From an uncultured Gilliamella sp. (GTDB lineage Bacteria; Pseudomonadota; Gammaproteobacteria; Enterobacterales; Orbaceae), in NCBI GenBank assembly GCA_946481345.1, contig CAMLMY010000005.1, positions 1-64,000 on the forward strand: 64,000 bases of DNA. The letters are read 5' to 3'. A program made the position numbers and the translations under genes. Below, in pieces: positions 1 through 64,000 of the stretch. The number at the start of each line of letters is the position of its first letter. The first letter of the stretch is position 1. The notes below the pieces were generated by a model. That model saw only the letters and a program-made list of their open reading frames with translations, was not told the origin of the DNA and did no database searches.

Positions 1-132
1 AGAAAATAAAATTATGATCAAGTCAATTATAATTACGTATAATTTTCACATGAAAGAAATGAATGTTTAATTGAATATAAGTGTTTTAAAATTAATGATT
101 ATTTTTTACTTAATGTTAACTTGTTACAAATA
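1..132. repeat. Copy A of a duplicated upstream region
   Basis: About 130 bp that align with 789-921. Both copies begin AGAAAATAAAAT, share GATCAAGTCAATTAT and TAATTTTCACATGAAA, and continue with a similar T-rich stretch containing TTTTTTACTTAA. Copy B lies just upstream of the minus-strand peptide gene at 474-692. By inference copy A is the upstream region of a similar minus-strand gene beyond the left edge of the window. Confidence 0.75.
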
Positions 133-473
133 AATAATTTGTATTGTTTAAGCAAAAGAAGATTGTTATTTGTTATTTATAAATTTTTTGATCTATTGTA
201 TTAAAGCAGATCACAAATAACTTCAATATTTCCCTTTCAAATTTATTGAGATTAAATGGCATGATAATGATAAAAACTTTTACTTTTATCATCGTGGATG
301 ATTCATATTCAATAAAACTAAAATAATTTACTATTTAATTTTATAATTTATCTATTATCAATTTTTCAAAATAAAAATGCTAAATCTCAGCTTAAGGTAT
401 ATATTTCAATTTCCTATATGGTTTTTAACAATAAAACGAGAAGCAAATCATCGCTTCCCGTTTAAGACATTAA
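133..473. other. Intergenic, no gene recognised
   Basis: AT-rich stretch between the duplicated block and the peptide gene. It holds the terminator at 434-463 and an inverted repeat (ATGATAAAA at 267-275 with TTTTATCAT at 284-292). A 39-codon minus-strand frame (173-292) has no ribosome binding site and no recognisable similarity. I see nothing else. Confidence 0.6.
434..463 (-). terminator. Rho-independent terminator of the bacteriocin-like gene
   Basis: An 11-bp stem (AAACGAGAAGC / GCTTCCCGTTT, with one G-U wobble in the minus-strand RNA) around an 8-nt loop lies 10 bp past the stop codon of the peptide gene. The sequence that follows on the minus strand is U-rich but has no perfect U tract. 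Confidence 0.6.
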
Positions 474-692
474 TTAAGGACGAAGTGTTGGGAAAGGTAA
501 GCCGATAATAGCTTCAACAACTTGACCGATACCTTGGCCTAATAATCGACCTGAATCTTGTCCAGCAGTGCTTACGTTATGATGAGCTGCATCAACAACA
601 GCACCAATACCTGCACCTAAAGCACCGCCTGCATCAGCGATCCAGCCAGCACCAGAAACTTGTTCTACTTCTACTAAATTTAATTCTTTCAT
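474..692 (-). CDS. Bacteriocin/microcin-like peptide with double-glycine-type leader
   Basis: A 72-residue peptide starting MKELNLVEVEQVSGAG. This matches the leader pattern of class II microcins and bacteriocins (ExL, hydrophobics at fixed spacing, then G-A or G-G), which are cut after the G-A by C39-peptidase ABC exporters during secretion. Predicted cleavage after residue 15 leaves about 57 residues, rich in Gly and Ala with GxxxG-type spacing, suggesting a membrane-active helix. The ribosome binding site AAGGAA lies 5-10 bases before the ATG. No exporter or immunity gene is visible nearby, so export must use a transporter encoded elsewhere. The leader is seen directly; the antibacterial role is inference. 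Confidence 0.7.
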   Translation of the reverse strand: MKELNLVEVEQVSGAGWIADAGGALGAGIGAVVDAAHHNVSTAGQDSGRLLGQGIGQVVEAIIGLPFPTLRP

Positions 693-788
693 AATGTGTT
701 CCTTTTTTCCACAATAGTTATTTTCAATATTAGAATCTAAAAAATACCATTAATACATGGTACCGTTTAAACTCATAAACATTTAAAC

Positions 789-921
789 AGAAAATAAAAT
801 TTGGATCAAGTCAATTATGATTACAGTTAATTTTCACATGAAAATAGATAACTCTTTGATTAATTATAAGCATTTCAAGGAGGATAATATTTTTTTACTT
901 AACCTTAACTTTTTTAAATAA
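789..921. repeat. Copy B of the duplicated upstream region
   Basis: This is the partner of the block at 1-132 and sits about 100 bp upstream of the minus-strand peptide gene. It shares GATCAAGTCAATTAT, TAATTTTCACATGAAA and a downstream TTTTTTACTTAA. Its position suggests that it carries the promoter or regulatory region. The remaining intergenic sequence between 693 and 1032 is AT-rich and shows no gene. Confidence 0.75.
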
Positions 922-1032
922 AAAAAATATATTTTTTGACAAAAATAGAATTATTTTTTGTATAAATACAAAATTAAACGACAAAATATTTTTTTACTTT
1001 AGCATATACGACTAAATTTCTTAAAAAAATAA

Positions 1033-1060
1033 AATATTGCTGGCAATCACCAGCAATATT
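1033..1060 (-). terminator. Terminator of the mukFEB operon
   Basis: A perfect 11-bp stem AATATTGCTGG / CCAGCAATATT with a 6-nt loop sits directly after the mukB stop codon. On the minus strand it is followed by TTTATTTTTTT, a strong U tract. Confidence 0.85.
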
Positions 1061-1061
1061 A

Positions 1062-4000
1062 TTAAGCAAAACCTTTTAATCCAACAACATGAACATGCTC
1101 TTGATTATTAATAACTTTACGAACTAATTTGTATGTAGTCCCTTTTTCTGGGCTGATATTTTCAGGTGCTGCAATAATGAGTTGCATTTCTAATCGTTCA
1201 CATAGCTCAAAAAGTGTTGCAATTGATTTAGCATCTAGACGAGCGGCTTCATCTAAAAATAATAGTCGGCATGGTGAAATATCTTTATTACGCAGACGTT
1301 TAGATTCTTCTTCCCAGCTTTGAATTACCATTAAGAGAATCGACATACCAGTACCAATCGCTTCACCAGTTGATAATGCACCACTTTCGGCACGTAACCA
1401 ACCATCAGCACCACGATTAACTTCAACATCCATCTCTAGATAGTTTCGATAGTCAAGTAACTCCTCACCGATATTCTGCGCAGTGCGTTGTCCCATATCT
1501 ATATGTGGATTTAAGCGTTGATACAGTTTAGCTAAAGCTTCAGAGAAAGTGATTCTATTGTTGCTAAACAGATCTTGATGTTCACTTTTTTCATCAGCTA
1601 GAGCCGCCAATAATGAAGAATGGGCTTCACGAACATTAACGTTTAAACGTACACCATTAACCTGACCAAATGCTACTGCTTGTAAACCTTGATTTAACAT
1701 GCGAATACGATTTTGTTCACGTTGAATAGTTTTACGTATAATATTAGCCACACTTTTGGAACTTATCGCTAATTGCTGCTCACGCGAAGTAAGTTCTTCA
1801 GTTAAGCGAGATAATTCAATTTCCATTTGTTCAATAGCTTCAATTGGATCATCGGTTTTCACGATATCTTGGCGAATTCTTTCACGCAGATGTTTATAAA
1901 CTGCAATATAGAATTGGATTTTACGTTCAGGCCGTTTTGGATCTTCTGATAACCTTAATACATCACGCAGATGCTCATTATCATTTACAGCCAAACGTAG
2001 TGAACCCAATGCCTTATCCGACATAGAACGTAGCTCATCAGCACTTAGATAAGCAAGTTCCCGACGATGTAATCGACGCTCAACACTATTATCTCTGACT
2101 AATCGTAATACTAAACACCATCCTGCTTTAGCTTGTACCACTTGTTCGCGTAATTGCTTATATTCACGCAATGTTTGTGTCAAACGTTTTTGCATTTGTG
2201 TCATTTCGCTTTCACACACAATCAATTGCTTTTCAAGGTAGGTACATTGCTGACGATTATTATTAAGTTTTTGATGAATTTCATCACGTCGTATTCGGGC
2301 ACGCTCTTCGGTAATCGCATCGGCTTTTACACCAATTTGTTCTATCTCATTCTGTAGTTCATTCAGCATATCTCGCTTAGTTTCAAAAGCACTTTTTAAT
2401 GAAGCAAATGTTTGGTTATACTGATTATATTTATCTTGATATAGCTGCATTTGACTACGGGATTCAGTTCTTTGAGCTTCAACCACCTCCAATCGAGAAC
2501 GCAATTTTTCATTTAAATCAGCATTTTCACCTAACATACCAGCCGAGTCTTCATAACTAAAATGAGATCGACGTTGTATCACTTCAGTTAGCGCAAAAAC
2601 TTGTTGTCGAATCGTTTGTTGTTGTGCTCTTACAGTGTTGTATTGCTCGTGTAAAGCTTCATTTTGTTCAGGATCGCTCTGTAAAACAGCAACAATCGGT
2701 TCCAGCTCTGAAACAGTGTTACGGTTCCGACTGACATATTGTACTGCTTCTTGTGCTTCTGCTACCTGTTCACGCAAGTCATCAACTCGATCAGCAAGAT
2801 CGTCATCAGCCAATAAATGCATTTGTGCAACAAGTCGATTAACGGTAGTTAATTGTTCTTTTAAACTTAATACTTGTTGCTGATTTTGTTTATCAATACT
2901 TTCTTGAGATGATAATTGACGTTCAATTTCCGTACGCCTAGTTGCTAACTTCTGTGCTTCAGCTTCAGGATCGATATCAAAAGCTACCGCTAAATATTGA
3001 CCGATAAATTGCCCAACATTTTGCTCAATTCGTTGTAACTTTTGTAAGTCAAATGAGACAGTTGCATAACGTTCATGCAGTTGGTCTCGTTCAACTGATA
3101 ATTTTTCAAGATGAACCTCGCGTGCAGCCCGGCCAAATAATGGAACTTTAGGAAAGCTAGAAAAACGCCACTGACGCTCACCCGTTTTAACCAATACTGC
3201 TTTATCCATTTCTTCACAGTCAAATACGCTATCATCAAATGATGATGGATCACCCTCAATAAAATAGATATCTTCAGGATAATCTTCTTCACTTGCAGTA
3301 AGAGTTTCAAGTTGCGTTTTTACTAAGGATAAATCGGGCACCACAATAGCTTGTCTTGATGGACCATATACCGCTGAAAAGTAAGGGGCATCATCAATAG
3401 TGACATCTTCATAAATTTCAGATAGTAATACACCATTAAATCGTTCTGCCAATGCCGATAATCGTCCATCATCAACCCCACTTGGTTGATTAAGTTGTTC
3501 AATTTGTATATCCAGTTGATTACGTCTAGAATTGATTTGATCACGTTCAGTAACAAGTATGCGTTCCTGTTCAAGCAACTGCTGCATATGTTGCGTGACC
3601 GTTTGGCTATGAGTAAATGTTTGCCCCGTTTGTTCTTGCAAAGAAATTAAAGCATCTTGCGCTTTTAACCATGTAGGTGCTTTTTGTCGATATTCAGTAA
3701 TCTTGGCTTGAATTTGTTCCAGTTCTTGTCTAAATTCAATTCGTTTTTCACTTGATTCATGAGCCAGCTCCGCACTTTCTTCTAATTGTACTTCAAGCTC
3801 TTGTTTTAATTCATCCAGATCATCGTAATTAACTTGACGTCCAATACGTTTACAAAATTGGGTTAATAATGATTCTGCTTCTTTTTGCTCAAAAAAACGT
3901 TGTTCTAATTCATCTAGTTGTAATTGTAAATGTTCAGCTTGATCAGCTTGATAACATTGTGACGGCCATATCCTTAATGCTTCTTTGGCAGCAATAAATG

Positions 4001-5480
4001 CATCACTGCGAACCACATCACCCACTAATTTAACAACAAGTTGATAAGCTCTATCAAATTGATTGATCGCAGCATCAGAAACACTGAGTCTTTGCTCAAG
4101 TTCTAATACTTGTTCAGTTATCTCTTTTTGTTTTTCATCAAACTCTGCAAAATGATTTTCAATATTACTAAGGCCTAATTTAGGTAATTGGCATAAAGAC
4201 TGCGCATTTTTAAGAGCTTGCAGTGCTTGTTGATATTGAATAGCTCGGGTTTGTTGAACATCAAGCGCTTGCTGGTAATCAGCCAGTTGTGTTTTTATTT
4301 CATCAACTTCTTGTTCTGAATGTTCAAATTGGTCTCGATAAGCTTGATATTGTTCATTAGCTTCAAGTACAACTTCATTTTGTTCTTCAAGCTTTACATT
4401 TAAATCATTTAAATCTGCTTGATAGCGATCAATCTTTTCTTGTTGACGCAATGCCGTTTGTGCAAGATTTAGATGATCATTGGCTGCTTGTAAATCAGTT
4501 TCCAAATCGCTTTGTGCTTCTTGATATTCTTTCAACTCTTTCGCCATTTCAACTTGGCGGAATTGATTACTTAAAAGCAGATCTTGTGTTTTAAACATAT
4601 CTCGGCGTAAGCCTAGCACGGATTCAATGTGTACACGACGTTCATTAGCATGACGCATGTAGTCAGCAGCTACATAGTTAGTCGATTCGGTGATAAGATG
4701 TTTAAACAAATCTCGATCAGATTGCGTAACTCTAATAGCTTCTAATGTCATTCGATTTTCACGTAGTGCGGCCTCCATATCTTGGAAAGCTTTACGTACA
4801 CCGCTATTTTCGGGCAATAGATAATCACGTAGTGAGCGGGTAATAGCGCTTGAAATACCACCATAAAGAGAAGCTTCGATCAGGCGATAATATTTACTAC
4901 GATCGGACGATGTACGCAGACGCTTCGGTAATATACCAAAGTCAAACATCACCGAATGATAGTCAGTAATTGAGTTAAATTGTTTAAAAATTACGCCATC
5001 CATTCCTTCAATTTTTTCTTTTAACTCAGGTAATGAAAGGATTCGTGCTTGTTTATCGTTTAAACGTTCAGTGACTAATTCTGTTGGAGTAATATCAACA
5101 GATAAACCTTGTATCAAAAAAGGTTTAATATCGACTTTCTTATCTCGACCAGCTACTTGCTGTAAACGTACTCCACAAATTATACGTTGATTACGAGAAT
5201 TAATTACATCAAGCATAGAATAGCAGACACCAGGTTTTAATTTTCCGTGTAAACCTTTATCTCGTGAACCAGATGTTGCCCCTGCTTCAGTTGTGTTTCT
5301 GAAATGTAATAAAGTTAAATCAGGAATTAAAGCAGTAACAAAAGCTGCCATTGTGGTTGATTTACCCGCACCATTACCACCAGAAAGAGTTGTAACCAAT
5401 TTATCCAAATCAAAGGTTCGAGCAAAAAAACCATTCCAGTTTATCAGTGTCAATGAGTGAAACTTACCATGTCCAATCAT
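1062..5480 (-). CDS. mukB: Chromosome partition protein MukB
   Basis: This is the SMC-like ATPase of the MukBEF condensin, which compacts and segregates the chromosome. At 1472 residues it is close to the E. coli length. The N-terminal ABC half-domain has a Walker A GGNGAGKS at 34-41. Long Gln/Glu-rich coiled coils flank the central hinge. The C-terminal half has the signature [10 protein letters not shown] near 1370 and a Walker B LLFLDE near 1406. It is the last gene of mukF-mukE-mukB, beginning 2 bp after the mukE stop, and a strong terminator follows. Several in-frame-shifted ORFs in the track are shadows of this gene. Confidence 0.98.
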
Positions 5481-5482
5481 AA

Positions 5483-6268
5483 TTATTCTATCTCCTCATT
5501 AACATCTTGGTCTTCATTATTATCATCTAAGATAAGTGATGATTCTATCTTGATTGCTTCACCATCACGGATTAAACGCAATTGAGCTTCTTGCACATCA
5601 TCACTACTACGAACTTCTGCACCAAAACGAAAAATTGATTCATTAATGCGAAAACGGCTACTGTCATTACCAACAATGAAGAAAATCATACCAAGTCTAC
5701 GTAATCGATTTAAAGCAGTTTTGACTTTATCAAATAACTTTTGACGATCTAAATCAGATCCTGTAGATCGCTGATTAACTAATTTAAGCAATTTACTTTC
5801 ATCAGCTAATGATATCAGTTCGTCAAACAACTCTTGCAACGTAAAAATCCCTTCATGTGCTAATCGTTCTGGACTTAAATAAAGGTAACAAAGCACTTTG
5901 CCGACTAGCATTTCTAACTCAGATAATACCGAGCGAGGAATTAACGTTGTTGAGCGAGGTCGAAGATAAAAAAAACCTTCTGGCGCTCTTATTAATTCAA
6001 CATTATAACGTTGGTAAAATTGTTCAAGTTCTAGTTGAAAGTCCATTAAAAATGCATGATGATCAAGCTCATCAATGCCAATATGACGCCCAGAACGCAA
6101 AGTACTATCAAGCTCAGGAAAAATTGGGTTTGCAATTGCTTGCGCCAATTTAACTGGCATATATTTATCAATGGATGCTTGTGAACTTGCCGCTATGCGT
6201 CCCATAACTTCATCAAGATGATGTGCTGTTTGTTGTGTTTCAAAATCTTTAGTATCTGTTGATGACAT
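5483..6268 (-). CDS. mukE: Chromosome partition protein MukE
   Basis: This winged-helix (kleisin-associated) subunit binds MukF and helps regulate MukB ATPase. The track frame begins at 6349, but I place the start at the ATG at 6268. It gives MSSTDTKD, like the E. coli N-terminus MSSTN, and overlaps the mukF 3' end by 20 bp. The resulting 261 residues exceed E. coli MukE (234) mainly by an insertion of roughly 25 residues between MSST and the conserved MPVKLAQA. The core is highly conserved ([51 protein letters not shown]), and the C-terminus is acidic. An internal start at or near MPVKLAQ cannot be excluded. Confidence 0.95.
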
Positions 6269-7571
6269 GTGCTTGTACCTTAGCTCCATAATCGTTAATA
6301 GGTTTCCATTCGTTAGGTATACCGAGCAAATCATCTTCGGCAATACCAAGTCGAATAGCCTGATCGATAAATAACCTTGCTATATCAAAATGTTGTTCGC
6401 GTGGAAATTGTGCTAAATAGCTACAAATTGCAATACCAATATCAAGTGGTTTATTTTCTTGTTTAAAAATCAATAAATTTTGTTCAATATGTTTAATAAT
6501 ATGTTCTTGAATCTCTTCAATCATTTCAAATTCAAGTTCTGACGGTAATTCACCTGTAACTTCTGCTTCGTATAATGCGAGTTCTTCATCACGCATATCA
6601 AGCAAACGATCAGCATTTGCAAACGTAAGAGACCATGGTAAATCAAAGTAACTCTGAATTGATTTACGTAATCGTTGAGAAAATACACGGTTTTTATCTA
6701 AATCAATCGCTGTTCTAATAAATTTATGAACATGTCTATCATAACCTATCCAAAGGTCTATCGCTTTTTGCCCCCAACCAATAATTCGATCTAATTTACT
6801 TTGTAAATCTAATACTACATTATTAATTTTATCAAGTTCAGGATTATCAAGTGTTGCGTCTTGAATTAATAACAAACTGGCTTGTAGTTTATCGCCTGCT
6901 GCAGCTAAAGTATCTTGCAACTCACGAAGTGTTTGTGATGTTTCTGTTAGCAATCCTTCACAACTACTAATTGCTGCTTGCCAATCTTGGCTTAATAATG
7001 CAGATATATTTTGCTTAACATCTGCTTGTTGTTCATCCATAACACGTTGTGTTATATCAATACTATCAAAAATTTCAGCAACTGAATATTTTAAAGGGGC
7101 AAAGACATTTCGATGCCAATGTAAATCATCCCCCCCTTCGAGTGCTGCATCTGCAGCACGTTTCAATTCTTGTGCCACAATAGATAACTGAATGGATAAA
7201 CGGAGTGACGAAAATTCACGCTGTCGAATATAATAATCAGAGATCCCTATTCCAAGGGGAGTTAAACGATAAATCGAATAACCATCAGTCATTTCACTTG
7301 CAAAACGTGTAATTAAACGCTGACGCACTAAATCATTAATAGCATTATTAGCTCTTACAGTAATAGTATCTTCACTTTGTTCAAAAATCTGTGAAACATG
7401 CCGAAAAGCATCAATTAATTCCGACTCAGTCATTTCACCATCGAAACGCTCGCTATTTAATACAGCAATAGCCAATAAAAAAGCTAACCTTTCAACAGGT
7501 AACGTAATTGAAAAATCATTCTTTTTTGCCCAAGAGACCAGTTCAGGTACTGATTGGGAAAAATCCATCAT
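6249..7571 (-). CDS. mukF: Chromosome partition protein MukF (kleisin)
   Basis: This kleisin subunit bridges the MukB heads and dimerises through its N-terminal winged-helix region. Its 440 residues equal the E. coli length and it is alignable throughout, for example [54 protein letters not shown] and the C-terminal [15 protein letters not shown]. It is first in the operon, with an AAGGAAA ribosome binding site. Two adjacent ATG codons leave a one-residue ambiguity at the start. The cmoM (smtA) gene that precedes mukF in E. coli is not present here. Confidence 0.98.
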
Positions 7572-7815
7572 AGAGGTTTCCTTAGATTAACGTATCGTTT
7601 TATGTAAAAGTACCTTAAAAAGTTTAATAAACACAATATATAGTTTTAAAGACAAAATATTATTGATTATATAACAATTTGTAATAGTTAAAAATAACCA
7701 AACTTAAGATTTATGATTAGATGATTGAATATAAACAGTAAGTAAACATTTATTTATCCAGCCTTATTTTATATTACCTTTATCAAATTTATCCTATCCA
7801 TCACCCATGCTCAGC
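7572..7815. other. Intergenic mukF/DUF4198, divergent promoter space
   Basis: AT-rich region between the divergent mukF and DUF4198 genes. I see no gene in it. The right-hand end leads into the Fur-overlapped promoter annotated separately. The mukF promoter must lie here, but I could not assign its hexamers with confidence. Confidence 0.5.
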
Positions 7816-7844
7816 TTGACATTACTAAACATCAAAACAATAAT
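7816..7844 (+). promoter_or_regulatory. Sigma-70 promoter of the DUF4198 gene
   Basis: A consensus -35 TTGACA (7816-7821) lies 17 bp from AATAAT (7839-7844, one mismatch to TATAAT). The -10 runs into the Fur box, so Fur binding should block initiation. Confidence 0.7.
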
Positions 7845-7860
7845 GATAATGATTATCATT
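7842..7860. promoter_or_regulatory. Fur box
   Basis: AATGATAATGATTATCATT is a perfect 9-1-9 inverted repeat matching the Fur consensus GATAATGATAATCATTATC. It overlaps the -10 and the predicted start of transcription of the DUF4198 gene, the standard arrangement for iron-dependent repression. Confidence 0.9.
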
Positions 7861-7884
7861 TATATTTAAAATAAAGGTGGATAT

Positions 7885-8607
7885 ATGCGTAAAATATTTT
7901 TTTTAACTCTAGTAGGATTTGCTACTTACTTTATAACTCTAAAAGTCTCTGCCCATGGTATCTGGATTGCCAATCGAGTTGATCAAAAACAGATTATTTT
8001 AGGTGAAGGCCCATTGGACAACGGTTATAACCCAGATACGGTAAAACAAATTCATGCCTACACAAACGATTGGATGCCATCATCTGTTATAAAAAAAGAA
8101 CACAGTAACTATGTGACCATTGAGCCAGCCGACAAAACATCAGTTGTGACGATTGATTTTGATTATGGATACTGGACACAAAATGCAGATGGAAAATATG
8201 TTAATTTACCCATGAATCAAGTCCAAGGCGCTAATGTTGGTATTCATGCCATAAAATATAGTGTAAATTATTTATCATCTGTTACTAACCCTAAAATCAT
8301 TAAAGATATTCCATTACAAATCGTACCTAAAATTGATCCAACAAAATTGAATCGTGGGGACACATTACCTATTACTGTTTATAAAGATGGTCAACCTCTT
8401 GCAAATGTTCCTGTAATTATTGATGTAGTGAATAATTTAGATCAAACTATAAAAACTAATAATAACGGAGAAGTTGATATTATTGTTCCTAACCAAGGTT
8501 TAAATGTCATTGGTGTTGAAATTGGTTTTCCAATTAAAAATAAAAAGTTAGCTACCCAAGATAAATTCTTCACAACCTTAGTTTTTACTTTGATACCAGA
8601 AGAGTAG
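7885..8607 (+). CDS. Fur-regulated periplasmic DUF4198 protein
   Basis: A 240-residue exported protein. The N-terminal signal peptide (hydrophobic to about residue 22) ends before AHGIWIANR, the start typical of the DUF4198 family. Members are periplasmic and often found with metal (nickel, cobalt, iron) uptake genes. A C-terminal carboxypeptidase-regulatory-like beta domain (LPITVYKDGQPLANVPVII) follows. The start has an AAAGGTGG ribosome binding site. A perfect Fur box over its promoter points to induction under iron limitation. It is monocistronic here, with no TonB receptor or ABC transporter beside it. The metal-related role is inference from family and regulation. Confidence 0.8.
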   Translation: MRKIFFLTLVGFATYFITLKVSAHGIWIANRVDQKQIILGEGPLDNGYNPDTVKQIHAYTNDWMPSSVIKKEHSNYVTIEPADKTSVVTIDFDYGYWTQNADGKYVNLPMNQVQGANVGIHAIKYSVNYLSSVTNPKIIKDIPLQIVPKIDPTKLNRGDTLPITVYKDGQPLANVPVIIDVVNNLDQTIKTNNNGEVDIIVPNQGLNVIGVEIGFPIKNKKLATQDKFFTTLVFTLIPEE

Positions 8608-8689
8608 AATGTAAATTTTCAAAAAATATTTAATAACAAATAGTGGTAAACCTATAAAGAGACTATTTTTAAATGCATTCAGAATTAAA

Positions 8690-8715
8690 AATCCTAGATA
8701 GTATTATCTAGGATT
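8690..8715 (-). terminator. Terminator between convergent DUF4198 and MFS genes
   Basis: An 11-bp perfect stem AATCCTAGATA / TATCTAGGATT with a GTAT loop. On the minus strand it is followed by TTTTAATT, so it mainly serves the MFS gene. Confidence 0.7.
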
Positions 8716-8735
8716 CGCTGAAAGTTTAATATTTT

Positions 8736-10124
8736 TTATAACTCTGCATTAATAGGTCTAGGAATTAGAAAGCTAGAAAGTAAAGCTAAAATGGTAATAA
8801 TTAATCCCAATAACATACCGTTGAAATAACCAGTTAATGTATTTGCATTTACCATTTGTATAGCGGGTAACAATGCAAAACTTAATCCTGCACCTAGATT
8901 AAATGCACCTGCATTCATACCCGGTAAAAAACCTGGATTATTTGATGGCGATAAAACGATACCTAATCCATTTAAGATAATATTAGCCATTCCTGCATAA
9001 AAAATACCTAATGCTATAACGCAAATAGATAAAATTGTTAAGGAATGAATACCATAAAACATGATTACTAAAATACCAATAATACAACCCAATAAACCTA
9101 GTTTTAATACTTTATTATATCCCATCGTTGGAGCTAAACGACCTGAGAATGGACCAATAAACCAACCAATTAACGCATAGGGAGTAAGAAGAATAAGTGA
9201 AGCCCAATCAGGATCAAGTCCAAAACCTATTTCATGATTTTGGGCTATTGACATAACTAAACCATTTACTATCGCAAAAATACCTGTCATGGTTAATGTT
9301 GTGGTTAATAATAAAGCCCACGTTGCTCTTCTTTTTAAATGTTCAATTGTAACCAAAGGTTGTTTATTGCGTTTTTCGGTACGCCAAAATAACATAAAAC
9401 AAACAATAGCAAACAATGTGAGTCCAGTGACATAAAGCCAATTGGCATTGCCAATATTACCAGCCTCATTAAGTGCTAATAGCAAAGCTGCAATAGTAAG
9501 AACAATGAATAGAACACCTATCCAATCCATTTTAGTTCCAGCTGACGGTTTTGATTCTGGAGCAAAGCGATAGACAAAATAGGTAGAAATAGCAGCAACG
9601 ACAGCAATAACCCAAAATACTGAACGGAAACCAAAATATGTAGCAAGTAAGCCACCTGCAATTGCATCAACACCAGCAATGCCACCATTTACGGCTGTAA
9701 TAATTCCCATTAACATACCATATTGTTTGGCATCTTTAACTTCATAACTAAGCATTAATAAACAAAGTGGTACAACAGGACCTGATACACCTTGTATGAT
9801 TCGGGCTGCATACAATACTTCTATATTAGGTGCTAGTGCTGCAAGTATGGTACCTAATGTCATAATAAGCAACATAAAGGTTAATACTTTTTTACGACCT
9901 TTTATATCACTCAAACGAGGTAAGAATAGTGAAAATAAAGCAGCAGCAGTAAAAAAAGAAGTTTGCGATAAACCTACAGCGGCATCATTGGTTCCTAACT
10001 CTTTAGCTATTGTTACTAATACTGGACTTAACATGCTTGCATTAAGTTGAAATGCAACACAAGCTGCAAGTAACGCAACCATTAATGTTATTATATTTTT
10101 CTTTTCTTTACTTTGATCTAACAT
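8736..10124 (-). CDS. MFS transporter, probable nucleoside permease
   Basis: A 462-residue major facilitator protein with about 14 hydrophobic segments and the loop 2-3 motif RLSDIKGRKKVL near residue 70. The start is supported by GAGGTAAATGT before the ATG. It overlaps the nucleoside hydrolase remnant by 7 bp and lies downstream of a ribokinase remnant on the same strand. The ancestral operon therefore probably imported a nucleoside, hydrolysed it and phosphorylated the ribose. The permease frame is intact although its partners are broken. The substrate (nucleoside or ribose) is inferred from context only; drug-efflux MFS members look similar. Confidence 0.8.
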   Translation of the reverse strand: MLDQSKEKKNIITLMVALLAACVAFQLNASMLSPVLVTIAKELGTNDAAVGLSQTSFFTAAALFSLFLPRLSDIKGRKKVLTFMLLIMTLGTILAALAPNIEVLYAARIIQGVSGPVVPLCLLMLSYEVKDAKQYGMLMGIITAVNGGIAGVDAIAGGLLATYFGFRSVFWVIAVVAAISTYFVYRFAPESKPSAGTKMDWIGVLFIVLTIAALLLALNEAGNIGNANWLYVTGLTLFAIVCFMLFWRTEKRNKQPLVTIEHLKRRATWALLLTTTLTMTGIFAIVNGLVMSIAQNHEIGFGLDPDWASLILLTPYALIGWFIGPFSGRLAPTMGYNKVLKLGLLGCIIGILVIMFYGIHSLTILSICVIALGIFYAGMANIILNGLGIVLSPSNNPGFLPGMNAGAFNLGAGLSFALLPAIQMVNANTLTGYFNGMLLGLIITILALLSSFLIPRPINAEL

Positions 10125-10387
10125 ACATTTACCTCACAGGAGCGTTCTAAAGAATCAAGAATTAAATCAATTGAATATTTTGAGCCTAATTGTATAGATG
10201 CTTCTGGTCGTACTTGAACATCTAATTCTGAATCACTATTAATATTTAGTGTTCTGTCAACTTTTCTTACACAGGGTTTAACAGCAATTAATTTAATATT
10301 AGGATTACCCTGTGCCAATAAAATCGCGTTAGTATCATGATGACTGGGATCACAATCTAAAATAATTTTTTTCGGCTGATTTGTCAT
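10118..10387 (-). pseudogene. Nucleoside hydrolase remnant (IunH/Rih family)
   Basis: An 89-residue frame whose first part (KKIILDCDPSHHDTNAILLA) is the N-terminus of inosine-uridine nucleoside hydrolases, which split ribonucleosides into base and ribose. The family's metal-binding DCDPGHDD is altered to DCDPSHHD. The frame then jumps to sequence resembling the family's middle region (NINSDSELD, SIDLILDSLERS), so an internal deletion is likely. The remaining roughly 190 C-terminal residues are missing and the MFS gene follows at once. A good ribosome binding site (GAGGAAAC) survives. Full-length relatives are about 310 residues. Confidence 0.8.
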
Positions 10388-10410
10388 AAATCGTTTCCTC
10401 TAGTAAATTT

Positions 10411-11150
10411 ATTTATTAGCCATTTTTTGAAGTAAACTTTGATGAAACGGCATATTGAGTGCTTCTTAACTATTTATTGTCAAAGAAGCAAAAACAGAAG
10501 CATAACTTGCTGAGTAGTAAAGTGATTCGCCTTTTGCTAGTGAGACACAAAGTGCTCCATTAAAAGTATCTTTCGCACCTGTTATATCTAAAGTTACGGC
10601 TAAAAAGCGTTAATGTATTGATGATCTTTACCATTAAAAATCAGTGAATCTTTACTAACTAAAGTAAAAATAATGGGTTGAATACCTACTGAATATATTT
10701 TTTAAGCAACAAGTTTTGCTGTATCTAAATTAGTCACATTAAACTCGCCTCGGTGCTGTTTTGGGATAATAGTTGAATGATATCTTTAGAGTGTGGAGTA
10801 GGATTAAATACAACTTTTTCTCCTACAGATTTAGGTAATTTCATTGCATTAAAAACAGTATTAATAATATTTTCAAGTTGAACTAATAAAATATCAGATT
10901 TTTTTAAATAAGGTTCTAAGATTACAATTTTTTTATTAGTAATTGTTAAATTCCTCCTAAGATAAATGGCAATCATACTTTCATCTGAAACATAAATAAC
11001 TGCATTACTTATCGATTCTTTCTTAGATTGATATAAATTAAACGTATTAATTTTTGCTAGTATGTGAAGATTATATTCAAATTAAATAAATTAATTTGTT
11101 TCAATTTAGATGACAAAATAAACCTTTTCTTCAACATAACTAGCAACAAA
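10411..11150 (-). pseudogene. Ribokinase remnant (PfkB family), several disruptions
   Basis: Minus-strand pieces of a ribokinase in several frames. The track ORF 10734-10976 holds SDILLVQLENIINTVFNAMK and EKVVFNPTP, typical of the ribokinase middle. Its frame extends upstream through NAVIYVSDESM. A stop then interrupts TNLDTAKLVA. After a frameshift comes ITGAKDTFNGALCVSLAKG, the PfkB signature 2 region (family GAGDTFNGA, with Gly changed to Lys). An in-frame stop splits FASLTINS from MPFHQSLL. The N-terminal substrate-binding part is not recognisable. The upstream limit is approximate. Confidence 0.75.
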
Positions 11151-11616
11151 AGACTAATTAGTATGATTACCAGTTTAGTTGGTCATGTTTTTTACTAACA
11201 TTACCTGACGACCTTTTAATGCCTCTAAATATTTGAGCGACGATGCTAACATTAATTGCTTCAAAACACACAAGCTGTTATTCACATTTTCTCTTCGTTT
11301 TTTGATTTTCTTCTGAATATCTAATTTGGATTAGATCTCAATTGAATCATTAAAAGAGTATTAATCATCATATCTTATGCAGTAAAACAGAAGCAAACAG
11401 AACCAAACTTAAATACGGTCAATTGCTTTAAAAATAGAAAAATATCTTAAAAAAGCAACAATTTTGACTTAAAAATAAACAATCAGATATTTTATATCTA
11501 CGATTGCTTTTTACTATTTAGCGTATCTATCAAGATAATCACATAATATTATAAAAAATAATAATGTGGACTGAATGATAAAAAATAAATTACTTACTCG
11601 CTCTGACGCTATTTTA
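11151..11616. other. Intergenic, probable decayed sequence
   Basis: About 470 bp with no open frame of note. The minus strand has short peptides such as SLKYLEALKGRQ that could be remains of a gene upstream of the ribokinase, but I cannot name a family. The right end is the pntA upstream region. Confidence 0.4.
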
Positions 11617-11625
11617 TGCTAGAAT
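11617..11625 (+). promoter_or_regulatory. Extended -10 promoter element of pntAB
   Basis: TGCTAGAAT is a TGN extended -10 followed by TAGAAT, 44 bp before the pntA start. No good -35 hexamer is visible at the usual spacing, as is common with extended -10 promoters. Confidence 0.5.
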
Positions 11626-11669
11626 CAAGGTACTATTACCAACTCACTTTAACATAAGGATGAAATGCA

Positions 11670-13202
11670 ATGCATATCGGTATACCCAAAGAACGGTTAG
11701 CCAATGAAGCTAGAGTTGCAGCAACTCCCCAAACAGTTGGACAACTGTTAAAACTTGGATTTACAGTTTCTGTAGAACAAGGTGCAGGACACGCTGCTCA
11801 TTTTGAAGATCAAGCATTTATTGATGCTGGAGCAACAATTCAAAATAATCATGATATTTGGCAAAATGACCTTATTTTAAAATTTCATGCACCAACTGAT
11901 GAAGAAATTTTACTAATGAAAGAGGGATTAACTCTCATTAGCTATATTTATCCAGCCCAACATCAAGAACTTTTAGAAAAGCTTGCAGCTAAAAATATAA
12001 CTGTAATGGCTATGGACTGTGTTCCACGTATCTCACGCGCTCAGTCCCTTGATGCATTAAGCTCAATGTCTAATATTGCAGGTTATCGATCTGTTATTGA
12101 AGCAGCAAATCAATTCGGTCGATTCTTTACTGGTCAAGTAACGGCTGCAGGTAAAGTACCGCCAGCAAAAGTTTTGGTAATTGGCGCAGGTGTTGCAGGC
12201 CTTGCAGCAATTGGCGCAGCAGTTAGTTTAGGTGCGATTGTTCGTGCATTTGATACACGCCCAGAAGTTGCAGAACAAATTAATAGTATGGGTGCTGACT
12301 TCTTAGAGTTAGATTTTGAAGAAGAAGCCGGTTCTGGTGACGGTTATGCAAAACAAATGTCTGCTGCCTTTATTGAAGCTGAAATGGCATTATTTGCTGA
12401 ACAAGCAAAAGACGTAGATATCATTATTACTACAGCATTAATCCCTGGAAAACCAGCACCAAAACTTATTTCGAAAGAAATGGTTGAATCAATGAAACCA
12501 GGTAGCGTTATCGTTGATTTAGCAGCCTTAACGGGAGGCAACTGCGAGTTAACAAAACCAGGTGAAGTATTTGAAACAGACAATAATGTAAAAATTGTTG
12601 GTTATACTGATTTAGCTAATCGTATGCCAGCTCAAGCATCTCAACTTTATGGGACTAACATTGTTAATTTATTAAAACTGCTTACTAAAGAAAAAGATGG
12701 CAGCATTGATATTAACTTTGAAGATGTGGTTATCCGTGGTGTAACTGTAGTCAAAGATAAAGAAATTACTTGGCCTGCACCACCAATTCAAGTATCGGCT
12801 CAGCCTCAGAAAAAAGCAGCTGAACCTATTGCAAAACCAGAACCAAAACCAATGGATCCTCAGAAAAAATATGGGATTTTAACGTTAATCATTATTGCTT
12901 ACTTCTGGTTAGCAAACTCAGTACCTGAAAGCTTTTTAGGACATTTTACTGTATTTGCACTATCTTGCGTTGTTGGTTATTACGTAGTTTGGAATGTTAC
13001 CCATTCTTTGCATACACCACTTATGTCTGTAACCAATGCTATTTCCGGAATTATATTAGTTGGGGCTATATTGCAAGTCGGCGATGATAATGGCTTAACT
13101 ACGGCAATTGCATTTATTGCTATTTTGATTGCTAGTATTAATATTTTTGGTGGATTCTTTGTTACCCAAAGAATGCTAAAAATGTTCCAACGTGGCAAAT
13201 AA
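11670..13202 (+). CDS. pntA: NAD(P) transhydrogenase subunit alpha
   Basis: This is the alpha subunit of the membrane proton-translocating transhydrogenase, which uses the proton gradient to reduce NADP+ with NADH. Its 510 residues equal the E. coli length. The NAD(H)-binding domain I starts [20 protein letters not shown] and has a Rossmann motif [15 protein letters not shown] near residue 172. An Ala/Pro/Lys-rich linker (about 375-400) leads to the C-terminal transmembrane segments of domain II. The ribosome binding site is AAGGATG. It is followed by pntB 15 bp downstream. Confidence 0.98.
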
Positions 13203-13217
13203 AGGAGAGAATCAATA

Positions 13218-14606
13218 ATGTTAAGTAACGGAATTATTCAAGCAGCCTATGTTATTGCTGCATTACTTTTTATATTCAGTTTACGAGGTCTTTCCAATCA
13301 AGAATCAGCTAAATCAGGAAACATCTACGGTATGATCGGTATGGCAATAGCTCTTATCGCAGCAATTGCCAGCATAAATGGCGGATTACACTGGATCATT
13401 ATTGCCATGATTATCGGTGCTGCTATTGGTTTGTATCTAGCGAAAAATGTTGAAATGACACAAATGCCTGAATTGGTTGCTTTGTTACATAGCTTTGTCG
13501 GTATGGCGGCCGTTCTTGTTGGTATAAACAGCTTCTTAGATCCGCACATGGTTGCAGCGAATGAAGTAACAATTCATTTAGTTGAAATTTTTGTAGGTGT
13601 ATTTATCGGTGCAGTTACTTTCTCTGGATCAATTGTAGCCTTTGGAAAGTTAAATGGTAAAATTAGTTCAAAACCATTATCTCTCCCAAATAAACACTAT
13701 CTAAATCTAGCGGCAATAGTTGTATCAGTTATCTTGATGTTTACATTTATCAATGCACAAACTGGTGCAGGCGCCCTAGTTTGTTTACTTATCATGACAA
13801 TTATTGCACTAGTATTCGGTTTCCACCTTGTTGCATCAATTGGTGGTGCGGATATGCCTGTTGTTATCTCAATGCTTAATTCCTATTCTGGTTGGGCGGC
13901 AGCAGCGGCAGGCTTTATGTTACAAAATGATCTTCTAATTGTAACTGGTGCGTTAGTGGGTTCTTCTGGTGCAATTCTCTCTTATATCATGTGTAAAGCA
14001 ATGAATCGTTCATTTATCAGTGTTATCGCTGGTGGATTTGGGAGCGATGGTAATGCAGCGAGTTCATCTGATGAAGAACAAGGTGAGTATCGTGAAATGC
14101 AACCTGCTGAAGTTGCACAAACATTAAAAGAAGCCCGTTCTGTTATCATCGTTCCTGGCTATGGTATGGCTGTAGCTCAAGCACAAGGTGCAGTAAGTAA
14201 TATTACTGAAAAATTGCGTGCAATGGGTATTGAAGTAAGATTTGGTATCCATCCTGTTGCTGGTCGTTTACCGGGTCATATGAATGTATTATTAGCAGAA
14301 GCAAAAGTACCTTATGACATCGTTCTTGAAATGGATGAAATCAATGACGACTTCCCTGATACGGATGTTGTGTGGGTTATTGGTGCAAATGATACTGTTA
14401 ATCCAGCAGCTGAAGAAGATCCTAATAGCCCTATAGCAGGTATGCCTGTTCTTGAAGTTTGGAAAGCAAAAACAGTGATTATTTCTAAACGCTCAATGAA
14501 TACCGGCTATGCTGGCGTGCAAAACCCACTATTCTTTAAAGAAAATAGCTATATGTTATTTGGCGATGCCAAAGATAGTGTTGAAAAAGTGTTACAAAAT
14601 TTATAA
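13218..14606 (+). CDS. pntB: NAD(P) transhydrogenase subunit beta
   Basis: This beta subunit supplies the rest of membrane domain II (about eight helices, residues 1-260) and the NADP(H)-binding domain III (from about 285: [15 protein letters not shown], then [14 protein letters not shown] and [12 protein letters not shown]). Its 462 residues equal the E. coli length. The start is preceded by AAAGGAGAG. It forms an operon with pntA and ends at a strong terminator. The cluster lies near oxyR-fabR, where E. coli keeps the soluble transhydrogenase sthA. Confidence 0.98.
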
Positions 14607-14626
14607 TAATTAACTATTATAAACAT

Positions 14627-14664
14627 GCTAAATGAACTGCAGCTTTTGTCGCAGTTCATTTAGC
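14627..14664. terminator. Bidirectional terminator between pntB and the hydrolase
   Basis: A perfect 14-bp stem GCTAAATGAACTGC / GCAGTTCATTTAGC with a 10-nt loop. On the plus strand it is followed by ATTAATTTTTATTATTT. It ends 1 bp before the stop of the convergent hydrolase gene, so both genes probably use it. Confidence 0.85.
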
Positions 14665-14665
14665 A

Positions 14666-15707
14666 TTAATTTTTATTATTTGAAAATATATCTGACAAAA
14701 AGTTAACTACAAGACGAGTGATTTCACTATGTATTTCACTTCTCTGACGAATTCCTCCATCTTTACAAATAATTCCTTCACCTTGTTTTTCTTGGTTTAA
14801 TATCTCTATTGCATTAGTTTTACACATTTGGATAAAACTAAAATGCATTGCATCTGGAATAGTAATATAAGTGGAAGATGACTTTGCTAAAAATTGTTGA
14901 AGGTAGCCCGATTCAAGTTGAGCATTTGTATCATCTAGATCAACACCTGCACCAATAATAAGAGAAGGTATTTTAATTTCTTGCAAGCTTTCAATTGTAA
15001 ATCCTCTTGTCAAACCGGCATCTAAAGATATGAAAGCTTTTATTCTTGGGTCTAACATACTTTTATTCAGCTCTGAATTTGCTAAACCAAGTTCAGATAG
15101 CAAATGACAACCTTTCAAATAAGAATGTATCTTACAATCCTGATTAAATAAATTAACCGAAAATCTAGCGCCAGAAAGCGCTATTACAGACCAACCACCA
15201 AGAGAATGCCCTATAGCGGCAATCTGATTAAAATTAACAATATTTGAAAATGTTTGATTGCCAATTAAGGCATCAATTGTTTTACTTAAATCTTGTGGAC
15301 GTAACCATAGTTTAGATGATTGTTCAATATTACGATCAAATATTGTTGTTCCTGGATGATTGGGAGCAGCAACAATATAACCTTTTAAAGCAAGTTCATT
15401 AGCAAGCCAACTTAGATTTTGCCAACTTCCACCATAACCATGTGAAAGCAAAGCTAATGGATATTTAGTCGTACTGATTTTCGGTTCAGCATCAGGAGTA
15501 ACTTCATGACCATAAAAAATAGCATTTTCAGCTATAGTAACAGCGCCATGGTTATTGTTAGTAGGATACCAGACGGCAGGCAATATCTATAGGCCTACTA
15601 TCTCGTTTATCATAATGAATTTTCTTAAAACCTATATTTTCTGATGCAGAACAAATAAATGGAAAAAATAAAATAAGAAAATTAAGCAAAAAGTATAGTT
15701 TAACCAT
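14666..15707 (-). pseudogene. Exported alpha/beta hydrolase (dienelactone hydrolase-like) with frameshift
   Basis: An alpha/beta hydrolase of the COG4188 / PAF-acetylhydrolase-like group. The track frame starts at a TTG (15583), which is not the true start. Upstream, in another frame, an ATG at 15707 with an AGGAATT ribosome binding site encodes a signal peptide and GFKKIHYDKRDSRPIDIA. The track frame continues the same family sequence as AVWYPTNN. The two are separated by TGCCTGCC, a 4-bp tandem duplication; removing one TGCC restores RPIDIAVWYPT. Catalytic features are intact: GHSLGG nucleophile elbow, an acid in the GVDLDD region, and DAMHF. It is either recently inactivated, phase-variable or a sequencing error. 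Confidence 0.8.
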
Positions 15708-15874
15708 TAAATTAATTCCTATTAAAATATGCAACTATTTTTAACTTTAACAATTACGCTTAATTAACGATATAATAAATTTAACAAATTGTTAATCAAT
15801 AGTTTATTTTATTAGGCTACGCAATGAATAAACAGAATGGTAATTTAATTCTTGTCAAAAAGTTTCAGGTTAAC

Positions 15875-15890
15875 TATACGTTTGAGTATA
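15875..15890. promoter_or_regulatory. Palindromic motif, site 1 (possible FabR-type operator)
   Basis: TATACGTTTGAGTATA is an inverted repeat TATAC-6-GTATA between fabR and the hydrolase gene. The core CGTTTGAGTATA recurs upstream of oxyR-fabR, and CGTTTAAGTATA occurs upstream of accD. The motif is seen directly; the regulator is inference. Confidence 0.4.
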
Positions 15891-15902
15891 AAAAACTTGT
15901 AA

Positions 15903-16547
15903 TTAATATTTTCCTTCTTTAATTAATTCTTTGTGATAAAGATAATAGGCACCACGTGAAACCATTCGAAGCTGGAAAATAAGATCTTCGATTAATTTTT
16001 GACGTTGAATGATATCAAAATCAATCGCTTCTGCTCCTGCATTAAAAGCAATGGTTACCATTGCTTCTGCTTGTGCTACGTTATAATGATGAGGCATTTG
16101 GTTAGCATTATCCAAATAGTCAACCAATTCTTCAATAAAATGTTGAATTTCACGCGCAATGGCTGACCGAAAGGCCGATGAAGTCCCTGCTTTTTCACGA
16201 AGTAATAGTAAAAAAACTTTGGGATTTTTATCTATAAACTCAATAAACGTTGTTACTGAAGTACGCAACACGCTACCACCTTTTTCAATACGTTTTCGTG
16301 CTTGGCGCAGCAATTGGCGAAGAGTTAAACCACTTTCATCAACCATTGCTAAACCTAATTCATCCATATCACGGAAATGTCGATAGAATGATGTTGCAGC
16401 AATACCTGCTTCTCGAGCAACTTCACGCAAACTCAAACTGGCAAATCCCTGCTCTGCATTCAATTGATTAAAAGCTGCATCAATTAGTGACCGACGAGTT
16501 CTCTGTTTCTGCTGTGCGCGTACACCATTGGTTTTAATATTTTTCAT
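15903..16547 (-). CDS. fabR: TetR-family repressor FabR
   Basis: FabR represses unsaturated fatty acid synthesis genes (fabA/fabB in E. coli) in response to acyl thioester pools. Its 214 residues match E. coli FabR almost throughout. The TetR helix-turn-helix is near residues 25-60 ([21 protein letters not shown]), followed by [14 protein letters not shown] and the ligand/dimer domain ([36 protein letters not shown]). The start follows the oxyR stop by 2 bp, so the two are co-transcribed. E. coli has sthA between them. Confidence 0.95.
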
Positions 16548-16549
16548 TT

Positions 16550-17476
16550 TTAATTTGTTGATGTTAATAAACGTTCTTTTTCAGCAAATACTTTTGGCAT
16601 ATGTTCACGAATCGTTTTTGCTATTGTTTCATAACGTGAACGCAAAGGTGAACCAGGTCTATAAATCAAAGCAATACTACGTACTGGAACAGGGTCAGTA
16701 CATGGAATATAGCATATATTATCTCGTATTCTTTCATTTGGCGCTGCTAGCTCAGGAAACAAGGTTATTCCTCGACCAGCAGAAATCATGCTACGCAAGG
16801 TTTCTAAACTGGTTGCTTTAAATTGTTTATCTTCGTCAATACCTACTTGAAAACAATATCCCATAGCATGTTCACGTAAACAGTGCCCATCTTCTAACAT
16901 TAAGAATTTTTCACCTTTTAAATTAGAGAGTTTAACTGTTTGTTTATTTGCTAACTCATTATTTGCTGGAACAGCTAAAAACATTGGCTCATTAAATAAA
17001 GGTAATTCTATAAATTGCGCTGTTTCTTTTACTTGCGCAATTATCGCACAATCCAACTTACCACTTTCAAGTTGAGCGACAATATTAGCAGTCTGTGCTT
17101 CATGTAAATAAAGCTCTAGTTGAGGAAAAGATTCATGTAGTACCGTTATTACATGTGGTAATAAATAAGGGGCAATAGTTGGTATTAAACCGATATGCAT
17201 CGGCCCAGACATCTCTTCACCTTGGCGGCTAGCCATCTCTTTAAGGATTTGAATATTGCGTAATATCTCTTTTGCTTGCTCAACAAGCATCATTCCTGTT
17301 TGAGTAAATAAAACTTTGCGACTAGTACGTTCTAGTAACATTACGCCTAGTTCATCTTCCAATTTTCTGATTTGCCCACTTAAAGTTGGTTGACTCACGT
17401 TGCAAGCATCAGCAGCTTTACGAAAATGACGAAATTCAGCTAACGAAACAAAATATTCCAAATCACGAATATTCAT
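16550..17476 (-). CDS. oxyR: Hydrogen peroxide-sensing regulator OxyR
   Basis: This LysR-family activator turns on peroxide defence. Its 308 residues include an N-terminal helix-turn-helix ([36 protein letters not shown]). The regulatory domain carries the redox-active pair Cys199 (EDGHCL) and Cys208 (MGYCFQ) at the same positions as in E. coli. The conserved [22 protein letters not shown] follows. It is first gene of an oxyR-fabR operon. A palindromic motif lies about 35 bp before its start and may mark autoregulation or control by FabR. Confidence 0.97.
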
Positions 17477-17840
17477 AATGTCCCCAAAATAAGTTATCAG
17501 TTAATGGTATATACTCAAACGATTTTTATTGACTAATTCTGTTTTGAAAAAATTAACATATTAAAAATATAACTCACATATTTATCATGTTATTTATACA
17601 AACTATTTCTTTCAATAAATTAAAAATCTTTGAATATAGGTTAGTTAATCATAATTAGATAGTAAAATTACACATAAAATACATGTAAATAGATAATGTT
17701 GCTTTCTACAGCAATATTGCTAATTGTACTATATAAAGTGCTATTGTTGATAATTATGTTTAAAAATTTAAATACAATATTAAACTAAAATCATAAAATA
17801 TTTAATTTTACTATAGTTAAAGTTAACAAATGAAGAAAAA
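17477..17840. other. Intergenic oxyR/pcnB divergent region
   Basis: About 360 bp, very AT-rich, between divergent oxyR and pcnB. It contains motif site 2 at 17510-17523. I find no gene, and no clear OxyR tetranucleotide pattern (ATAG-7-CTAT repeats) that I would defend. Confidence 0.5.
17510..17523. promoter_or_regulatory. Palindromic motif, site 2 (upstream of oxyR-fabR)
   Basis: TATACTCAAACGAT; its complement ATCGTTTGAGTATA shares CGTTTGAGTATA exactly with site 1 (15879-15890), in opposite orientation. It lies 34 bp upstream of the oxyR start, a promoter position. One half of the inverted repeat is degenerate. Confidence 0.4.
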
Positions 17841-17869
17841 TGGAAAGTTATAAGTAATTGAGATATAAT
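17841..17869 (+). promoter_or_regulatory. Candidate pcnB promoter
   Basis: TGGAAA (17841-17846, four of six matches to the -35) is 17 bp from a consensus TATAAT (17864-17869). Transcription would begin near 17876, leaving a leader of about 38 nt before the AUU start at 17914. Confidence 0.5.
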
Positions 17870-17913
17870 TTCGCGCAATATCACTTGAGTAAATACACTT
17901 TCAGAGGTGCACT

Positions 17914-19248
17914 ATTTTTAAACATGTCTCTCGCTTTTGCCGTAAAATGTTTCACATTGAAGAACAAAAAAAATCTCGGTATATTTCCATTTCTCGCAAT
18001 GAACATAATATTTCACGTAAAGATATTAGTGAAAATGCATTAAAAGTTCTTTATAGATTAAACAAACAAGGGTATGAAGCTTACTTAGTTGGTGGGTGTA
18101 TTCGTGATCTTTTACTTGGTAAAACACCCAAAGATTTTGATATCGCAACCAATGCGACACCAGAACAAGTGCAAAAAACATTCCGCAATTGCCGTTTAGT
18201 GGGAAAACGGTTTCGTTTGGCACACATTATGTTTGGTAAAGAGATTATTGAAGTAGCAACCTTTCGTGGTGAACACAGCAACCAAGATGAACAAAACAAT
18301 ATCGCCAAACGTTCCCAATCGGGAATGTTACTGCGTGATAATGTATACGGAACAATTGAACAAGATGCCGTTCGTCGTGATTTCACAATGAACGCTTTTT
18401 ATTATAGTATAAAAGATTTTACATTACGTGATTATTGTGGTGGCTTAAAAGATTTACAAAATGGAATCATTCGTTTAATTGGTGATCCAAAAGTTCGTTA
18501 TCGAGAAGATCCAGTTAGGATGTTAAGAACGATTCGTTTTGCCGCTAAACTTGATATGCAAATTGAGCCATCAACCTCTGAGCCAATTAAACATCTTGCA
18601 CCTTTGTTAAAAAATATTCCGTCAGCAAGACTTTTTGATGAATCGCTAAAATTATTACAATCAGGCAATGGTTATAACACTTATTTATTATTAAGAAAAT
18701 ATCATCTTTTTGAGCAGCTATTTCCTGTCATTGAACGGCTATTTACTCAAAATAATAATAGCCATTTAGAAAAAATGATTGAGCAAGTTTTAAAAAATAC
18801 TGATTACCGCATAACTAATAAGCAACGTGTTAATCCAGCATTTTTATTTGCCGCTTTTTTTTGGTATCCAATTATTGAACAGGCACAATTAACTTGCGTT
18901 GAAAGTGGTTTATTATTTCATGATGCATTTTCAATGGCTATTAATGATGTACTAAGTGAACAATGCCGAATTATTGCAATACCTAAAAGATTGACAACAA
19001 TAATGGGAGATATCTGGCGTTTACAATTACGAATGAAAAAACGTGAAGGTAAACGTGCATTTGCAATTTTGGAACATCCTAAATTCCGTGCAGCTTATGA
19101 CTTATTAGAAATGCGTGCATCCATCGAAAAAGGTGAGCTTTTAGCTCTGGCTAAATGGTGGGATGAATTTCAGCATACTTCTGTTGACAAAAGAATAGTA
19201 ATGGTTAAGCAATTGAGTAAAACAAATAAGCGAAGAGCCAAACATTAA
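17914..19248 (+). CDS. pcnB: Poly(A) polymerase I, AUU start
   Basis: PcnB adds 3' poly(A) tails that target RNA for decay. The track starts at an ATG at 17947 with no ribosome binding site. Reading upstream in frame gives (M)[16 protein letters not shown], which aligns residue by residue with the E. coli N-terminus MFTRVANFCRKV. The start codon is then ATT at 17914, 5 bases after GAGGTG (17904-17909). E. coli pcnB is known for its AUU start. The 444-residue protein has the nucleotidyltransferase motif ([24 protein letters not shown]), RNA-binding [12 protein letters not shown] and the conserved [13 protein letters not shown]. Its basic C-terminal tail is shorter than in E. coli. Confidence 0.93.
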
Positions 19249-19255
19249 TTTTTCG

Positions 19256-19284
19256 TTCGCACTTTTGTAAATAATCGTTATAAT
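19256..19284 (+). promoter_or_regulatory. Candidate lptD promoter
   Basis: TTCGCA (19256-19261) is 17 bp from a perfect TATAAT (19279-19284), 36 bp before the lptD start. It sits in the short pcnB-lptD gap. Confidence 0.55.
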
Positions 19285-19319
19285 GTTTAGCATATAATAA
19301 TCATAACTACCTTTAATCA

Positions 19320-21680
19320 TTGATGAAAAAATTAACGCCGTCATTTATTGCAATTACCGTTACCCTTTCATTGTCTAATAGCTGTTACGCTATAGGTTTA
19401 CCTAAAGCTGAAAGTAATAATCCACAATGTCTTGCCAATGTTCCTAAATTTGATCGGCCTTTAGTTAAAGGTGATATTAACACATTACCAGTTAATGCCG
19501 AAGCAAACCAATTTAAAGCTATTTATCCAAATACAGTCATTTATCAAGGTGATGTTTCAATAGAACAAGGAAACCGCACAGTACAAGCGAATAAAGTTAC
19601 AATTGACTCAACGAATAAAAATAATCGTATGGCGATCTTACAAGGTAACATTAATTATCAAGATAATTTGATCAATATAAAAGGCAATAATGCATCAATG
19701 AATCTTAATAATAATGATACTCAAATTAGCCCTGGTGAGTACCATCTTGTCAATCGTCTTGGTCGTGGTGATGCTGATGAGATGAAACTTGAGAAAAATC
19801 GATTGATAATTCTAAAAAATGGCAGTTTTACCTCCTGCCCTGTCGATGACAGTACTTGGAGTATTAAAGGTTCAACGATTATTCACGATAATGAAGAAGA
19901 ATTACTTGAAGTATGGAATGCAGTATTTCGTATTGGTAAAGTTCCCGTGCTCTATTCGCCTTACTTACAATTACCTACAGGTAATAAGCGTCGTTCTGGT
20001 TTATTAATTCCTAATCTAAGTTATGACAGTGTCAGTGGTGTAGATTTTGCTTTACCTATTTATTGGAATATTGCACCTAATTATGATGCCACATTTACTC
20101 CAAGGGTATTGCAACGTCGAGGTCTTCAATTACAAACTGAATTCCGCTATTTAAATGAACTTGGTTTGGGTACACTAGCATTTGATTGGTTACAACATGA
20201 TGCTAAATATAGCGAAGATAGGGATAGATTATTAAATGGTAATAACTATGATGACAATCGTCATCGCTGGTTATTCTATTGGAAAAACGATGAATTAATT
20301 AATTACAATTGGCGTTTTACTGTTGATTCGACCCGTGTAAGTGATAATCAATATCTAGCAGATTTAGATTCTAAATATACATCCCAAACAGCAGGTTATC
20401 TTACACAGTTTTATAAACTGGGCTATAATGATCCTAACTGGGATATTACTTTGGGTTATAGACACTTTCAAGCCTTTCAAGATGGCGTTAAAGATTCTTT
20501 GTATCAAACTCAACCACAATTAAATATTAATTATTATAATTATGATTTTGGACCGCTAAAATTCAAAACATTTTCGCAAGTGTCTCATTTTATAAGCTCA
20601 GGAAAAAATAATCCTAAAGCATGGCGAGCTCATATTGAGCCATCATTTAATTATACTTTAACTAATTCTTGGACAATCTTAACCACTTCAGCCGGTATAA
20701 TGGCAACCCATTATAGTCAAGATAATATTAAAAGAAATATTGATCGATATAAACAGTTAGATAAAAATGTTAACCGCTTTATACCAAAATTTAGTATTGA
20801 TGGTAAAATTATATTTGAACGTGACTTCAATTTCATTGATGGCTATACCCAGACATTAGAACCGCGCGTAAAATATATCTATATTCCATATCGAAATCAG
20901 TCTAATATAGGAACTTATGACTCAACCTTATTACAGTTTGATTATGTAGGTCTATTTAGAGATCAACCATACAGTGGGTTAGATCGAATTGCTTCCGCTA
21001 ATAATATAGCTACAGGGGTAACAACTCGTTTTTACGATGATAATAAAGTTGAAAAGTTTAATTTATCCATAGGGCAGATAACTTATTTTACTAAATCAAA
21101 AACCAGTGAACATAATACTGAGTTAGATAAAAATTCGGATACTGGTAGTATCACTTGGGCATCAGATAATTTTTGGCGGGTTACTAATGATGTAATTTTC
21201 AGAAGTGGTATACAATATGATACTCGAATTGATACCGTATCTTTAGCTAATGCAATATTTGAGTATCGCCCATCAAGTGAAAAATTATTACAACTATCTT
21301 ATCGTTATGCTAACCATAATTATATCAATACGGTTGATTCAAATTCTTTATATAAGAATTATAAACAAGATATATCACAAGCTGGATTTGTTACGGCGTG
21401 GCCATTGTCACAAACGATCAATGCAGTAGGTTCATACTATTACGATGTCGGCTTAGGGCAAACTGTCGATAGCTCAATAGGGTTACATTACAGTGACTGT
21501 TGCTGGGGAATGACCGTACAATATGGACGAAAGTTAACAGATTGGGATTCAATTTCACGTAGTAGTAAATACGAAAATAAACTTTCAGTTAATTTTGAAT
21601 TACAAGGTTTAGGTCGTAACCGTGATGCGAAAGCAAAAATGTTAAACTTTGGTAAACTGCCATACACAACAACATTTTAA
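19320..21680 (+). CDS. lptD: LPS-assembly outer membrane protein LptD
   Basis: This 26-strand beta-barrel, with LptE, inserts LPS into the outer leaflet of the outer membrane. Its 786 residues comprise a signal peptide (about 1-25), a periplasmic jellyroll domain (KAIYPNTVIYQGDVSIEQGN; GRGDADEMK) and a C-terminal barrel. The four cysteines needed for the paired inter-domain disulphides are present: PQCLANV, FTSCPVD and the adjacent pair SDCCWGM. A second ATG at 19323 could be the start. It is first in lptD-surA-rsmA-apaH, the E. coli order minus pdxA and apaG. Confidence 0.97.
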   Translation: MMKKLTPSFIAITVTLSLSNSCYAIGLPKAESNNPQCLANVPKFDRPLVKGDINTLPVNAEANQFKAIYPNTVIYQGDVSIEQGNRTVQANKVTIDSTNKNNRMAILQGNINYQDNLINIKGNNASMNLNNNDTQISPGEYHLVNRLGRGDADEMKLEKNRLIILKNGSFTSCPVDDSTWSIKGSTIIHDNEEELLEVWNAVFRIGKVPVLYSPYLQLPTGNKRRSGLLIPNLSYDSVSGVDFALPIYWNIAPNYDATFTPRVLQRRGLQLQTEFRYLNELGLGTLAFDWLQHDAKYSEDRDRLLNGNNYDDNRHRWLFYWKNDELINYNWRFTVDSTRVSDNQYLADLDSKYTSQTAGYLTQFYKLGYNDPNWDITLGYRHFQAFQDGVKDSLYQTQPQLNINYYNYDFGPLKFKTFSQVSHFISSGKNNPKAWRAHIEPSFNYTLTNSWTILTTSAGIMATHYSQDNIKRNIDRYKQLDKNVNRFIPKFSIDGKIIFERDFNFIDGYTQTLEPRVKYIYIPYRNQSNIGTYDSTLLQFDYVGLFRDQPYSGLDRIASANNIATGVTTRFYDDNKVEKFNLSIGQITYFTKSKTSEHNTELDKNSDTGSITWASDNFWRVTNDVIFRSGIQYDTRIDTVSLANAIFEYRPSSEKLLQLSYRYANHNYINTVDSNSLYKNYKQDISQAGFVTAWPLSQTINAVGSYYYDVGLGQTVDSSIGLHYSDCCWGMTVQYGRKLTDWDSISRSSKYENKLSVNFELQGLGRNRDAKAKMLNFGKLPYTTTF

Positions 21681-21753
21681 TTTTACTTAATATAACTAAA
21701 TAAATTAATACAGTAATATTTATACTGTAACAAACAACATGAGTAGCGCAAAT

Positions 21754-23073
21754 ATGAAACTATCAAACCTATTGATTACTTTAAATTTAAGTTTAAGTTT
21801 AACCATAGGACTACTTACACCATTATCAACCGTTGCTGCACCTAAGGTTATTGAACGAGTAGCTGCGGTAGTTAATAATAATGTCATTTTGGAAAGTGAT
21901 ATTAACGACATGTTAAAAACAATTAAGGCCAGTACAGATGCGAGCAATCTACCTAATGATAAAGTATTAAGAGAACAAATTCTGGATCGCTTAATTATTG
22001 AAAATTTAATTTTACAAAAAGCCGCGAAAGCCAAAATAACAATTAATGATGATGAAGTCACCAATGCTATTGCTAGAATCGCAGGGCAAAACGGTATGAC
22101 GATTGATGAGCTCAGAAGTAAACTTTCAATAATGGGTATTAGTTACAGCAGTTATCGGGAACGAATCCATAATGACATGTTGATTGAACAGACCAGAATG
22201 AATGAGGTTAGGCCTAGAATTAAAATTTCAGAAAAAGAAGTTGAAACTTTGACTAAAAATCTTGCTGAACAACCAGCCAACAATAAAGATGTCAAAATTA
22301 GTCATATTTTAATATCAGTACCAGAAAAAGCGTCTAAACAACAAATTGATAATGCAATTAACAAAGCAAATGATATCCTTAATCGGGCACAAAAAGGTGA
22401 AAATTTTGCAAAATTAGCAGCGACATATTCAAATGATGATTACGCTTTAAAAGGCGGTAATATGGGTTGGAATAAACTCAACGAGCTACCAACTATCTTT
22501 GAAGAACGGCTCATTAGAGCACCAAAAGGCAGTATTATTGGCCCAATTCGTTCTGGCGTTGGATTACATATTTTGAAAGTAGATGATACCCGCACAGAAG
22601 CTCCCAAAAAATATACTATTGAAGAAATGAATGCTCGCCATATTTTAATTAAAACAAATGTATTGGTGACAGACGAAATAGCTAAACAAAAATTGAATGA
22701 TATTCGCAAATCAATAATCAGTGGTGCAATAAGTTTTGAAGCAGCCGCAAAGGCTAATTCAGAAGATCCTGGCTCAGCCGAAAATGGAGGAAATTTAGGT
22801 TGGAGTCGCCCAGATGTTTATGACAGTGGATTTAGAAATGCCCTAGTTCGGTTAAAAAAAGGTGAAATCAGCCAGCCAGTTAAATCATCTTTCGGTTGGC
22901 ATTTGATTCAATTACTCGATACCAAACAAACTGATGGCACAAATGCAGTTAAACAAGATCGGGCTTACCGATTGATATTTAATCGTAAATTTAGTGAGGA
23001 AGCACAAGTGTGGATTCAAGAATTAAAAGGCGATGCCTACATTAACATTACAGGTGAAGATAAGCATGAATAA
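21754..23073 (+). CDS. surA: Periplasmic chaperone/peptidyl-prolyl isomerase SurA
   Basis: SurA carries unfolded outer-membrane proteins, including LptD, to the Bam complex. The start was moved from the track's 21739 to the ATG at 21754 because MKLSNLLI gives a normal signal peptide (cleaved near TVAAPKV) and aligns with E. coli. The 439 residues show an N-terminal chaperone domain ([21 protein letters not shown]), two parvulin domains ([14 protein letters not shown] and [13 protein letters not shown]) and a C-terminal helix ([21 protein letters not shown]). It overlaps rsmA by 8 bp. Confidence 0.96.
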
Positions 23074-23863
23074 TCGTGTACACCAAGGGCATTTCGCCCG
23101 TAAACGATTCGGACAAAATTTTTTACACGATGACTATATTATTGAAAGCATTGTTGCAGCTATACAGCCTAAAGCAGATCAAGCTCTAGTAGAAATTGGT
23201 CCTGGACTAGCTGCATTAACTGTTCCAGTTAGTAAATACGTTGACCATTTGACGGTTGTAGAAATTGATAGAGATTTAGCCAGTAGATTGATTGATAATC
23301 CTCTATTAAATGATAAATTGACAGTTATTGAACAAGATGCTCTGACATTTGACTTTAATGAATTAAAGCAACAATTAGGTAAACCATTAAGAGTATTTGG
23401 TAACTTACCCTATAATATCTCTACACCGTTGATGTTCCATTTATTTGAATATGCCAATATCATTACTGATATGCATTTTATGTTACAAAAAGAAGTAGTA
23501 ACTCGACTTGTCGCCGCACCTAATAGTAAAGACTATGGTAGATTAAGTGTAATGGCACAATATTTTTGCCAAATTATTCCAGTATTAGAAGTACCTCCAA
23601 CATCATTTAAACCAGCACCAAAAGTTGATTCTGCGGTTGTAAAGTTGATTCCATATAAAGAAAAACCTTATCAAGTAAATGATGTCAAAATACTTTCTCG
23701 TGTAACAACTGAAGCATTTAATCAACGCCGAAAAACGATCCGTAACAGTTTAGGCAATATGTTTACAGCCGAACAATTAGTTGAACTCAATATTGATCCA
23801 AATTTACGCGCTGAAAATCTAACTGTTCAACAATATTGCCAACTTGCAAATGCATGGAAATAA
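23066..23863 (+). CDS. rsmA: 16S rRNA adenine-N6 dimethyltransferase RsmA (KsgA)
   Basis: RsmA dimethylates two adjacent adenines (A1518 and A1519, E. coli numbering) near the 3' end of 16S rRNA during 30S maturation. The track start (23033) lies inside surA. The ATG at 23066 gives [20 protein letters not shown], identical in layout to E. coli, and 265 residues. The SAM-binding motif is [11 protein letters not shown], the catalytic motif is NLPYNIS, and the C-terminal helical domain holds [15 protein letters not shown]. pdxA, which separates surA from rsmA in E. coli, is absent. Confidence 0.97.
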
Positions 23864-23867
23864 TATT

Positions 23868-24686
23868 ATGGCAAATTTACTCATTGGTGATATTCATGGT
23901 TGTTATGATGAATTCATGCGATTACTTGAAAAAGCAAAATTCTCATCTTCAGATACTTTATGGTTAACAGGGGATCTGGTTGCCCGAGGACCTAAATCAT
24001 TAGATGTTTTACGATTTGTTAAGCAAAATAGTCAGAAAATTCGTATGGTTTTGGGTAATCATGATTTGCACTTATTATCAGTATATGCTGGTGTTACACT
24101 TGTTAAAAAGAAAGATAATTTAGATGAAGTCATCAATGCTCCCGATTATGATGAACTTATGAACTGGCTACGTAAACAGCCATTGGTTCAAATTGATGAA
24201 TCATTAAAATTAATCATGACCCATGCGGGTATTTCACCACAATGGGATCTTGAATTACTAAAAAAATGCGCTCACGATCTGAATGTTATGCTATCTAGTG
24301 ATTCATATCCCTTATTTTTAGATAAAATGTATGGTAACTTTCCTGATGAATGGTCATCAGATTTACAAGGATTGGATCGCCTACGTTATATTGCCAATGC
24401 GCTAACACGTATGCGTTTTTGTTATGAAGATGGCCGGTTAGATTTTTATTTTAAAAAATCACCTGAACAAGCACCAATAAAACTTAAACCTTGGTTTTTA
24501 TTGCCAAGTAAAATACCCGCACAATATAGTATTGCTTTCGGGCATTGGGCTGCATTAAATGGTAAAGGTACACCAGAAAATATTTATGCACTTGATACTG
24601 GATGTTGTTGGGGAGGAAAACTGACATGTTTACGATTTGAAGATAAAAAATATTTCAAAAAACGTAATATTGAAACGAAAAATTAA
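23868..24686 (+). CDS. apaH: Diadenosine tetraphosphatase ApaH
   Basis: ApaH hydrolyses Ap4A to two ADP and can remove Np4 caps from RNA. The track start (23844) lies within rsmA. I choose the ATG at 23868, giving [15 protein letters not shown] (272 residues, E. coli 280). Metallophosphatase motifs are [17 protein letters not shown] and GNHD, with later [11 protein letters not shown] and the conserved [14 protein letters not shown] and DTGCCWGG. The start is 4 bp after the rsmA stop. apaG, between rsmA and apaH in E. coli, is absent. Confidence 0.97.
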
Positions 24687-24713
24687 AGTTATTATTAACA
24701 AGGACTTATTATT

Positions 24714-26549
24714 ATGTCTGCATTATCTGTCATAAAATCTATTTGGAAAGTGATTAATGTAATAAGAGAAACGTTTCTTAATTTGATATTCTTAGTTATT
24801 ATTCTGCTTATCTTCGGCGGTATTGGCTTAATAAATGAAGCTCAAAAGCAAGATACAGTTCCTCAATATGGTTCATTGGTTTTAGATCTTGAAGGTGTTA
24901 TTGTTGATAACACGAATTACAATGATGAAATCTATGCACTACAAAATAAAATTTATGGTAAAAAAGTAAATACTTCCCGCGAAAATAGTTTGTTTATATT
25001 AACGCAAAAAATTGCCCAAGCAACCACCGATCCAAATATTAAAAGCATTATTTTAAAATTAGATAATTTTGTTGGTGCCGATCTGAGCTCTTTACAATAT
25101 GTGGGCAAGTATTTAACCAAATTTAAAGAAGCTAAAAAACCAATTTATGCCTTTGGAACAAGTTATAATCAGAGCCAATATTATTTAGCGAGTTATGCTA
25201 ATAAAATCTATCTAACACCTCTTGGCTCAGTCAACGTATATGGATTAGCTGCAAACAACTTATACTATAAAACCCTACTTGATAATTTAAAAGTTAATAC
25301 ACATGTTTTCAGAGTAGGAACGTATAAATCTGCCATTGAGCCATTTATTCGTGATGACATGTCGGAAGATGCGAGAAATAATACAACTCGTTGGTTAACC
25401 CATATGTGGGATAATTACCTTAATGATATCTCAACACAACGAAAAAAAGCCAATTCACAATTAGTGCCTGCACCTGAAACAATGCTATCAGAATTAAGAG
25501 CTGCTAATGGTAATATGGCTCAATATGCTTTATCTAATGGCTTAGTTGATGTTATTGCTTCAAGTCATCAATATGAATTAGAATTCACTGATCAACATGA
25601 AGTTAGTATTTACGATTATCAACTTAAATCAGAAAATGAACAATTAGTTGGTGATAATAATAAGAGTAATACTCCACTTATCGCTGTTGTCTTTGTCAAT
25701 GGTACGATCACCAATGGTGAAAATAGCAATAATGTAGCAGGAAGCGAAGACATTGTTCAGCAACTTAAAGAAATTCGTAAGAACCTAGATAAGCAAAATA
25801 TACAAGCTGTAGTATTACGAGTAAATAGCCCTGGGGGTAGTGTTGATGCATCTGAAGCGATTCGTAGTGAATTAGAAGCTTTACGTAGTTATCAAATTCC
25901 TGTCGTTGTTTCTATGGGCGGAATGGCTGCATCAGGTGGATACTGGATCTCAACTGAATCTGATTATATTGTTGCAAGTCCAAACACAATTACAGGCTCT
26001 ATTGGTATCTTCGGTATTATTTCAACATTTGAAAACTCTTTATCTCATATTGGTGTTTATAGTGATGGAGTAAGTACATCACCATTGGCAGGCAATAATT
26101 TAACTAAAAACTTGCCTGAAGAAACAAACCAATTAATTCAAATGAACATCAACAATGGCTACCAAACATTTATTTCGCTAGTAGCAAAAGCGCGAAAAAT
26201 GACAACGGAACAAGTAGATAAAATTGGACAAGGTCAAGTCTGGTTAGGAGCAGAAGCAGACAAAATAGGGCTTATTGATAAGTTAGGTGATTTTGATGAT
26301 GCCGTTGAAATAGCTGCAACATTAGCAAATTTAACTGATTATAAAATTGACTGGCCAAAATCTGAAGTAAATTGGTTTAATGCATTATATTCAGATATGA
26401 TAGCTATCTTACCGCAATCAACAGCTGAGATATTATTTGAACATCTTCCTGAAGCAAAACAGCTAAAACAACATATCTCTTTATGGAATAATTTTAACGA
26501 CACCCAAAATCGTTATATTTATTGCTTAAATTGTGCTGATGTTCGTTAA
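24714..26549 (+). CDS. sppA: Signal peptide peptidase SppA (protease IV)
   Basis: This inner-membrane serine protease digests signal peptides left after protein export. Its 611 residues include one N-terminal transmembrane segment (about 20-42, LIFLVIILLIFGGIGLI) and two tandem S49 domains facing the periplasm. The catalytic lysine is in the N-domain (VGTYKSAIEPF) and the serine in the C-domain (SMGGMAASGGYWIS), as in E. coli, which forms a Ser/Lys dyad across the two halves. The ribosome binding site is AAGGACTT. It ends at a strong terminator. Confidence 0.96.
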   Translation: MSALSVIKSIWKVINVIRETFLNLIFLVIILLIFGGIGLINEAQKQDTVPQYGSLVLDLEGVIVDNTNYNDEIYALQNKIYGKKVNTSRENSLFILTQKIAQATTDPNIKSIILKLDNFVGADLSSLQYVGKYLTKFKEAKKPIYAFGTSYNQSQYYLASYANKIYLTPLGSVNVYGLAANNLYYKTLLDNLKVNTHVFRVGTYKSAIEPFIRDDMSEDARNNTTRWLTHMWDNYLNDISTQRKKANSQLVPAPETMLSELRAANGNMAQYALSNGLVDVIASSHQYELEFTDQHEVSIYDYQLKSENEQLVGDNNKSNTPLIAVVFVNGTITNGENSNNVAGSEDIVQQLKEIRKNLDKQNIQAVVLRVNSPGGSVDASEAIRSELEALRSYQIPVVVSMGGMAASGGYWISTESDYIVASPNTITGSIGIFGIISTFENSLSHIGVYSDGVSTSPLAGNNLTKNLPEETNQLIQMNINNGYQTFISLVAKARKMTTEQVDKIGQGQVWLGAEADKIGLIDKLGDFDDAVEIAATLANLTDYKIDWPKSEVNWFNALYSDMIAILPQSTAEILFEHLPEAKQLKQHISLWNNFNDTQNRYIYCLNCADVR

Positions 26550-26558
26550 TTTTTATCA

Positions 26559-26584
26559 CTATCCGCCATGAATATGGCGGATAG
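26559..26584 (+). terminator. Terminator of sppA
   Basis: A perfect 11-bp stem CTATCCGCCAT / ATGGCGGATAG with a 4-nt loop, followed by AATTTTTC. It lies 10 bp after the sppA stop and could also act for the convergent gene at 26623. Confidence 0.85.
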
Positions 26585-26622
26585 AATTTTTCATTTGTTG
26601 CTAGATATTCCGTTCTAATATG

Positions 26623-28473
26623 TTAATGATTTTTTCTTTGACTGAAAAAATAACTCATATTTTTCATCGCTTCTTGAATATTTTGGTAATTTGGTACCTC
26701 GTTAACCTCACGATTATGTATATCCATATAACGACTAATACCAATTCTATTAACAAAATAGATATTATCTGGTGTTCTAACAGCATAAGAACTGTAGTTA
26801 GACATTAATAACCAATTACGATCAGTTATAGGTTGAAATAAATCATATCCGGTAGAATAATCCTTTATATCATTTTCAACATATAAATAATGCTTCATTA
26901 GGGTTGGGACAACATCTTCATGGTTAGTTAATTTATTACTGTTATTTATCAAATTACCTAACTCTGTCGCACCAACAATAATAAAAGGTACCTTAGTTTG
27001 TGCATCAGTATAATTACCATTATGCCCCCAAAAACCTAGTTTATTATCATTCATTTCTTGACTATGATCACCTGTTATAATTAACAATGTATCATTTAAA
27101 GAGTCTGATTTAATAAGTTCATCATAAATATTTTGTAATAAATAATCATCATAATAGACACTTTGTTTGTAACGATTAAAAATCGGCAAAGGATCTGTAT
27201 CATTGTTCAATGTCATATAGTTAAGATCGCCAATAGGTTTGAACTTAACTGAAAAATCATCTGGGAAATCATACGCATGAGGCGCATCATAAAATAAAAA
27301 AGAAAACGTTGGTCTTGAAATATCTCGCGATTTATACCATGCTAACCAATCATCAGTGATTTGTTTATCCCGTTTAGATGCTGAGCCATCTTTACTACTG
27401 ATTCTTAAGTTTTCAATAGTAACAAACGCAGTTCGATCAAATTCAGGTGCAGTTACTTTAGCTGATGTAAAAATACCAATATTATAATTTTCTTTCTGTA
27501 AAGTTGTAATAAATACGGACGGAATGCTACCACGTAAAAATGAATCCCAGTAAGTACCTGGAATACCATAAAAAAGTCCAAAAATACCGGTACGCGTTGC
27601 ATTACCTGTCGAATAATGATTATTAAAGATCACGCCATTATTATTCTTAACAAACTGAAAAGTATTTGGTGAGATTTCATTACTAAAAGTATCATATCGC
27701 CATGAATCTAAAACAATAAATATTATATTTTTAAGTTTTTTATTTTCTGGGTTAATCACTAACGGATTTTTAGGATAATCGACAGTTGCATTAATATTAT
27801 CTTTATCATAAACAACTTTTCGTGCACCTTCCTTATCAAAAATACTCATGATTTTTTTTGAAGTCAATGGACGATAAAGCGGAATATATTCTTTCACAAC
27901 CATTATTGGAGAATAAGCATAATAAAAACCAACCATATGTCCAAACTGGCTAATAAATAAAGAAGCAATTAATAGCAGTGTGGATAATAAAATTACTTTC
28001 GATTTATTATGAGGTTTAGATACTTGGAAATCAATAATATAGATAATAAGATATTCAACACAAAATGAAACGATAATAAGCGCCAGCATTAACAAATACG
28101 TTGTTATAGAAAAATCAACAACTTGACCTGATAATACCACTGATAAAACAGATTCATTAATATGGAATCGATATTGCTGAAAAACAATTGTATCAACATA
28201 TAATGTTATTTGAATAAAACTAAATAAAATAGCAAGAATGGCATAACATAAATATTTTCTTAACCACAGGGTTGGTATACAGATTAAAAAAAACAATATA
28301 TATAATGAAAAAAAATGTCCAAGTACAGCAAACACTGAAAATGTGCTACCAAGCCAAGAAAACGCTACATCAGGAACCAGAAAGAAACGTACTGCAATAA
28401 GAGATGAAATGAAGATATTTATTAAAACAAAACAGTATAATTTTTTCATAGTACTCACTAGTAGACCATCCAT
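26623..28473 (-). CDS. YejM/LapC-like inner membrane protein, sulfatase fold
   Basis: A 616-residue protein with the YejM (PbgA/LapC) layout: about five N-terminal transmembrane helices (DUF3413-like) and a periplasmic alkaline phosphatase/sulfatase-like domain from about residue 245 (IIFIVLDSWRYDTF). E. coli YejM senses periplasmic LPS and tunes LpxC turnover through LapB. Shared sequence includes STGNATRTGIFGLFYGIPGTYWDSFLR. Unlike E. coli YejM, this protein keeps a typical ITGDHSQE and WGHNGNY, metal-site motifs of active sulfatases. The start is uncertain: an ATG at 28449 (MKKLYCFVL) has a better membrane-protein N-terminus. The family call is solid; the LPS-control role is inference. Confidence 0.8.
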   Translation of the reverse strand: MDGLLVSTMKKLYCFVLINIFISSLIAVRFFLVPDVAFSWLGSTFSVFAVLGHFFSLYILFFLICIPTLWLRKYLCYAILAILFSFIQITLYVDTIVFQQYRFHINESVLSVVLSGQVVDFSITTYLLMLALIIVSFCVEYLIIYIIDFQVSKPHNKSKVILLSTLLLIASLFISQFGHMVGFYYAYSPIMVVKEYIPLYRPLTSKKIMSIFDKEGARKVVYDKDNINATVDYPKNPLVINPENKKLKNIIFIVLDSWRYDTFSNEISPNTFQFVKNNNGVIFNNHYSTGNATRTGIFGLFYGIPGTYWDSFLRGSIPSVFITTLQKENYNIGIFTSAKVTAPEFDRTAFVTIENLRISSKDGSASKRDKQITDDWLAWYKSRDISRPTFSFLFYDAPHAYDFPDDFSVKFKPIGDLNYMTLNNDTDPLPIFNRYKQSVYYDDYLLQNIYDELIKSDSLNDTLLIITGDHSQEMNDNKLGFWGHNGNYTDAQTKVPFIIVGATELGNLINNSNKLTNHEDVVPTLMKHYLYVENDIKDYSTGYDLFQPITDRNWLLMSNYSSYAVRTPDNIYFVNRIGISRYMDIHNREVNEVPNYQNIQEAMKNMSYFFSQRKNH

Positions 28474-28587
28474 TCACTTAACATCAAAAGAATCTTACAG
28501 TATTTTATACTGAAACGTAGTGCTTTCCTGAAACTTTTTAACAAGTTAGCATTATCTAGATAAATACTAATAAAATATTAACAAAAA

Positions 28588-28606
28588 AGGGCTCTAATTG
28601 AGCCCT
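28588..28606 (-). terminator. Terminator of the moaCDE-ybhL unit
   Basis: Stem AGGGCTC / GAGCCCT with a 5-nt loop, followed on the minus strand by TTTTTTG. It lies 19 bp past the ybhL stop. Confidence 0.85.
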
Positions 28607-28624
28607 CTTTCTAGATTCAAACCA

Positions 28625-29323
28625 TTATCGTCTATCGGCAAAAATTCTTAATAACATAATAAATAAATTGATAAAATCAAGATAAAGTTGTAATGCACCT
28701 AAAATAACATAACGTCTAAATATATTCTGATCGTCTTGAGGTAAACCGTCACCTAATTCTTTCAATTTTTGAGTATCGTAAGCAGTTAATCCTGCAAAAA
28801 CAAATACACCAATATAGGTAATAGCCCACATCAATGGTTCACTATGCATAAATATATTCACTAATGATGCAATGACTAATCCAATTAATCCCATAAATAA
28901 GAAACGACCGAAACTAGACAAATCTCGCTTAGTAGTATAGCCATAAAAAGCCAAAGCTGCGAACATACCTGCGGTAATAAAAAACACACTTGCTATTGAC
29001 GATGAAGTATAAACTAGAAAATAGATTGAAAAGGTACAACCATTTAAAACCGAATAAAGCATAAATAATGTCGTTGCGGCAGCGCCAGAAAGACGATTAA
29101 TCATGCCAGAAATAACGAAAACTAATGCCAGTTCCGCTATCATCAATACCCACATACCTTTATATAATAATTGTATCAGCGCAAGATTACTTGATGCAAA
29201 CCAAGCAACTAAAGCTGTTAATAATAAACCAACAGTCATCCAACCATATACATGGCTCATATACGTTTGTACACGACTGCCAGCTTGTTCATTAATCAAG
29301 CCATTCGGCGAAAAACTTGCCAT
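28625..29323 (-). CDS. ybhL: Bax inhibitor-1 family membrane protein YbhL
   Basis: A 232-residue, seven-helix inner membrane protein of the BI-1/YccA family. It is very close to E. coli YbhL over its whole length (SRVQTYMSHVYGWMTVGLLLTALVAW near the start; ITYIGVFVFAGLTAYDTQKLK; ALQLYLDFINLFIMLLRIFADRR at the end). BI-1 relatives are proton-sensitive calcium leak channels; the bacterial role of YbhL is not settled. It follows moaE as in E. coli, where ybhL comes directly after the moa operon. Confidence 0.92.
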   Translation of the reverse strand: MASFSPNGLINEQAGSRVQTYMSHVYGWMTVGLLLTALVAWFASSNLALIQLLYKGMWVLMIAELALVFVISGMINRLSGAAATTLFMLYSVLNGCTFSIYFLVYTSSSIASVFFITAGMFAALAFYGYTTKRDLSSFGRFLFMGLIGLVIASLVNIFMHSEPLMWAITYIGVFVFAGLTAYDTQKLKELGDGLPQDDQNIFRRYVILGALQLYLDFINLFIMLLRIFADRR

Positions 29324-29379
29324 TCCTTATCTCTCCTAAAAATGCCATATAAACTATCGTATTATATATTAAATAGGGA

Positions 29380-29823
29380 TTAATTCCATTTTTTCAATGC
29401 ATCTACGTCAGTTTTTTTTGCTTCAACCCAGCTATCGCCATCAATGGTTCGTTCTTTCTTCCAAAATGGCGCTTCATTTTTTAAAATATCCATAATAAAT
29501 TCAGCAGCCGCAAATGAATCGGCACGATGAGCACTACTTACCCCAACAAATACGATCTGCTCATTAGCATTAATTTCCCCAACTCGATGTATAACCACAA
29601 CTCGACTTAATTGCCATCTTTTTCGAGCATTAGCGATTATATTAGCTAAAACTTTCTCTGTCATTTCTGCATAATGTTCTAAATAAAGGCTCAATGTCTG
29701 TTTTTCAAAACAACGAACCTTACCCATAAAAGTGACAATAGCACCATCTTGGGGTAATTCTGAAAGCCAATTAATTAACTGATTATTATCAATTGACTCT
29801 TCATTTACTTTAATAATATCCAT
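29380..29823 (-). CDS. moaE: Molybdopterin synthase catalytic subunit MoaE
   Basis: MoaE, with thiocarboxylated MoaD, converts cyclic pyranopterin phosphate to molybdopterin. The track begins at a GTG (29835) inside moaD. The ATG at 29823 has AGGTGG eight bases upstream and gives 147 residues. Conserved features include DGAIVTFMGKVR, LYLEHYAEMTEK, VVVIHRVGEI, FVGVSSAHRADSF and PFWKKERTIDGDSWVEAK, which holds catalytic lysines. It starts 4 bp after moaD. Confidence 0.95.
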   Translation of the reverse strand: MDIIKVNEESIDNNQLINWLSELPQDGAIVTFMGKVRCFEKQTLSLYLEHYAEMTEKVLANIIANARKRWQLSRVVVIHRVGEINANEQIVFVGVSSAHRADSFAAAEFIMDILKNEAPFWKKERTIDGDSWVEAKKTDVDALKKWN

Positions 29824-29827
29824 CGTT

Positions 29828-30073
29828 TTAACCACCTGTTACAGGAGGGAAAAAGGCAATTTCATCGCCAGCCTGAATAATATAATTAGAATCAACCAAT
29901 ACTTGGTTCACGGCACATAAAATAACTCTCTCTTTGAATGCTAAAGCCCACCTATCGCCACGTTTGCTGAGTTGTTCAAGTAATTCCAAAATAGAAACTT
30001 GATTAGCATCTAAGATAATGCTGTCAATTTCAACTAACTCTCTAATTTGAGCAAAAAAAATAATTTTATTCAT
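29828..30073 (-). CDS. moaD: Molybdopterin synthase sulfur carrier subunit MoaD
   Basis: An 81-residue ubiquitin-like protein ending in the required Gly-Gly (FFPPVTGG). The C-terminus is adenylated by MoeB and thiocarboxylated to deliver sulfur to MoaE. The full family length is present. It overlaps the moaC 3' end by 8 bp, indicating translational coupling. Confidence 0.94.
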
Positions 30074-30557
30074 CTAGTTCCTTGGCAATAAAGTCTCCAG
30101 ACTTACCACCACTCTTATTCAATAATCTTACTTGCGTAATGACCATATCCTTTTGTACAGCCTTACACATATCATAAATAGTTAAAGCAGCAACTGAAGC
30201 TGCTACCATAGCCTCCATTTCAACACCTGTTTGCCCGTTTAATCGACAGTTAGCTTGAATTCGAATACAACTTTTTATTCGATCAGCTTCAATATTAATT
30301 TCAATCTTACTGAGTAAAAGCGGATGGCATAGAGGAATAATATCCCAAGTTTTTTTTGCAGCTTGAATACCAGCAATTCTTGCTGTCGCAAAAACATCCC
30401 CTTTATGATGTTTACCTTCGATAATCATATCAAGTGTTTTGGTATTCATTAAAACTAATGATTCTGCGCTTGCTTGTCGCATTGTTAGCTGTTTATTTGA
30501 AACATCAACCATATGAGCATCACCGCGCTGATTAATATGCGAAAATGACTCGGGCAT
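30066..30557 (-). CDS. moaC: Cyclic pyranopterin monophosphate synthase MoaC
   Basis: MoaC converts the MoaA product into cyclic pyranopterin monophosphate, step one of molybdenum cofactor synthesis. Its 163 residues show the family motifs: [50 protein letters not shown] (catalytic Glu and Asp region) and [11 protein letters not shown]. It is first gene of moaC-moaD-moaE-ybhL. moaA and moaB, which precede moaC in E. coli, are not in the window, so MoaA must be encoded elsewhere if the pathway works. Confidence 0.96.
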
Positions 30558-30716
30558 ATTTTTGATTCCTTAAAAAATTTATCAACTCTTTAGAATATAT
30601 CCAAGATAGCAAAATTTTACAAGTAGCTACTCAACTGATTAAATTAATCATTATCAGAACATATAAAAAATTAGTTTGATTTGACCTTTCAAATCATCTA
30701 TAAATTTGGTATGTTT

Positions 30717-30745
30717 TTGCGAGTTAAATAAAAACTGCGTACAAT
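30717..30745 (+). promoter_or_regulatory. Candidate priA promoter
   Basis: TTGCGA (30717-30722) is 17 bp from TACAAT (30740-30745), 33 bp before the priA start, in the divergent moaC-priA gap. Confidence 0.55.
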
Positions 30746-30777
30746 ATTACTCTCTTTAAATATAGTTGTGATTATCA

Positions 30778-32946
30778 ATGCTTATTGCTCATGTTGCCTT
30801 ACCAGTACCACTTTACCAACTTTATGATTATAACTTAACCAAGCCCGCCCAAATTGGAATGCGGGTGAAAGTTCCATTTGGTACCCGTAATGCCATAGGT
30901 ATTATTGTTAAAATAGATCAACAAACCAATATTGATATTAAAAGTTTAAAAAATATAACTACAATTATTGATAGCGAACCTCTTTTTACCCCAGATATCT
31001 GGCAATTATTAAATTGGGCGGCAAGTTATTATCATTATCCAATTGGTGAAGTGTTATTTCATGCGATGCCTGTTTTATTAAGGCAAGGACGCGAAGCTAA
31101 CAAAGCTCAAATCACACATTGGCAATTAACCGAATTAGGAGAGAATATCGATCTGACTGCATTATCACGGACACCAAAACAAAAATTATTATTATCATCA
31201 TTTAGAGACAATACTGTTAATTCTATCAACGTAAGCACTACTATCTATAATGAATTAGAGAAAAAAAAACTAATAACACGCGTAAATGTCCAAGCAGATA
31301 ATATAATTTGGCAAGCAAATTTTTCTGCAAATCCAAACTTGATTAAATTAAATCAAGAACAATGCTATGCAATAGATACAGTAAATAATCATCGTCATAA
31401 TTTTGCAGTATTTCTTTTAGAGGGTGTCACTGGTTCAGGAAAAACTGAAGTGTATCTCAATATAATATCTAATGTATTAGCTAAAGGTAAACAAGCATTA
31501 GTATTGGTACCTGAAATTAGCCTTACACCACAAACAATTAAACGTTTTAAAGAACGATTTAATGCTCCAATAGATATTCTACATTCTGGATTAACTAATC
31601 AACAGAGACTAGCTGTTTGGTTAAGAAGCAAAAATGGAGAAAATGCCATTGTTGTTGGTACCCGTTCATCACTTTTCACACCATTTAAAAATTTAGGTAT
31701 GATTATCGTTGACGAAGAGCATGATAGTTCTTATAAACAGCAAGAAGGATGGCGTTATAATGCTCGTGATTTAGCAATTATTCGTGCAAAACTTAAAAAT
31801 ATCCCTATTTTATTAGGTTCTGCAACGCCTTCATTAGAAACTTTAAATAATGTTAAAAATCATAGATACCAATTGTTACAATTAACAAAACGTGCAGGCC
31901 ATGCTAAACCTGTAAAGCAATCTATTTTAGATATTCGAGGTTTAACACTTGTAGCTGGCTTATCACAACCCTTAATTGAACAAATAAAAATACATTTACA
32001 CAATAATAATCAAGTCATGTTATTTTTAAATCGGCGTGGTTATTCACCTTTATTAATATGTCATGATTGTGGTTGGATTGCGGAATGTCCTCGTTGTGAT
32101 CGTCCATATACTTTTCACAACCAATCACAAAAACTTAGTTGTCATTACTGTGATACACCAAGAGCAATTCCAAAACAATGTCCAAAATGTGGTTCAACTC
32201 ATTTAGTACCGGTTGGTTTTGGTACTGAGCAATTAGAAAAACAACTTCAGCTTCTTTTTCCTAACACTAAAATAAGTCGTATTGATCGTGATACAGTAGC
32301 TAAGAAAGGAGCATTAGAAAATTATTTACAAAGTATTCAGCAAGGTGGTGCACATATTTTAGTTGGCACACAAATTTTAGCTAAAGGTCATCATTTTCCT
32401 GATATAACATTAGTTGGTATTGTAGATGTCGACGGAGCTTTATTTTCGAGTGATTTTCGAGCCACAGAGCAATTTGCTCAAATCTATACTCAAGTGTCAG
32501 GACGAGCTGGCCGAGAAACAAAAACAGGAGAAGTAATATTACAAACCTATCATCCTGAGCATCCATTATTAAATGTATTATTAAATAATGGATATCAAGA
32601 ATTCGCTAAACAGACCTTAAAAGAACGTCAACAAACGCTATTACCTCCATTCAGTTATCAAGCATTAATTCGTGCGGCTGATCGCAATAATCATCATGCA
32701 CAAAAGTTTTTGCAACTTATTCATGACAGATTAAAAGAGTATGGTGATAATTCCTTATGGCAACTTGGTCCTATGCCAGCAAATCAACCTAAAAAAGCAG
32801 GATATTACCGATGGCAACTTTTGTTACAACACACAAATAGGCAATTATTACAATTAATTTTAGATAACCTTATTATTGATATAGAAAAATGGAATGAAAC
32901 ATCAAAAGTAAGATGGAGTATTGATATTGATCCTATCAATAATTAA
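30778..32946 (+). CDS. priA: Primosomal replication restart helicase PriA
   Basis: PriA recognises stalled forks and loads DnaB through PriB/DnaT to restart replication. Its 722 residues (E. coli 732) start MLIAHVALPVPLYQLYDY, the 3'-end-binding domain. The helicase core follows with Walker A GVTGSGKTEV at 216-225 and DEEH box VDEEHDSSYKQQEGWRY. A cysteine-rich zinc insertion is present (CHDCGWIAECPRCDRPYTF, CHYCDTPRAIPKQCPKCGS). Helicase motifs V and VI (GTQILAKGHHFPDITLVGI, QVSGRAGR) are intact. Confidence 0.97.
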   Translation: MLIAHVALPVPLYQLYDYNLTKPAQIGMRVKVPFGTRNAIGIIVKIDQQTNIDIKSLKNITTIIDSEPLFTPDIWQLLNWAASYYHYPIGEVLFHAMPVLLRQGREANKAQITHWQLTELGENIDLTALSRTPKQKLLLSSFRDNTVNSINVSTTIYNELEKKKLITRVNVQADNIIWQANFSANPNLIKLNQEQCYAIDTVNNHRHNFAVFLLEGVTGSGKTEVYLNIISNVLAKGKQALVLVPEISLTPQTIKRFKERFNAPIDILHSGLTNQQRLAVWLRSKNGENAIVVGTRSSLFTPFKNLGMIIVDEEHDSSYKQQEGWRYNARDLAIIRAKLKNIPILLGSATPSLETLNNVKNHRYQLLQLTKRAGHAKPVKQSILDIRGLTLVAGLSQPLIEQIKIHLHNNNQVMLFLNRRGYSPLLICHDCGWIAECPRCDRPYTFHNQSQKLSCHYCDTPRAIPKQCPKCGSTHLVPVGFGTEQLEKQLQLLFPNTKISRIDRDTVAKKGALENYLQSIQQGGAHILVGTQILAKGHHFPDITLVGIVDVDGALFSSDFRATEQFAQIYTQVSGRAGRETKTGEVILQTYHPEHPLLNVLLNNGYQEFAKQTLKERQQTLLPPFSYQALIRAADRNNHHAQKFLQLIHDRLKEYGDNSLWQLGPMPANQPKKAGYYRWQLLLQHTNRQLLQLILDNLIIDIEKWNETSKVRWSIDIDPINN

Positions 32947-32957
32947 TATGTGATAAT

Positions 32958-32982
32958 CGCCGACCGATATTAATAATCGGCG
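32958..32982. terminator. Possible terminator between convergent priA and ybaV
   Basis: CGCCGA / TCGGCG inverted repeat with a 13-nt loop; an alternative pairing CCGAT / ATCGG lies inside it. There is no clear U tract on either strand, so this is a weak call. Confidence 0.4.
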
Positions 32983-32995
32983 GCTTAAAATAAAA

Positions 32996-33316
32996 TTATA
33001 ACGCTATTTTACCTACATTTTTGTCCAACGTTGCTTGACCTATACCGGAAACTTCTTTCAATTGTTCGATAGATACAAACGCCCCAAATTTTTCACGATA
33101 TTCAACAATTTTTTTGGCTTTACTTATCCCTATACCTGTTAAAACTTTAGCTAACTCTTCTGCTGTAGCTGTATTAATATTAACTTGTATAATTTGTTGC
33201 TGATCTTTTTTAGTTACTTCATTTTTAGTTACTTCATTAGATGAATTATCCGCAAAACTTAATCCAGAAAAAGTGATACTTGATAATAAAATACAAAAAA
33301 TTGAAAATAGTTTCAT
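32996..33316 (-). CDS. ybaV: Exported ComEA-like helix-hairpin-helix protein YbaV
   Basis: A 106-residue protein with a signal peptide (about 1-22, cleaved after FSGLSFA), a short linker and a ComEA-type double helix-hairpin-helix DNA-binding domain (VNINTATAEELAKVLTGIGISKAKKIVEYR, FGAFVSIEQLKEVSGIG). Relatives bind DNA in the periplasm in competence systems; the function of YbaV is not established. The linker contains a direct repeat NEVTK-NEVTK from a 15-bp tandem duplication. It follows ppiD as in E. coli. Confidence 0.88.
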   Translation of the reverse strand: MKLFSIFCILLSSITFSGLSFADNSSNEVTKNEVTKKDQQQIIQVNINTATAEELAKVLTGIGISKAKKIVEYREKFGAFVSIEQLKEVSGIGQATLDKNVGKIAL

Positions 33317-33410
33317 TTGATTAACCTCTTAAAAATAGTTATGCAATTAATATGCTTTTTAACTATCTCATTTAATCAAATATTAAACGTTTATTAATTT
33401 CATAAATGAA

Positions 33411-33432
33411 AAAAGTCACCGAAGTGACTTTT
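33411..33432 (-). terminator. Terminator downstream of ppiD
   Basis: A perfect 9-bp stem AAAAGTCAC / GTGACTTTT around CGAA, followed on the minus strand by TTTCATTT. It lies 38 bp past the ppiD stop and separates ppiD from ybaV. Confidence 0.75.
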
Positions 33433-33469
33433 CATTTTTGCTGAATTTTGCATTAATTTATGATTTGGA

Positions 33470-35329
33470 TCACAAATTAGCATCTGGCATAATTTCAATT
33501 TTAGCTTTGGAACGAATATCTTCAGTAAGAGAAGAATAGATATTATTGATATATAATGGTAATAATTCAGACGAAATATCTTTCTGTTCGTTAGGTGTTT
33601 TTACGCCGGTTAATACCACAATAGCAGCACTTTTATCATCTAAGTATTGAACACCAAAAACTCGTTTAGATGTAACTGATGGTACCAAATCAAAAACCAT
33701 ATCAACAATTTTCTTATCCAACACTTTTGAATCCCGAGTAAGTTTATAACTTTGAGCAAAGTTTACATTTGACGAACTACCTGTTTCGTTTAATTGCGCT
33801 AATATATTATCTACAGTCGATGTAAAACGTTCATTAGCAATATTTTGATAGAGTTTTTTATTAATTTCATCTTGGACTTCTTCAAAAGGTGCTATCCCTT
33901 CCTTACGATAATCAACAATTTGAATAACAAAATCAGTCATATCAATACCTTGACCAACAGTTATCATTTCCGAAACGTTACCTGTTGCTTGACCATCAAC
34001 AATCATTTGATCACCAAATGCAACATCCCTAACTTCAGGATATCGTAAGATCGTAGCGATATCATTGTAATAAGACCAATCTGAATTAACTATATGTAAA
34101 TCAGAATCTTTTGCAATCGCTTCTAATGAATTAGGATTTTTGTTTACCGCAGCCTGAATTTTATTTTCTACAGAATAAAATATAGCATTTAGTTTTTCTT
34201 CTTGTAGCTTTGAAGTAATCATATGTTTTGCATAATCAAAATCCATGACTCTAGATTTTTGAACATTATCTAATTTGACGATAACATAACCATCATCAAC
34301 TTTTATCGGCTTAGAAATTTGTCCAACTTTTTTTAAATTAGCATCTTTAAATGCTTGAGGTAAAGAATCATCCATAGTAAACCATCCCAATGAACCATTC
34401 TTTCCATATGGAGAGGTACTAGAGGCCTGATTAACCGTTTTAACAATAGTCTCAAAATTACCACCAGATGATAGATCTTTCATAATATCATCTGCTTGTT
34501 CTTTATCAGTGACATAAATTACACTGTAAGCTTGTCTTTCAGGGAAAGAATAATCTTTTTTATTTTTTTGAAATTGTTTTTGTACTTCTTCATCAGTTAC
34601 ACGAATTTTATCTATATAATTATATTTTTCATTTAAAATATAATTAAATTTAACTCTTTCCTTTCGATAAAATTCGCTCTTATGTTCTTCATAATATTTC
34701 TTTTCATCTTCAATAGTAATTTTAACATCATCCATATTTACCACTTTAGGGCTCAAAGTTGATGTATAAACTGTTCTAGTTTGATCTTTTAAATTCGATA
34801 ACTCTGAATCTATAGGTAATACAAAACTTGAGTTTACTAAAGCATTAATGACTTGTTGTTGTTGCAAATAGGTTTTCAAAGTTTCACCATAACTATCAGG
34901 TGTGTAGCCGTTTTCAGAAATGAGTTGTAAATATTTTTTATTACTAAATTTGCCATTTTCAAAAAACACCTGTTGTTTCTTGATAAATTCTTTGACACTT
35001 TCATTACTAATATTTGCATTTAACTGCTCGGCAAATTTATAAGATAGAAAATTCGTAATTTGTGAATATAATACATTACGGCGAAGTTGTTTGATAAAAG
35101 CAGGGTCACCCGCTGAACTTGAAGTAATTTCCCTTGCTTGAGCTTCAAATTGTGCTCGACTTATTCCTTCTCCATTAACTTTTGCGATGTATTGTTGAGC
35201 ATCACGCGCATTATTACCGCCCCCAAACCCAAAGAAACCTATCCCTGTGAATATAAATGATAAAATAATTATTGCAAAAATAATTTTAACTACAATATGG
35301 TTTGCAGCTGTGCGGATTGTCTCCATCAT
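33470..35329 (-). CDS. ppiD: Periplasmic folding chaperone PpiD
   Basis: This membrane-anchored chaperone associates with the SecYEG translocon and helps proteins emerging into the periplasm. Its 619 residues (E. coli 623) have one N-terminal transmembrane helix (about 16-36, VVKIIFAIIILSFIFTGIGFFGFGG), SurA-like helical regions and a central parvulin domain near 265-355 (AYSVIYVTDKEQADDIM, GSLGWFTMDDSLPQAF). The start MMETIRTAANHIVVKIIF matches the E. coli pattern. It lies after lon. hupB, between lon and ppiD in E. coli, is absent. Confidence 0.95.
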   Translation of the reverse strand: MMETIRTAANHIVVKIIFAIIILSFIFTGIGFFGFGGGNNARDAQQYIAKVNGEGISRAQFEAQAREITSSSAGDPAFIKQLRRNVLYSQITNFLSYKFAEQLNANISNESVKEFIKKQQVFFENGKFSNKKYLQLISENGYTPDSYGETLKTYLQQQQVINALVNSSFVLPIDSELSNLKDQTRTVYTSTLSPKVVNMDDVKITIEDEKKYYEEHKSEFYRKERVKFNYILNEKYNYIDKIRVTDEEVQKQFQKNKKDYSFPERQAYSVIYVTDKEQADDIMKDLSSGGNFETIVKTVNQASSTSPYGKNGSLGWFTMDDSLPQAFKDANLKKVGQISKPIKVDDGYVIVKLDNVQKSRVMDFDYAKHMITSKLQEEKLNAIFYSVENKIQAAVNKNPNSLEAIAKDSDLHIVNSDWSYYNDIATILRYPEVRDVAFGDQMIVDGQATGNVSEMITVGQGIDMTDFVIQIVDYRKEGIAPFEEVQDEINKKLYQNIANERFTSTVDNILAQLNETGSSSNVNFAQSYKLTRDSKVLDKKIVDMVFDLVPSVTSKRVFGVQYLDDKSAAIVVLTGVKTPNEQKDISSELLPLYINNIYSSLTEDIRSKAKIEIMPDANL

Positions 35330-35418
35330 TTCTTGCGATTCTCCATATATCTAAAGATTAATTCGGCAAGTATAGCATATTTACCTAAATTGGCTATTAT
35401 CGGAACGTTAAGAGATAA

Positions 35419-35447
35419 AAAAAGATCAACACTAAGTTGATCTTTTT
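35419..35447. terminator. Terminator downstream of lon
   Basis: A 12-bp stem AAAAAGATCAAC / GTTGATCTTTTT with a 5-nt loop, U-flanked in both orientations. It sits 14 bp past the lon stop and separates lon from ppiD. Confidence 0.85.
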
Positions 35448-35461
35448 AAAATTAAATACAA

Positions 35462-37897
35462 TTAATTTAATTGTGTCTGAACTGGAATTTTAGATTTTAT
35501 TTGTTTAGTTGCCTTTTTAGCTGCATGTTTTAAACTAATTTTATCTTGTTCAAGTTCTATACCAAACGGATTAGTTTGTAATGCAATTGTTATTACTTCA
35601 TCAATCCATTTTACTGGGCAAATATCAATTTCAGCTTTAACATTATCTGGAATTTCTTCTAGATCTTTCACATTATCCATCGGTATAACAACCGTTTTAA
35701 TTCCACCTCTATGTGCTGCAAGTAATTTTTCTTTAAGACCACCAATAGGTAATACTTCCCCTCTTAAAGTAATTTCCCCAGTCATAGCAACATCAGAACG
35801 AACAGGATTCCCTGTTAACGTTGAAATTAATGATGTACACATAGCGATACCTGCACTTGGACCATCTTTCGGTGTCGCACCATCGGGTACATGGACATGA
35901 ATATCACGTTTTTCGTAAAAATCACCATTAATACCTAACTTTTCAGCACGAGAACGAACCACTGTCAATGCGGTTTGAATAGATTCTTGCATCACATCAC
36001 CCAATGAACCCGTATAAGTTAATTTACCTTTACCCGGTACACTAACTGATTCAATTGTAAGTAAATCACCGCCTACTTCAGTCCAAGCAAGACCAATAAC
36101 TTGCCCAATTCGATTTTCATTATCGGTTTTACCATAATCAAATCGTTGTACTCCTAGGAAATCTTTTAAATTATCCTGAGTTATCGTCACTTTTTTCAAC
36201 TTGCTATTTAAAGCTAATTGTTTTACAACTTTACGGCAAATTTTTGCTATTTCCCTCTCTAAGCTACGAACCCCTGCTTCTCGAGTATAATAGCGAATAA
36301 TTCCAATTATAGCTGAATCATCTATACTAATTTCTTTTGGTTTTAACCCATTATTCTCTATTTGTTTAGTAATAAGATGCTGTTTAGCAATATTTAATTT
36401 TTCATCTTCTGTATAGCCTGAAAGACGAATAACTTCCATTCGATCTAACAATGGTGCTGGAATATTCATCGAATTAGCAGTAGCAACAAACATTACATCA
36501 GATAAATCATAATCAACTTCAAGATAGTGATCACTAAAGGCATTATTTTGTTCCGGATCAAGTACTTCTAACAACGCAGAAGCAGGATCGCCTCGCATAT
36601 CCGATGCCATCTTATCAATTTCATCCAATAAAAATAATGGATTTTTGACACCAACTTTTACCATACGTTGAATCAATTTACCTGGCATAGAGCCGATATA
36701 AGTTCTTCTATGTCCACGAATTTCTGCCTCATCACGAACCCCACCTAATGCCATTCGGACATATTTACGCCCTGTTGCTTTAGCAATAGATTGGCCTAGA
36801 GACGTTTTACCTACACCTGGAGGTCCAACTAGACATAATATAGGTCCTTTGACTTTATTAATTCGACCTTGAACAGCTAAATATTCCAATATACGATCTT
36901 TAACTCTTTCTAAACCATAATGATCTTTATCTAGAATTTTTTGAGCGCCCTCAATATCTTTTTTAACTTTGCTACGTTTATGCCACGGAATTTGTATCAT
37001 CCAATCAATATATCCTCTGACTACAGTTGCTTCAGCAGACATTGCAGGCATCATTTTGAGTTTATTAAGTTCAGCCAAAGCTTTTTCTGTTGCCTCTTGT
37101 GGCATTTTAGCTTTGGTAATTTTATTTTTTAACTCTTCATATTCATCTGGTTTATTATCGATATCACCCAATTCTTTATGAATTGCTTTTATTTGCTCAT
37201 TAAGATAATACTCTTTTTGCGCTTTTTCCATTTGTTGCTTAACACGCTGACGAATATTTTTTTCAACTTGCAATAAATCGATTTCAGATTCCATCAATGA
37301 AATGAGTAACTCAAAACGTTTTTCTAAATTAGCTGTAACCAGTAATTCTTGCTTTTGTTCTACTTTCAAAAATAATGTAGCGGCAATAGAATCAGCCAGT
37401 TGTGAAGGTTCTTTAATCAAACGAATTGAATCAACAACTTCTTGTGTTACCTTTTTATTCAGTTTTGCATAATCATCAAAATTAGAAAGTACAACTCGCA
37501 TTAAAGCTTCATTTAAATCATCATTTTTGTTTTTTTCATGCAATGTTTCGATATTGGCAATAAAAAAGTCGTCTTCTTTTTGTTCTAAAATATCAACAAT
37601 TTTAGCTCTTTCAACACCTTCAACTAAAACTTTTACTGTTCCATCTGGAAGTTGAAGCAGTTGTAAAATATTGGCAACAGTCCCAGTTTCGTATAAATCA
37701 TCAACATCTGGATCATCTTGTGATGGATTTTTTTGAGTAACAAGGAAAACTTGTTTATCCATTTCCATTGCACTCTCAAGACAACGTATCGATTTATTTC
37801 GACCAACAAAGAGAGGAATTACCATATGTGGAAATACCACAACATCACGTAATGGTAAAATAGGCATAATCATTTGTTTAGTTTGTTTTGTTTTCAT
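35462..37897 (-). CDS. lon: ATP-dependent protease Lon
   Basis: This AAA+ protease degrades misfolded and short-lived regulatory proteins. Its 811 residues (E. coli 784) start with the LAN substrate-binding domain (PILPLRDVVVFPHMVIPLFVGRNKS). The AAA+ module has Walker A GPPGVGKTS (Lys364), and the C-terminal protease has catalytic Ser681 (PKDGPSAGIAM) and the dyad lysine in IGGLKEKLLAAHRGG near residue 724. The extra length is a basic C-terminal tail (AAKKATKQIKSKIP). A heat-shock-type promoter lies upstream, matching the known sigma-32 control of lon. Confidence 0.98.
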   Translation of the reverse strand: MKTKQTKQMIMPILPLRDVVVFPHMVIPLFVGRNKSIRCLESAMEMDKQVFLVTQKNPSQDDPDVDDLYETGTVANILQLLQLPDGTVKVLVEGVERAKIVDILEQKEDDFFIANIETLHEKNKNDDLNEALMRVVLSNFDDYAKLNKKVTQEVVDSIRLIKEPSQLADSIAATLFLKVEQKQELLVTANLEKRFELLISLMESEIDLLQVEKNIRQRVKQQMEKAQKEYYLNEQIKAIHKELGDIDNKPDEYEELKNKITKAKMPQEATEKALAELNKLKMMPAMSAEATVVRGYIDWMIQIPWHKRSKVKKDIEGAQKILDKDHYGLERVKDRILEYLAVQGRINKVKGPILCLVGPPGVGKTSLGQSIAKATGRKYVRMALGGVRDEAEIRGHRRTYIGSMPGKLIQRMVKVGVKNPLFLLDEIDKMASDMRGDPASALLEVLDPEQNNAFSDHYLEVDYDLSDVMFVATANSMNIPAPLLDRMEVIRLSGYTEDEKLNIAKQHLITKQIENNGLKPKEISIDDSAIIGIIRYYTREAGVRSLEREIAKICRKVVKQLALNSKLKKVTITQDNLKDFLGVQRFDYGKTDNENRIGQVIGLAWTEVGGDLLTIESVSVPGKGKLTYTGSLGDVMQESIQTALTVVRSRAEKLGINGDFYEKRDIHVHVPDGATPKDGPSAGIAMCTSLISTLTGNPVRSDVAMTGEITLRGEVLPIGGLKEKLLAAHRGGIKTVVIPMDNVKDLEEIPDNVKAEIDICPVKWIDEVITIALQTNPFGIELEQDKISLKHAAKKATKQIKSKIPVQTQLN

Positions 37898-37932
37898 TTT
37901 TTTCTCTCTAATAGTACAAACCCATTATGTTG

Positions 37933-37960
37933 ATATTGGGATTGATTTTAGATATTCAAG
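37933..37960 (-). promoter_or_regulatory. Sigma-32-type heat-shock promoter of lon
   Basis: On the minus strand, CTTGAAT, 13 bp, then CCCAATAT, close to the RpoH consensus CTTGAAA-13/15-CCCCATNT. It lies 36 bp before the lon start codon. E. coli lon is a known RpoH target with a similar element. Confidence 0.75.
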
Positions 37961-38044
37961 CCTATTGTTATGAGTCAAATATATACTATTCCTTAAACAT
38001 TTTGACAATATCTACATGTAATTAGATATAATATAAATTAGATC

Positions 38045-38076
38045 ATGCTTGTTAAAGTTTCAACAATAACAAGCAT
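38045..38076 (-). terminator. Probable terminator of clpX
   Basis: A perfect 10-bp stem ATGCTTGTTA / TAACAAGCAT with a 12-nt loop, 9 bp past the clpX stop. What follows on the minus strand (GATCTAATTTATA) is only moderately U-rich. Confidence 0.6.
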
Positions 38077-38084
38077 CTTCATAG

Positions 38085-39359
38085 TTAAGCTGACAACTCA
38101 ACATCTTCTCGGTAAATTAAAGCTGGTGCTTGGGCTTTCTCTACTGTTTCTTGTTCAACAATAACTTTTTTAATATTCTTCATAGATGGTAAATCATACA
38201 TTGTATCTAATAAAATATTTTCAACAATAGAACGTAAACCTCGAGCTCCTGTTTTACGATGCAACGCTTTTATTGCAATAGCGTTTAATGAATCTTCAGT
38301 AAACTCTAATTCAACTCCATCTAACCTAAATAATACTTCAAACTGCTTAGTTAAAGCGTTTTTAGGTTCAGTTAAAATACTAATTAAGGCATTTTTGTCT
38401 AATTCTGATAATGTACCGATTACGGGTAATCGACCAATAAATTCAGGAATCAAACCAAATTTTACTAAATCTTCAGCTTCAACTTGAGCGAGTAATTCAG
38501 ACTCCGTTGCCTTATTTTTACTGCTTTTAACATCAGCTCCAAAGCCAATACCAGTATTAACAGATACTCGATTTTCTACTACTTTATTCAAGCCACTAAA
38601 CGCCCCACCACAAATAAACAGAATCTTTGAGGTATCTACCTGTAAAAATTCTTGCTGAGGATGTTTACGTCCGCCTTTGGGTGGCACAGAGGCAATAGTA
38701 CCTTCAATAATTTTTAATAAGGCTTGTTGAACACCTTCTCCAGACACATCTCTTGTGATTGAAGGATTATCTGATTTTCTTGAAATCTTGTCTATTTCAT
38801 CAATGTAAATTATGCCACGTTGTGCTTTTTCAATATCATAATCACAACTCTGTAATAATTTTTGGATGATATTTTCAACATCTTCACCAACATACCCTGC
38901 TTCTGTTAATGTTGTTGCATCTGCCATCGCAAAAGGAACATCTAAAAAGCGAGCTAAAGTTTCAGCTAATAATGTTTTACCACTACCGGTTGGACCAATT
39001 AATAAAATATTACTTTTACCTAATTCGACATCATTATGACTTGCATAATTACGTAAACGTTTATAATGATTATAAACAGCTACAGATAATACTTTTTTTG
39101 CTTTTTCTTGACCAATAACATATTCATCAAGATGGTTTCGAATTTCATGAGGAGTTGGTAATGGTTTACTATTAAATTCTTCATGTGAGAGAAAACTTTT
39201 TGTCTCTTCTTTTAAAATATCATTGCATAGCCCAATACACTCATTACAAATATAAATAGATGATGGTCCTGCAATTAGTTTGCGAACTTCATGTTCACTT
39301 TTACCACAAAAAGTACAATAGAGTAATTTTTCTGAGCTTTCATTATTCACTTTTACCAC
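38085..39359 (-). CDS. clpX: ClpXP unfoldase subunit ClpX
   Basis: This AAA+ unfoldase recognises tagged substrates (for example SsrA) and feeds them to ClpP. Its 424 residues match E. coli. The N-terminal zinc-binding domain has Cys15, Cys18, Cys38 and Cys41 ([17 protein letters not shown]). Walker A is [11 protein letters not shown], Walker [11 protein letters not shown], with sensor regions [17 protein letters not shown] and [13 protein letters not shown]. The ClpP-contacting loop reads IGFGADV. It starts 12 bp after clpP, forming the clpP-clpX operon. Confidence 0.98.
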
Positions 39360-39371
39360 CTAGCTAATTTA

Positions 39372-39974
39372 TTATGAACGTTTACTATATATGGCATCCA
39401 CTAAACCATATTCAACTGCTTTTTCGGCAGACATAAAGTTATCACGATCTGTATCTTTTTCAATTACACTAATATCTTGACCAGTATGCATTGCCAAAAT
39501 ATTATTTAAACGGCTTTTTACTTGTAAGATTTCTTGTGCATGTATTTGAATATCGGAAGCTTGTCCTTGAAAACCGCCTAATGGTTGATGAATCATTACC
39601 CTAGCGTTAGGTAAGCAATATCGTTTACCTTTTGTTCCGGCAGTCAAAAGCAATGATCCCATTGAACATGCTTGTCCCAAACAAATTGTGCTAACATCGG
39701 GTTTTATAAATTGCATAGTATCATAAATGGCCAGTCCGGCTGTAACAACACCACCTGGTGAATTTATATATAAATGGATATCTTTTTCAGGATTTTCAGC
39801 TTCTAGAAATAACATTTGAGCGATAATTAAGTTAGCCATATTATCTTCAACTTGTCCTGTTAAAAAGATGATTCGCTCTTTTAATAACCGTGAATATATA
39901 TCGTAAGCTCTTTCTCCACGAGAGCTTTGCTCAACAACCATTGGAATCACACCCATATATGGTTCTAAAGGCAT
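39372..39974 (-). CDS. clpP: ClpP protease subunit
   Basis: This serine peptidase forms a tetradecameric chamber and works with ClpX (and ClpA). Its 200 residues carry the triad Ser104 ([10 protein letters not shown]), His129 ([10 protein letters not shown]) and Asp178 (DTDRDNF), a uniform 7-residue offset from the E. coli precursor numbering. The N-terminus ([23 protein letters not shown]) suggests propeptide processing. The ribosome binding site is TAGGAGA. A terminator-like hairpin separates it from tig. Confidence 0.98.
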
Positions 39975-39998
39975 TTTTATCTCCTAATTAAACAAAAT

Positions 39999-40027
39999 AG
40001 CCCAAACAGATAATTCTTATTTGGGCT
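39999..40027 (-). terminator. Terminator/attenuator between tig and clpP
   Basis: Stem AGCCCAAA / TTTGGGCT with a 13-nt loop, followed on the minus strand by ATTTTGTTT. It lies between the tig stop and clpP start and could end or attenuate tig transcription. Confidence 0.65.
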
Positions 40028-40067
40028 TAAAAGTAATCTTTTTATTTAATGAAGCAGTGTATAGATA

Positions 40068-41369
40068 TTAAGCCACTTGCTGATTCATTAATTCAGAAAA
40101 CGAGTAATTTTTATCGGTTACTTTAGCACTAGCTAATAATAAATCAACTACTTGATCTTCAATCGCTACAGATCGAATGTTATCCATCGCTTTCTTATCT
40201 TTACTGTAATATTCTAAAACTTCTTTAGGATCTTCGTAAGCAGAGGCAATTTCATCAATTAATGATTTAACTTTTGCATCATCAGCTTTAATCTTATTGC
40301 TTTCAATAATTTCGCTAAATAATAAACCAACTGATACACGGCGTTTAGCTTCAGCTTCGAATAATTCTTTCGGAAGGTCGATTGGTTGCTTTATGTTTCC
40401 ACCAAATCGTGATACAGCCTGTTGACGTAGTACATCAATTTCGCGTTCTACTAATGCAGCAGGAACATCAATTTCATTATTCTTAACTAAACCATCAATA
40501 ACTTGTGATTTAATTTTATTACGAATAGTTGCATTAAGTTCGCGCGACATATTTTTTCGTACTTCAATACGTAAGCTTTCAACTGTACCATCTGCGATAC
40601 CAAACCGTTTAATGACATCTTCAGTAAGCTCTGGAAGTTCAAGCTCTTCCACTTTTTTCAATGTTGCAGAAAATACTGCTGGCTTACCTTTTAAATTTTC
40701 GGCATGATAATCTTCTGGGAATGTTACGTTAATATCAAACTGGTCATTAGCTTTATGACCTACAATAGCATCTTCAAACCCAGGAATCATTCTACCTTGA
40801 CCTAATACTAATACAAAATCATTAGCTTTACCGCCTTCGAATTCTTCACCATCAACTTGACCAACAAAATCTAAAGTTACACGATTTTGTTCTTTAGCTG
40901 ACTGTTCAACTTCTTTCCAAGTCCCTTGTTGTTTACGTAATGTTTCAATCATAGTTTCAACATCAGCATCAACAACTTCGGCTACTGGTTTTTCAACTTC
41001 GATCTTATCTAGATCTTTGATTTTAACTTCAGGGTAAACCTCAAATTCAACAGTAAAGGTGTAATCTTCTCCATCTTTATATTCTGTTGGAGTATAAGTT
41101 GGTGCACCTACTGGATTTATTTTTTCTTGAACAATCGCTTCAATGAAATTTTTTTGCATTAAGTCACTTAATGCATCTTGTAAAATCGACGCACCATAGC
41201 GTTGTTCAACAATTTTTAAAGGTACTTTTCCTTTGCGGAAACCATCAATTCGTACTTTTTTTGCAGTATTAATCAGCTCTTTATCAATTGCTTTTTTAAT
41301 ATCTTCTGATTTAATGGTAATGGATAAACGTCTACCTAAACCTTTTGTTGTTTCCACCGAAACTTGCAT
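40068..41369 (-). CDS. tig: Trigger factor
   Basis: This ribosome-bound chaperone meets nascent chains first. Its 433 residues (E. coli 432) have an N-terminal ribosome-docking domain with [17 protein letters not shown], containing the L23-binding signature, a central FKBP-type prolyl isomerase domain (about 150-245, [18 protein letters not shown]) and a helical C-terminal chaperone domain. It heads tig-clpP-clpX-lon, the E. coli order. Confidence 0.97.
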
Positions 41370-41476
41370 CTTTATACCTCGAAATTATTGAATAATATCT
41401 GCTCATGATTATTTTAAATTGATAATTGAGCCAACAAATTTATAAAATAGGCGAGCATTATACCGACCGTAAACGT

Positions 41477-42505
41477 CTACGTCGAGACATTTAATAGTTT
41501 CTTCTCAAGCGCTTTCAAACGTTTATTCATTTCATCAATATGTAACACTAACGAAGCGGTTTTTCGCCATACTTTATTTTCTTGTAGTGGGATCCCAGAT
41601 GAATATACACCAGGTTCAGTGATAGGACGCATCACCATTCCCATGCCAGTAACGGTTACTTGATCACATATTTCCATATGTCCATTAATAACACTTGCTC
41701 CACCGATTAGACAGTGACGACCAATAGTTAAGCTACCAGCCATAATAACGCCTCCCGCAACTGCGGTATGATCACCAATTATATCGTTATGAGCGATTTG
41801 GCATTGATTGTCAATAATAACACCATTACCTATAACCGTATCATCCAGCGCACCTCTATCTATTGTGGTTGATGCACCTATCTCTACATTATTGCCAATG
41901 ACAACACGTCCTAATTGAGGGATTTTAATCCAGTTTCCTTTATCATTAGCGTAACCAAATCCATCCGCTCCTATTACCGTTCCTGATTGCACTAAGCAAT
42001 TATCGCCAATAATACAGTTGTGATAAACCGTGACATTAGCCCATAATTTTGTATTTGCACCTATTTTTGTATCTTTACCAATAAAGCAACCCGCACCAAT
42101 AACACAATTATCACCTAATGTAACACCACTTTCGATAACAGCATTAGCTCCAATTGAAATATTACTACCTAACTGAGCAGATGAATCAATTACCGCTGAT
42201 GCCGCTATATCTTTAGCTGGTGCAGGTGTTGTATCAAGATACTGAGCTAATTTTGCATAAGTAAAATAAGGATCTTTTACAATTAATGCAGCACCTTGCC
42301 AATACTTAAGACTTTCTTCTGTCATTACTACAGCAGAAGCTTTACATTCTGATAAATTATTCTGCAATTTTTTATCAGACAAAAAGGTAATTTGACCAGA
42401 TACTGCACTTTTCATTGATGCAATACCTGTGATAGTTATATTACCATCACCATGTAACTTTGCATCAAGTTGTTTAGCCAACTGTTCTAAACGGAAAGCA
42501 AACAT
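41477..42505 (-). CDS. lpxD: UDP-3-O-acyl-glucosamine N-acyltransferase LpxD
   Basis: LpxD adds the second (amide-linked) hydroxyacyl chain to the UDP-glucosamine precursor of lipid A. Its 342 residues comprise an N-terminal uridine-binding domain ([11 protein letters not shown]), a left-handed beta-helix of hexapeptide repeats (about 100-310) with the catalytic His region [18 protein letters not shown], and a C-terminal helix ([11 protein letters not shown]). It overlaps the skp stop by 1 bp (TAATG). fabZ and lpxA, the next genes in E. coli, are missing; tig follows. Confidence 0.97.
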
Positions 42506-43002
42506 TATTTTTTAACCTTTTCCAATACTTTATTAGTGATATCTACCGCATCCGATGCTGATAATGTAGCTTCTGCTTTTAAAATAAGATCGTATTTTTC
42601 TGTAGTAACAATACTTTTAACAGCTTCTTGGATTTTAGTTAATAGTTTACCCACTTCTTCTGATTCTCGTTTGCGGTAATCTGTTGTAAATGCTTTTGCT
42701 TTATTTTCAAAATCTGAAATTGTTTTATTTAACTTTGTTTTTTCAGACGCTGATAATGTTAAACCATCTTTCTTTAAACGAGCTGCCGCATCGCTAGCTT
42801 TCTTTTCTTCTTCACGCAATGATTTCTCTCTAGCTTCAAATTCTTTATTCAAAGCTTGCCCAACCGCTTCTCGTTGAGGCATATTTTGTAATACAGACAT
42901 TACATCAATAACACCGATTTTAACTTCTGCATTTGCCATACCAGTAAACAGTAATGCAGCACTTATACTAAGAACAGATATAATTTTTTTCACTTTCTTC
43001 AC
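42505..43002 (-). CDS. skp: Periplasmic OMP chaperone Skp (OmpH)
   Basis: Skp is a trimeric jellyfish-shaped chaperone that holds unfolded outer-membrane proteins. Its 165 residues include a signal peptide cleaved after GMANA, a beta core ([22 protein letters not shown]) and long Lys/Glu-rich coiled tentacles (about 50-125). It lies between bamA and lpxD as in E. coli. Confidence 0.95.
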
Positions 43003-43032
43003 CTATGTCTATTTATTAATTTTGACATGGAG

Positions 43033-45456
43033 TTACCATGTCGAACCGATATTAAATTGGAATTGTTGAGCTGAATCACCATTATATTTCTTAAGAGGTT
43101 GAGCATAAGAAAAGACTAATGGGCCTAATGGTGACATCCATTGAACAGCCAATCCTGCTGACATTCTTATGTCAGAAGGTGAACTATAATCTGGAATATC
43201 CTTGTTCTTAAAATTCCACTCAGTATCCCATACTGTACCTGCATCAAAAAATACGGAAGTACGAATGCTATCTGTATATTTTTCTCCAGCAAATGGAGTC
43301 GGAACAATCAATTCAGTACTTGCAAATGCTAACGCATTACCGCCAACTGCATCTTTCGATCTTTTACATTTACTTGTATTATCTAAACCACTACAACCAT
43401 TGTCACTATTAAAATAAACCGCTTTAGGACCAACAGTATTGGCTTTAAAACCACGCAGTACAGTTGAACCACCAGCATAGAAGTTCTCATAGAATGGCAA
43501 CTCTTTACCACCAAAACCATCACCATAACCGAAGCGACCTCGAGCTAAGAAAACCCAATGATGTTCAGAATCAAATGGATAATAATAGGAAGCATCGGTG
43601 ACTACTTTGTAGAATCGGTTATCGAATACAGGCGCAGTTACTTTTGCGCTAGCGGTCACTTTTAAACCATCAGTAGGGAAAAATCCTCGATCCAATGAAT
43701 TATACGTCCAATAAGCATTTAGTAGTAAATCATTAGTATCGAAAGAAATAGAACGTCTATTCTTCATCTTTTCGCCCATAGATTCAAAATAACGCCACAT
43801 TCCATATTGAGCTTTCATATCAGACAACTTATGATTGGCATATTCAGTACCAAAGCGAATGAAATTATTTTCGCTAATTGGAAATCCTAAATTTGCTGAT
43901 GCCCCCCATGTTTTACTTGAGTATTCTGACTCTTCATCATCATCATCTGCTTTATAAGTATTATAGTAAACACTACCACCTAAGCTTACGCCATCAACAG
44001 TAAAATAAGGATCAACAATTGAAACAGAGGCAGTTTTATCCGTATCAGTAGTGTTAATATCAAATGATACGCTATTACCGGTACCTAACCAGTTATCTTG
44101 CGAAATACCGGCATTAAAACTAACACCACTATCCGAACCGATACCCACACCAAATTTAATACTACCAGTGTTACGCTCAGAAACTTTATAAATGATATCA
44201 ACTTGATCATCTATTCCTGGCACTCGTTCAGTATTCGCTTCGACAGTATCAAAAAAACCTAATCGATTTAAGCGTTCCTTACCTAACTCAACTAGCCCGT
44301 TACTTAACCATGCGCCTTCCATTTGACGAAGCTCACGGCGGATAACACTTTCACTTGTTACTGTATTACCAACAATCTTAATATTACGAACATAATAACG
44401 CTGTCCGACATCAACCATAACGATAAGTTTTACAGTATGTTTAGAATCATCCATTTCTGGTTGAATAATGACTCTAGGGTAAGCATAACCAAAATTAGCA
44501 AGTAAGCGTTTAACATTATCTTCGATATCGGTTATTTTCTTACCATTATATAAATCACCAACTGATACGCGCTCATTAGCTATTTTAGCGATCGCATCTT
44601 TATGCCCAGCAAATTTTCCTTTGAAATCAAGACCAGACAACTTGTATTGTTCACCTTCATGAATATTAATTGTTACGTAAATTCCTTTTTTATCTGGCGT
44701 TAAACTAACTTGTGTGGAATCAATATTAAAACGAGCATAACCACGATTTAGATAAAAACTTTGTAATTCATCTAAATCATTAGCCAATTTTTGTTTCTGA
44801 TATTTTCGATCACCAAGCATATTCCACCATGGCACTTCATCACGTAGTGAAAAACGTGAAATAAGTTCTTCTGAAGAAAATGCTTTAGCACCAACAATAT
44901 TGATTTGATCAATCAATGCCGATTTACCCTCCGCAATGACCAATTTTAAATCTGCACGATTACGAGATAATGGGGTAACTACAGCTTTAACTTTTGCATT
45001 ATACTTACCAACACTATAGTAGAAATCTTCTAAACCTTTTTCAATTGCCGAAAGCATTGTACGATCTAATGCTTCACCTTCCCGGATACCGGAGCTATCT
45101 AAATTCTTTTTCAACATATCATCTTTTACTGATTTATTACCAGAAAAAGTAATACTTGCAATAGTTGGGCGCTCTTGAACATGAACAATCAATTTATTAC
45201 CATCGCGGGAAACACTGATATTATCAAAATTACCACTAGCATAAAGGGATTTGATAATACGCCCTAAGTCCGCTTCATTAACATAATCGCCAACTTGAAC
45301 GGGCATTTCAAGCAATGCGGCACCAGGAGTAACTCTTTGCAAACCTTCAAATTTAATATCTTTTACTATAAAATCATCAACACAAAATGCGTTGGAACTA
45401 TACATTGCTGTACCACTGAACAGCAAAGATGCTATAAGTAATTTATTTATTTTCAT
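43033..45456 (-). CDS. bamA: Outer membrane protein assembly factor BamA
   Basis: BamA is the central insertase of the Bam complex that folds beta-barrel proteins into the outer membrane. Its 807 residues (E. coli 810) have a signal peptide (about 1-25), five POTRA domains (about 26-425, starting [18 protein letters not shown]) and a 16-strand Omp85 barrel. The lid-loop motif region reads [16 protein letters not shown] (family VRGF variant LRGF). A C-terminal aromatic strand ends FNIGSTW. It is downstream of rseP and upstream of skp. Confidence 0.98.
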
Positions 45457-45481
45457 TGTAAATGTTTATAACCTCATCCCA

Positions 45482-46801
45482 TCACAATCGTAAAAAATCG
45501 TTAAATAGTGCAATTCCCATTATTAATATTAATAAAAAAAACCCTATGCGAAATAATCGTTCTTGGGTTTGTTCTGATAAGGCTTTCCCTTTTATCTTTT
45601 CAAGCAATAAAAAGACGAGTTGCCCACCATCTAATATTGGTAATGGTACAAGATTGATAACACCCAAACTTATACTAATAAATGCTAAAAAATATAAGTA
45701 AGGAGTGAAACCATAACTTGCTGTTTGCCCTGCGCTTTTTGCTATTGTTATAGGCCCTGATAAATGTTTAAGGCCAATAACACCTGTTATTAATTGATAT
45801 AGTGAACCTACAGTTACTTTTGTCGTTAATACTGTTTGTTCAATACCTTTACCTAGTCCTTCTAAAAAACCGTATTGCTTAACTACTGCCTCTGAGGAAG
45901 GATATAAACCAGCTACACCTTCACCATTTTTCTGAACTGTTGGTATTAAATCAAGATAAACTTCACTATTACCTCGCTTAATCTTTAATACCATTGCATT
46001 CGCTTTTTTTATTTCAGCAGAAAAATCATTCCAATTTGTATAAAGATGATTATTATAACTGATAATTTCATCACCTACTTGTAACCCAGCTTTTTCTGCA
46101 GCCGATTTTGGTACAATTTTACTTACAATTGGATAAACTTCCAACGTTTTAGGAAGAAAACCAAATGCCGTAATGGATGATTCTTTCTCTATATCAAAAT
46201 TCCAATGGCTAATATCAACACTCTTTGTTACTTCTATCGGATTACCATTATTATCTGTATCAATATAAGATAAAGATACACTATTTTTACCTAATACAGA
46301 TATCAAGGCTAAATTTACATCATTCCAGCTTTTAATATTAATATTATCAATACTTTTTAACTCTGCTCCATAAGGAATATGCAATGTAGAAGCAGGAGTA
46401 TTGGCGATAGTATCTTTTACTTTTACGGGATAAACCATTACTCCATTTAAAAAAATGATCCAATAAATTATCGCAGCTAAAACAAAGTTGGCAAAAGGTC
46501 CTGCGAATATAATTGCCATTTTTTGCCAGATTTTTTTTCTATTAAAAGCAAATTTCTCATCATGGATTGAAGTTTTTTTTGTATCTTCATTGAGCATTCT
46601 AACATAACCACCAAGAGGAATCATAGCAATTACGAATTCAGTTCCGCTTGAAAATTTATGTGACCATATTTTTTTACCAAAACCAATTGAAAAGCATTCA
46701 ACATGAACACCACATAAACGAGCAATAAAAAAATGCCCAAATTCATGTACAGTGACTAAAATACCCATAGTAATGATAAATAACAGCAACGGCCAGAGCA
46801 A
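45482..46801 (-). CDS. rseP: Site-2 protease RseP
   Basis: This intramembrane zinc metalloprotease cuts RseA after DegS, releasing sigma-E in envelope stress, and also clears signal peptides. Its 439 residues show the zinc motif HEFGH at 19-23 in the first helix, two periplasmic PDZ domains in the middle (SAAEKAGLQVGDEIISYN) and the third zinc ligand in NLVPLPILDGGQL near the C-terminus. It lies beside bamA as in E. coli. Confidence 0.97.
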   Translation of the reverse strand: MLWPLLLFIITMGILVTVHEFGHFFIARLCGVHVECFSIGFGKKIWSHKFSSGTEFVIAMIPLGGYVRMLNEDTKKTSIHDEKFAFNRKKIWQKMAIIFAGPFANFVLAAIIYWIIFLNGVMVYPVKVKDTIANTPASTLHIPYGAELKSIDNINIKSWNDVNLALISVLGKNSVSLSYIDTDNNGNPIEVTKSVDISHWNFDIEKESSITAFGFLPKTLEVYPIVSKIVPKSAAEKAGLQVGDEIISYNNHLYTNWNDFSAEIKKANAMVLKIKRGNSEVYLDLIPTVQKNGEGVAGLYPSSEAVVKQYGFLEGLGKGIEQTVLTTKVTVGSLYQLITGVIGLKHLSGPITIAKSAGQTASYGFTPYLYFLAFISISLGVINLVPLPILDGGQLVFLLLEKIKGKALSEQTQERLFRIGFFLLILIMGIALFNDFLRL

Positions 46802-46815
46802 AATATATTACCTCT

Positions 46816-47655
46816 CTATGATAAGTATAAAGATAGTACTGTAAAAATTGGAACTGCGGCTGTTAAACTGTCAATTCTATCTAAAATACCGCCATGTCCT
46901 GGTATTAAATTACCACTATCTTTAATGCCTGCCTCGCGTTTAAACATACTTTCAGTTAAATCACCTAATACTGAGACTAAGATGGCAAAAAAAGAACTGA
47001 TAAAAAAAACGTTAAATTTTATATTGAATAGATTTGAACAATAAACAATCAAACTAATTAAAATCGCGACACTAACACCACCAATGAAACCTTCTACAGT
47101 TTTACCTGGGGAAACTTTTGGGGCTAATTTTCGTTTACCAAAAGTTCGTCCAGCAAAGTAAGCTCCAGTATCTGTTGCCCATACTAACACAAATACATAT
47201 AACAACAAGATTGCGCCTGTATAACAATTTGAATGATAGTTAATGGATCTTAACGCTATCATACTAAGGAAAAATGGAACCAACGTAAAAAAGGCAAAAA
47301 TTAATTTTACAGCAACGTTAGACCAATAATGTAAGGTTTTGGGATAATTTATAACTAAGAATAATGCAACTAACCACCAAATAATTGAAAGTGATAATAT
47401 AATATTATACAACTTGGATTTTAGTTCCAAAGAGATTGGCATAAAATATAATAAAGCTAATATAATCGCAATAAAAAAAGCAAACATTAATCTTGAATGC
47501 TTATTAGTAATATGTAAAAACTGAGACCACTCCCATGCAGCTATAGTGACAACAGCAATCATGATACAAGCGAATATCGACAATTGCGTAAAAAAAAGTA
47601 GAATAATCACAAGTGGAATCAGCACAATTGCTGCAAGTAATCGTTGAATTAACAT
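46816..47655 (-). CDS. cdsA: Phosphatidate cytidylyltransferase CdsA
   Basis: CdsA makes CDP-diacylglycerol from phosphatidic acid and CTP, the branch point of phospholipid synthesis. Its 279 residues form about eight transmembrane helices. The family signature is near the C-terminus (SPGKTVEGFIGG earlier, then LGDLTESMFKREAGIKDSG and LIPGHGGILDRIDSL). It overlaps uppS by 7 bp and starts 14 bp before rseP begins. Confidence 0.96.
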   Translation of the reverse strand: MLIQRLLAAIVLIPLVIILLFFTQLSIFACIMIAVVTIAAWEWSQFLHITNKHSRLMFAFFIAIILALLYFMPISLELKSKLYNIILSLSIIWWLVALFLVINYPKTLHYWSNVAVKLIFAFFTLVPFFLSMIALRSINYHSNCYTGAILLLYVFVLVWATDTGAYFAGRTFGKRKLAPKVSPGKTVEGFIGGVSVAILISLIVYCSNLFNIKFNVFFISSFFAILVSVLGDLTESMFKREAGIKDSGNLIPGHGGILDRIDSLTAAVPIFTVLSLYLS

Positions 47656-48380
47656 GAATGTTCCTCTATAGGTATACCACCAAAACGTCGCTCTCTGGTA
47701 TTAAAAACATCAATTGCTTTGTCAAATAACGTTTGATTGAAGTCTGGCCATAAAACATCAGTAAAGTAAAGTTCAGAATAAGCGATCTGCCATAATAAAA
47801 AATTACTGATTCGATATTCACCACCAGTGCGAATAACTAAATCCACTTCAGGAAACTCATGCATACTCATTTCCGAGTTAAATCGTTCTTCAGTAATATC
47901 ATCTAACGTTATTTTTCCATCAAAGACTTGTTTAGCCATTTTTTTAGTTGACTGTAAAATGTCCCAACGACCACCATAATTAGCAGCAACATTCAAAACT
48001 AATCCAGAATTATCTTTTGTTAATTGTTCTGCATTAATAATCATATTTTGCAAATCATCATTAAATTGGGAAATATCACCAATAATATTTAATCGAACAT
48101 TATTTTTATGTAAACTTTTCATTTCACGATTCAAAGCATAAATAAACAAAGAAATTAAAGCAGAAACTTCATTCGCTGGGCGTTTCCAATTTTCACTACT
48201 AAAAGCATATAGCGTTAAAACTTTTATACCAAGAGTTGCAGCATAGGTAACAATTTTACGTACGGCTTTTAAACCGGCTCTATGCCCAACTGCGCGTAAT
48301 TGTTTTCGTTGCTGTGCCCAGCGACCATTTCCATCCATAATAATCGCTACATGGTTAGGAATGTATCTTTCTTGAATCAT
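47649..48380 (-). CDS. uppS: Undecaprenyl diphosphate synthase UppS (IspU)
   Basis: This cis-prenyltransferase makes the C55 lipid carrier for peptidoglycan and O-antigen. Its 243 residues have the substrate motif HVAIIMDGNGRWAQQR (catalytic Asp), RAVGHRAGLKAVR, TLYAFSSENWKRP, and the C-terminal signature DLVIRTGGEYRISNFLLWQ and ELYFTDVLWPDF. It is first gene of uppS-cdsA-rseP-bamA-skp-lpxD. frr and dxr, which precede it in E. coli, are replaced by crp. Confidence 0.97.
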   Translation of the reverse strand: MIQERYIPNHVAIIMDGNGRWAQQRKQLRAVGHRAGLKAVRKIVTYAATLGIKVLTLYAFSSENWKRPANEVSALISLFIYALNREMKSLHKNNVRLNIIGDISQFNDDLQNMIINAEQLTKDNSGLVLNVAANYGGRWDILQSTKKMAKQVFDGKITLDDITEERFNSEMSMHEFPEVDLVIRTGGEYRISNFLLWQIAYSELYFTDVLWPDFNQTLFDKAIDVFNTRERRFGGIPIEEHSC

Positions 48381-48441
48381 GAAATATGCCGTGTCATATA
48401 AATCATTTTATCAACTTGTCATTAAATATTTGTTTAATCAC

Positions 48442-49071
48442 TTAGCGTGTTCCGTAAACAACAATAGTTTTACCATGAGCAGAAATTAAATGTTGATCCT
48501 CAAGCATTTTTAAAATTCGACCTACAGTCTCACGAGAACATCCAACAATCTGACCTATTTCCTGACGGGTAATTTTAATTTGCATACCATCAGGATGTGT
48601 CATGGCATCAGGTTGTTTAGCCAGATTTAATAAGGTTTGTGCAATACGACCAGCAACATCAAGAAAAGCTAAATTGCTGACTTTTTCTGATGTTACTTGT
48701 AATCTGCTAGCCATTTGGCTCGCAAGTTTCATTAAAATATCGGGATTGACTTGAACAAGTTGCTTAAATTTTTTGTAAGAGATTTCAGCAACTTCACAAC
48801 TTGTTTTTGCTTTAACCCAAGCGCTTCGCTCTGTTCCTTCTTCAAAAAGACCTAATTCACCTAAAAATTGATTCTGATTTAAATAAGATAATATCATTTC
48901 ATTACCTTCATCATCTTTAATCAATACGGCTACAGAGCCTTTTACAATATAATAGAGAGTTTCTGCTTTCTCACCTTGATGAATAAGGGTACTTTTAGCT
49001 GGATACTTATGAATATGGCAATGAGATAAAAACCACTCTAATGTTGTATCCGTTTGCTGTTTACCAATCAT
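48442..49071 (-). CDS. crp: cAMP receptor protein Crp
   Basis: Crp is the global regulator of carbon use. The track start (49092) adds residues MNGEEGI. The ATG at 49071 has AGGAAGGA just upstream and yields [20 protein letters not shown], 209 residues, aligning with E. coli Crp end to end. The cyclic-nucleotide domain holds [20 protein letters not shown]. The C-terminal helix-turn-helix [24 protein letters not shown] is identical to E. coli, so the DNA target should be TGTGA-6-TCACA. Confidence 0.98.
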
Positions 49072-49160
49072 TATTCCTTCCTCTCCATTCAATTTACAAC
49101 TTACACACTATAACAAAGTTGAACAATAAATCATATACTAAGCAATAAGGATTTTAGCCA

Positions 49161-49367
49161 TTATTTAACAAGTCTAATATCAACTGTTTGGTGTAACTCA
49201 GACCAAAAGATTGCCACAGTTCCATCAAGTAACTGAGATTTTACTTGAGTAACCTTTTCTTGGAGGGATTTTTCTTGTAAACCATAATCGGTACCTTCAC
49301 GTAACACAAAGGATTCAATTATGTTATCTAACGTTTGTGGATTAAGATTTTGCCAAGGAATAATCAT
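49161..49367 (-). CDS. yheU: YheU family protein (UPF0270)
   Basis: A 68-residue protein of unknown function, clearly E. coli YheU-like: [27 protein letters not shown] and [14 protein letters not shown]. It lies just upstream of crp. In E. coli yheU is also near crp, separated by prkB and yhfA, which are missing here. Confidence 0.9.
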
Positions 49368-49617
49368 GATAAATTAATATTATTTGGGATTATTAGCATT
49401 CTAAAGCATCCATTTAAAAATAAGAAGAATCATTTCACTTTTTAATTTTATTTGACTAATAATCGTGAGGTTAAATCATATAATAAAGTTATATAAACTA
49501 TCTTAAAAACTAAAAATATAAGTTTTTATCATTCATAACATTATAATGTACCGATTTATTTTCATTCAAATGATTTACATAAACCATACATGAATAAATA
49601 TTTTTTAGTAATAAAGA
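49368..49617. other. Intergenic sinI/yheU, no gene seen
   Basis: About 250 bp of AT-rich sequence upstream of yheU, bounded on the left by the sinI terminator. A weak inverted repeat (AAAAACT / AGTTTTT, 49505-49527) is present. I see no coding frame. Confidence 0.5.
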
Positions 49618-49641
49618 AAAACCACTCATATGAGTGGTTTT
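49618..49641 (-). terminator. Terminator of sinI
   Basis: A perfect 24-bp palindrome AAAACCACTCAT / ATGAGTGGTTTT, followed on the minus strand by TTTCTTTATT. It lies 50 bp past the sinI stop. Confidence 0.75.
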
Positions 49642-49690
49642 AACAATATTTTAAGCAATTATTATTACTTATAAAAATACCAACTTATAT

Positions 49691-50737
49691 TTACTCGTTA
49701 GTTGTAACTTTCAATCTATAACCTTGAGCACCAGCTTTATAGGTTGTGTTATAAATTGAGTTATGATTTGCTGTTTCGCTACCTAAGAAAATAGTATCAC
49801 CATCAGATGTTGTCTTGGTTACACCATTTGTTAAATCTTCATCAACGGCAGCAACTGATTCATATTCACCGTCAAGTTTCCATTTAAATGTGTATGCTGA
49901 AGTTTTAATTAACTCACCATCATCAATACTGCCGTTTTTATCAACATCATTCCATACTACAGCACTGAATTTATCACCATATTTAGGGTTAGTTGCACCA
50001 GCTGCAGCATAATCAACTTTAGTATCTAAGTTACCGTGTTCGTCGTATTTGAAGATACCAACTTTAAAGGTAGAACTAACAATTGGACCTTTACCTGGTG
50101 CTTGATCACCTGGACCTGCTGGTGTTGAAGGTGGTGTAGTTGGTTCTGCCTCTCCTGGATTTGTAACAACTGGATCCGCTGATGACCAAACATCAGAAAC
50201 ATTTAACCAATGGTTTTTGCTAGGTGCACCAAAGTCAGTACGTTCTTGTAATTTAAAACCAATTTGATCTACACCCGCAAATTTATCATCAATTTGAAAT
50301 ATAATATAACCGAGTTGAACACCATCTGTATTTGCTTCAGATTTAGTGGTAATAGATTTAAGATCATTAGTTTTTATCTCTTGCCAATCGCCATAATTGC
50401 CAGAAGCATCTTTAGTTCTTGTAAAAACAGTAAGTGATTCTTGGATACTTTTAGTATCTACATCACCATCTTTGTCGAGCAAACGATATGAAATTTTCAT
50501 CCAGTCACCGACTTTAACATTGTCATTTGCTCCAATTTCAGTGTTACCATCAGAATCAGTAGTAAATGTTACGGTAACAGTTTGAGCGGTAACCTCACCA
50601 TTTAATTTGGAAAGAACAGGTGCACTACCTTGTATATAATCGTTAGTTGTTGCAGTTAATGTTGCAAAAGCGCTACTTGATGCATAACCTGCTAATAACA
50701 AGCCAAATGCAATTTTTTTGATTGTTAAATTTTTCAT
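49691..50737 (-). CDS. SinI-like autotransporter-associated protein
   Basis: A 348-residue exported protein with a signal peptide (about 1-26, ending SSSAFA). It has two beta-rich, Ig-like halves joined by a Pro/Thr/Gly-rich linker (about 195-225, PTTPPSTPAGPGDQ). A calcium-loop-like segment DVDKNGSIDDGE resembles EF-hand or dockerin loops. Domain content and its place after an inverse autotransporter match SinI of the Salmonella sinH-sinI locus, whose role is poorly defined. Its C-terminal residues (GAQGYRLKVTTN) resemble the C-terminus of the upstream SinH-like protein (GDQGFKLQVTITDYN). Confidence 0.7.
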   Translation of the reverse strand: MKNLTIKKIAFGLLLAGYASSSAFATLTATTNDYIQGSAPVLSKLNGEVTAQTVTVTFTTDSDGNTEIGANDNVKVGDWMKISYRLLDKDGDVDTKSIQESLTVFTRTKDASGNYGDWQEIKTNDLKSITTKSEANTDGVQLGYIIFQIDDKFAGVDQIGFKLQERTDFGAPSKNHWLNVSDVWSSADPVVTNPGEAEPTTPPSTPAGPGDQAPGKGPIVSSTFKVGIFKYDEHGNLDTKVDYAAAGATNPKYGDKFSAVVWNDVDKNGSIDDGELIKTSAYTFKWKLDGEYESVAAVDEDLTNGVTKTTSDGDTIFLGSETANHNSIYNTTYKAGAQGYRLKVTTNE

Positions 50738-50894
50738 GTTTAACTTCCTATTTTTATTTTTAAATTAAATATGTTGTATTGATTTGAATACAACACTTTT
50801 GTTGGTGTTCCCAAATATAGACCACCGAAATCATTCGTTAGCCTAAAACCTATAACTATACTTTTATATCACCTGAACAATACACACTAACTAA

Positions 50895-53594
50895 TTAGTT
50901 ATAATCTGTAATCGTTACTTGCAATTTAAAACCTTGATCCCCCGCACATGCTAATGGTGAAGGTATAACCGATGGTTGTAAATCCAAATGAGCAGGTGCA
51001 TTAGCAACAGCATCAATACCTTTACCTGCTGATGCATAACTCAACGTTTTCTTACTTCTTATCTTGTAATTTGCATTAGGTCCCATAGCAACATTAAACC
51101 AAGGACCATTTGGATTTTGTGCATGACCTGGTAACGGAGAAGTTGCGGCACTGCCAGGACAAGCCTCTTCATTGGATCCAACAAGTGACCAAACAACAAA
51201 CGGATCTTTAAGTTCCTGACCATTAACATCATAACCTTTCACATGATATTTACTATCAACTTTCCATTCTTTAATAGCATTTGGATCAAACTGCAATGAA
51301 TTACCTGTGCTTGTAGCCACTAATACACCACCCTCTTGGTAAACTTTAATGGTATTAGCTTGTCCACCCGTAAAATTAACGGTAGCTTTATTAAAGGAAG
51401 TTCCAAATCTATCAACAGTAATTGCAAAATCAACAGCACCAGCGAGATTAGAAGCAACATCTAAAATGTAGCTATCCCCAACTACTTCAATATTAGCAGC
51501 CGTTGCAGCATTAGAAGATACTTTATGTCCCATCTTAACTTTTTCAAAACCTTTTACAATGACACAAGGTTCCTGTGATGGGCAGGCATCCACATTACCC
51601 GATGTACCGTCAATTAAAGCTACTTTTTTACCATTGCTTGTAGCTGACCACCCTTTTAATACTGATGCAAAATTATCAGGTATGCTATCCATTACTTCTT
51701 CATCACTAAAACCATCTACGTCGTTTTCAGAAGTAATAGAACCGATGTCTACTTTAGGCTTAACTAATGTTGCAAAAATAGTAATTGCGCTTTGGCCATC
51801 CGCAGGTCTGCTAGCCATTGAAGCCTTATTTCCGTTTTCATCTACTACCCAAACCCCAACTTTACGCGTATTTAGATTTGGTAATACTTCAAATGAAATC
51901 GAGTTAGATGTTGCAGATTTACCTTTTTCGTCTGTAACTGTTACGGCTAACGTATATTTACCCTTGGTACTTATAGGACGACGTTGACCATTAGAATCAA
52001 CATAATTAGGTGCGACAATTTTCCAATTGTTAATATTGGCATTAGGCGTTAACCAGTTAGAAGAACCACAGGTTCCTGTTGCAAAACAAAAGAAACCACC
52101 GCCCGCATCAATTTCCATCATATCACCAGACCATGAGACACTGCGTATACCTTTAGCATTATGAACGCCAATGCTGACATCATAAGACTCACCTTCCAAT
52201 AATTGCAGTGATTCAAGTCCCAAATCAACACTCATTTTCTTTTCTTTATATTCAAGAACAATGTAATTATTACGATCGACAAGATCATAACGACTACCTT
52301 TAACTGATCGAGCGGCTTGAACCATATCAGGATCTAATTGGTCTTTTAAAGGCATTCCGATACGGTAGTTCATGGTCAATTCTGCTTTAGTTTCTTTATT
52401 ACTATCTTGACCGCGTTTATGTTCAGCTTTTACCGTAAATAGAGGGACTGGTGTATAATCAATACCCGCAGTTATAGCTCTAGGATCCTTTTGTAAATTA
52501 TCTTTACCAAATAATGCTACTTTATCACCATAGTATTGTTCATACATCAATGAACCACCTAAGTGTGGGTATTGTGGTAAGTATCCTTGGAAACGCACAT
52601 CAAAACCTCTTGCTGCACGTTCTAAATAATCATCAAAATCCCTTGAGTTTTTCCAATCAGATAAAGGGTGATAATAGTTAATGGCAAACTTCATATAGTC
52701 TGTCCAAGCTTCAGCACCAATACCCAAACGGTTATGAGAGCGTTGAAAATCGTGGTCTAAAAATACGTTATAGCCTAATAACCATGTTTTATCAGCTACA
52801 TCCCAACGTTGTCCAATACCGAAGTTACCAATACGTCGATTATGCTCATATTCTTGAAACGATAATTGAGTAAAGATCAAAGTATCTTCGGTGTCGTACC
52901 ATGGGCTAAATAATTTAGCATTGATATTATTAAATGAACCGGTGTCACTTATATCAAACTGTAATTGCGCTGTACCAAATTGCCCTAAAAAATCTTGTGC
53001 AGCACCTTTTAGTGGATCAACAACTTGGTTTCTTACACTATTACGGACATAATTTTCAGCATAATCTTTTGCTTTATTTTTTACATGCCCAGAGATGCCA
53101 CCATTTTCAGAAGAGGTGATTTGTTTCCAATCTTGAGTAGCTAAAGTCTGTAAAGTTGATGCAACTTGACTTGCTAAAGCATCTTTATCAGCTTTAACGT
53201 CATAATTATCATCCGAACCTAATTTAGGTAAATGAGCATATTTATCTTGAGTATCAGAATCTGATTTTTTCAGTGCAGGCAATATTGGAGAATTCTCAGG
53301 GAGCACTAAACGCTCTCCGACTTCTACCATATCTTTTTTGTCATAACGCCCAGCATTCATCTCTCTTAATTCTGAGACAGAGACGCCACTTAAAAGTGCT
53401 ATTTGATATAAGCTACGTTGTTGGTTATTAACCATTTCACGTACTTTGGTACCATCTTTTAACTCGATCACTTTATTACTATCAACAGCTGTTACTGTTT
53501 CAGAAACAGTATCATCGGCTGCCCAACTCATCTGGCAGCCTAAAGCCATGATAATTAGTGTAGAGATAACTTTTAAATTAAGATTATTTCTCAT
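50895..53594 (-). CDS. SinH-like inverse autotransporter (intimin/invasin family)
   Basis: An 899-residue surface adhesin candidate. Parts in order: signal peptide (1-25), LysM-like periplasmic domain (about 55-100, QRSLYQIALLSGVSVSELREMN ... GERLVLPE), helical linker, and an intimin-type outer-membrane barrel (about 205-430, NIGLGxRW-like NFGIGQRW, GYNVFLDHDFQRSHNRLGIGAE, FDVRFQGYLPQYPHLGGSLMYEQYYG). Extracellular Ig-like passenger domains follow to the C-terminus, with paired Cys residues (CFATGTC, CPSQEPC). This architecture is that of type Ve secretion. The passenger is short compared with enteric intimins. A role in host gut attachment is inference. Confidence 0.85.
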   Translation of the reverse strand: MRNNLNLKVISTLIIMALGCQMSWAADDTVSETVTAVDSNKVIELKDGTKVREMVNNQQRSLYQIALLSGVSVSELREMNAGRYDKKDMVEVGERLVLPENSPILPALKKSDSDTQDKYAHLPKLGSDDNYDVKADKDALASQVASTLQTLATQDWKQITSSENGGISGHVKNKAKDYAENYVRNSVRNQVVDPLKGAAQDFLGQFGTAQLQFDISDTGSFNNINAKLFSPWYDTEDTLIFTQLSFQEYEHNRRIGNFGIGQRWDVADKTWLLGYNVFLDHDFQRSHNRLGIGAEAWTDYMKFAINYYHPLSDWKNSRDFDDYLERAARGFDVRFQGYLPQYPHLGGSLMYEQYYGDKVALFGKDNLQKDPRAITAGIDYTPVPLFTVKAEHKRGQDSNKETKAELTMNYRIGMPLKDQLDPDMVQAARSVKGSRYDLVDRNNYIVLEYKEKKMSVDLGLESLQLLEGESYDVSIGVHNAKGIRSVSWSGDMMEIDAGGGFFCFATGTCGSSNWLTPNANINNWKIVAPNYVDSNGQRRPISTKGKYTLAVTVTDEKGKSATSNSISFEVLPNLNTRKVGVWVVDENGNKASMASRPADGQSAITIFATLVKPKVDIGSITSENDVDGFSDEEVMDSIPDNFASVLKGWSATSNGKKVALIDGTSGNVDACPSQEPCVIVKGFEKVKMGHKVSSNAATAANIEVVGDSYILDVASNLAGAVDFAITVDRFGTSFNKATVNFTGGQANTIKVYQEGGVLVATSTGNSLQFDPNAIKEWKVDSKYHVKGYDVNGQELKDPFVVWSLVGSNEEACPGSAATSPLPGHAQNPNGPWFNVAMGPNANYKIRSKKTLSYASAGKGIDAVANAPAHLDLQPSVIPSPLACAGDQGFKLQVTITDYN

Positions 53595-54006
53595 CTTAAT
53601 TATTCCTTATATTTCACCGACACAATGCTACGCAGTAACAAGTTCTTTTTTTATTTGTTAATAAAGCCATCTACCATTAAATTTTTATTGTCAATTTATT
53701 CTGATAAAAAGTGCTTCAAATTTGTTTTCTTTCCATGTTTTCTTTTAAGGATTTTAAAATTATTTTAAACCCTTTATACGGGAGGAATGATATTACAAAA
53801 TTGTCATAAATCAAAATAAATTTACATTAATTTTGTTTTATTTTTGTAAATAAAGATAAATTTATTATTTTTCATTGTGTTAAATGAAAAGAATAATAAT
53901 GTGACTTTAGTAAACTAATTGTTTAACTTAATAAACGTTGTAATAATTAATTCAAAATTACTTTTTTGTTATGATTGGAAGTGTGTGACAAATTGATTGG
54001 ATAATA
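53595..54006. other. Intergenic upstream of sinH, no gene seen
   Basis: About 410 bp of very AT-rich DNA between the purF terminator and sinH, long for this compact window, so probably regulatory. TGTGA half-sites occur at about 53901 (ATGTGACTTT) and 53984 (GTGTGACAAA), but neither forms a convincing full Crp palindrome. No coding frame was found. Confidence 0.5.
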
Positions 54007-54043
54007 AAAAACAGATAAACCGTCTAATAATTCATCTGTTTTT
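54007..54043. terminator. Terminator downstream of purF
   Basis: Stem AAAAACAGAT / ATCTGTTTTT with a 17-nt loop, A/T flanks on both sides, 27 bp past the purF stop. The long loop lowers confidence. Confidence 0.65.
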
Positions 54044-54069
54044 AACATTTTTTCATTTTAGATGTTTTT

Positions 54070-55587
54070 TTATTGACCTTCATTATAAATTTCTAGATTT
54101 TCTGATTCTTTAGATATTGTTAACTTAATCTTATCACTTCTGTTTATTTCTAACGAAGACAAATATTCATCGTCAATGTCTTCGGTAATATATTTTCCAT
54201 TAAAAACAGAGCATTCTAAATGGGTTATGTTTGGATTAAGGATTTTAATTGAATCAATTAAATCAGAAAGGTTTTGGAAAATAAGTTTATCAGCACCAAT
54301 ATCTTTAGCTATCTCATCAACGGTTCGATTATATGCAATTAATTCGCTTGCAACAGGCATATCAATACCGTAAACATTAGGATACCTTATTTCTGGTGCG
54401 GCAGAAGCCAAATAAATTTTCTTCGCACCACACGAGCGAACCATTTCAAGAATCTTTTCTGATGTAGTACCTCGTACGATTGAATCATCAACTAAGAGAA
54501 CATTTTTACCTTCAAATTCAATACGATTTGCATTGAGTTTTCTTCTTACGGAAAGTTTACGAGCCGTTTGTCCCGGCATAATAAATGTTCGTCCAACATA
54601 ACGATTTTTAACAAATCCTTGTCGGTAAGGCTTATTTAATATTCTTGCTATTTCAAGCGCTGCATCACACGATGTTTCTGGAATAGGTATGACAACATCA
54701 ATATCAACATTCTTCCATTCCTTTGCTATTTTTTGCCCTAGTTTTTGCCCCATTAAAATGCGAGATTGATAAACAGATACACCATTCATCAATGAATCCG
54801 GTCTTGCAAAATAAACATATTCAAAAATACATGGATAATATTGAGGATTATCTGAACATTGCTGTGAATATAATTGCCCATCTTGAGTGATATAAATCGC
54901 TTCGCCAGGATCAACATCACGCATAAACTCAAAATCAAGAATGTCTAATGCCACACTTTCTGAGGCAACCATATATTCGATTTTTTGATTTTCTAAAACT
55001 CTTCTACCAATAACTAACGGACGGATTCCATAAGGATCTCGAAAAGCAACCAAACCATGTCCTATAATCATTGCTACACAAGCATAGGCACCCTTAATAA
55101 TCGTATGTACATTATGAATTGCGGTAAAAATATTATCTGGGCTAAGAGGGTAAGTTGGAAATTTATCGAGTTCGCTGGCAAAAATGTTAAGTAAAACTTC
55201 TGAATCGGAATTAGTATTGATATGACGCCTAGCTAACTCAAAAACTTTATTACGCAGTTTATCGGTATTAGTTAAATTACCATTATGAGCAAGAGCAATG
55301 CCATACGGTGAATTGACATAAAACGGTTGTGCTTCCGAGGGACTGGAGCTTCCAGCTGTTGGATAACGTATATGGCCTATTCCTAAATTACCTTGTAAAC
55401 GCTGCATATGATGTTCTTGGAATACATCTTTAACTAGACCATTAGCTTTACGCATACGAAAGCGATTTTGATTATCAATTGTAACAATACCTGCAGCATC
55501 TTGTCCCCGATGTTGCAACACAGTCAATGCATCATAAATTGATTGGTTGACTGTACCACTTCCTACAATACCTACAACACCACACAT
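54070..55587 (-). CDS. purF: Amidophosphoribosyltransferase PurF
   Basis: PurF catalyses the first committed step of purine synthesis, making phosphoribosylamine from PRPP and glutamine. Its 505 residues equal the E. coli scale. The N-terminal nucleophile Cys2 (MCGVVGIVG) belongs to the glutaminase domain, with HRGQDAAGI and [11 protein letters not shown]. The PRTase domain carries the PRPP loop [16 protein letters not shown]. It starts 18 bp after cvpA, as in E. coli. Confidence 0.98.
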
Positions 55588-55605
55588 ATAATGACTACCT
55601 CAAAC

Positions 55606-56094
55606 TTAATGAACTAAAAAAGATGATGAATTTTGGATATAATCAAAAAACCAACGAATAATAAAATGAAAATGAGGAATAAGTTGTGACTGGGTCCAAT
55701 AAGGTGATTTTGATAATGGCGTAAAGGTATCAATGAAAAAGAGTAATGCTGCAACAACTAAAATACCACGTAATATTCCAAAACAGATACCTAAAACTCG
55801 GTCAGTACCGGATAAGCCAGTTTTTTGAACTAATTGGCCAATAACATAAGAAACAACAGAGCATACTAATAATGTAGCAAAAAAAAGGATAGTAATTGCT
55901 ACTGCAATACGAATGATGTCGCTATCAAAGTAGGTCAAGTATGGCGTGATGTAAGTATAAAAATGACCCGCTATAAAAAAAGCTAATCCCCAACTAACAA
56001 GAGATAAAGCTTCTCTTATAAAACCCCGAACGATACTAACTGAAGCTGAAAAAGCAATAATACTTATAATTGTAATATCAACCCAATTCATCAT
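55606..56094 (-). CDS. cvpA: CvpA family membrane protein
   Basis: A 162-residue inner membrane protein with four transmembrane helices (start MNWVDITIISIIAFSASVSIVRGFIREALSL). It is linked to colicin V production and to envelope stress resistance in E. coli; the biochemical role is unknown. The track has two Met at the start; MNWVD is the family start. It lies immediately upstream of purF. No PurR-like box (ACGCAAACGTTTGCGT type) was recognised upstream. Confidence 0.92.
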   Translation of the reverse strand: MMNWVDITIISIIAFSASVSIVRGFIREALSLVSWGLAFFIAGHFYTYITPYLTYFDSDIIRIAVAITILFFATLLVCSVVSYVIGQLVQKTGLSGTDRVLGICFGILRGILVVAALLFFIDTFTPLSKSPYWTQSQLIPHFHFIIRWFFDYIQNSSSFLVH

Positions 56095-56212
56095 AATAAT
56101 CCGCTATTTTATGTTTAAAAATATTTTTTACCGCTAATTATCGTAAATAATACTATTTGTAAATTTGTAAAGTTATAAATTAAGAATTATCTTTGATATA
56201 AAAATATAATTC

Positions 56213-56794
56213 TTAATTAGCTACAATAATCCCTTTCAATTTTGTCAAATTATTTAAATTAGTAATAATTTGTTCTGCTTGTTCCTTTTTTGCATATGGA
56301 CCAACTTGTAATTTAATTACTTGATTCGGTTCTGGATTTTTAGGTATGAGCCTCACGTTATAATTATTTAATCTCAATAATGCAACGAGTTCTTCAATTT
56401 TTTGTTTATTTTTTAACGCTGTTAGTTGGATCATAAATGTTTTGGTTTCTTGTCCTGAAACTGAAACTTTCGAATCTGACTCGTCATTTTCGGAAATATC
56501 TTGTAACGTCAATGGGCTTGAATTTTGATCTACACCCGAAATATACGAAGTATTAGGTATATTACTAGTATTGTCAAAATCACCCCCTGATTCATTAGGT
56601 GAATTTATGAGTTGATTTTGTTGATTAACTATTTCTGGTTGTAAAATTGGAGTAGCTAAAGTTCGTTGATTAGATTTATCTATTAGTATCCATGGCGCTA
56701 TTACAGCTAAAATTAACAATAATGTTGCAAAACCAACGAGTTGATTTCTTATTCTATTTTGATTATTGCTGCTACTTTTTTTATTTTTCATCAT
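56213..56794 (-). CDS. dedD: Cell division protein DedD (SPOR domain)
   Basis: DedD localises to the septum through a C-terminal SPOR domain that binds denuded glycan. Its 193 residues have a short basic cytoplasmic start, one transmembrane helix (about 18-36, LVGFATLLLILAVIAPWIL), a low-complexity Asn/Ser/Asp-rich linker and SPOR (about 115-193, KTFMIQLTALKNKQKIEELVALLR ... LQVGPYAKKEQAEQII). It sits between folC and cvpA as in E. coli. Confidence 0.93.
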   Translation of the reverse strand: MMKNKKSSSNNQNRIRNQLVGFATLLLILAVIAPWILIDKSNQRTLATPILQPEIVNQQNQLINSPNESGGDFDNTSNIPNTSYISGVDQNSSPLTLQDISENDESDSKVSVSGQETKTFMIQLTALKNKQKIEELVALLRLNNYNVRLIPKNPEPNQVIKLQVGPYAKKEQAEQIITNLNNLTKLKGIIVAN

Positions 56795-56806
56795 GATTAA
56801 TTAAAC

Positions 56807-58078
56807 TTAATCCGCTAAATTAGCTAAAACATCAGATACCGTATGAAACGAACCACATACCACTATAATATCATCTTTTTTAGCATCTTGTAGAGCCATT
56901 TGATAAGCATCTAAAACATTATCGAATGTTGATACATTAAGCTTATTATCCGCTATTAAATATTGTTTCAATACTTCACTACTACATCCACGTTCACCAT
57001 AAAGTGAGGCACAATACCAAACATCCCCTTTCAATATAGACAAAGTATTTTTAATGTCTTTATCTTTAAGCATAGCAATAACAAATCTAACTTTACCTAA
57101 ATATTTTTTTTCTACCCGCAATAATGCTAATTGTTTTGTTAGGTAGTCTGCTGCATGGGGATTATGAGCAACGTCGATTATTACCAGTGGTTCTGTATTT
57201 ATTGTCTGAAGTCGTCCAACCAGACTTGAATTCAATAAACCTTCACTTATTTGTCTTGCTTCAATTTGGATAGATGAATAACTTAAAGCGGCAATTGCTG
57301 TTGCAGCGTTAGCTAAAGGGACTTTAGGAATTGGTAAAGATTGATATTGACATTGACTAGAATAAAAATCCCATTTATCGCTACTTTTTTGCTCATAAAA
57401 CCAATCATGATTAATGCTATGAATAGGACAATTGACGGACTTAGCTACATCTAAAATTGACATAGGAATATCTGGTTCACCCACGATAGCAATACTTTTA
57501 GACTTAAAGATACCTGCCTTTTCTCGACCTATACTTTCACGTGTACTACCTAAATAATCAACATGATCAATACCTATAGTTGTCACAATTGCAACATCAG
57601 CATCGACAATATTAGTTGCATCAAGCCTACCGCCTAATCCGACCTCTAAAATAACAACATCTAATTTAGCTTGTTTGAATTGATACAGAGCAGCGAGAGT
57701 AGCATATTCAAAATAGGTAAGTGAGATCTCACCGCGCGCATCCTCAATTTGTGTAAATGCATTTATCGTTTCTTGCTCTGTTGATTCTTGATTATCAATT
57801 CGCACTCGTTCTGTAAAACGTAATAAATGAGGAGAACTATAAACACCAACATGTAAATTGGCCGCAAGTAATATCATCTCAAGTGTTTTACAAGTTGTTC
57901 CTTTACCATTAGTACCAGCAACCGTAAATATATAAGGCGCTGGTTGCAATAAATTAAGGCGCTGAGCAACAGTTTTGACACGCTCCAAACCGAGATCAAT
58001 TGTCGAGGGATGTAGTTGTTCTAGATAACAAAGCCATGCTGATAGATCAGACAAGGCATTAGGTTTTTCAACTTGCAT
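56807..58078 (-). CDS. folC: Dihydrofolate/folylpolyglutamate synthase FolC
   Basis: FolC adds glutamate to dihydropteroate and to folates. Its 423 residues have the Mur-ligase-type P-loop VAGTNGKGTTCKTLE near 55, the folate-site region GVYSSPHLLRFTERVRI, EVGLGGRLDATNIV, and the C-terminal domain start VIIDVAHNPHAADYL. It is 6 bp downstream of accD, in the accD-folC-dedD-cvpA-purF string. Confidence 0.97.
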   Translation of the reverse strand: MQVEKPNALSDLSAWLCYLEQLHPSTIDLGLERVKTVAQRLNLLQPAPYIFTVAGTNGKGTTCKTLEMILLAANLHVGVYSSPHLLRFTERVRIDNQESTEQETINAFTQIEDARGEISLTYFEYATLAALYQFKQAKLDVVILEVGLGGRLDATNIVDADVAIVTTIGIDHVDYLGSTRESIGREKAGIFKSKSIAIVGEPDIPMSILDVAKSVNCPIHSINHDWFYEQKSSDKWDFYSSQCQYQSLPIPKVPLANAATAIAALSYSSIQIEARQISEGLLNSSLVGRLQTINTEPLVIIDVAHNPHAADYLTKQLALLRVEKKYLGKVRFVIAMLKDKDIKNTLSILKGDVWYCASLYGERGCSSEVLKQYLIADNKLNVSTFDNVLDAYQMALQDAKKDDIIVVCGSFHTVSDVLANLAD

Positions 58079-58084
58079 GATTAG

Positions 58085-58975
58085 TTACATTGTTTCATTA
58101 TTGGTGGCATCATAAAAAGGGGCTGGAAGTTTCATTAATTTCGCGATCAAACCAGCAATTTTTGGTCGCATATCTTTACGGTGGATAATCATATCAAGTG
58201 CGCCTTTCTCTAGCAGAAACTCACTACGTTGAAAGCCTTCAGGTAACGTTTCTCGAACGGTTTGTTGAATAACCCGAGGACCTGCAAAACCTATTAATGC
58301 TTTTGGTTCAGCGATATTAATATCACCGAGCATCGCTAAACTTGCTGATACACCACCCATTGTAGGGTCAGTCATAACTGAAATATAAGGTAAACCTTCA
58401 TCTTGCATTTTAGCTAAAATAGCACTCGTTTTTGCCATTTGCATTAATGAAAAGAGCGCTTCTTGCATTCGTGCACCACCACTAGTTGAAAAACAGATTA
58501 ATGGACACTTATCAGCAATAGCTTGTTCAGCGGCACGAGTAAATAATGCGCCAACAACTGAGGACATTGAGCCTCCAATAAATGCAAACTCAAAACAAGC
58601 AACCACAACAGGAATACCAAGTAGTGTGCCTTTCATAACCACCATGGCTTCTTTTTCACGGGTATCTTTTTGAGCAGCGGTTAACCGATCTTTATATTTT
58701 TTAGTATCTTTAAATTTTAAGATATCTTTTGGAGCAAGTTCTGCACCGATTTCAACATCCGAACCTTCATCTAAAAATCGGTATAATCTTACTCTTGCAG
58801 CAATATGCATATGGTGATCACATTTCGGACACACCTCTAAATTACGATCTAGTTCAGCTTGATAAATGACTTGTTCACAATTACTACATTTGGTCCAAAC
58901 CCCACCGGGAATATTCGCCTTTTTATGATCTGACGATATATTATTTTTACTTAGAATTTTCTCAATCCAGCTCAT
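58085..58975 (-). CDS. accD: Acetyl-CoA carboxylase carboxyltransferase subunit beta
   Basis: AccD, with AccA, transfers CO2 from carboxybiotin to acetyl-CoA, giving malonyl-CoA, the first step in fatty acid synthesis. Its 296 residues start with a Cys4 zinc ribbon ([13 protein letters not shown] ... [10 protein letters not shown]) and then the crotonase-like carboxyltransferase core ([56 protein letters not shown]). It is first of the operon. Motif site 3 lies about 120 bp upstream. Confidence 0.98.
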
Positions 58976-59221
58976 TATGATTCTCTCATTAGATACTCTT
59001 TAGAAATATTGGGCTATTGTATAATATTTTGTAATAATTCTTAATAGTTGTTTTAATTTTTCTCTTTTTTGTAAAAATATTTGAGGAAGTGCATACGTTT
59101 AAGTATAAAATTAATGACTAAATTCAACAATAATTCCAAATGCCGATAAATAAATCATAAAAAGGCAATTAATTATTGAATTTTCCAACAAAATCTGATG
59201 ATATTTAAAAATATAATTAAT
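58976..59221. other. Divergent intergenic accD/yeeX
   Basis: AT-rich promoter region between divergent accD and yeeX. It holds motif site 3 (59093-59107). No coding frame was found. Confidence 0.5.
59093..59107. promoter_or_regulatory. Palindromic motif, site 3 (upstream of accD)
   Basis: ATACGTTTAAGTATA contains the perfect inverted repeat ATAC-6-GTAT and differs from site 1 by one base in the core (CGTTTAAGTATA). It is placed upstream of a fatty acid synthesis gene. The identity of the binding protein is inference. Confidence 0.4.
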
Positions 59222-59250
59222 ATGACCTTAAAAAATTATTAGTATATAAT
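59222..59250 (+). promoter_or_regulatory. Candidate yeeX promoter
   Basis: ATGACC (59222-59227) is 17 bp from a perfect TATAAT (59245-59250), 45 bp before the yeeX start. Confidence 0.5.
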
Positions 59251-59295
59251 TAGACAAGGTTTATTTTTCAATTTTTTACAATTAAGGGGTTTTAG

Positions 59296-59616
59296 ATGGA
59301 CAAGGAAAAAGCAAGTGCACCATCGTTTCAAGATGTATTAGAATACATTCGCCTATCACGTCGTTTAAATAAATTAAAACGCGAAATTTCAGATAATGAG
59401 AAAAAAATTCGCGATAACCAAAAACGTGTACTCTTACTTGAGAACCTAAGTGAATACATTAAACCAAATATGACGTATGAAGAACTTCAAGCTATTATTG
59501 CTAATATGAAAAGCGATTATGATGATCGAGTTGATGATTATATTATTAAAAATGCTGAAATATCTAAAGAACGTCGCGATATCAGTAAAAAAATGCGCAC
59601 TTATCGTTCAAATTAA
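59296..59616 (+). CDS. yeeX: DUF496 family protein YeeX
   Basis: A 106-residue, highly charged helical protein of unknown function, strongly conserved with E. coli Yee[45 protein letters not shown], and [27 protein letters not shown]. Likely coiled coil over most of its length. The ribosome binding site is AAGGGG. Monocistronic, ending at a hairpin shared with yciH. Confidence 0.92.
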
Positions 59617-59628
59617 TTTTTGAATATG

Positions 59629-59658
59629 TAACTCCCATAATTTTATATATGGGAGTTA
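59629..59658. terminator. Bidirectional terminator between yeeX and yciH
   Basis: An 11-bp perfect stem TAACTCCCATA / TATGGGAGTTA with an 8-nt A/T loop in the gap between convergent genes, followed on the plus strand by TGTTTTATC. Confidence 0.75.
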
Positions 59659-59674
59659 TGTTTTATCAGTTAAA

Positions 59675-59995
59675 TCATCCGCCAGCAAGTTTAACTTTAA
59701 AGCCTTTATCTTCTAACAACGACTTTAGCAAATCTCTTTTATCGCCTTGAATTTCAATCGTTCCATCTTTAATAGAGCCGCCACATCCACAACGTTTTTT
59801 TAGTTCTCCTGCTAATTTAGATAATTGATTATCATCCAAATCAAAACCAGAAATAACACATACGCCTTTCCCTTTACGCCCCGAAGTCTGTCGTTGAATA
59901 CGTATAGTACCATCACCTTTAGGGCGAGATAACTTTGCTTCTATTGGTTTAATTCGTCCTTGATCGGTCGAATAAACAAGAGGATTATCGGACAT
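59675..59995 (-). CDS. yciH: SUI1/eIF1-like translation factor YciH
   Basis: A 106-residue protein of the SUI1 family. The core reads RIQRQTSGRKGKGVCVISGF and KLAGELKKRCGCGGSIKDGTIEIQGD, matching eIF1-like beta-sheet proteins that affect initiation fidelity. It starts 7 bp after pyrF, the same pair order as E. coli. Confidence 0.94.
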   Translation of the reverse strand: MSDNPLVYSTDQGRIKPIEAKLSRPKGDGTIRIQRQTSGRKGKGVCVISGFDLDDNQLSKLAGELKKRCGCGGSIKDGTIEIQGDKRDLLKSLLEDKGFKVKLAGG

Positions 59996-60002
59996 AATTA
60001 AA

Positions 60003-60707
60003 TTAACTCTTACTTAAATCAAGGGTAGATAAAATAGATTGTAATGCTTTAGCAGGATCTTCTGCTCTCGTAATTGGTCTACCAATGACTAAATAATCGG
60101 AGCCGGCCGCTTGAGCTCGTTGTGGTGTCATGATACGACGCTGATCATCAGGCCCTGAATCTACAGGACGAATACCAGGTGTGACCAATTTAAAATTACT
60201 ACCAAGTCTAGTTCTAAAACTTTGTACTTCTTTAGCTGAGCAAACCACTCCGTCAAGCCCACAATTTTTCGCGAGTATAGCTAATTTGGTTGCTTGTTCT
60301 AAAGGTGAAACATTAATACCAATATCTTTAAGATCTGCCGCTTCCATACTCGTTAATACTGTTACCGCAATTAAAAGTGGTGCATCTTTACCATAAGGAT
60401 AAAGTGCATCTTTTGCAGCCTCCATCATACGAATTCCGCCACTAGCATGAACATTCGTCATCCAAACACCTAAATCAGCCGCCGCTGCTACTGCCTTAGC
60501 CACGGTATTTGGAATATCATGAAATTTAAGATCTAAAAAAATTTCAAAGCCTTTATTCATAATCTGTTTTATAAATTCAGGTCCAGCATGAGTAAACAAT
60601 TCTTTACCAATTTTTAAACAACAATCTTTCGGATCAACCCGATCAATAAAATTCCAAGCTGACTTAACATCAGCAAAATCAACAGCAACAATAATTGGTG
60701 ATGACAT
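60003..60707 (-). CDS. pyrF: Orotidine 5'-phosphate decarboxylase PyrF
   Basis: PyrF makes UMP, the last step of de novo pyrimidine synthesis. Its 234 residues form a TIM barrel with the signature [17 protein letters not shown], holding the catalytic Asp-Lys-Asp network, [19 protein letters not shown] and [12 protein letters not shown]. It is upstream of yciH. In E. coli it follows lapB (yciM); here the O-acetylation cluster precedes it. Confidence 0.97.
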
Positions 60708-60741
60708 AACTCATTTATCCCTTTTTTATCTTAAATTTTAT

Positions 60742-61923
60742 CTATCTTTTTTGTACAAATTCATTTAAATCGTTATAAAATATTCGTGCGCTTTCTTTAT
60801 AACCTTTCAAAGTTTGATGAACTAAATCTGGACGAGCTAAACCGCGTTTACGCCATTCTTTAATAGCAAATTTACCGCCCATAGCTCTTTGCCAATCCCA
60901 AAATAATGTTTTTTCAGTTCTAGCTACCTGTTTTTGAATATTCATTATTGCCGAAAATGATTTAGGTATATCTTTTTGATTAACCATTGTATCAGGTGGC
61001 GTCATTATTAAGATAGCGGCATTGGGTAATGATTTACGAATGAGCCGTATATTATTAATTAAATTTTTTCGGTATGCATTGAGATCTAAAGTTTCATCAA
61101 AACTTTCATTGGTTCCATACTCGAGTATAATTAAATCACTTTTTGATAAAGATAGCTCTTTAAACCAACTTGGGCTCCATTTCTGCCATATAGCCTGCCT
61201 TGCCCCATTTGTAGCAATTGCTGAGACAATAACACCAGGTTGCTGGTAACGAGTTAACCAAATGCCCCCAAGTTCAACTGTACTTTGCCCTGTTATTTTT
61301 AGTGGCATTTTAGCAACCACAGATACACTTTGCCAAACATTAGCTTTAGGGACATAGTCAAATTTAATTCTTTTATTATTATTATCATAAAGACCAAATA
61401 AATTAGACGTATTTTTTAATGGTTTAAAAATTAACTGAACCCGCCAATCCGCATTATAATCTGATTTAGGTTGAATCTGTAATACCGCAGAATTTTGGTT
61501 CGGTCTGGCAATAAAGCCACCCATAGGAAAATCTCTATTACTCAAGGTTCTACTACTTAACACATCCCAATTTTTACTTTTCCAAGTCACTGCTGCATGG
61601 CTTTGACCTTTTATGGCTATTGGTGTTATCCAACCAATACCAGCATCACCATATTTTCCTTGCATCAATGTTCTAAATTCACCAGTAAAAAAATCAGCTG
61701 CGGTATGAGAATCACCAAATTGAGTGATATTAACAACATTATTTGCTCTTTTATTGGTCATTAATGATTTCAATCGGGTAGCAAATTGTTTCGCATTTGG
61801 ATCACCAAAATCAATAATTCCAGACCCCGTAACAGCTTCACTTTCAGTCACACCATATCCAAAAGTGAAAGTAACCAAAATAACCGTCAGAAAAGACTTT
61901 AAGAACTTATTCACTATGGACAT
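60742..61923 (-). CDS. Secreted SGNH esterase, Ape1-like
   Basis: A 393-residue exported protein with an N-terminal signal peptide (about 1-30). The SGNH hydrolase blocks are ITQFGDSHTAADFF (catalytic Ser), EYGTNESFDE (block III) and RPDLVHQTLKGY (Asp-His). A beta-sandwich (carbohydrate-module-like) region lies between the first two blocks. Layout and the GDSHTA start resemble Ape1 peptidoglycan O-acetylesterases of Neisseria and Campylobacter. It overlaps the upstream SGNH gene by 17 bp, and an MBOAT acyltransferase lies upstream, which fits an acetylation/deacetylation set. The substrate is inferred. Confidence 0.75.
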   Translation of the reverse strand: MSIVNKFLKSFLTVILVTFTFGYGVTESEAVTGSGIIDFGDPNAKQFATRLKSLMTNKRANNVVNITQFGDSHTAADFFTGEFRTLMQGKYGDAGIGWITPIAIKGQSHAAVTWKSKNWDVLSSRTLSNRDFPMGGFIARPNQNSAVLQIQPKSDYNADWRVQLIFKPLKNTSNLFGLYDNNNKRIKFDYVPKANVWQSVSVVAKMPLKITGQSTVELGGIWLTRYQQPGVIVSAIATNGARQAIWQKWSPSWFKELSLSKSDLIILEYGTNESFDETLDLNAYRKNLINNIRLIRKSLPNAAILIMTPPDTMVNQKDIPKSFSAIMNIQKQVARTEKTLFWDWQRAMGGKFAIKEWRKRGLARPDLVHQTLKGYKESARIFYNDLNEFVQKR

Positions 61924-63409
61924 CCTCTAATTTTTTGAAAATTATTTTTTCCATAATGGCCTTTGCCAGAATTTTTTGACCTGAAGGTGTAAAGTGAACC
62001 CCATCATCAACCCTTACTCTGATTTTCTCTTTATTCTTCTCAACAAAACTATTGAATTTTTCGTATGAACAACCGAGTAACTCATTGGTTGTTAGAAAAT
62101 GTTGTTGAGTTTTTTCAAGCTCTGACTGATATAATTTATTAAGATAAACCATACCATCATTTAGTTTTTTCTTACGCATACAAGGTGGTGCAAGCCAAAG
62201 GACTTGAACACGATGTTTTTGGACATGTTCTAAAATACTGGCAATACGTAAACGATATTGTTTTTCCCATAGTTTAGATTTAAATCTTACATTTGTTGCA
62301 TAACCTTTAACAGGAAAATCCCATGGATCGTTAGCACCTAAAAAAATGACAAGTAATTTAATTGAAGGATCTTCAGATAGTTTATCATTAATCGTTTTTG
62401 GCCAATCAAAAGCTTTAGGATAACTTAGTCCAGTACTACGTTTGCTTAAATCAATGCTTTCAATTCTATATTGTTTGAATAACATTTTTTTAACATATGG
62501 TGCAACTCCTTGCATTAAAGAGTCACCAGCAAAAAAAACTTTATCATTTTGAGTCAATACAATTGGTATTGGTTCATCAACTAATGATGCATCATCAGAC
62601 AAAACCTCTGGTTGTTGATTTTGATCTATCGGAGTTATTTGCGTTTCTATTGTTTTAACTTCCGTAGATGTTTGTTGAACTTTCTCGTCAACTTTATCTT
62701 CAGCTTCAGCTTTAGCTTCAACTTCAGTTTTCTCTTTAACTTCAAGTTTATCTTCAGTATTGTTTATTGTTTCTTGCGTCGTTTGTTTTGTAGTTTCTGA
62801 CTCAGTGTCTGAATCAATAATCTCTAAGTTAGGTGATTCATCTTCCAGTGATTTATCCTCTAGTGATTCATCATCAAGTGATTCATCCCTTGCAAATAAT
62901 CTTAGAATATCTTCTTTTGTTTCAAGTTTATTTTCTTTTGATTCGGATCGATTTTCTTCAATAGCCTCGATAGGTTCAGGCACGTCATCAGTTTGTTCAG
63001 TTTGATCAGATTCATCAGTAACCTCTTTTTCATCAGTATCCACTTTTGCATTGGAGTCTAAATCATCTTGAGGTGCAATAATGCTTTCGCTTGTATCTTT
63101 TTCCAACTCTTCAGGTGGGGGTTCTTCAGTAAGTGTATCAGAATCCAATAGATCTGAATGATAAGTTTGTTGCCAATAAATTAATATTGATTTGTAATAA
63201 ATTGACATCAAAACAACCGCTGTCAAAAGTAAAATTACACAAATATATCGAGCGGATAAAGTACTTCTTACAATTTCAGAAATAACATTATTTTTAACAA
63301 ATTTTCTTGAACGCTTGAAAGCAACTTTATTCAATGTATTAGGAGATTGCCATTTCAGATTCAAATAAGTTTTTTTCTTATTTTTCGTAACCGATTTTTT
63401 AAATTCCAT
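61907..63409 (-). CDS. Membrane-anchored SGNH (DUF459) acetyltransferase-like protein
   Basis: A 500-residue protein with a basic cytoplasmic start, one transmembrane helix (about 54-72, YICVILLLTAVVLMSIYY), a long acidic linker (about 90-285, rich in Glu, Asp, Ser and Thr with internal repeats) and a C-terminal periplasmic SGNH domain. The domain has VFFAGDSLMQGVAPYV (catalytic Ser), IFLGANDPWDF and DDGVHFTPSGQ (Asp-His). The family is DUF459. Next to an MBOAT protein this suggests the PatB-like partner that moves acetyl from the MBOAT to a wall or surface glycan. The target is inferred; alginate- or LPS-type acetylation is the alternative. Confidence 0.72.
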   Translation of the reverse strand: MEFKKSVTKNKKKTYLNLKWQSPNTLNKVAFKRSRKFVKNNVISEIVRSTLSARYICVILLLTAVVLMSIYYKSILIYWQQTYHSDLLDSDTLTEEPPPEELEKDTSESIIAPQDDLDSNAKVDTDEKEVTDESDQTEQTDDVPEPIEAIEENRSESKENKLETKEDILRLFARDESLDDESLEDKSLEDESPNLEIIDSDTESETTKQTTQETINNTEDKLEVKEKTEVEAKAEAEDKVDEKVQQTSTEVKTIETQITPIDQNQQPEVLSDDASLVDEPIPIVLTQNDKVFFAGDSLMQGVAPYVKKMLFKQYRIESIDLSKRSTGLSYPKAFDWPKTINDKLSEDPSIKLLVIFLGANDPWDFPVKGYATNVRFKSKLWEKQYRLRIASILEHVQKHRVQVLWLAPPCMRKKKLNDGMVYLNKLYQSELEKTQQHFLTTNELLGCSYEKFNSFVEKNKEKIRVRVDDGVHFTPSGQKILAKAIMEKIIFKKLEDVHSE

Positions 63410-63427
63410 AATAATTTATCATCATAA

Positions 63428-64000
63428 TCAAAAGTTAGCATAAATAAAGTTTGGCACACCAGATGGTGCAATATATATTGTCAACCACAATACTGAAATA
63501 AAAATGATAGGTAAGTAAATCAGATTTATTCTACTTATCAGTAAAGTAAACCAATTTGGAATATTTTTTAATATCGGATAAATAAAAAATACTACGTAGA
63601 TAATTAAAAAAGTTACAATATATTTTGGTTCAATCAAAAAGTTGTGTGTTAATGCGGTTAGATAATCTAATGCATCAGGCAAACTTTCACAATTAAAAAA
63701 TAACCACGAAAAACACACGTAATGCCAAGTGAGAAACCTTGCTAATGTAGGAGAACGTTCAGTTACCCAACCTCGACCAAAATAATGTTCACTAATATTA
63801 AGCGCTATAATACCAACTCCGTGACATGCGCCCCAAATAATAAAATTAATCCCAGCACCATGCCATAAACCCGATATTAACATCGCCAACATCACATTAA
63901 TTTGCGTGCGAATAAGCCCTTTTCGATTACCACCAAGAGGAATATAGATATAATCACGAATCCAGTGCGATAAACTAATATGCCAACGGCTCCAAAATTC
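63428..64000 (-). CDS. MBOAT O-acyltransferase (PatA/AlgI/DltB family), partial
   Basis: The C-terminal part of a membrane-bound O-acyltransferase that continues past the right edge. The track starts at a GTG (63895), but the frame is open to base 64000 and the extra 35 codons encode FWSRWHISLSHWIRDYIYIPLGGNRKG, the MBOAT signature. It is followed by LISGLWHGAGINFIIWG with the catalytic His. About 190 of an expected roughly 470 residues are visible, including five or so transmembrane helices. MBOATs pass acetyl groups across the inner membrane. It is upstream of both SGNH genes, 18 bp from the next. Confidence 0.9.
   Translation of the reverse strand, partial: EFWSRWHISLSHWIRDYIYIPLGGNRKGLIRTQINVMLAMLISGLWHGAGINFIIWGACHGVGIIALNISEHYFGRGWVTERSPTLARFLTWHYVCFSWLFFNCESLPDALDYLTALTHNFLIEPKYIVTFLIIYVVFFIYPILKNIPNWFTLLISRINLIYLPIIFISVLWLTIYIAPSGVPNFIYANF

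Follow-up and report, generated by a model that had tools for sequence, protein, structure and literature searches.

At the left end of the window, which is the whole stretch of 64,000 nucleotides analysed (bases 1-64000 of contig C5, which belongs to a 2.2-Mb, 97-contig, 75% complete draft genome of an uncultured Gilliamella sp.), a gene encoding a small double-glycine pre-peptide, here named mic1, is found next to mukB and downstream of a block of DNA that is repeated at the very edge of the contig. The features of this region are the following:

1-137, minus strand: upstream block of a second gene, mic2, aligned to four relatives (G034, G013, G001 and G030); the contig ends here, some 95 nt short of the mic2 start codon.
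434-463, minus strand: intrinsic terminator of mic1 with a 13-bp stem and a 4-nt loop, from the terminator scan (RNA fold z -5.8).
474-692, minus strand: mic1, encoding a 72-aa double-glycine pre-peptide, based on the open reading frame, orthologues and paralogues, a weak Pfam MccV leader match and purifying selection.
648-692, minus strand: mic1 leader, residues 1-15, within the mic1 reading frame.
733-774, minus strand: 42-nt hairpin in the 5'UTR of mic1, which folds in 10 of 10 sequences (both paralogues and the G016 gene).
780-925, minus strand: mic1 upstream block, the right-hand copy of the repeat, from pairwise block alignments and the comparison of 10 upstream sequences.
781-814, minus strand: putative promoter, TTGATC (804-809), 17 nt and TTAAAT (781-786), with invariant elements.
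1033-1060, minus strand: mukB terminator, right-hand boundary of the module, from the terminator scan and conserved in all relatives including G016.

The protein encoded by mic1 begins with MKELNLVEVEQVSGA, followed by GWI. Class II microcin leaders are characterised by a GG or GA end, a length of 15-18 residues and hydrophobic residues at positions -12, -7 and -4 (PMC11494933), and the microcin-type leader that the sequence-only reading had recognised in this 72-residue peptide fits them, with Gly-Ala at residues 14-15 and V12 (-4), V9 (-7) and L4 (-12) at the hydrophobic positions; it is near-invariant among the Gilliamella homologues. The 57-aa core contains two GxxxGxxxG motifs (G22-G26-G30 and G48-G52-G56), and both the lengths of 72-73 aa and the Gly contents of mic1 (18%) and mic2 (15%) agree with the small size and the 12-26% Gly published for class II microcins. 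The Pfam MccV family is matched weakly (17.1 bits, cut-off 27) and within the leader region only. In the AlphaFold model, of moderate confidence (pLDDT 70), two helices are predicted after the leader (15-36 and 43-64), and the fold search gave no significant match. The C-termini (PFPTLRP and FPGSVRF) have no Ser/Gly-rich end and no modification genes are located between mukB and the lepA-like gene (lepA2) that closes the locus in relatives, which speaks against a class IIb (siderophore) microcin.

The two similar blocks previously placed at 1-132 and 789-921 are real and their coordinates were correct within a few bases: segments 1-137 and 780-925 share 77% identity (98.7 bits, E 6e-22), with an ungapped core (1-55 and 789-843) that is 89% identical, and their local alignment score is 70, the maximum among 1000 dinucleotide shuffles being 24. 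The search for further copies, proposed in the same reading, returned only these two in the draft, the next best match having an E of 0.04. The window and contig C5 begin at the same base, so the left block is truncated where the assembly ends. A repeat at the contig end of such a fragmentary draft could be taken for an artefact of assembly or strain mixture, but the probability of this is negligible and it is already refuted, since the single-contig genomes G013, G001 and G030 carry the same two blocks together with two genes.

The sequence beyond the edge can be followed in these three genomes and in G034, whose mic1 protein is 100% identical to that of the window and whose DNA is 96% identical to window positions 1-536. 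All four contain a second pre-peptide gene, mic2, which is 59-62% identical to mic1, lies about 785 bp from it (the repeat period) and shares with it the promoter block, the hairpin of the 5'UTR and the terminator. The expected off-window small gene with an MKELN leader and the tandem array with common control elements are therefore both present in relatives, where the similarity is wider than had been seen from the window: the repeated unit consists of promoter block, 5'UTR, whole gene and terminator, with 74% identity over about 630 bp. The gene order in the four genomes is mukF-mukE-mukB, mic1, mic2, MFP, C39 ABC exporter and a lepA-like gene (603 aa, minus strand, in G030 as fragments only). 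A fifth relative, G016, pairs the same exporter with only one peptide gene of this family (82 aa).

Related to this, a membrane-fusion protein (MFP) of 430 aa and a C39 ABC exporter of about 700 aa directly follow the peptide gene or genes in all five peptide-carrying relatives, as in contig CAMLPV010000004.1 of G034, another uncultured Gilliamella sp. The exporter domains are complete (Peptidase_C39 with a Pfam E of 3.6e-35, ABC_membrane and ABC_tran), a Pfam HlyD domain was found for the module, and the Cys, His and Asp of the C39 domain align with those of the solved double-glycine protease 6mpz, so that the five loci contain the adjacent C39 ABC exporter with a catalytic triad that is characteristic of class II microcins. 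The MFP and TolC pair of these systems is also represented, by the MFP adjacent in relatives and an OEP/TolC-type protein encoded in the window's own genome. Of 35 Gilliamella genomes, 8 have C39 domains, the five relatives with the peptide among them; besides, a second and different pair of MFP (421-422 aa) and C39 exporter is present in G023 and G019 (loci L026 and L027). The earlier proposal that the exporter would be encoded elsewhere is contradicted by all five relatives, and the genome search suggested at that time gave a double answer: neither the C39 exporter nor other pieces of the right-hand part of the module exist in the window's own draft, whereas in the relatives the exporter adjoins the peptide. 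The fact that the incomplete assembly ends exactly there explains this absence, as an explanation and not as a proof, and that this strain has the complete system is consequently deduced from the relatives.

Regarding expression, the terminator scan found two terminators where 0.2 were expected, and the hairpin of the mic1 terminator recurs after mic2 and after the G016 gene; the terminator that each peptide gene has for itself is a strong one. TTGACTTGAT and TTAAAT are invariant in 10 of 10 upstream sequences, and an invariant TTGACT (809-814) overlaps the putative hexamer TTGATC. The assignment of TTGATC and TTAAAT as promoter hexamers is putative; the sigma-70 consensus scan did not list them and gave no excess over shuffles. 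In all ten sequences the 42-nt hairpin is located downstream of the putative -10 element and upstream of the ribosome-binding site, with 93.5% of cells paired against 32-56% for slid partners, mostly by means of G-U/A-U exchanges; covariation in these 10 sequences was not above column shuffles. Neither an Rfam match (the hairpin included) nor a tRNA was detected within the window. The hairpin may represent either an RNA element or a palindromic operator. mic1 and mic2 would each form a separate transcription unit with promoter, 5'UTR hairpin, gene and terminator, which is considered very probable as part of the general interpretation given below.

The site itself is variable. In G014, G015, G021 and G033 lepA2 starts about 100 bp past mukB with nothing between them, and elsewhere in Gilliamella the DNA after mukB varies from genome to genome; since these four genomes have the site without the module, insertion or loss of the module at a variable site is indicated. 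A second lepA-like GTPase gene follows mukB in 8 of 35 Gilliamella genomes (e.g. L021:12907-14718(-)), with remnants in G030, and its product is 50% identical to the housekeeping LepA. Beyond the mukBEF genes, window positions 7885-8607(+) encode a DUF4198 protein of 240 aa. A search in a plasmid collection gave no match.

Within Gilliamella, mic1 orthologues are 81-100% identical and paralogues about 60%. The upstream regions group by position (81-95% between mic1 copies, 83-91% between mic2 copies and 71-82% across), so the duplication predates these strains; the upstream region of G016 is only 57-63% identical overall and still keeps the invariant TTGACTTGAT and TTAAAT. dN/dS values of 0.15-0.37 for mic1, 0.09-0.68 for mic2 and 0.03-0.08 for the exporter indicate purifying selection, with a higher rate of evolution in the peptides than in the exporter. 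A dS of 0.57 separates the mic1 group from the mic2 group. The adjacency of two distinct paralogues at 4 of 5 loci, together with the invariant GxxxG positions and the precedent of CdzC/CdzD, the two-protein glycine-zipper pair of the contact-dependent bacteriocin of Caulobacter (PMC5380434), would suit a single two-peptide bacteriocin (Cdz-like or class IIb-like) in which each peptide is inactive alone. This is rather unlikely: G016 combines one peptide with the same exporter, most loci of other genera also have one peptide, and Cdz has an immunity gene of a kind not found at the Gilliamella locus.

When the 72-aa peptide was used as query the contig search gave no match, and the exporter was used instead. 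Homologues with the same leader and core adjoin exporters of 62-71% identity (loci L103, L107, L114 and L116) in Limnobaculum, Yersinia, Pluralibacter and others, mostly with one peptide gene per locus, so that the family, with its two GxxxGxxxG glycine-zipper helices, reaches Enterobacterales loci with the same exporter type. Residues including D20, G26, G30, G48, G52 and G56 are invariant in 11 homologues from Gilliamella and these genera; 9 of the 11 match Pfam MccV weakly, through the leader, and two give glycine-zipper matches. Solitary members with neither exporter nor immunity gene nearby also exist (L130, L131 and L139), two of them (L131:1441-1758(-) and L139:1318-1620(-)) being long glycine-rich double-glycine peptides encoded in two genomes of the same genus, with an hflC-like gene on one side and purA on the other. 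In Providencia stuartii (L118:3413-4634(+)) a tandem row of four double-glycine peptide genes, of which two encode identical proteins, lies upstream of a C39 exporter that is 44% identical to that of Gilliamella, and in an uncultured Enterobacterales MAG (L108:4347-4580(+)) a double-glycine peptide of low Gly content (3%), unlike known microcins, is encoded between two C39 exporter genes.

Taken together, the locus is very probably of class II microcin type, an insertion flanked by mukB and an accessory lepA-like gene and made up of tandem mic1 and mic2, a CvaA-type MFP and a CvaB-type C39 exporter; it is highly likely to work like a class IIa microcin locus. As deduced from the family, the C39 domain of the exporter would cut the pre-peptides after Gly14-Ala15, the glycine-zipper cores of 57-58 residues would pass through the fusion protein and TolC, and the exported cores may kill close relatives by acting on their membrane. 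The contig would simply end inside the mic2 upstream block.

The remaining question concerns self-protection. A class II microcin is usually accompanied by a cognate immunity protein of 51-216 aa, in most cases membrane-bound, encoded nearby. All intergenic ORFs were listed and compared in 12 loci (5 of Gilliamella and 7 of other genera), and no conserved immunity ORF was found either within Gilliamella or across the genera, the small ORFs common to several genera being only antisense shadows of the peptide gene; the earlier remark that no immunity gene is visible thus extends to all 12 loci. Four individual candidates lack conservation: an ORF of 57 aa on the minus strand ahead of the MFP in G034, two of 49 and 62 aa in the interval from mic1 to mic2, and a TTG ORF of 42 aa past the exporter. 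LepA2 as a self-protecting target copy was discarded as well, given that lepA2 is intact in the module-free genomes G014, G015, G021 and G033 and that in G030 the module occurs beside nothing more than lepA2 remnants.

Known microcin immunity proteins share no sequence similarity and divergent ones can be missed (PMC9746304), and it is thus quite possible, at somewhat longer odds than even, that this bacteriocin has an immunity gene too small, divergent or unlinked for recognition. The 62-aa ORF of G030 (6713-6901 in L024), with one helix and split counterparts in G013, and the 42-aa TTG ORF, 95% conserved in G034, G013 and G001, point in this direction, but the former is disrupted or missing in the window as well as in G013, G001 and G034, all with an intact mic1, and the latter is truncated in G030 and would not fit into G016, where the gap measures 237 bp. 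On the other hand, exported signals or surface or aggregating peptides that are not toxins would need no immunity gene, in keeping with its absence from loci of several genera and with the solitary family members. Such a role is improbable, because presence or absence at a variable site and fast peptides beside slow exporters are typical of weapons, and no receptor or regulator gene is linked. It is also doubtful, though conceivable, that these peptides represent a glycine-zipper double-glycine family spread across Enterobacterales and Orbaceae with dedicated C39 exporters and no immunity gene, controlled in Gilliamella by the conserved 5'UTR hairpin, whose producers survive otherwise (exporter-based protection, a two-peptide requirement, target difference or contact-restricted action).

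Gilliamella is a core gut symbiont of honeybees and bumblebees whose strains are highly diverse. A microcin module that varies between strains would let them compete by diffusible means, in a way open to testing, within a simple gut community, and with no immunity gene recognisable, how producers protect themselves can be tested directly. Judged from its genes, the putative microcin-type locus is a weapon locus of a common sort that stands out chiefly by the lack of a recognisable self-protection gene beside it. The literature search found no report of a Gilliamella microcin, the known Gilliamella RiPP being a different, thiopeptide-like cluster, and Orbaceae are not mentioned in two main genomic surveys of microcins (PMC11494933, PMC9746304).

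In comparison with known systems, the putative class II microcins of Limnobaculum, Pluralibacter and other Enterobacterales (L103, L107, L114, L116, L130 and L131) share the leader and the glycine-zipper core, and differ from Gilliamella in their usually single peptide gene and a longer amphipathic C-terminal tail. Double-glycine peptide bacteriocins without an immunity protein, as cited in PMC10233263, are known from Bacteroides; compared by description, they resemble this locus in their leader and in the lack of an immunity gene, although they belong to another phylum. Cdz of Caulobacter (PMC5380434), also compared by description, combines one to three small glycine-zipper peptides, including a peptide pair, with a type I exporter, and the Gilliamella locus likewise has GxxxGxxxG zipper peptides and a type I exporter; its peptides differ in having a double-glycine leader, and no gene for a CdzI-like three-helix immunity protein is found at the locus. 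Another close likeness is to class IIa microcins such as MccV (colicin V, with CvaA/CvaB), which share the 15-residue leader ending in GA with hydrophobic residues at -4, -7 and -12, the Gly-rich core, the adjacent MFP and catalytic C39 ABC exporter, and TolC in trans. Unlike MccV, the Gilliamella locus has no recognisable immunity gene, its host belongs to the Orbaceae, its core is unrelated by sequence and it contains two tandem paralogues, each with its own promoter and terminator. The tandem class II microcin-type locus with an MccV-like leader and exporter is new and is filed as a variant, full membership being withheld because the immunity gene is missing and killing is putative.
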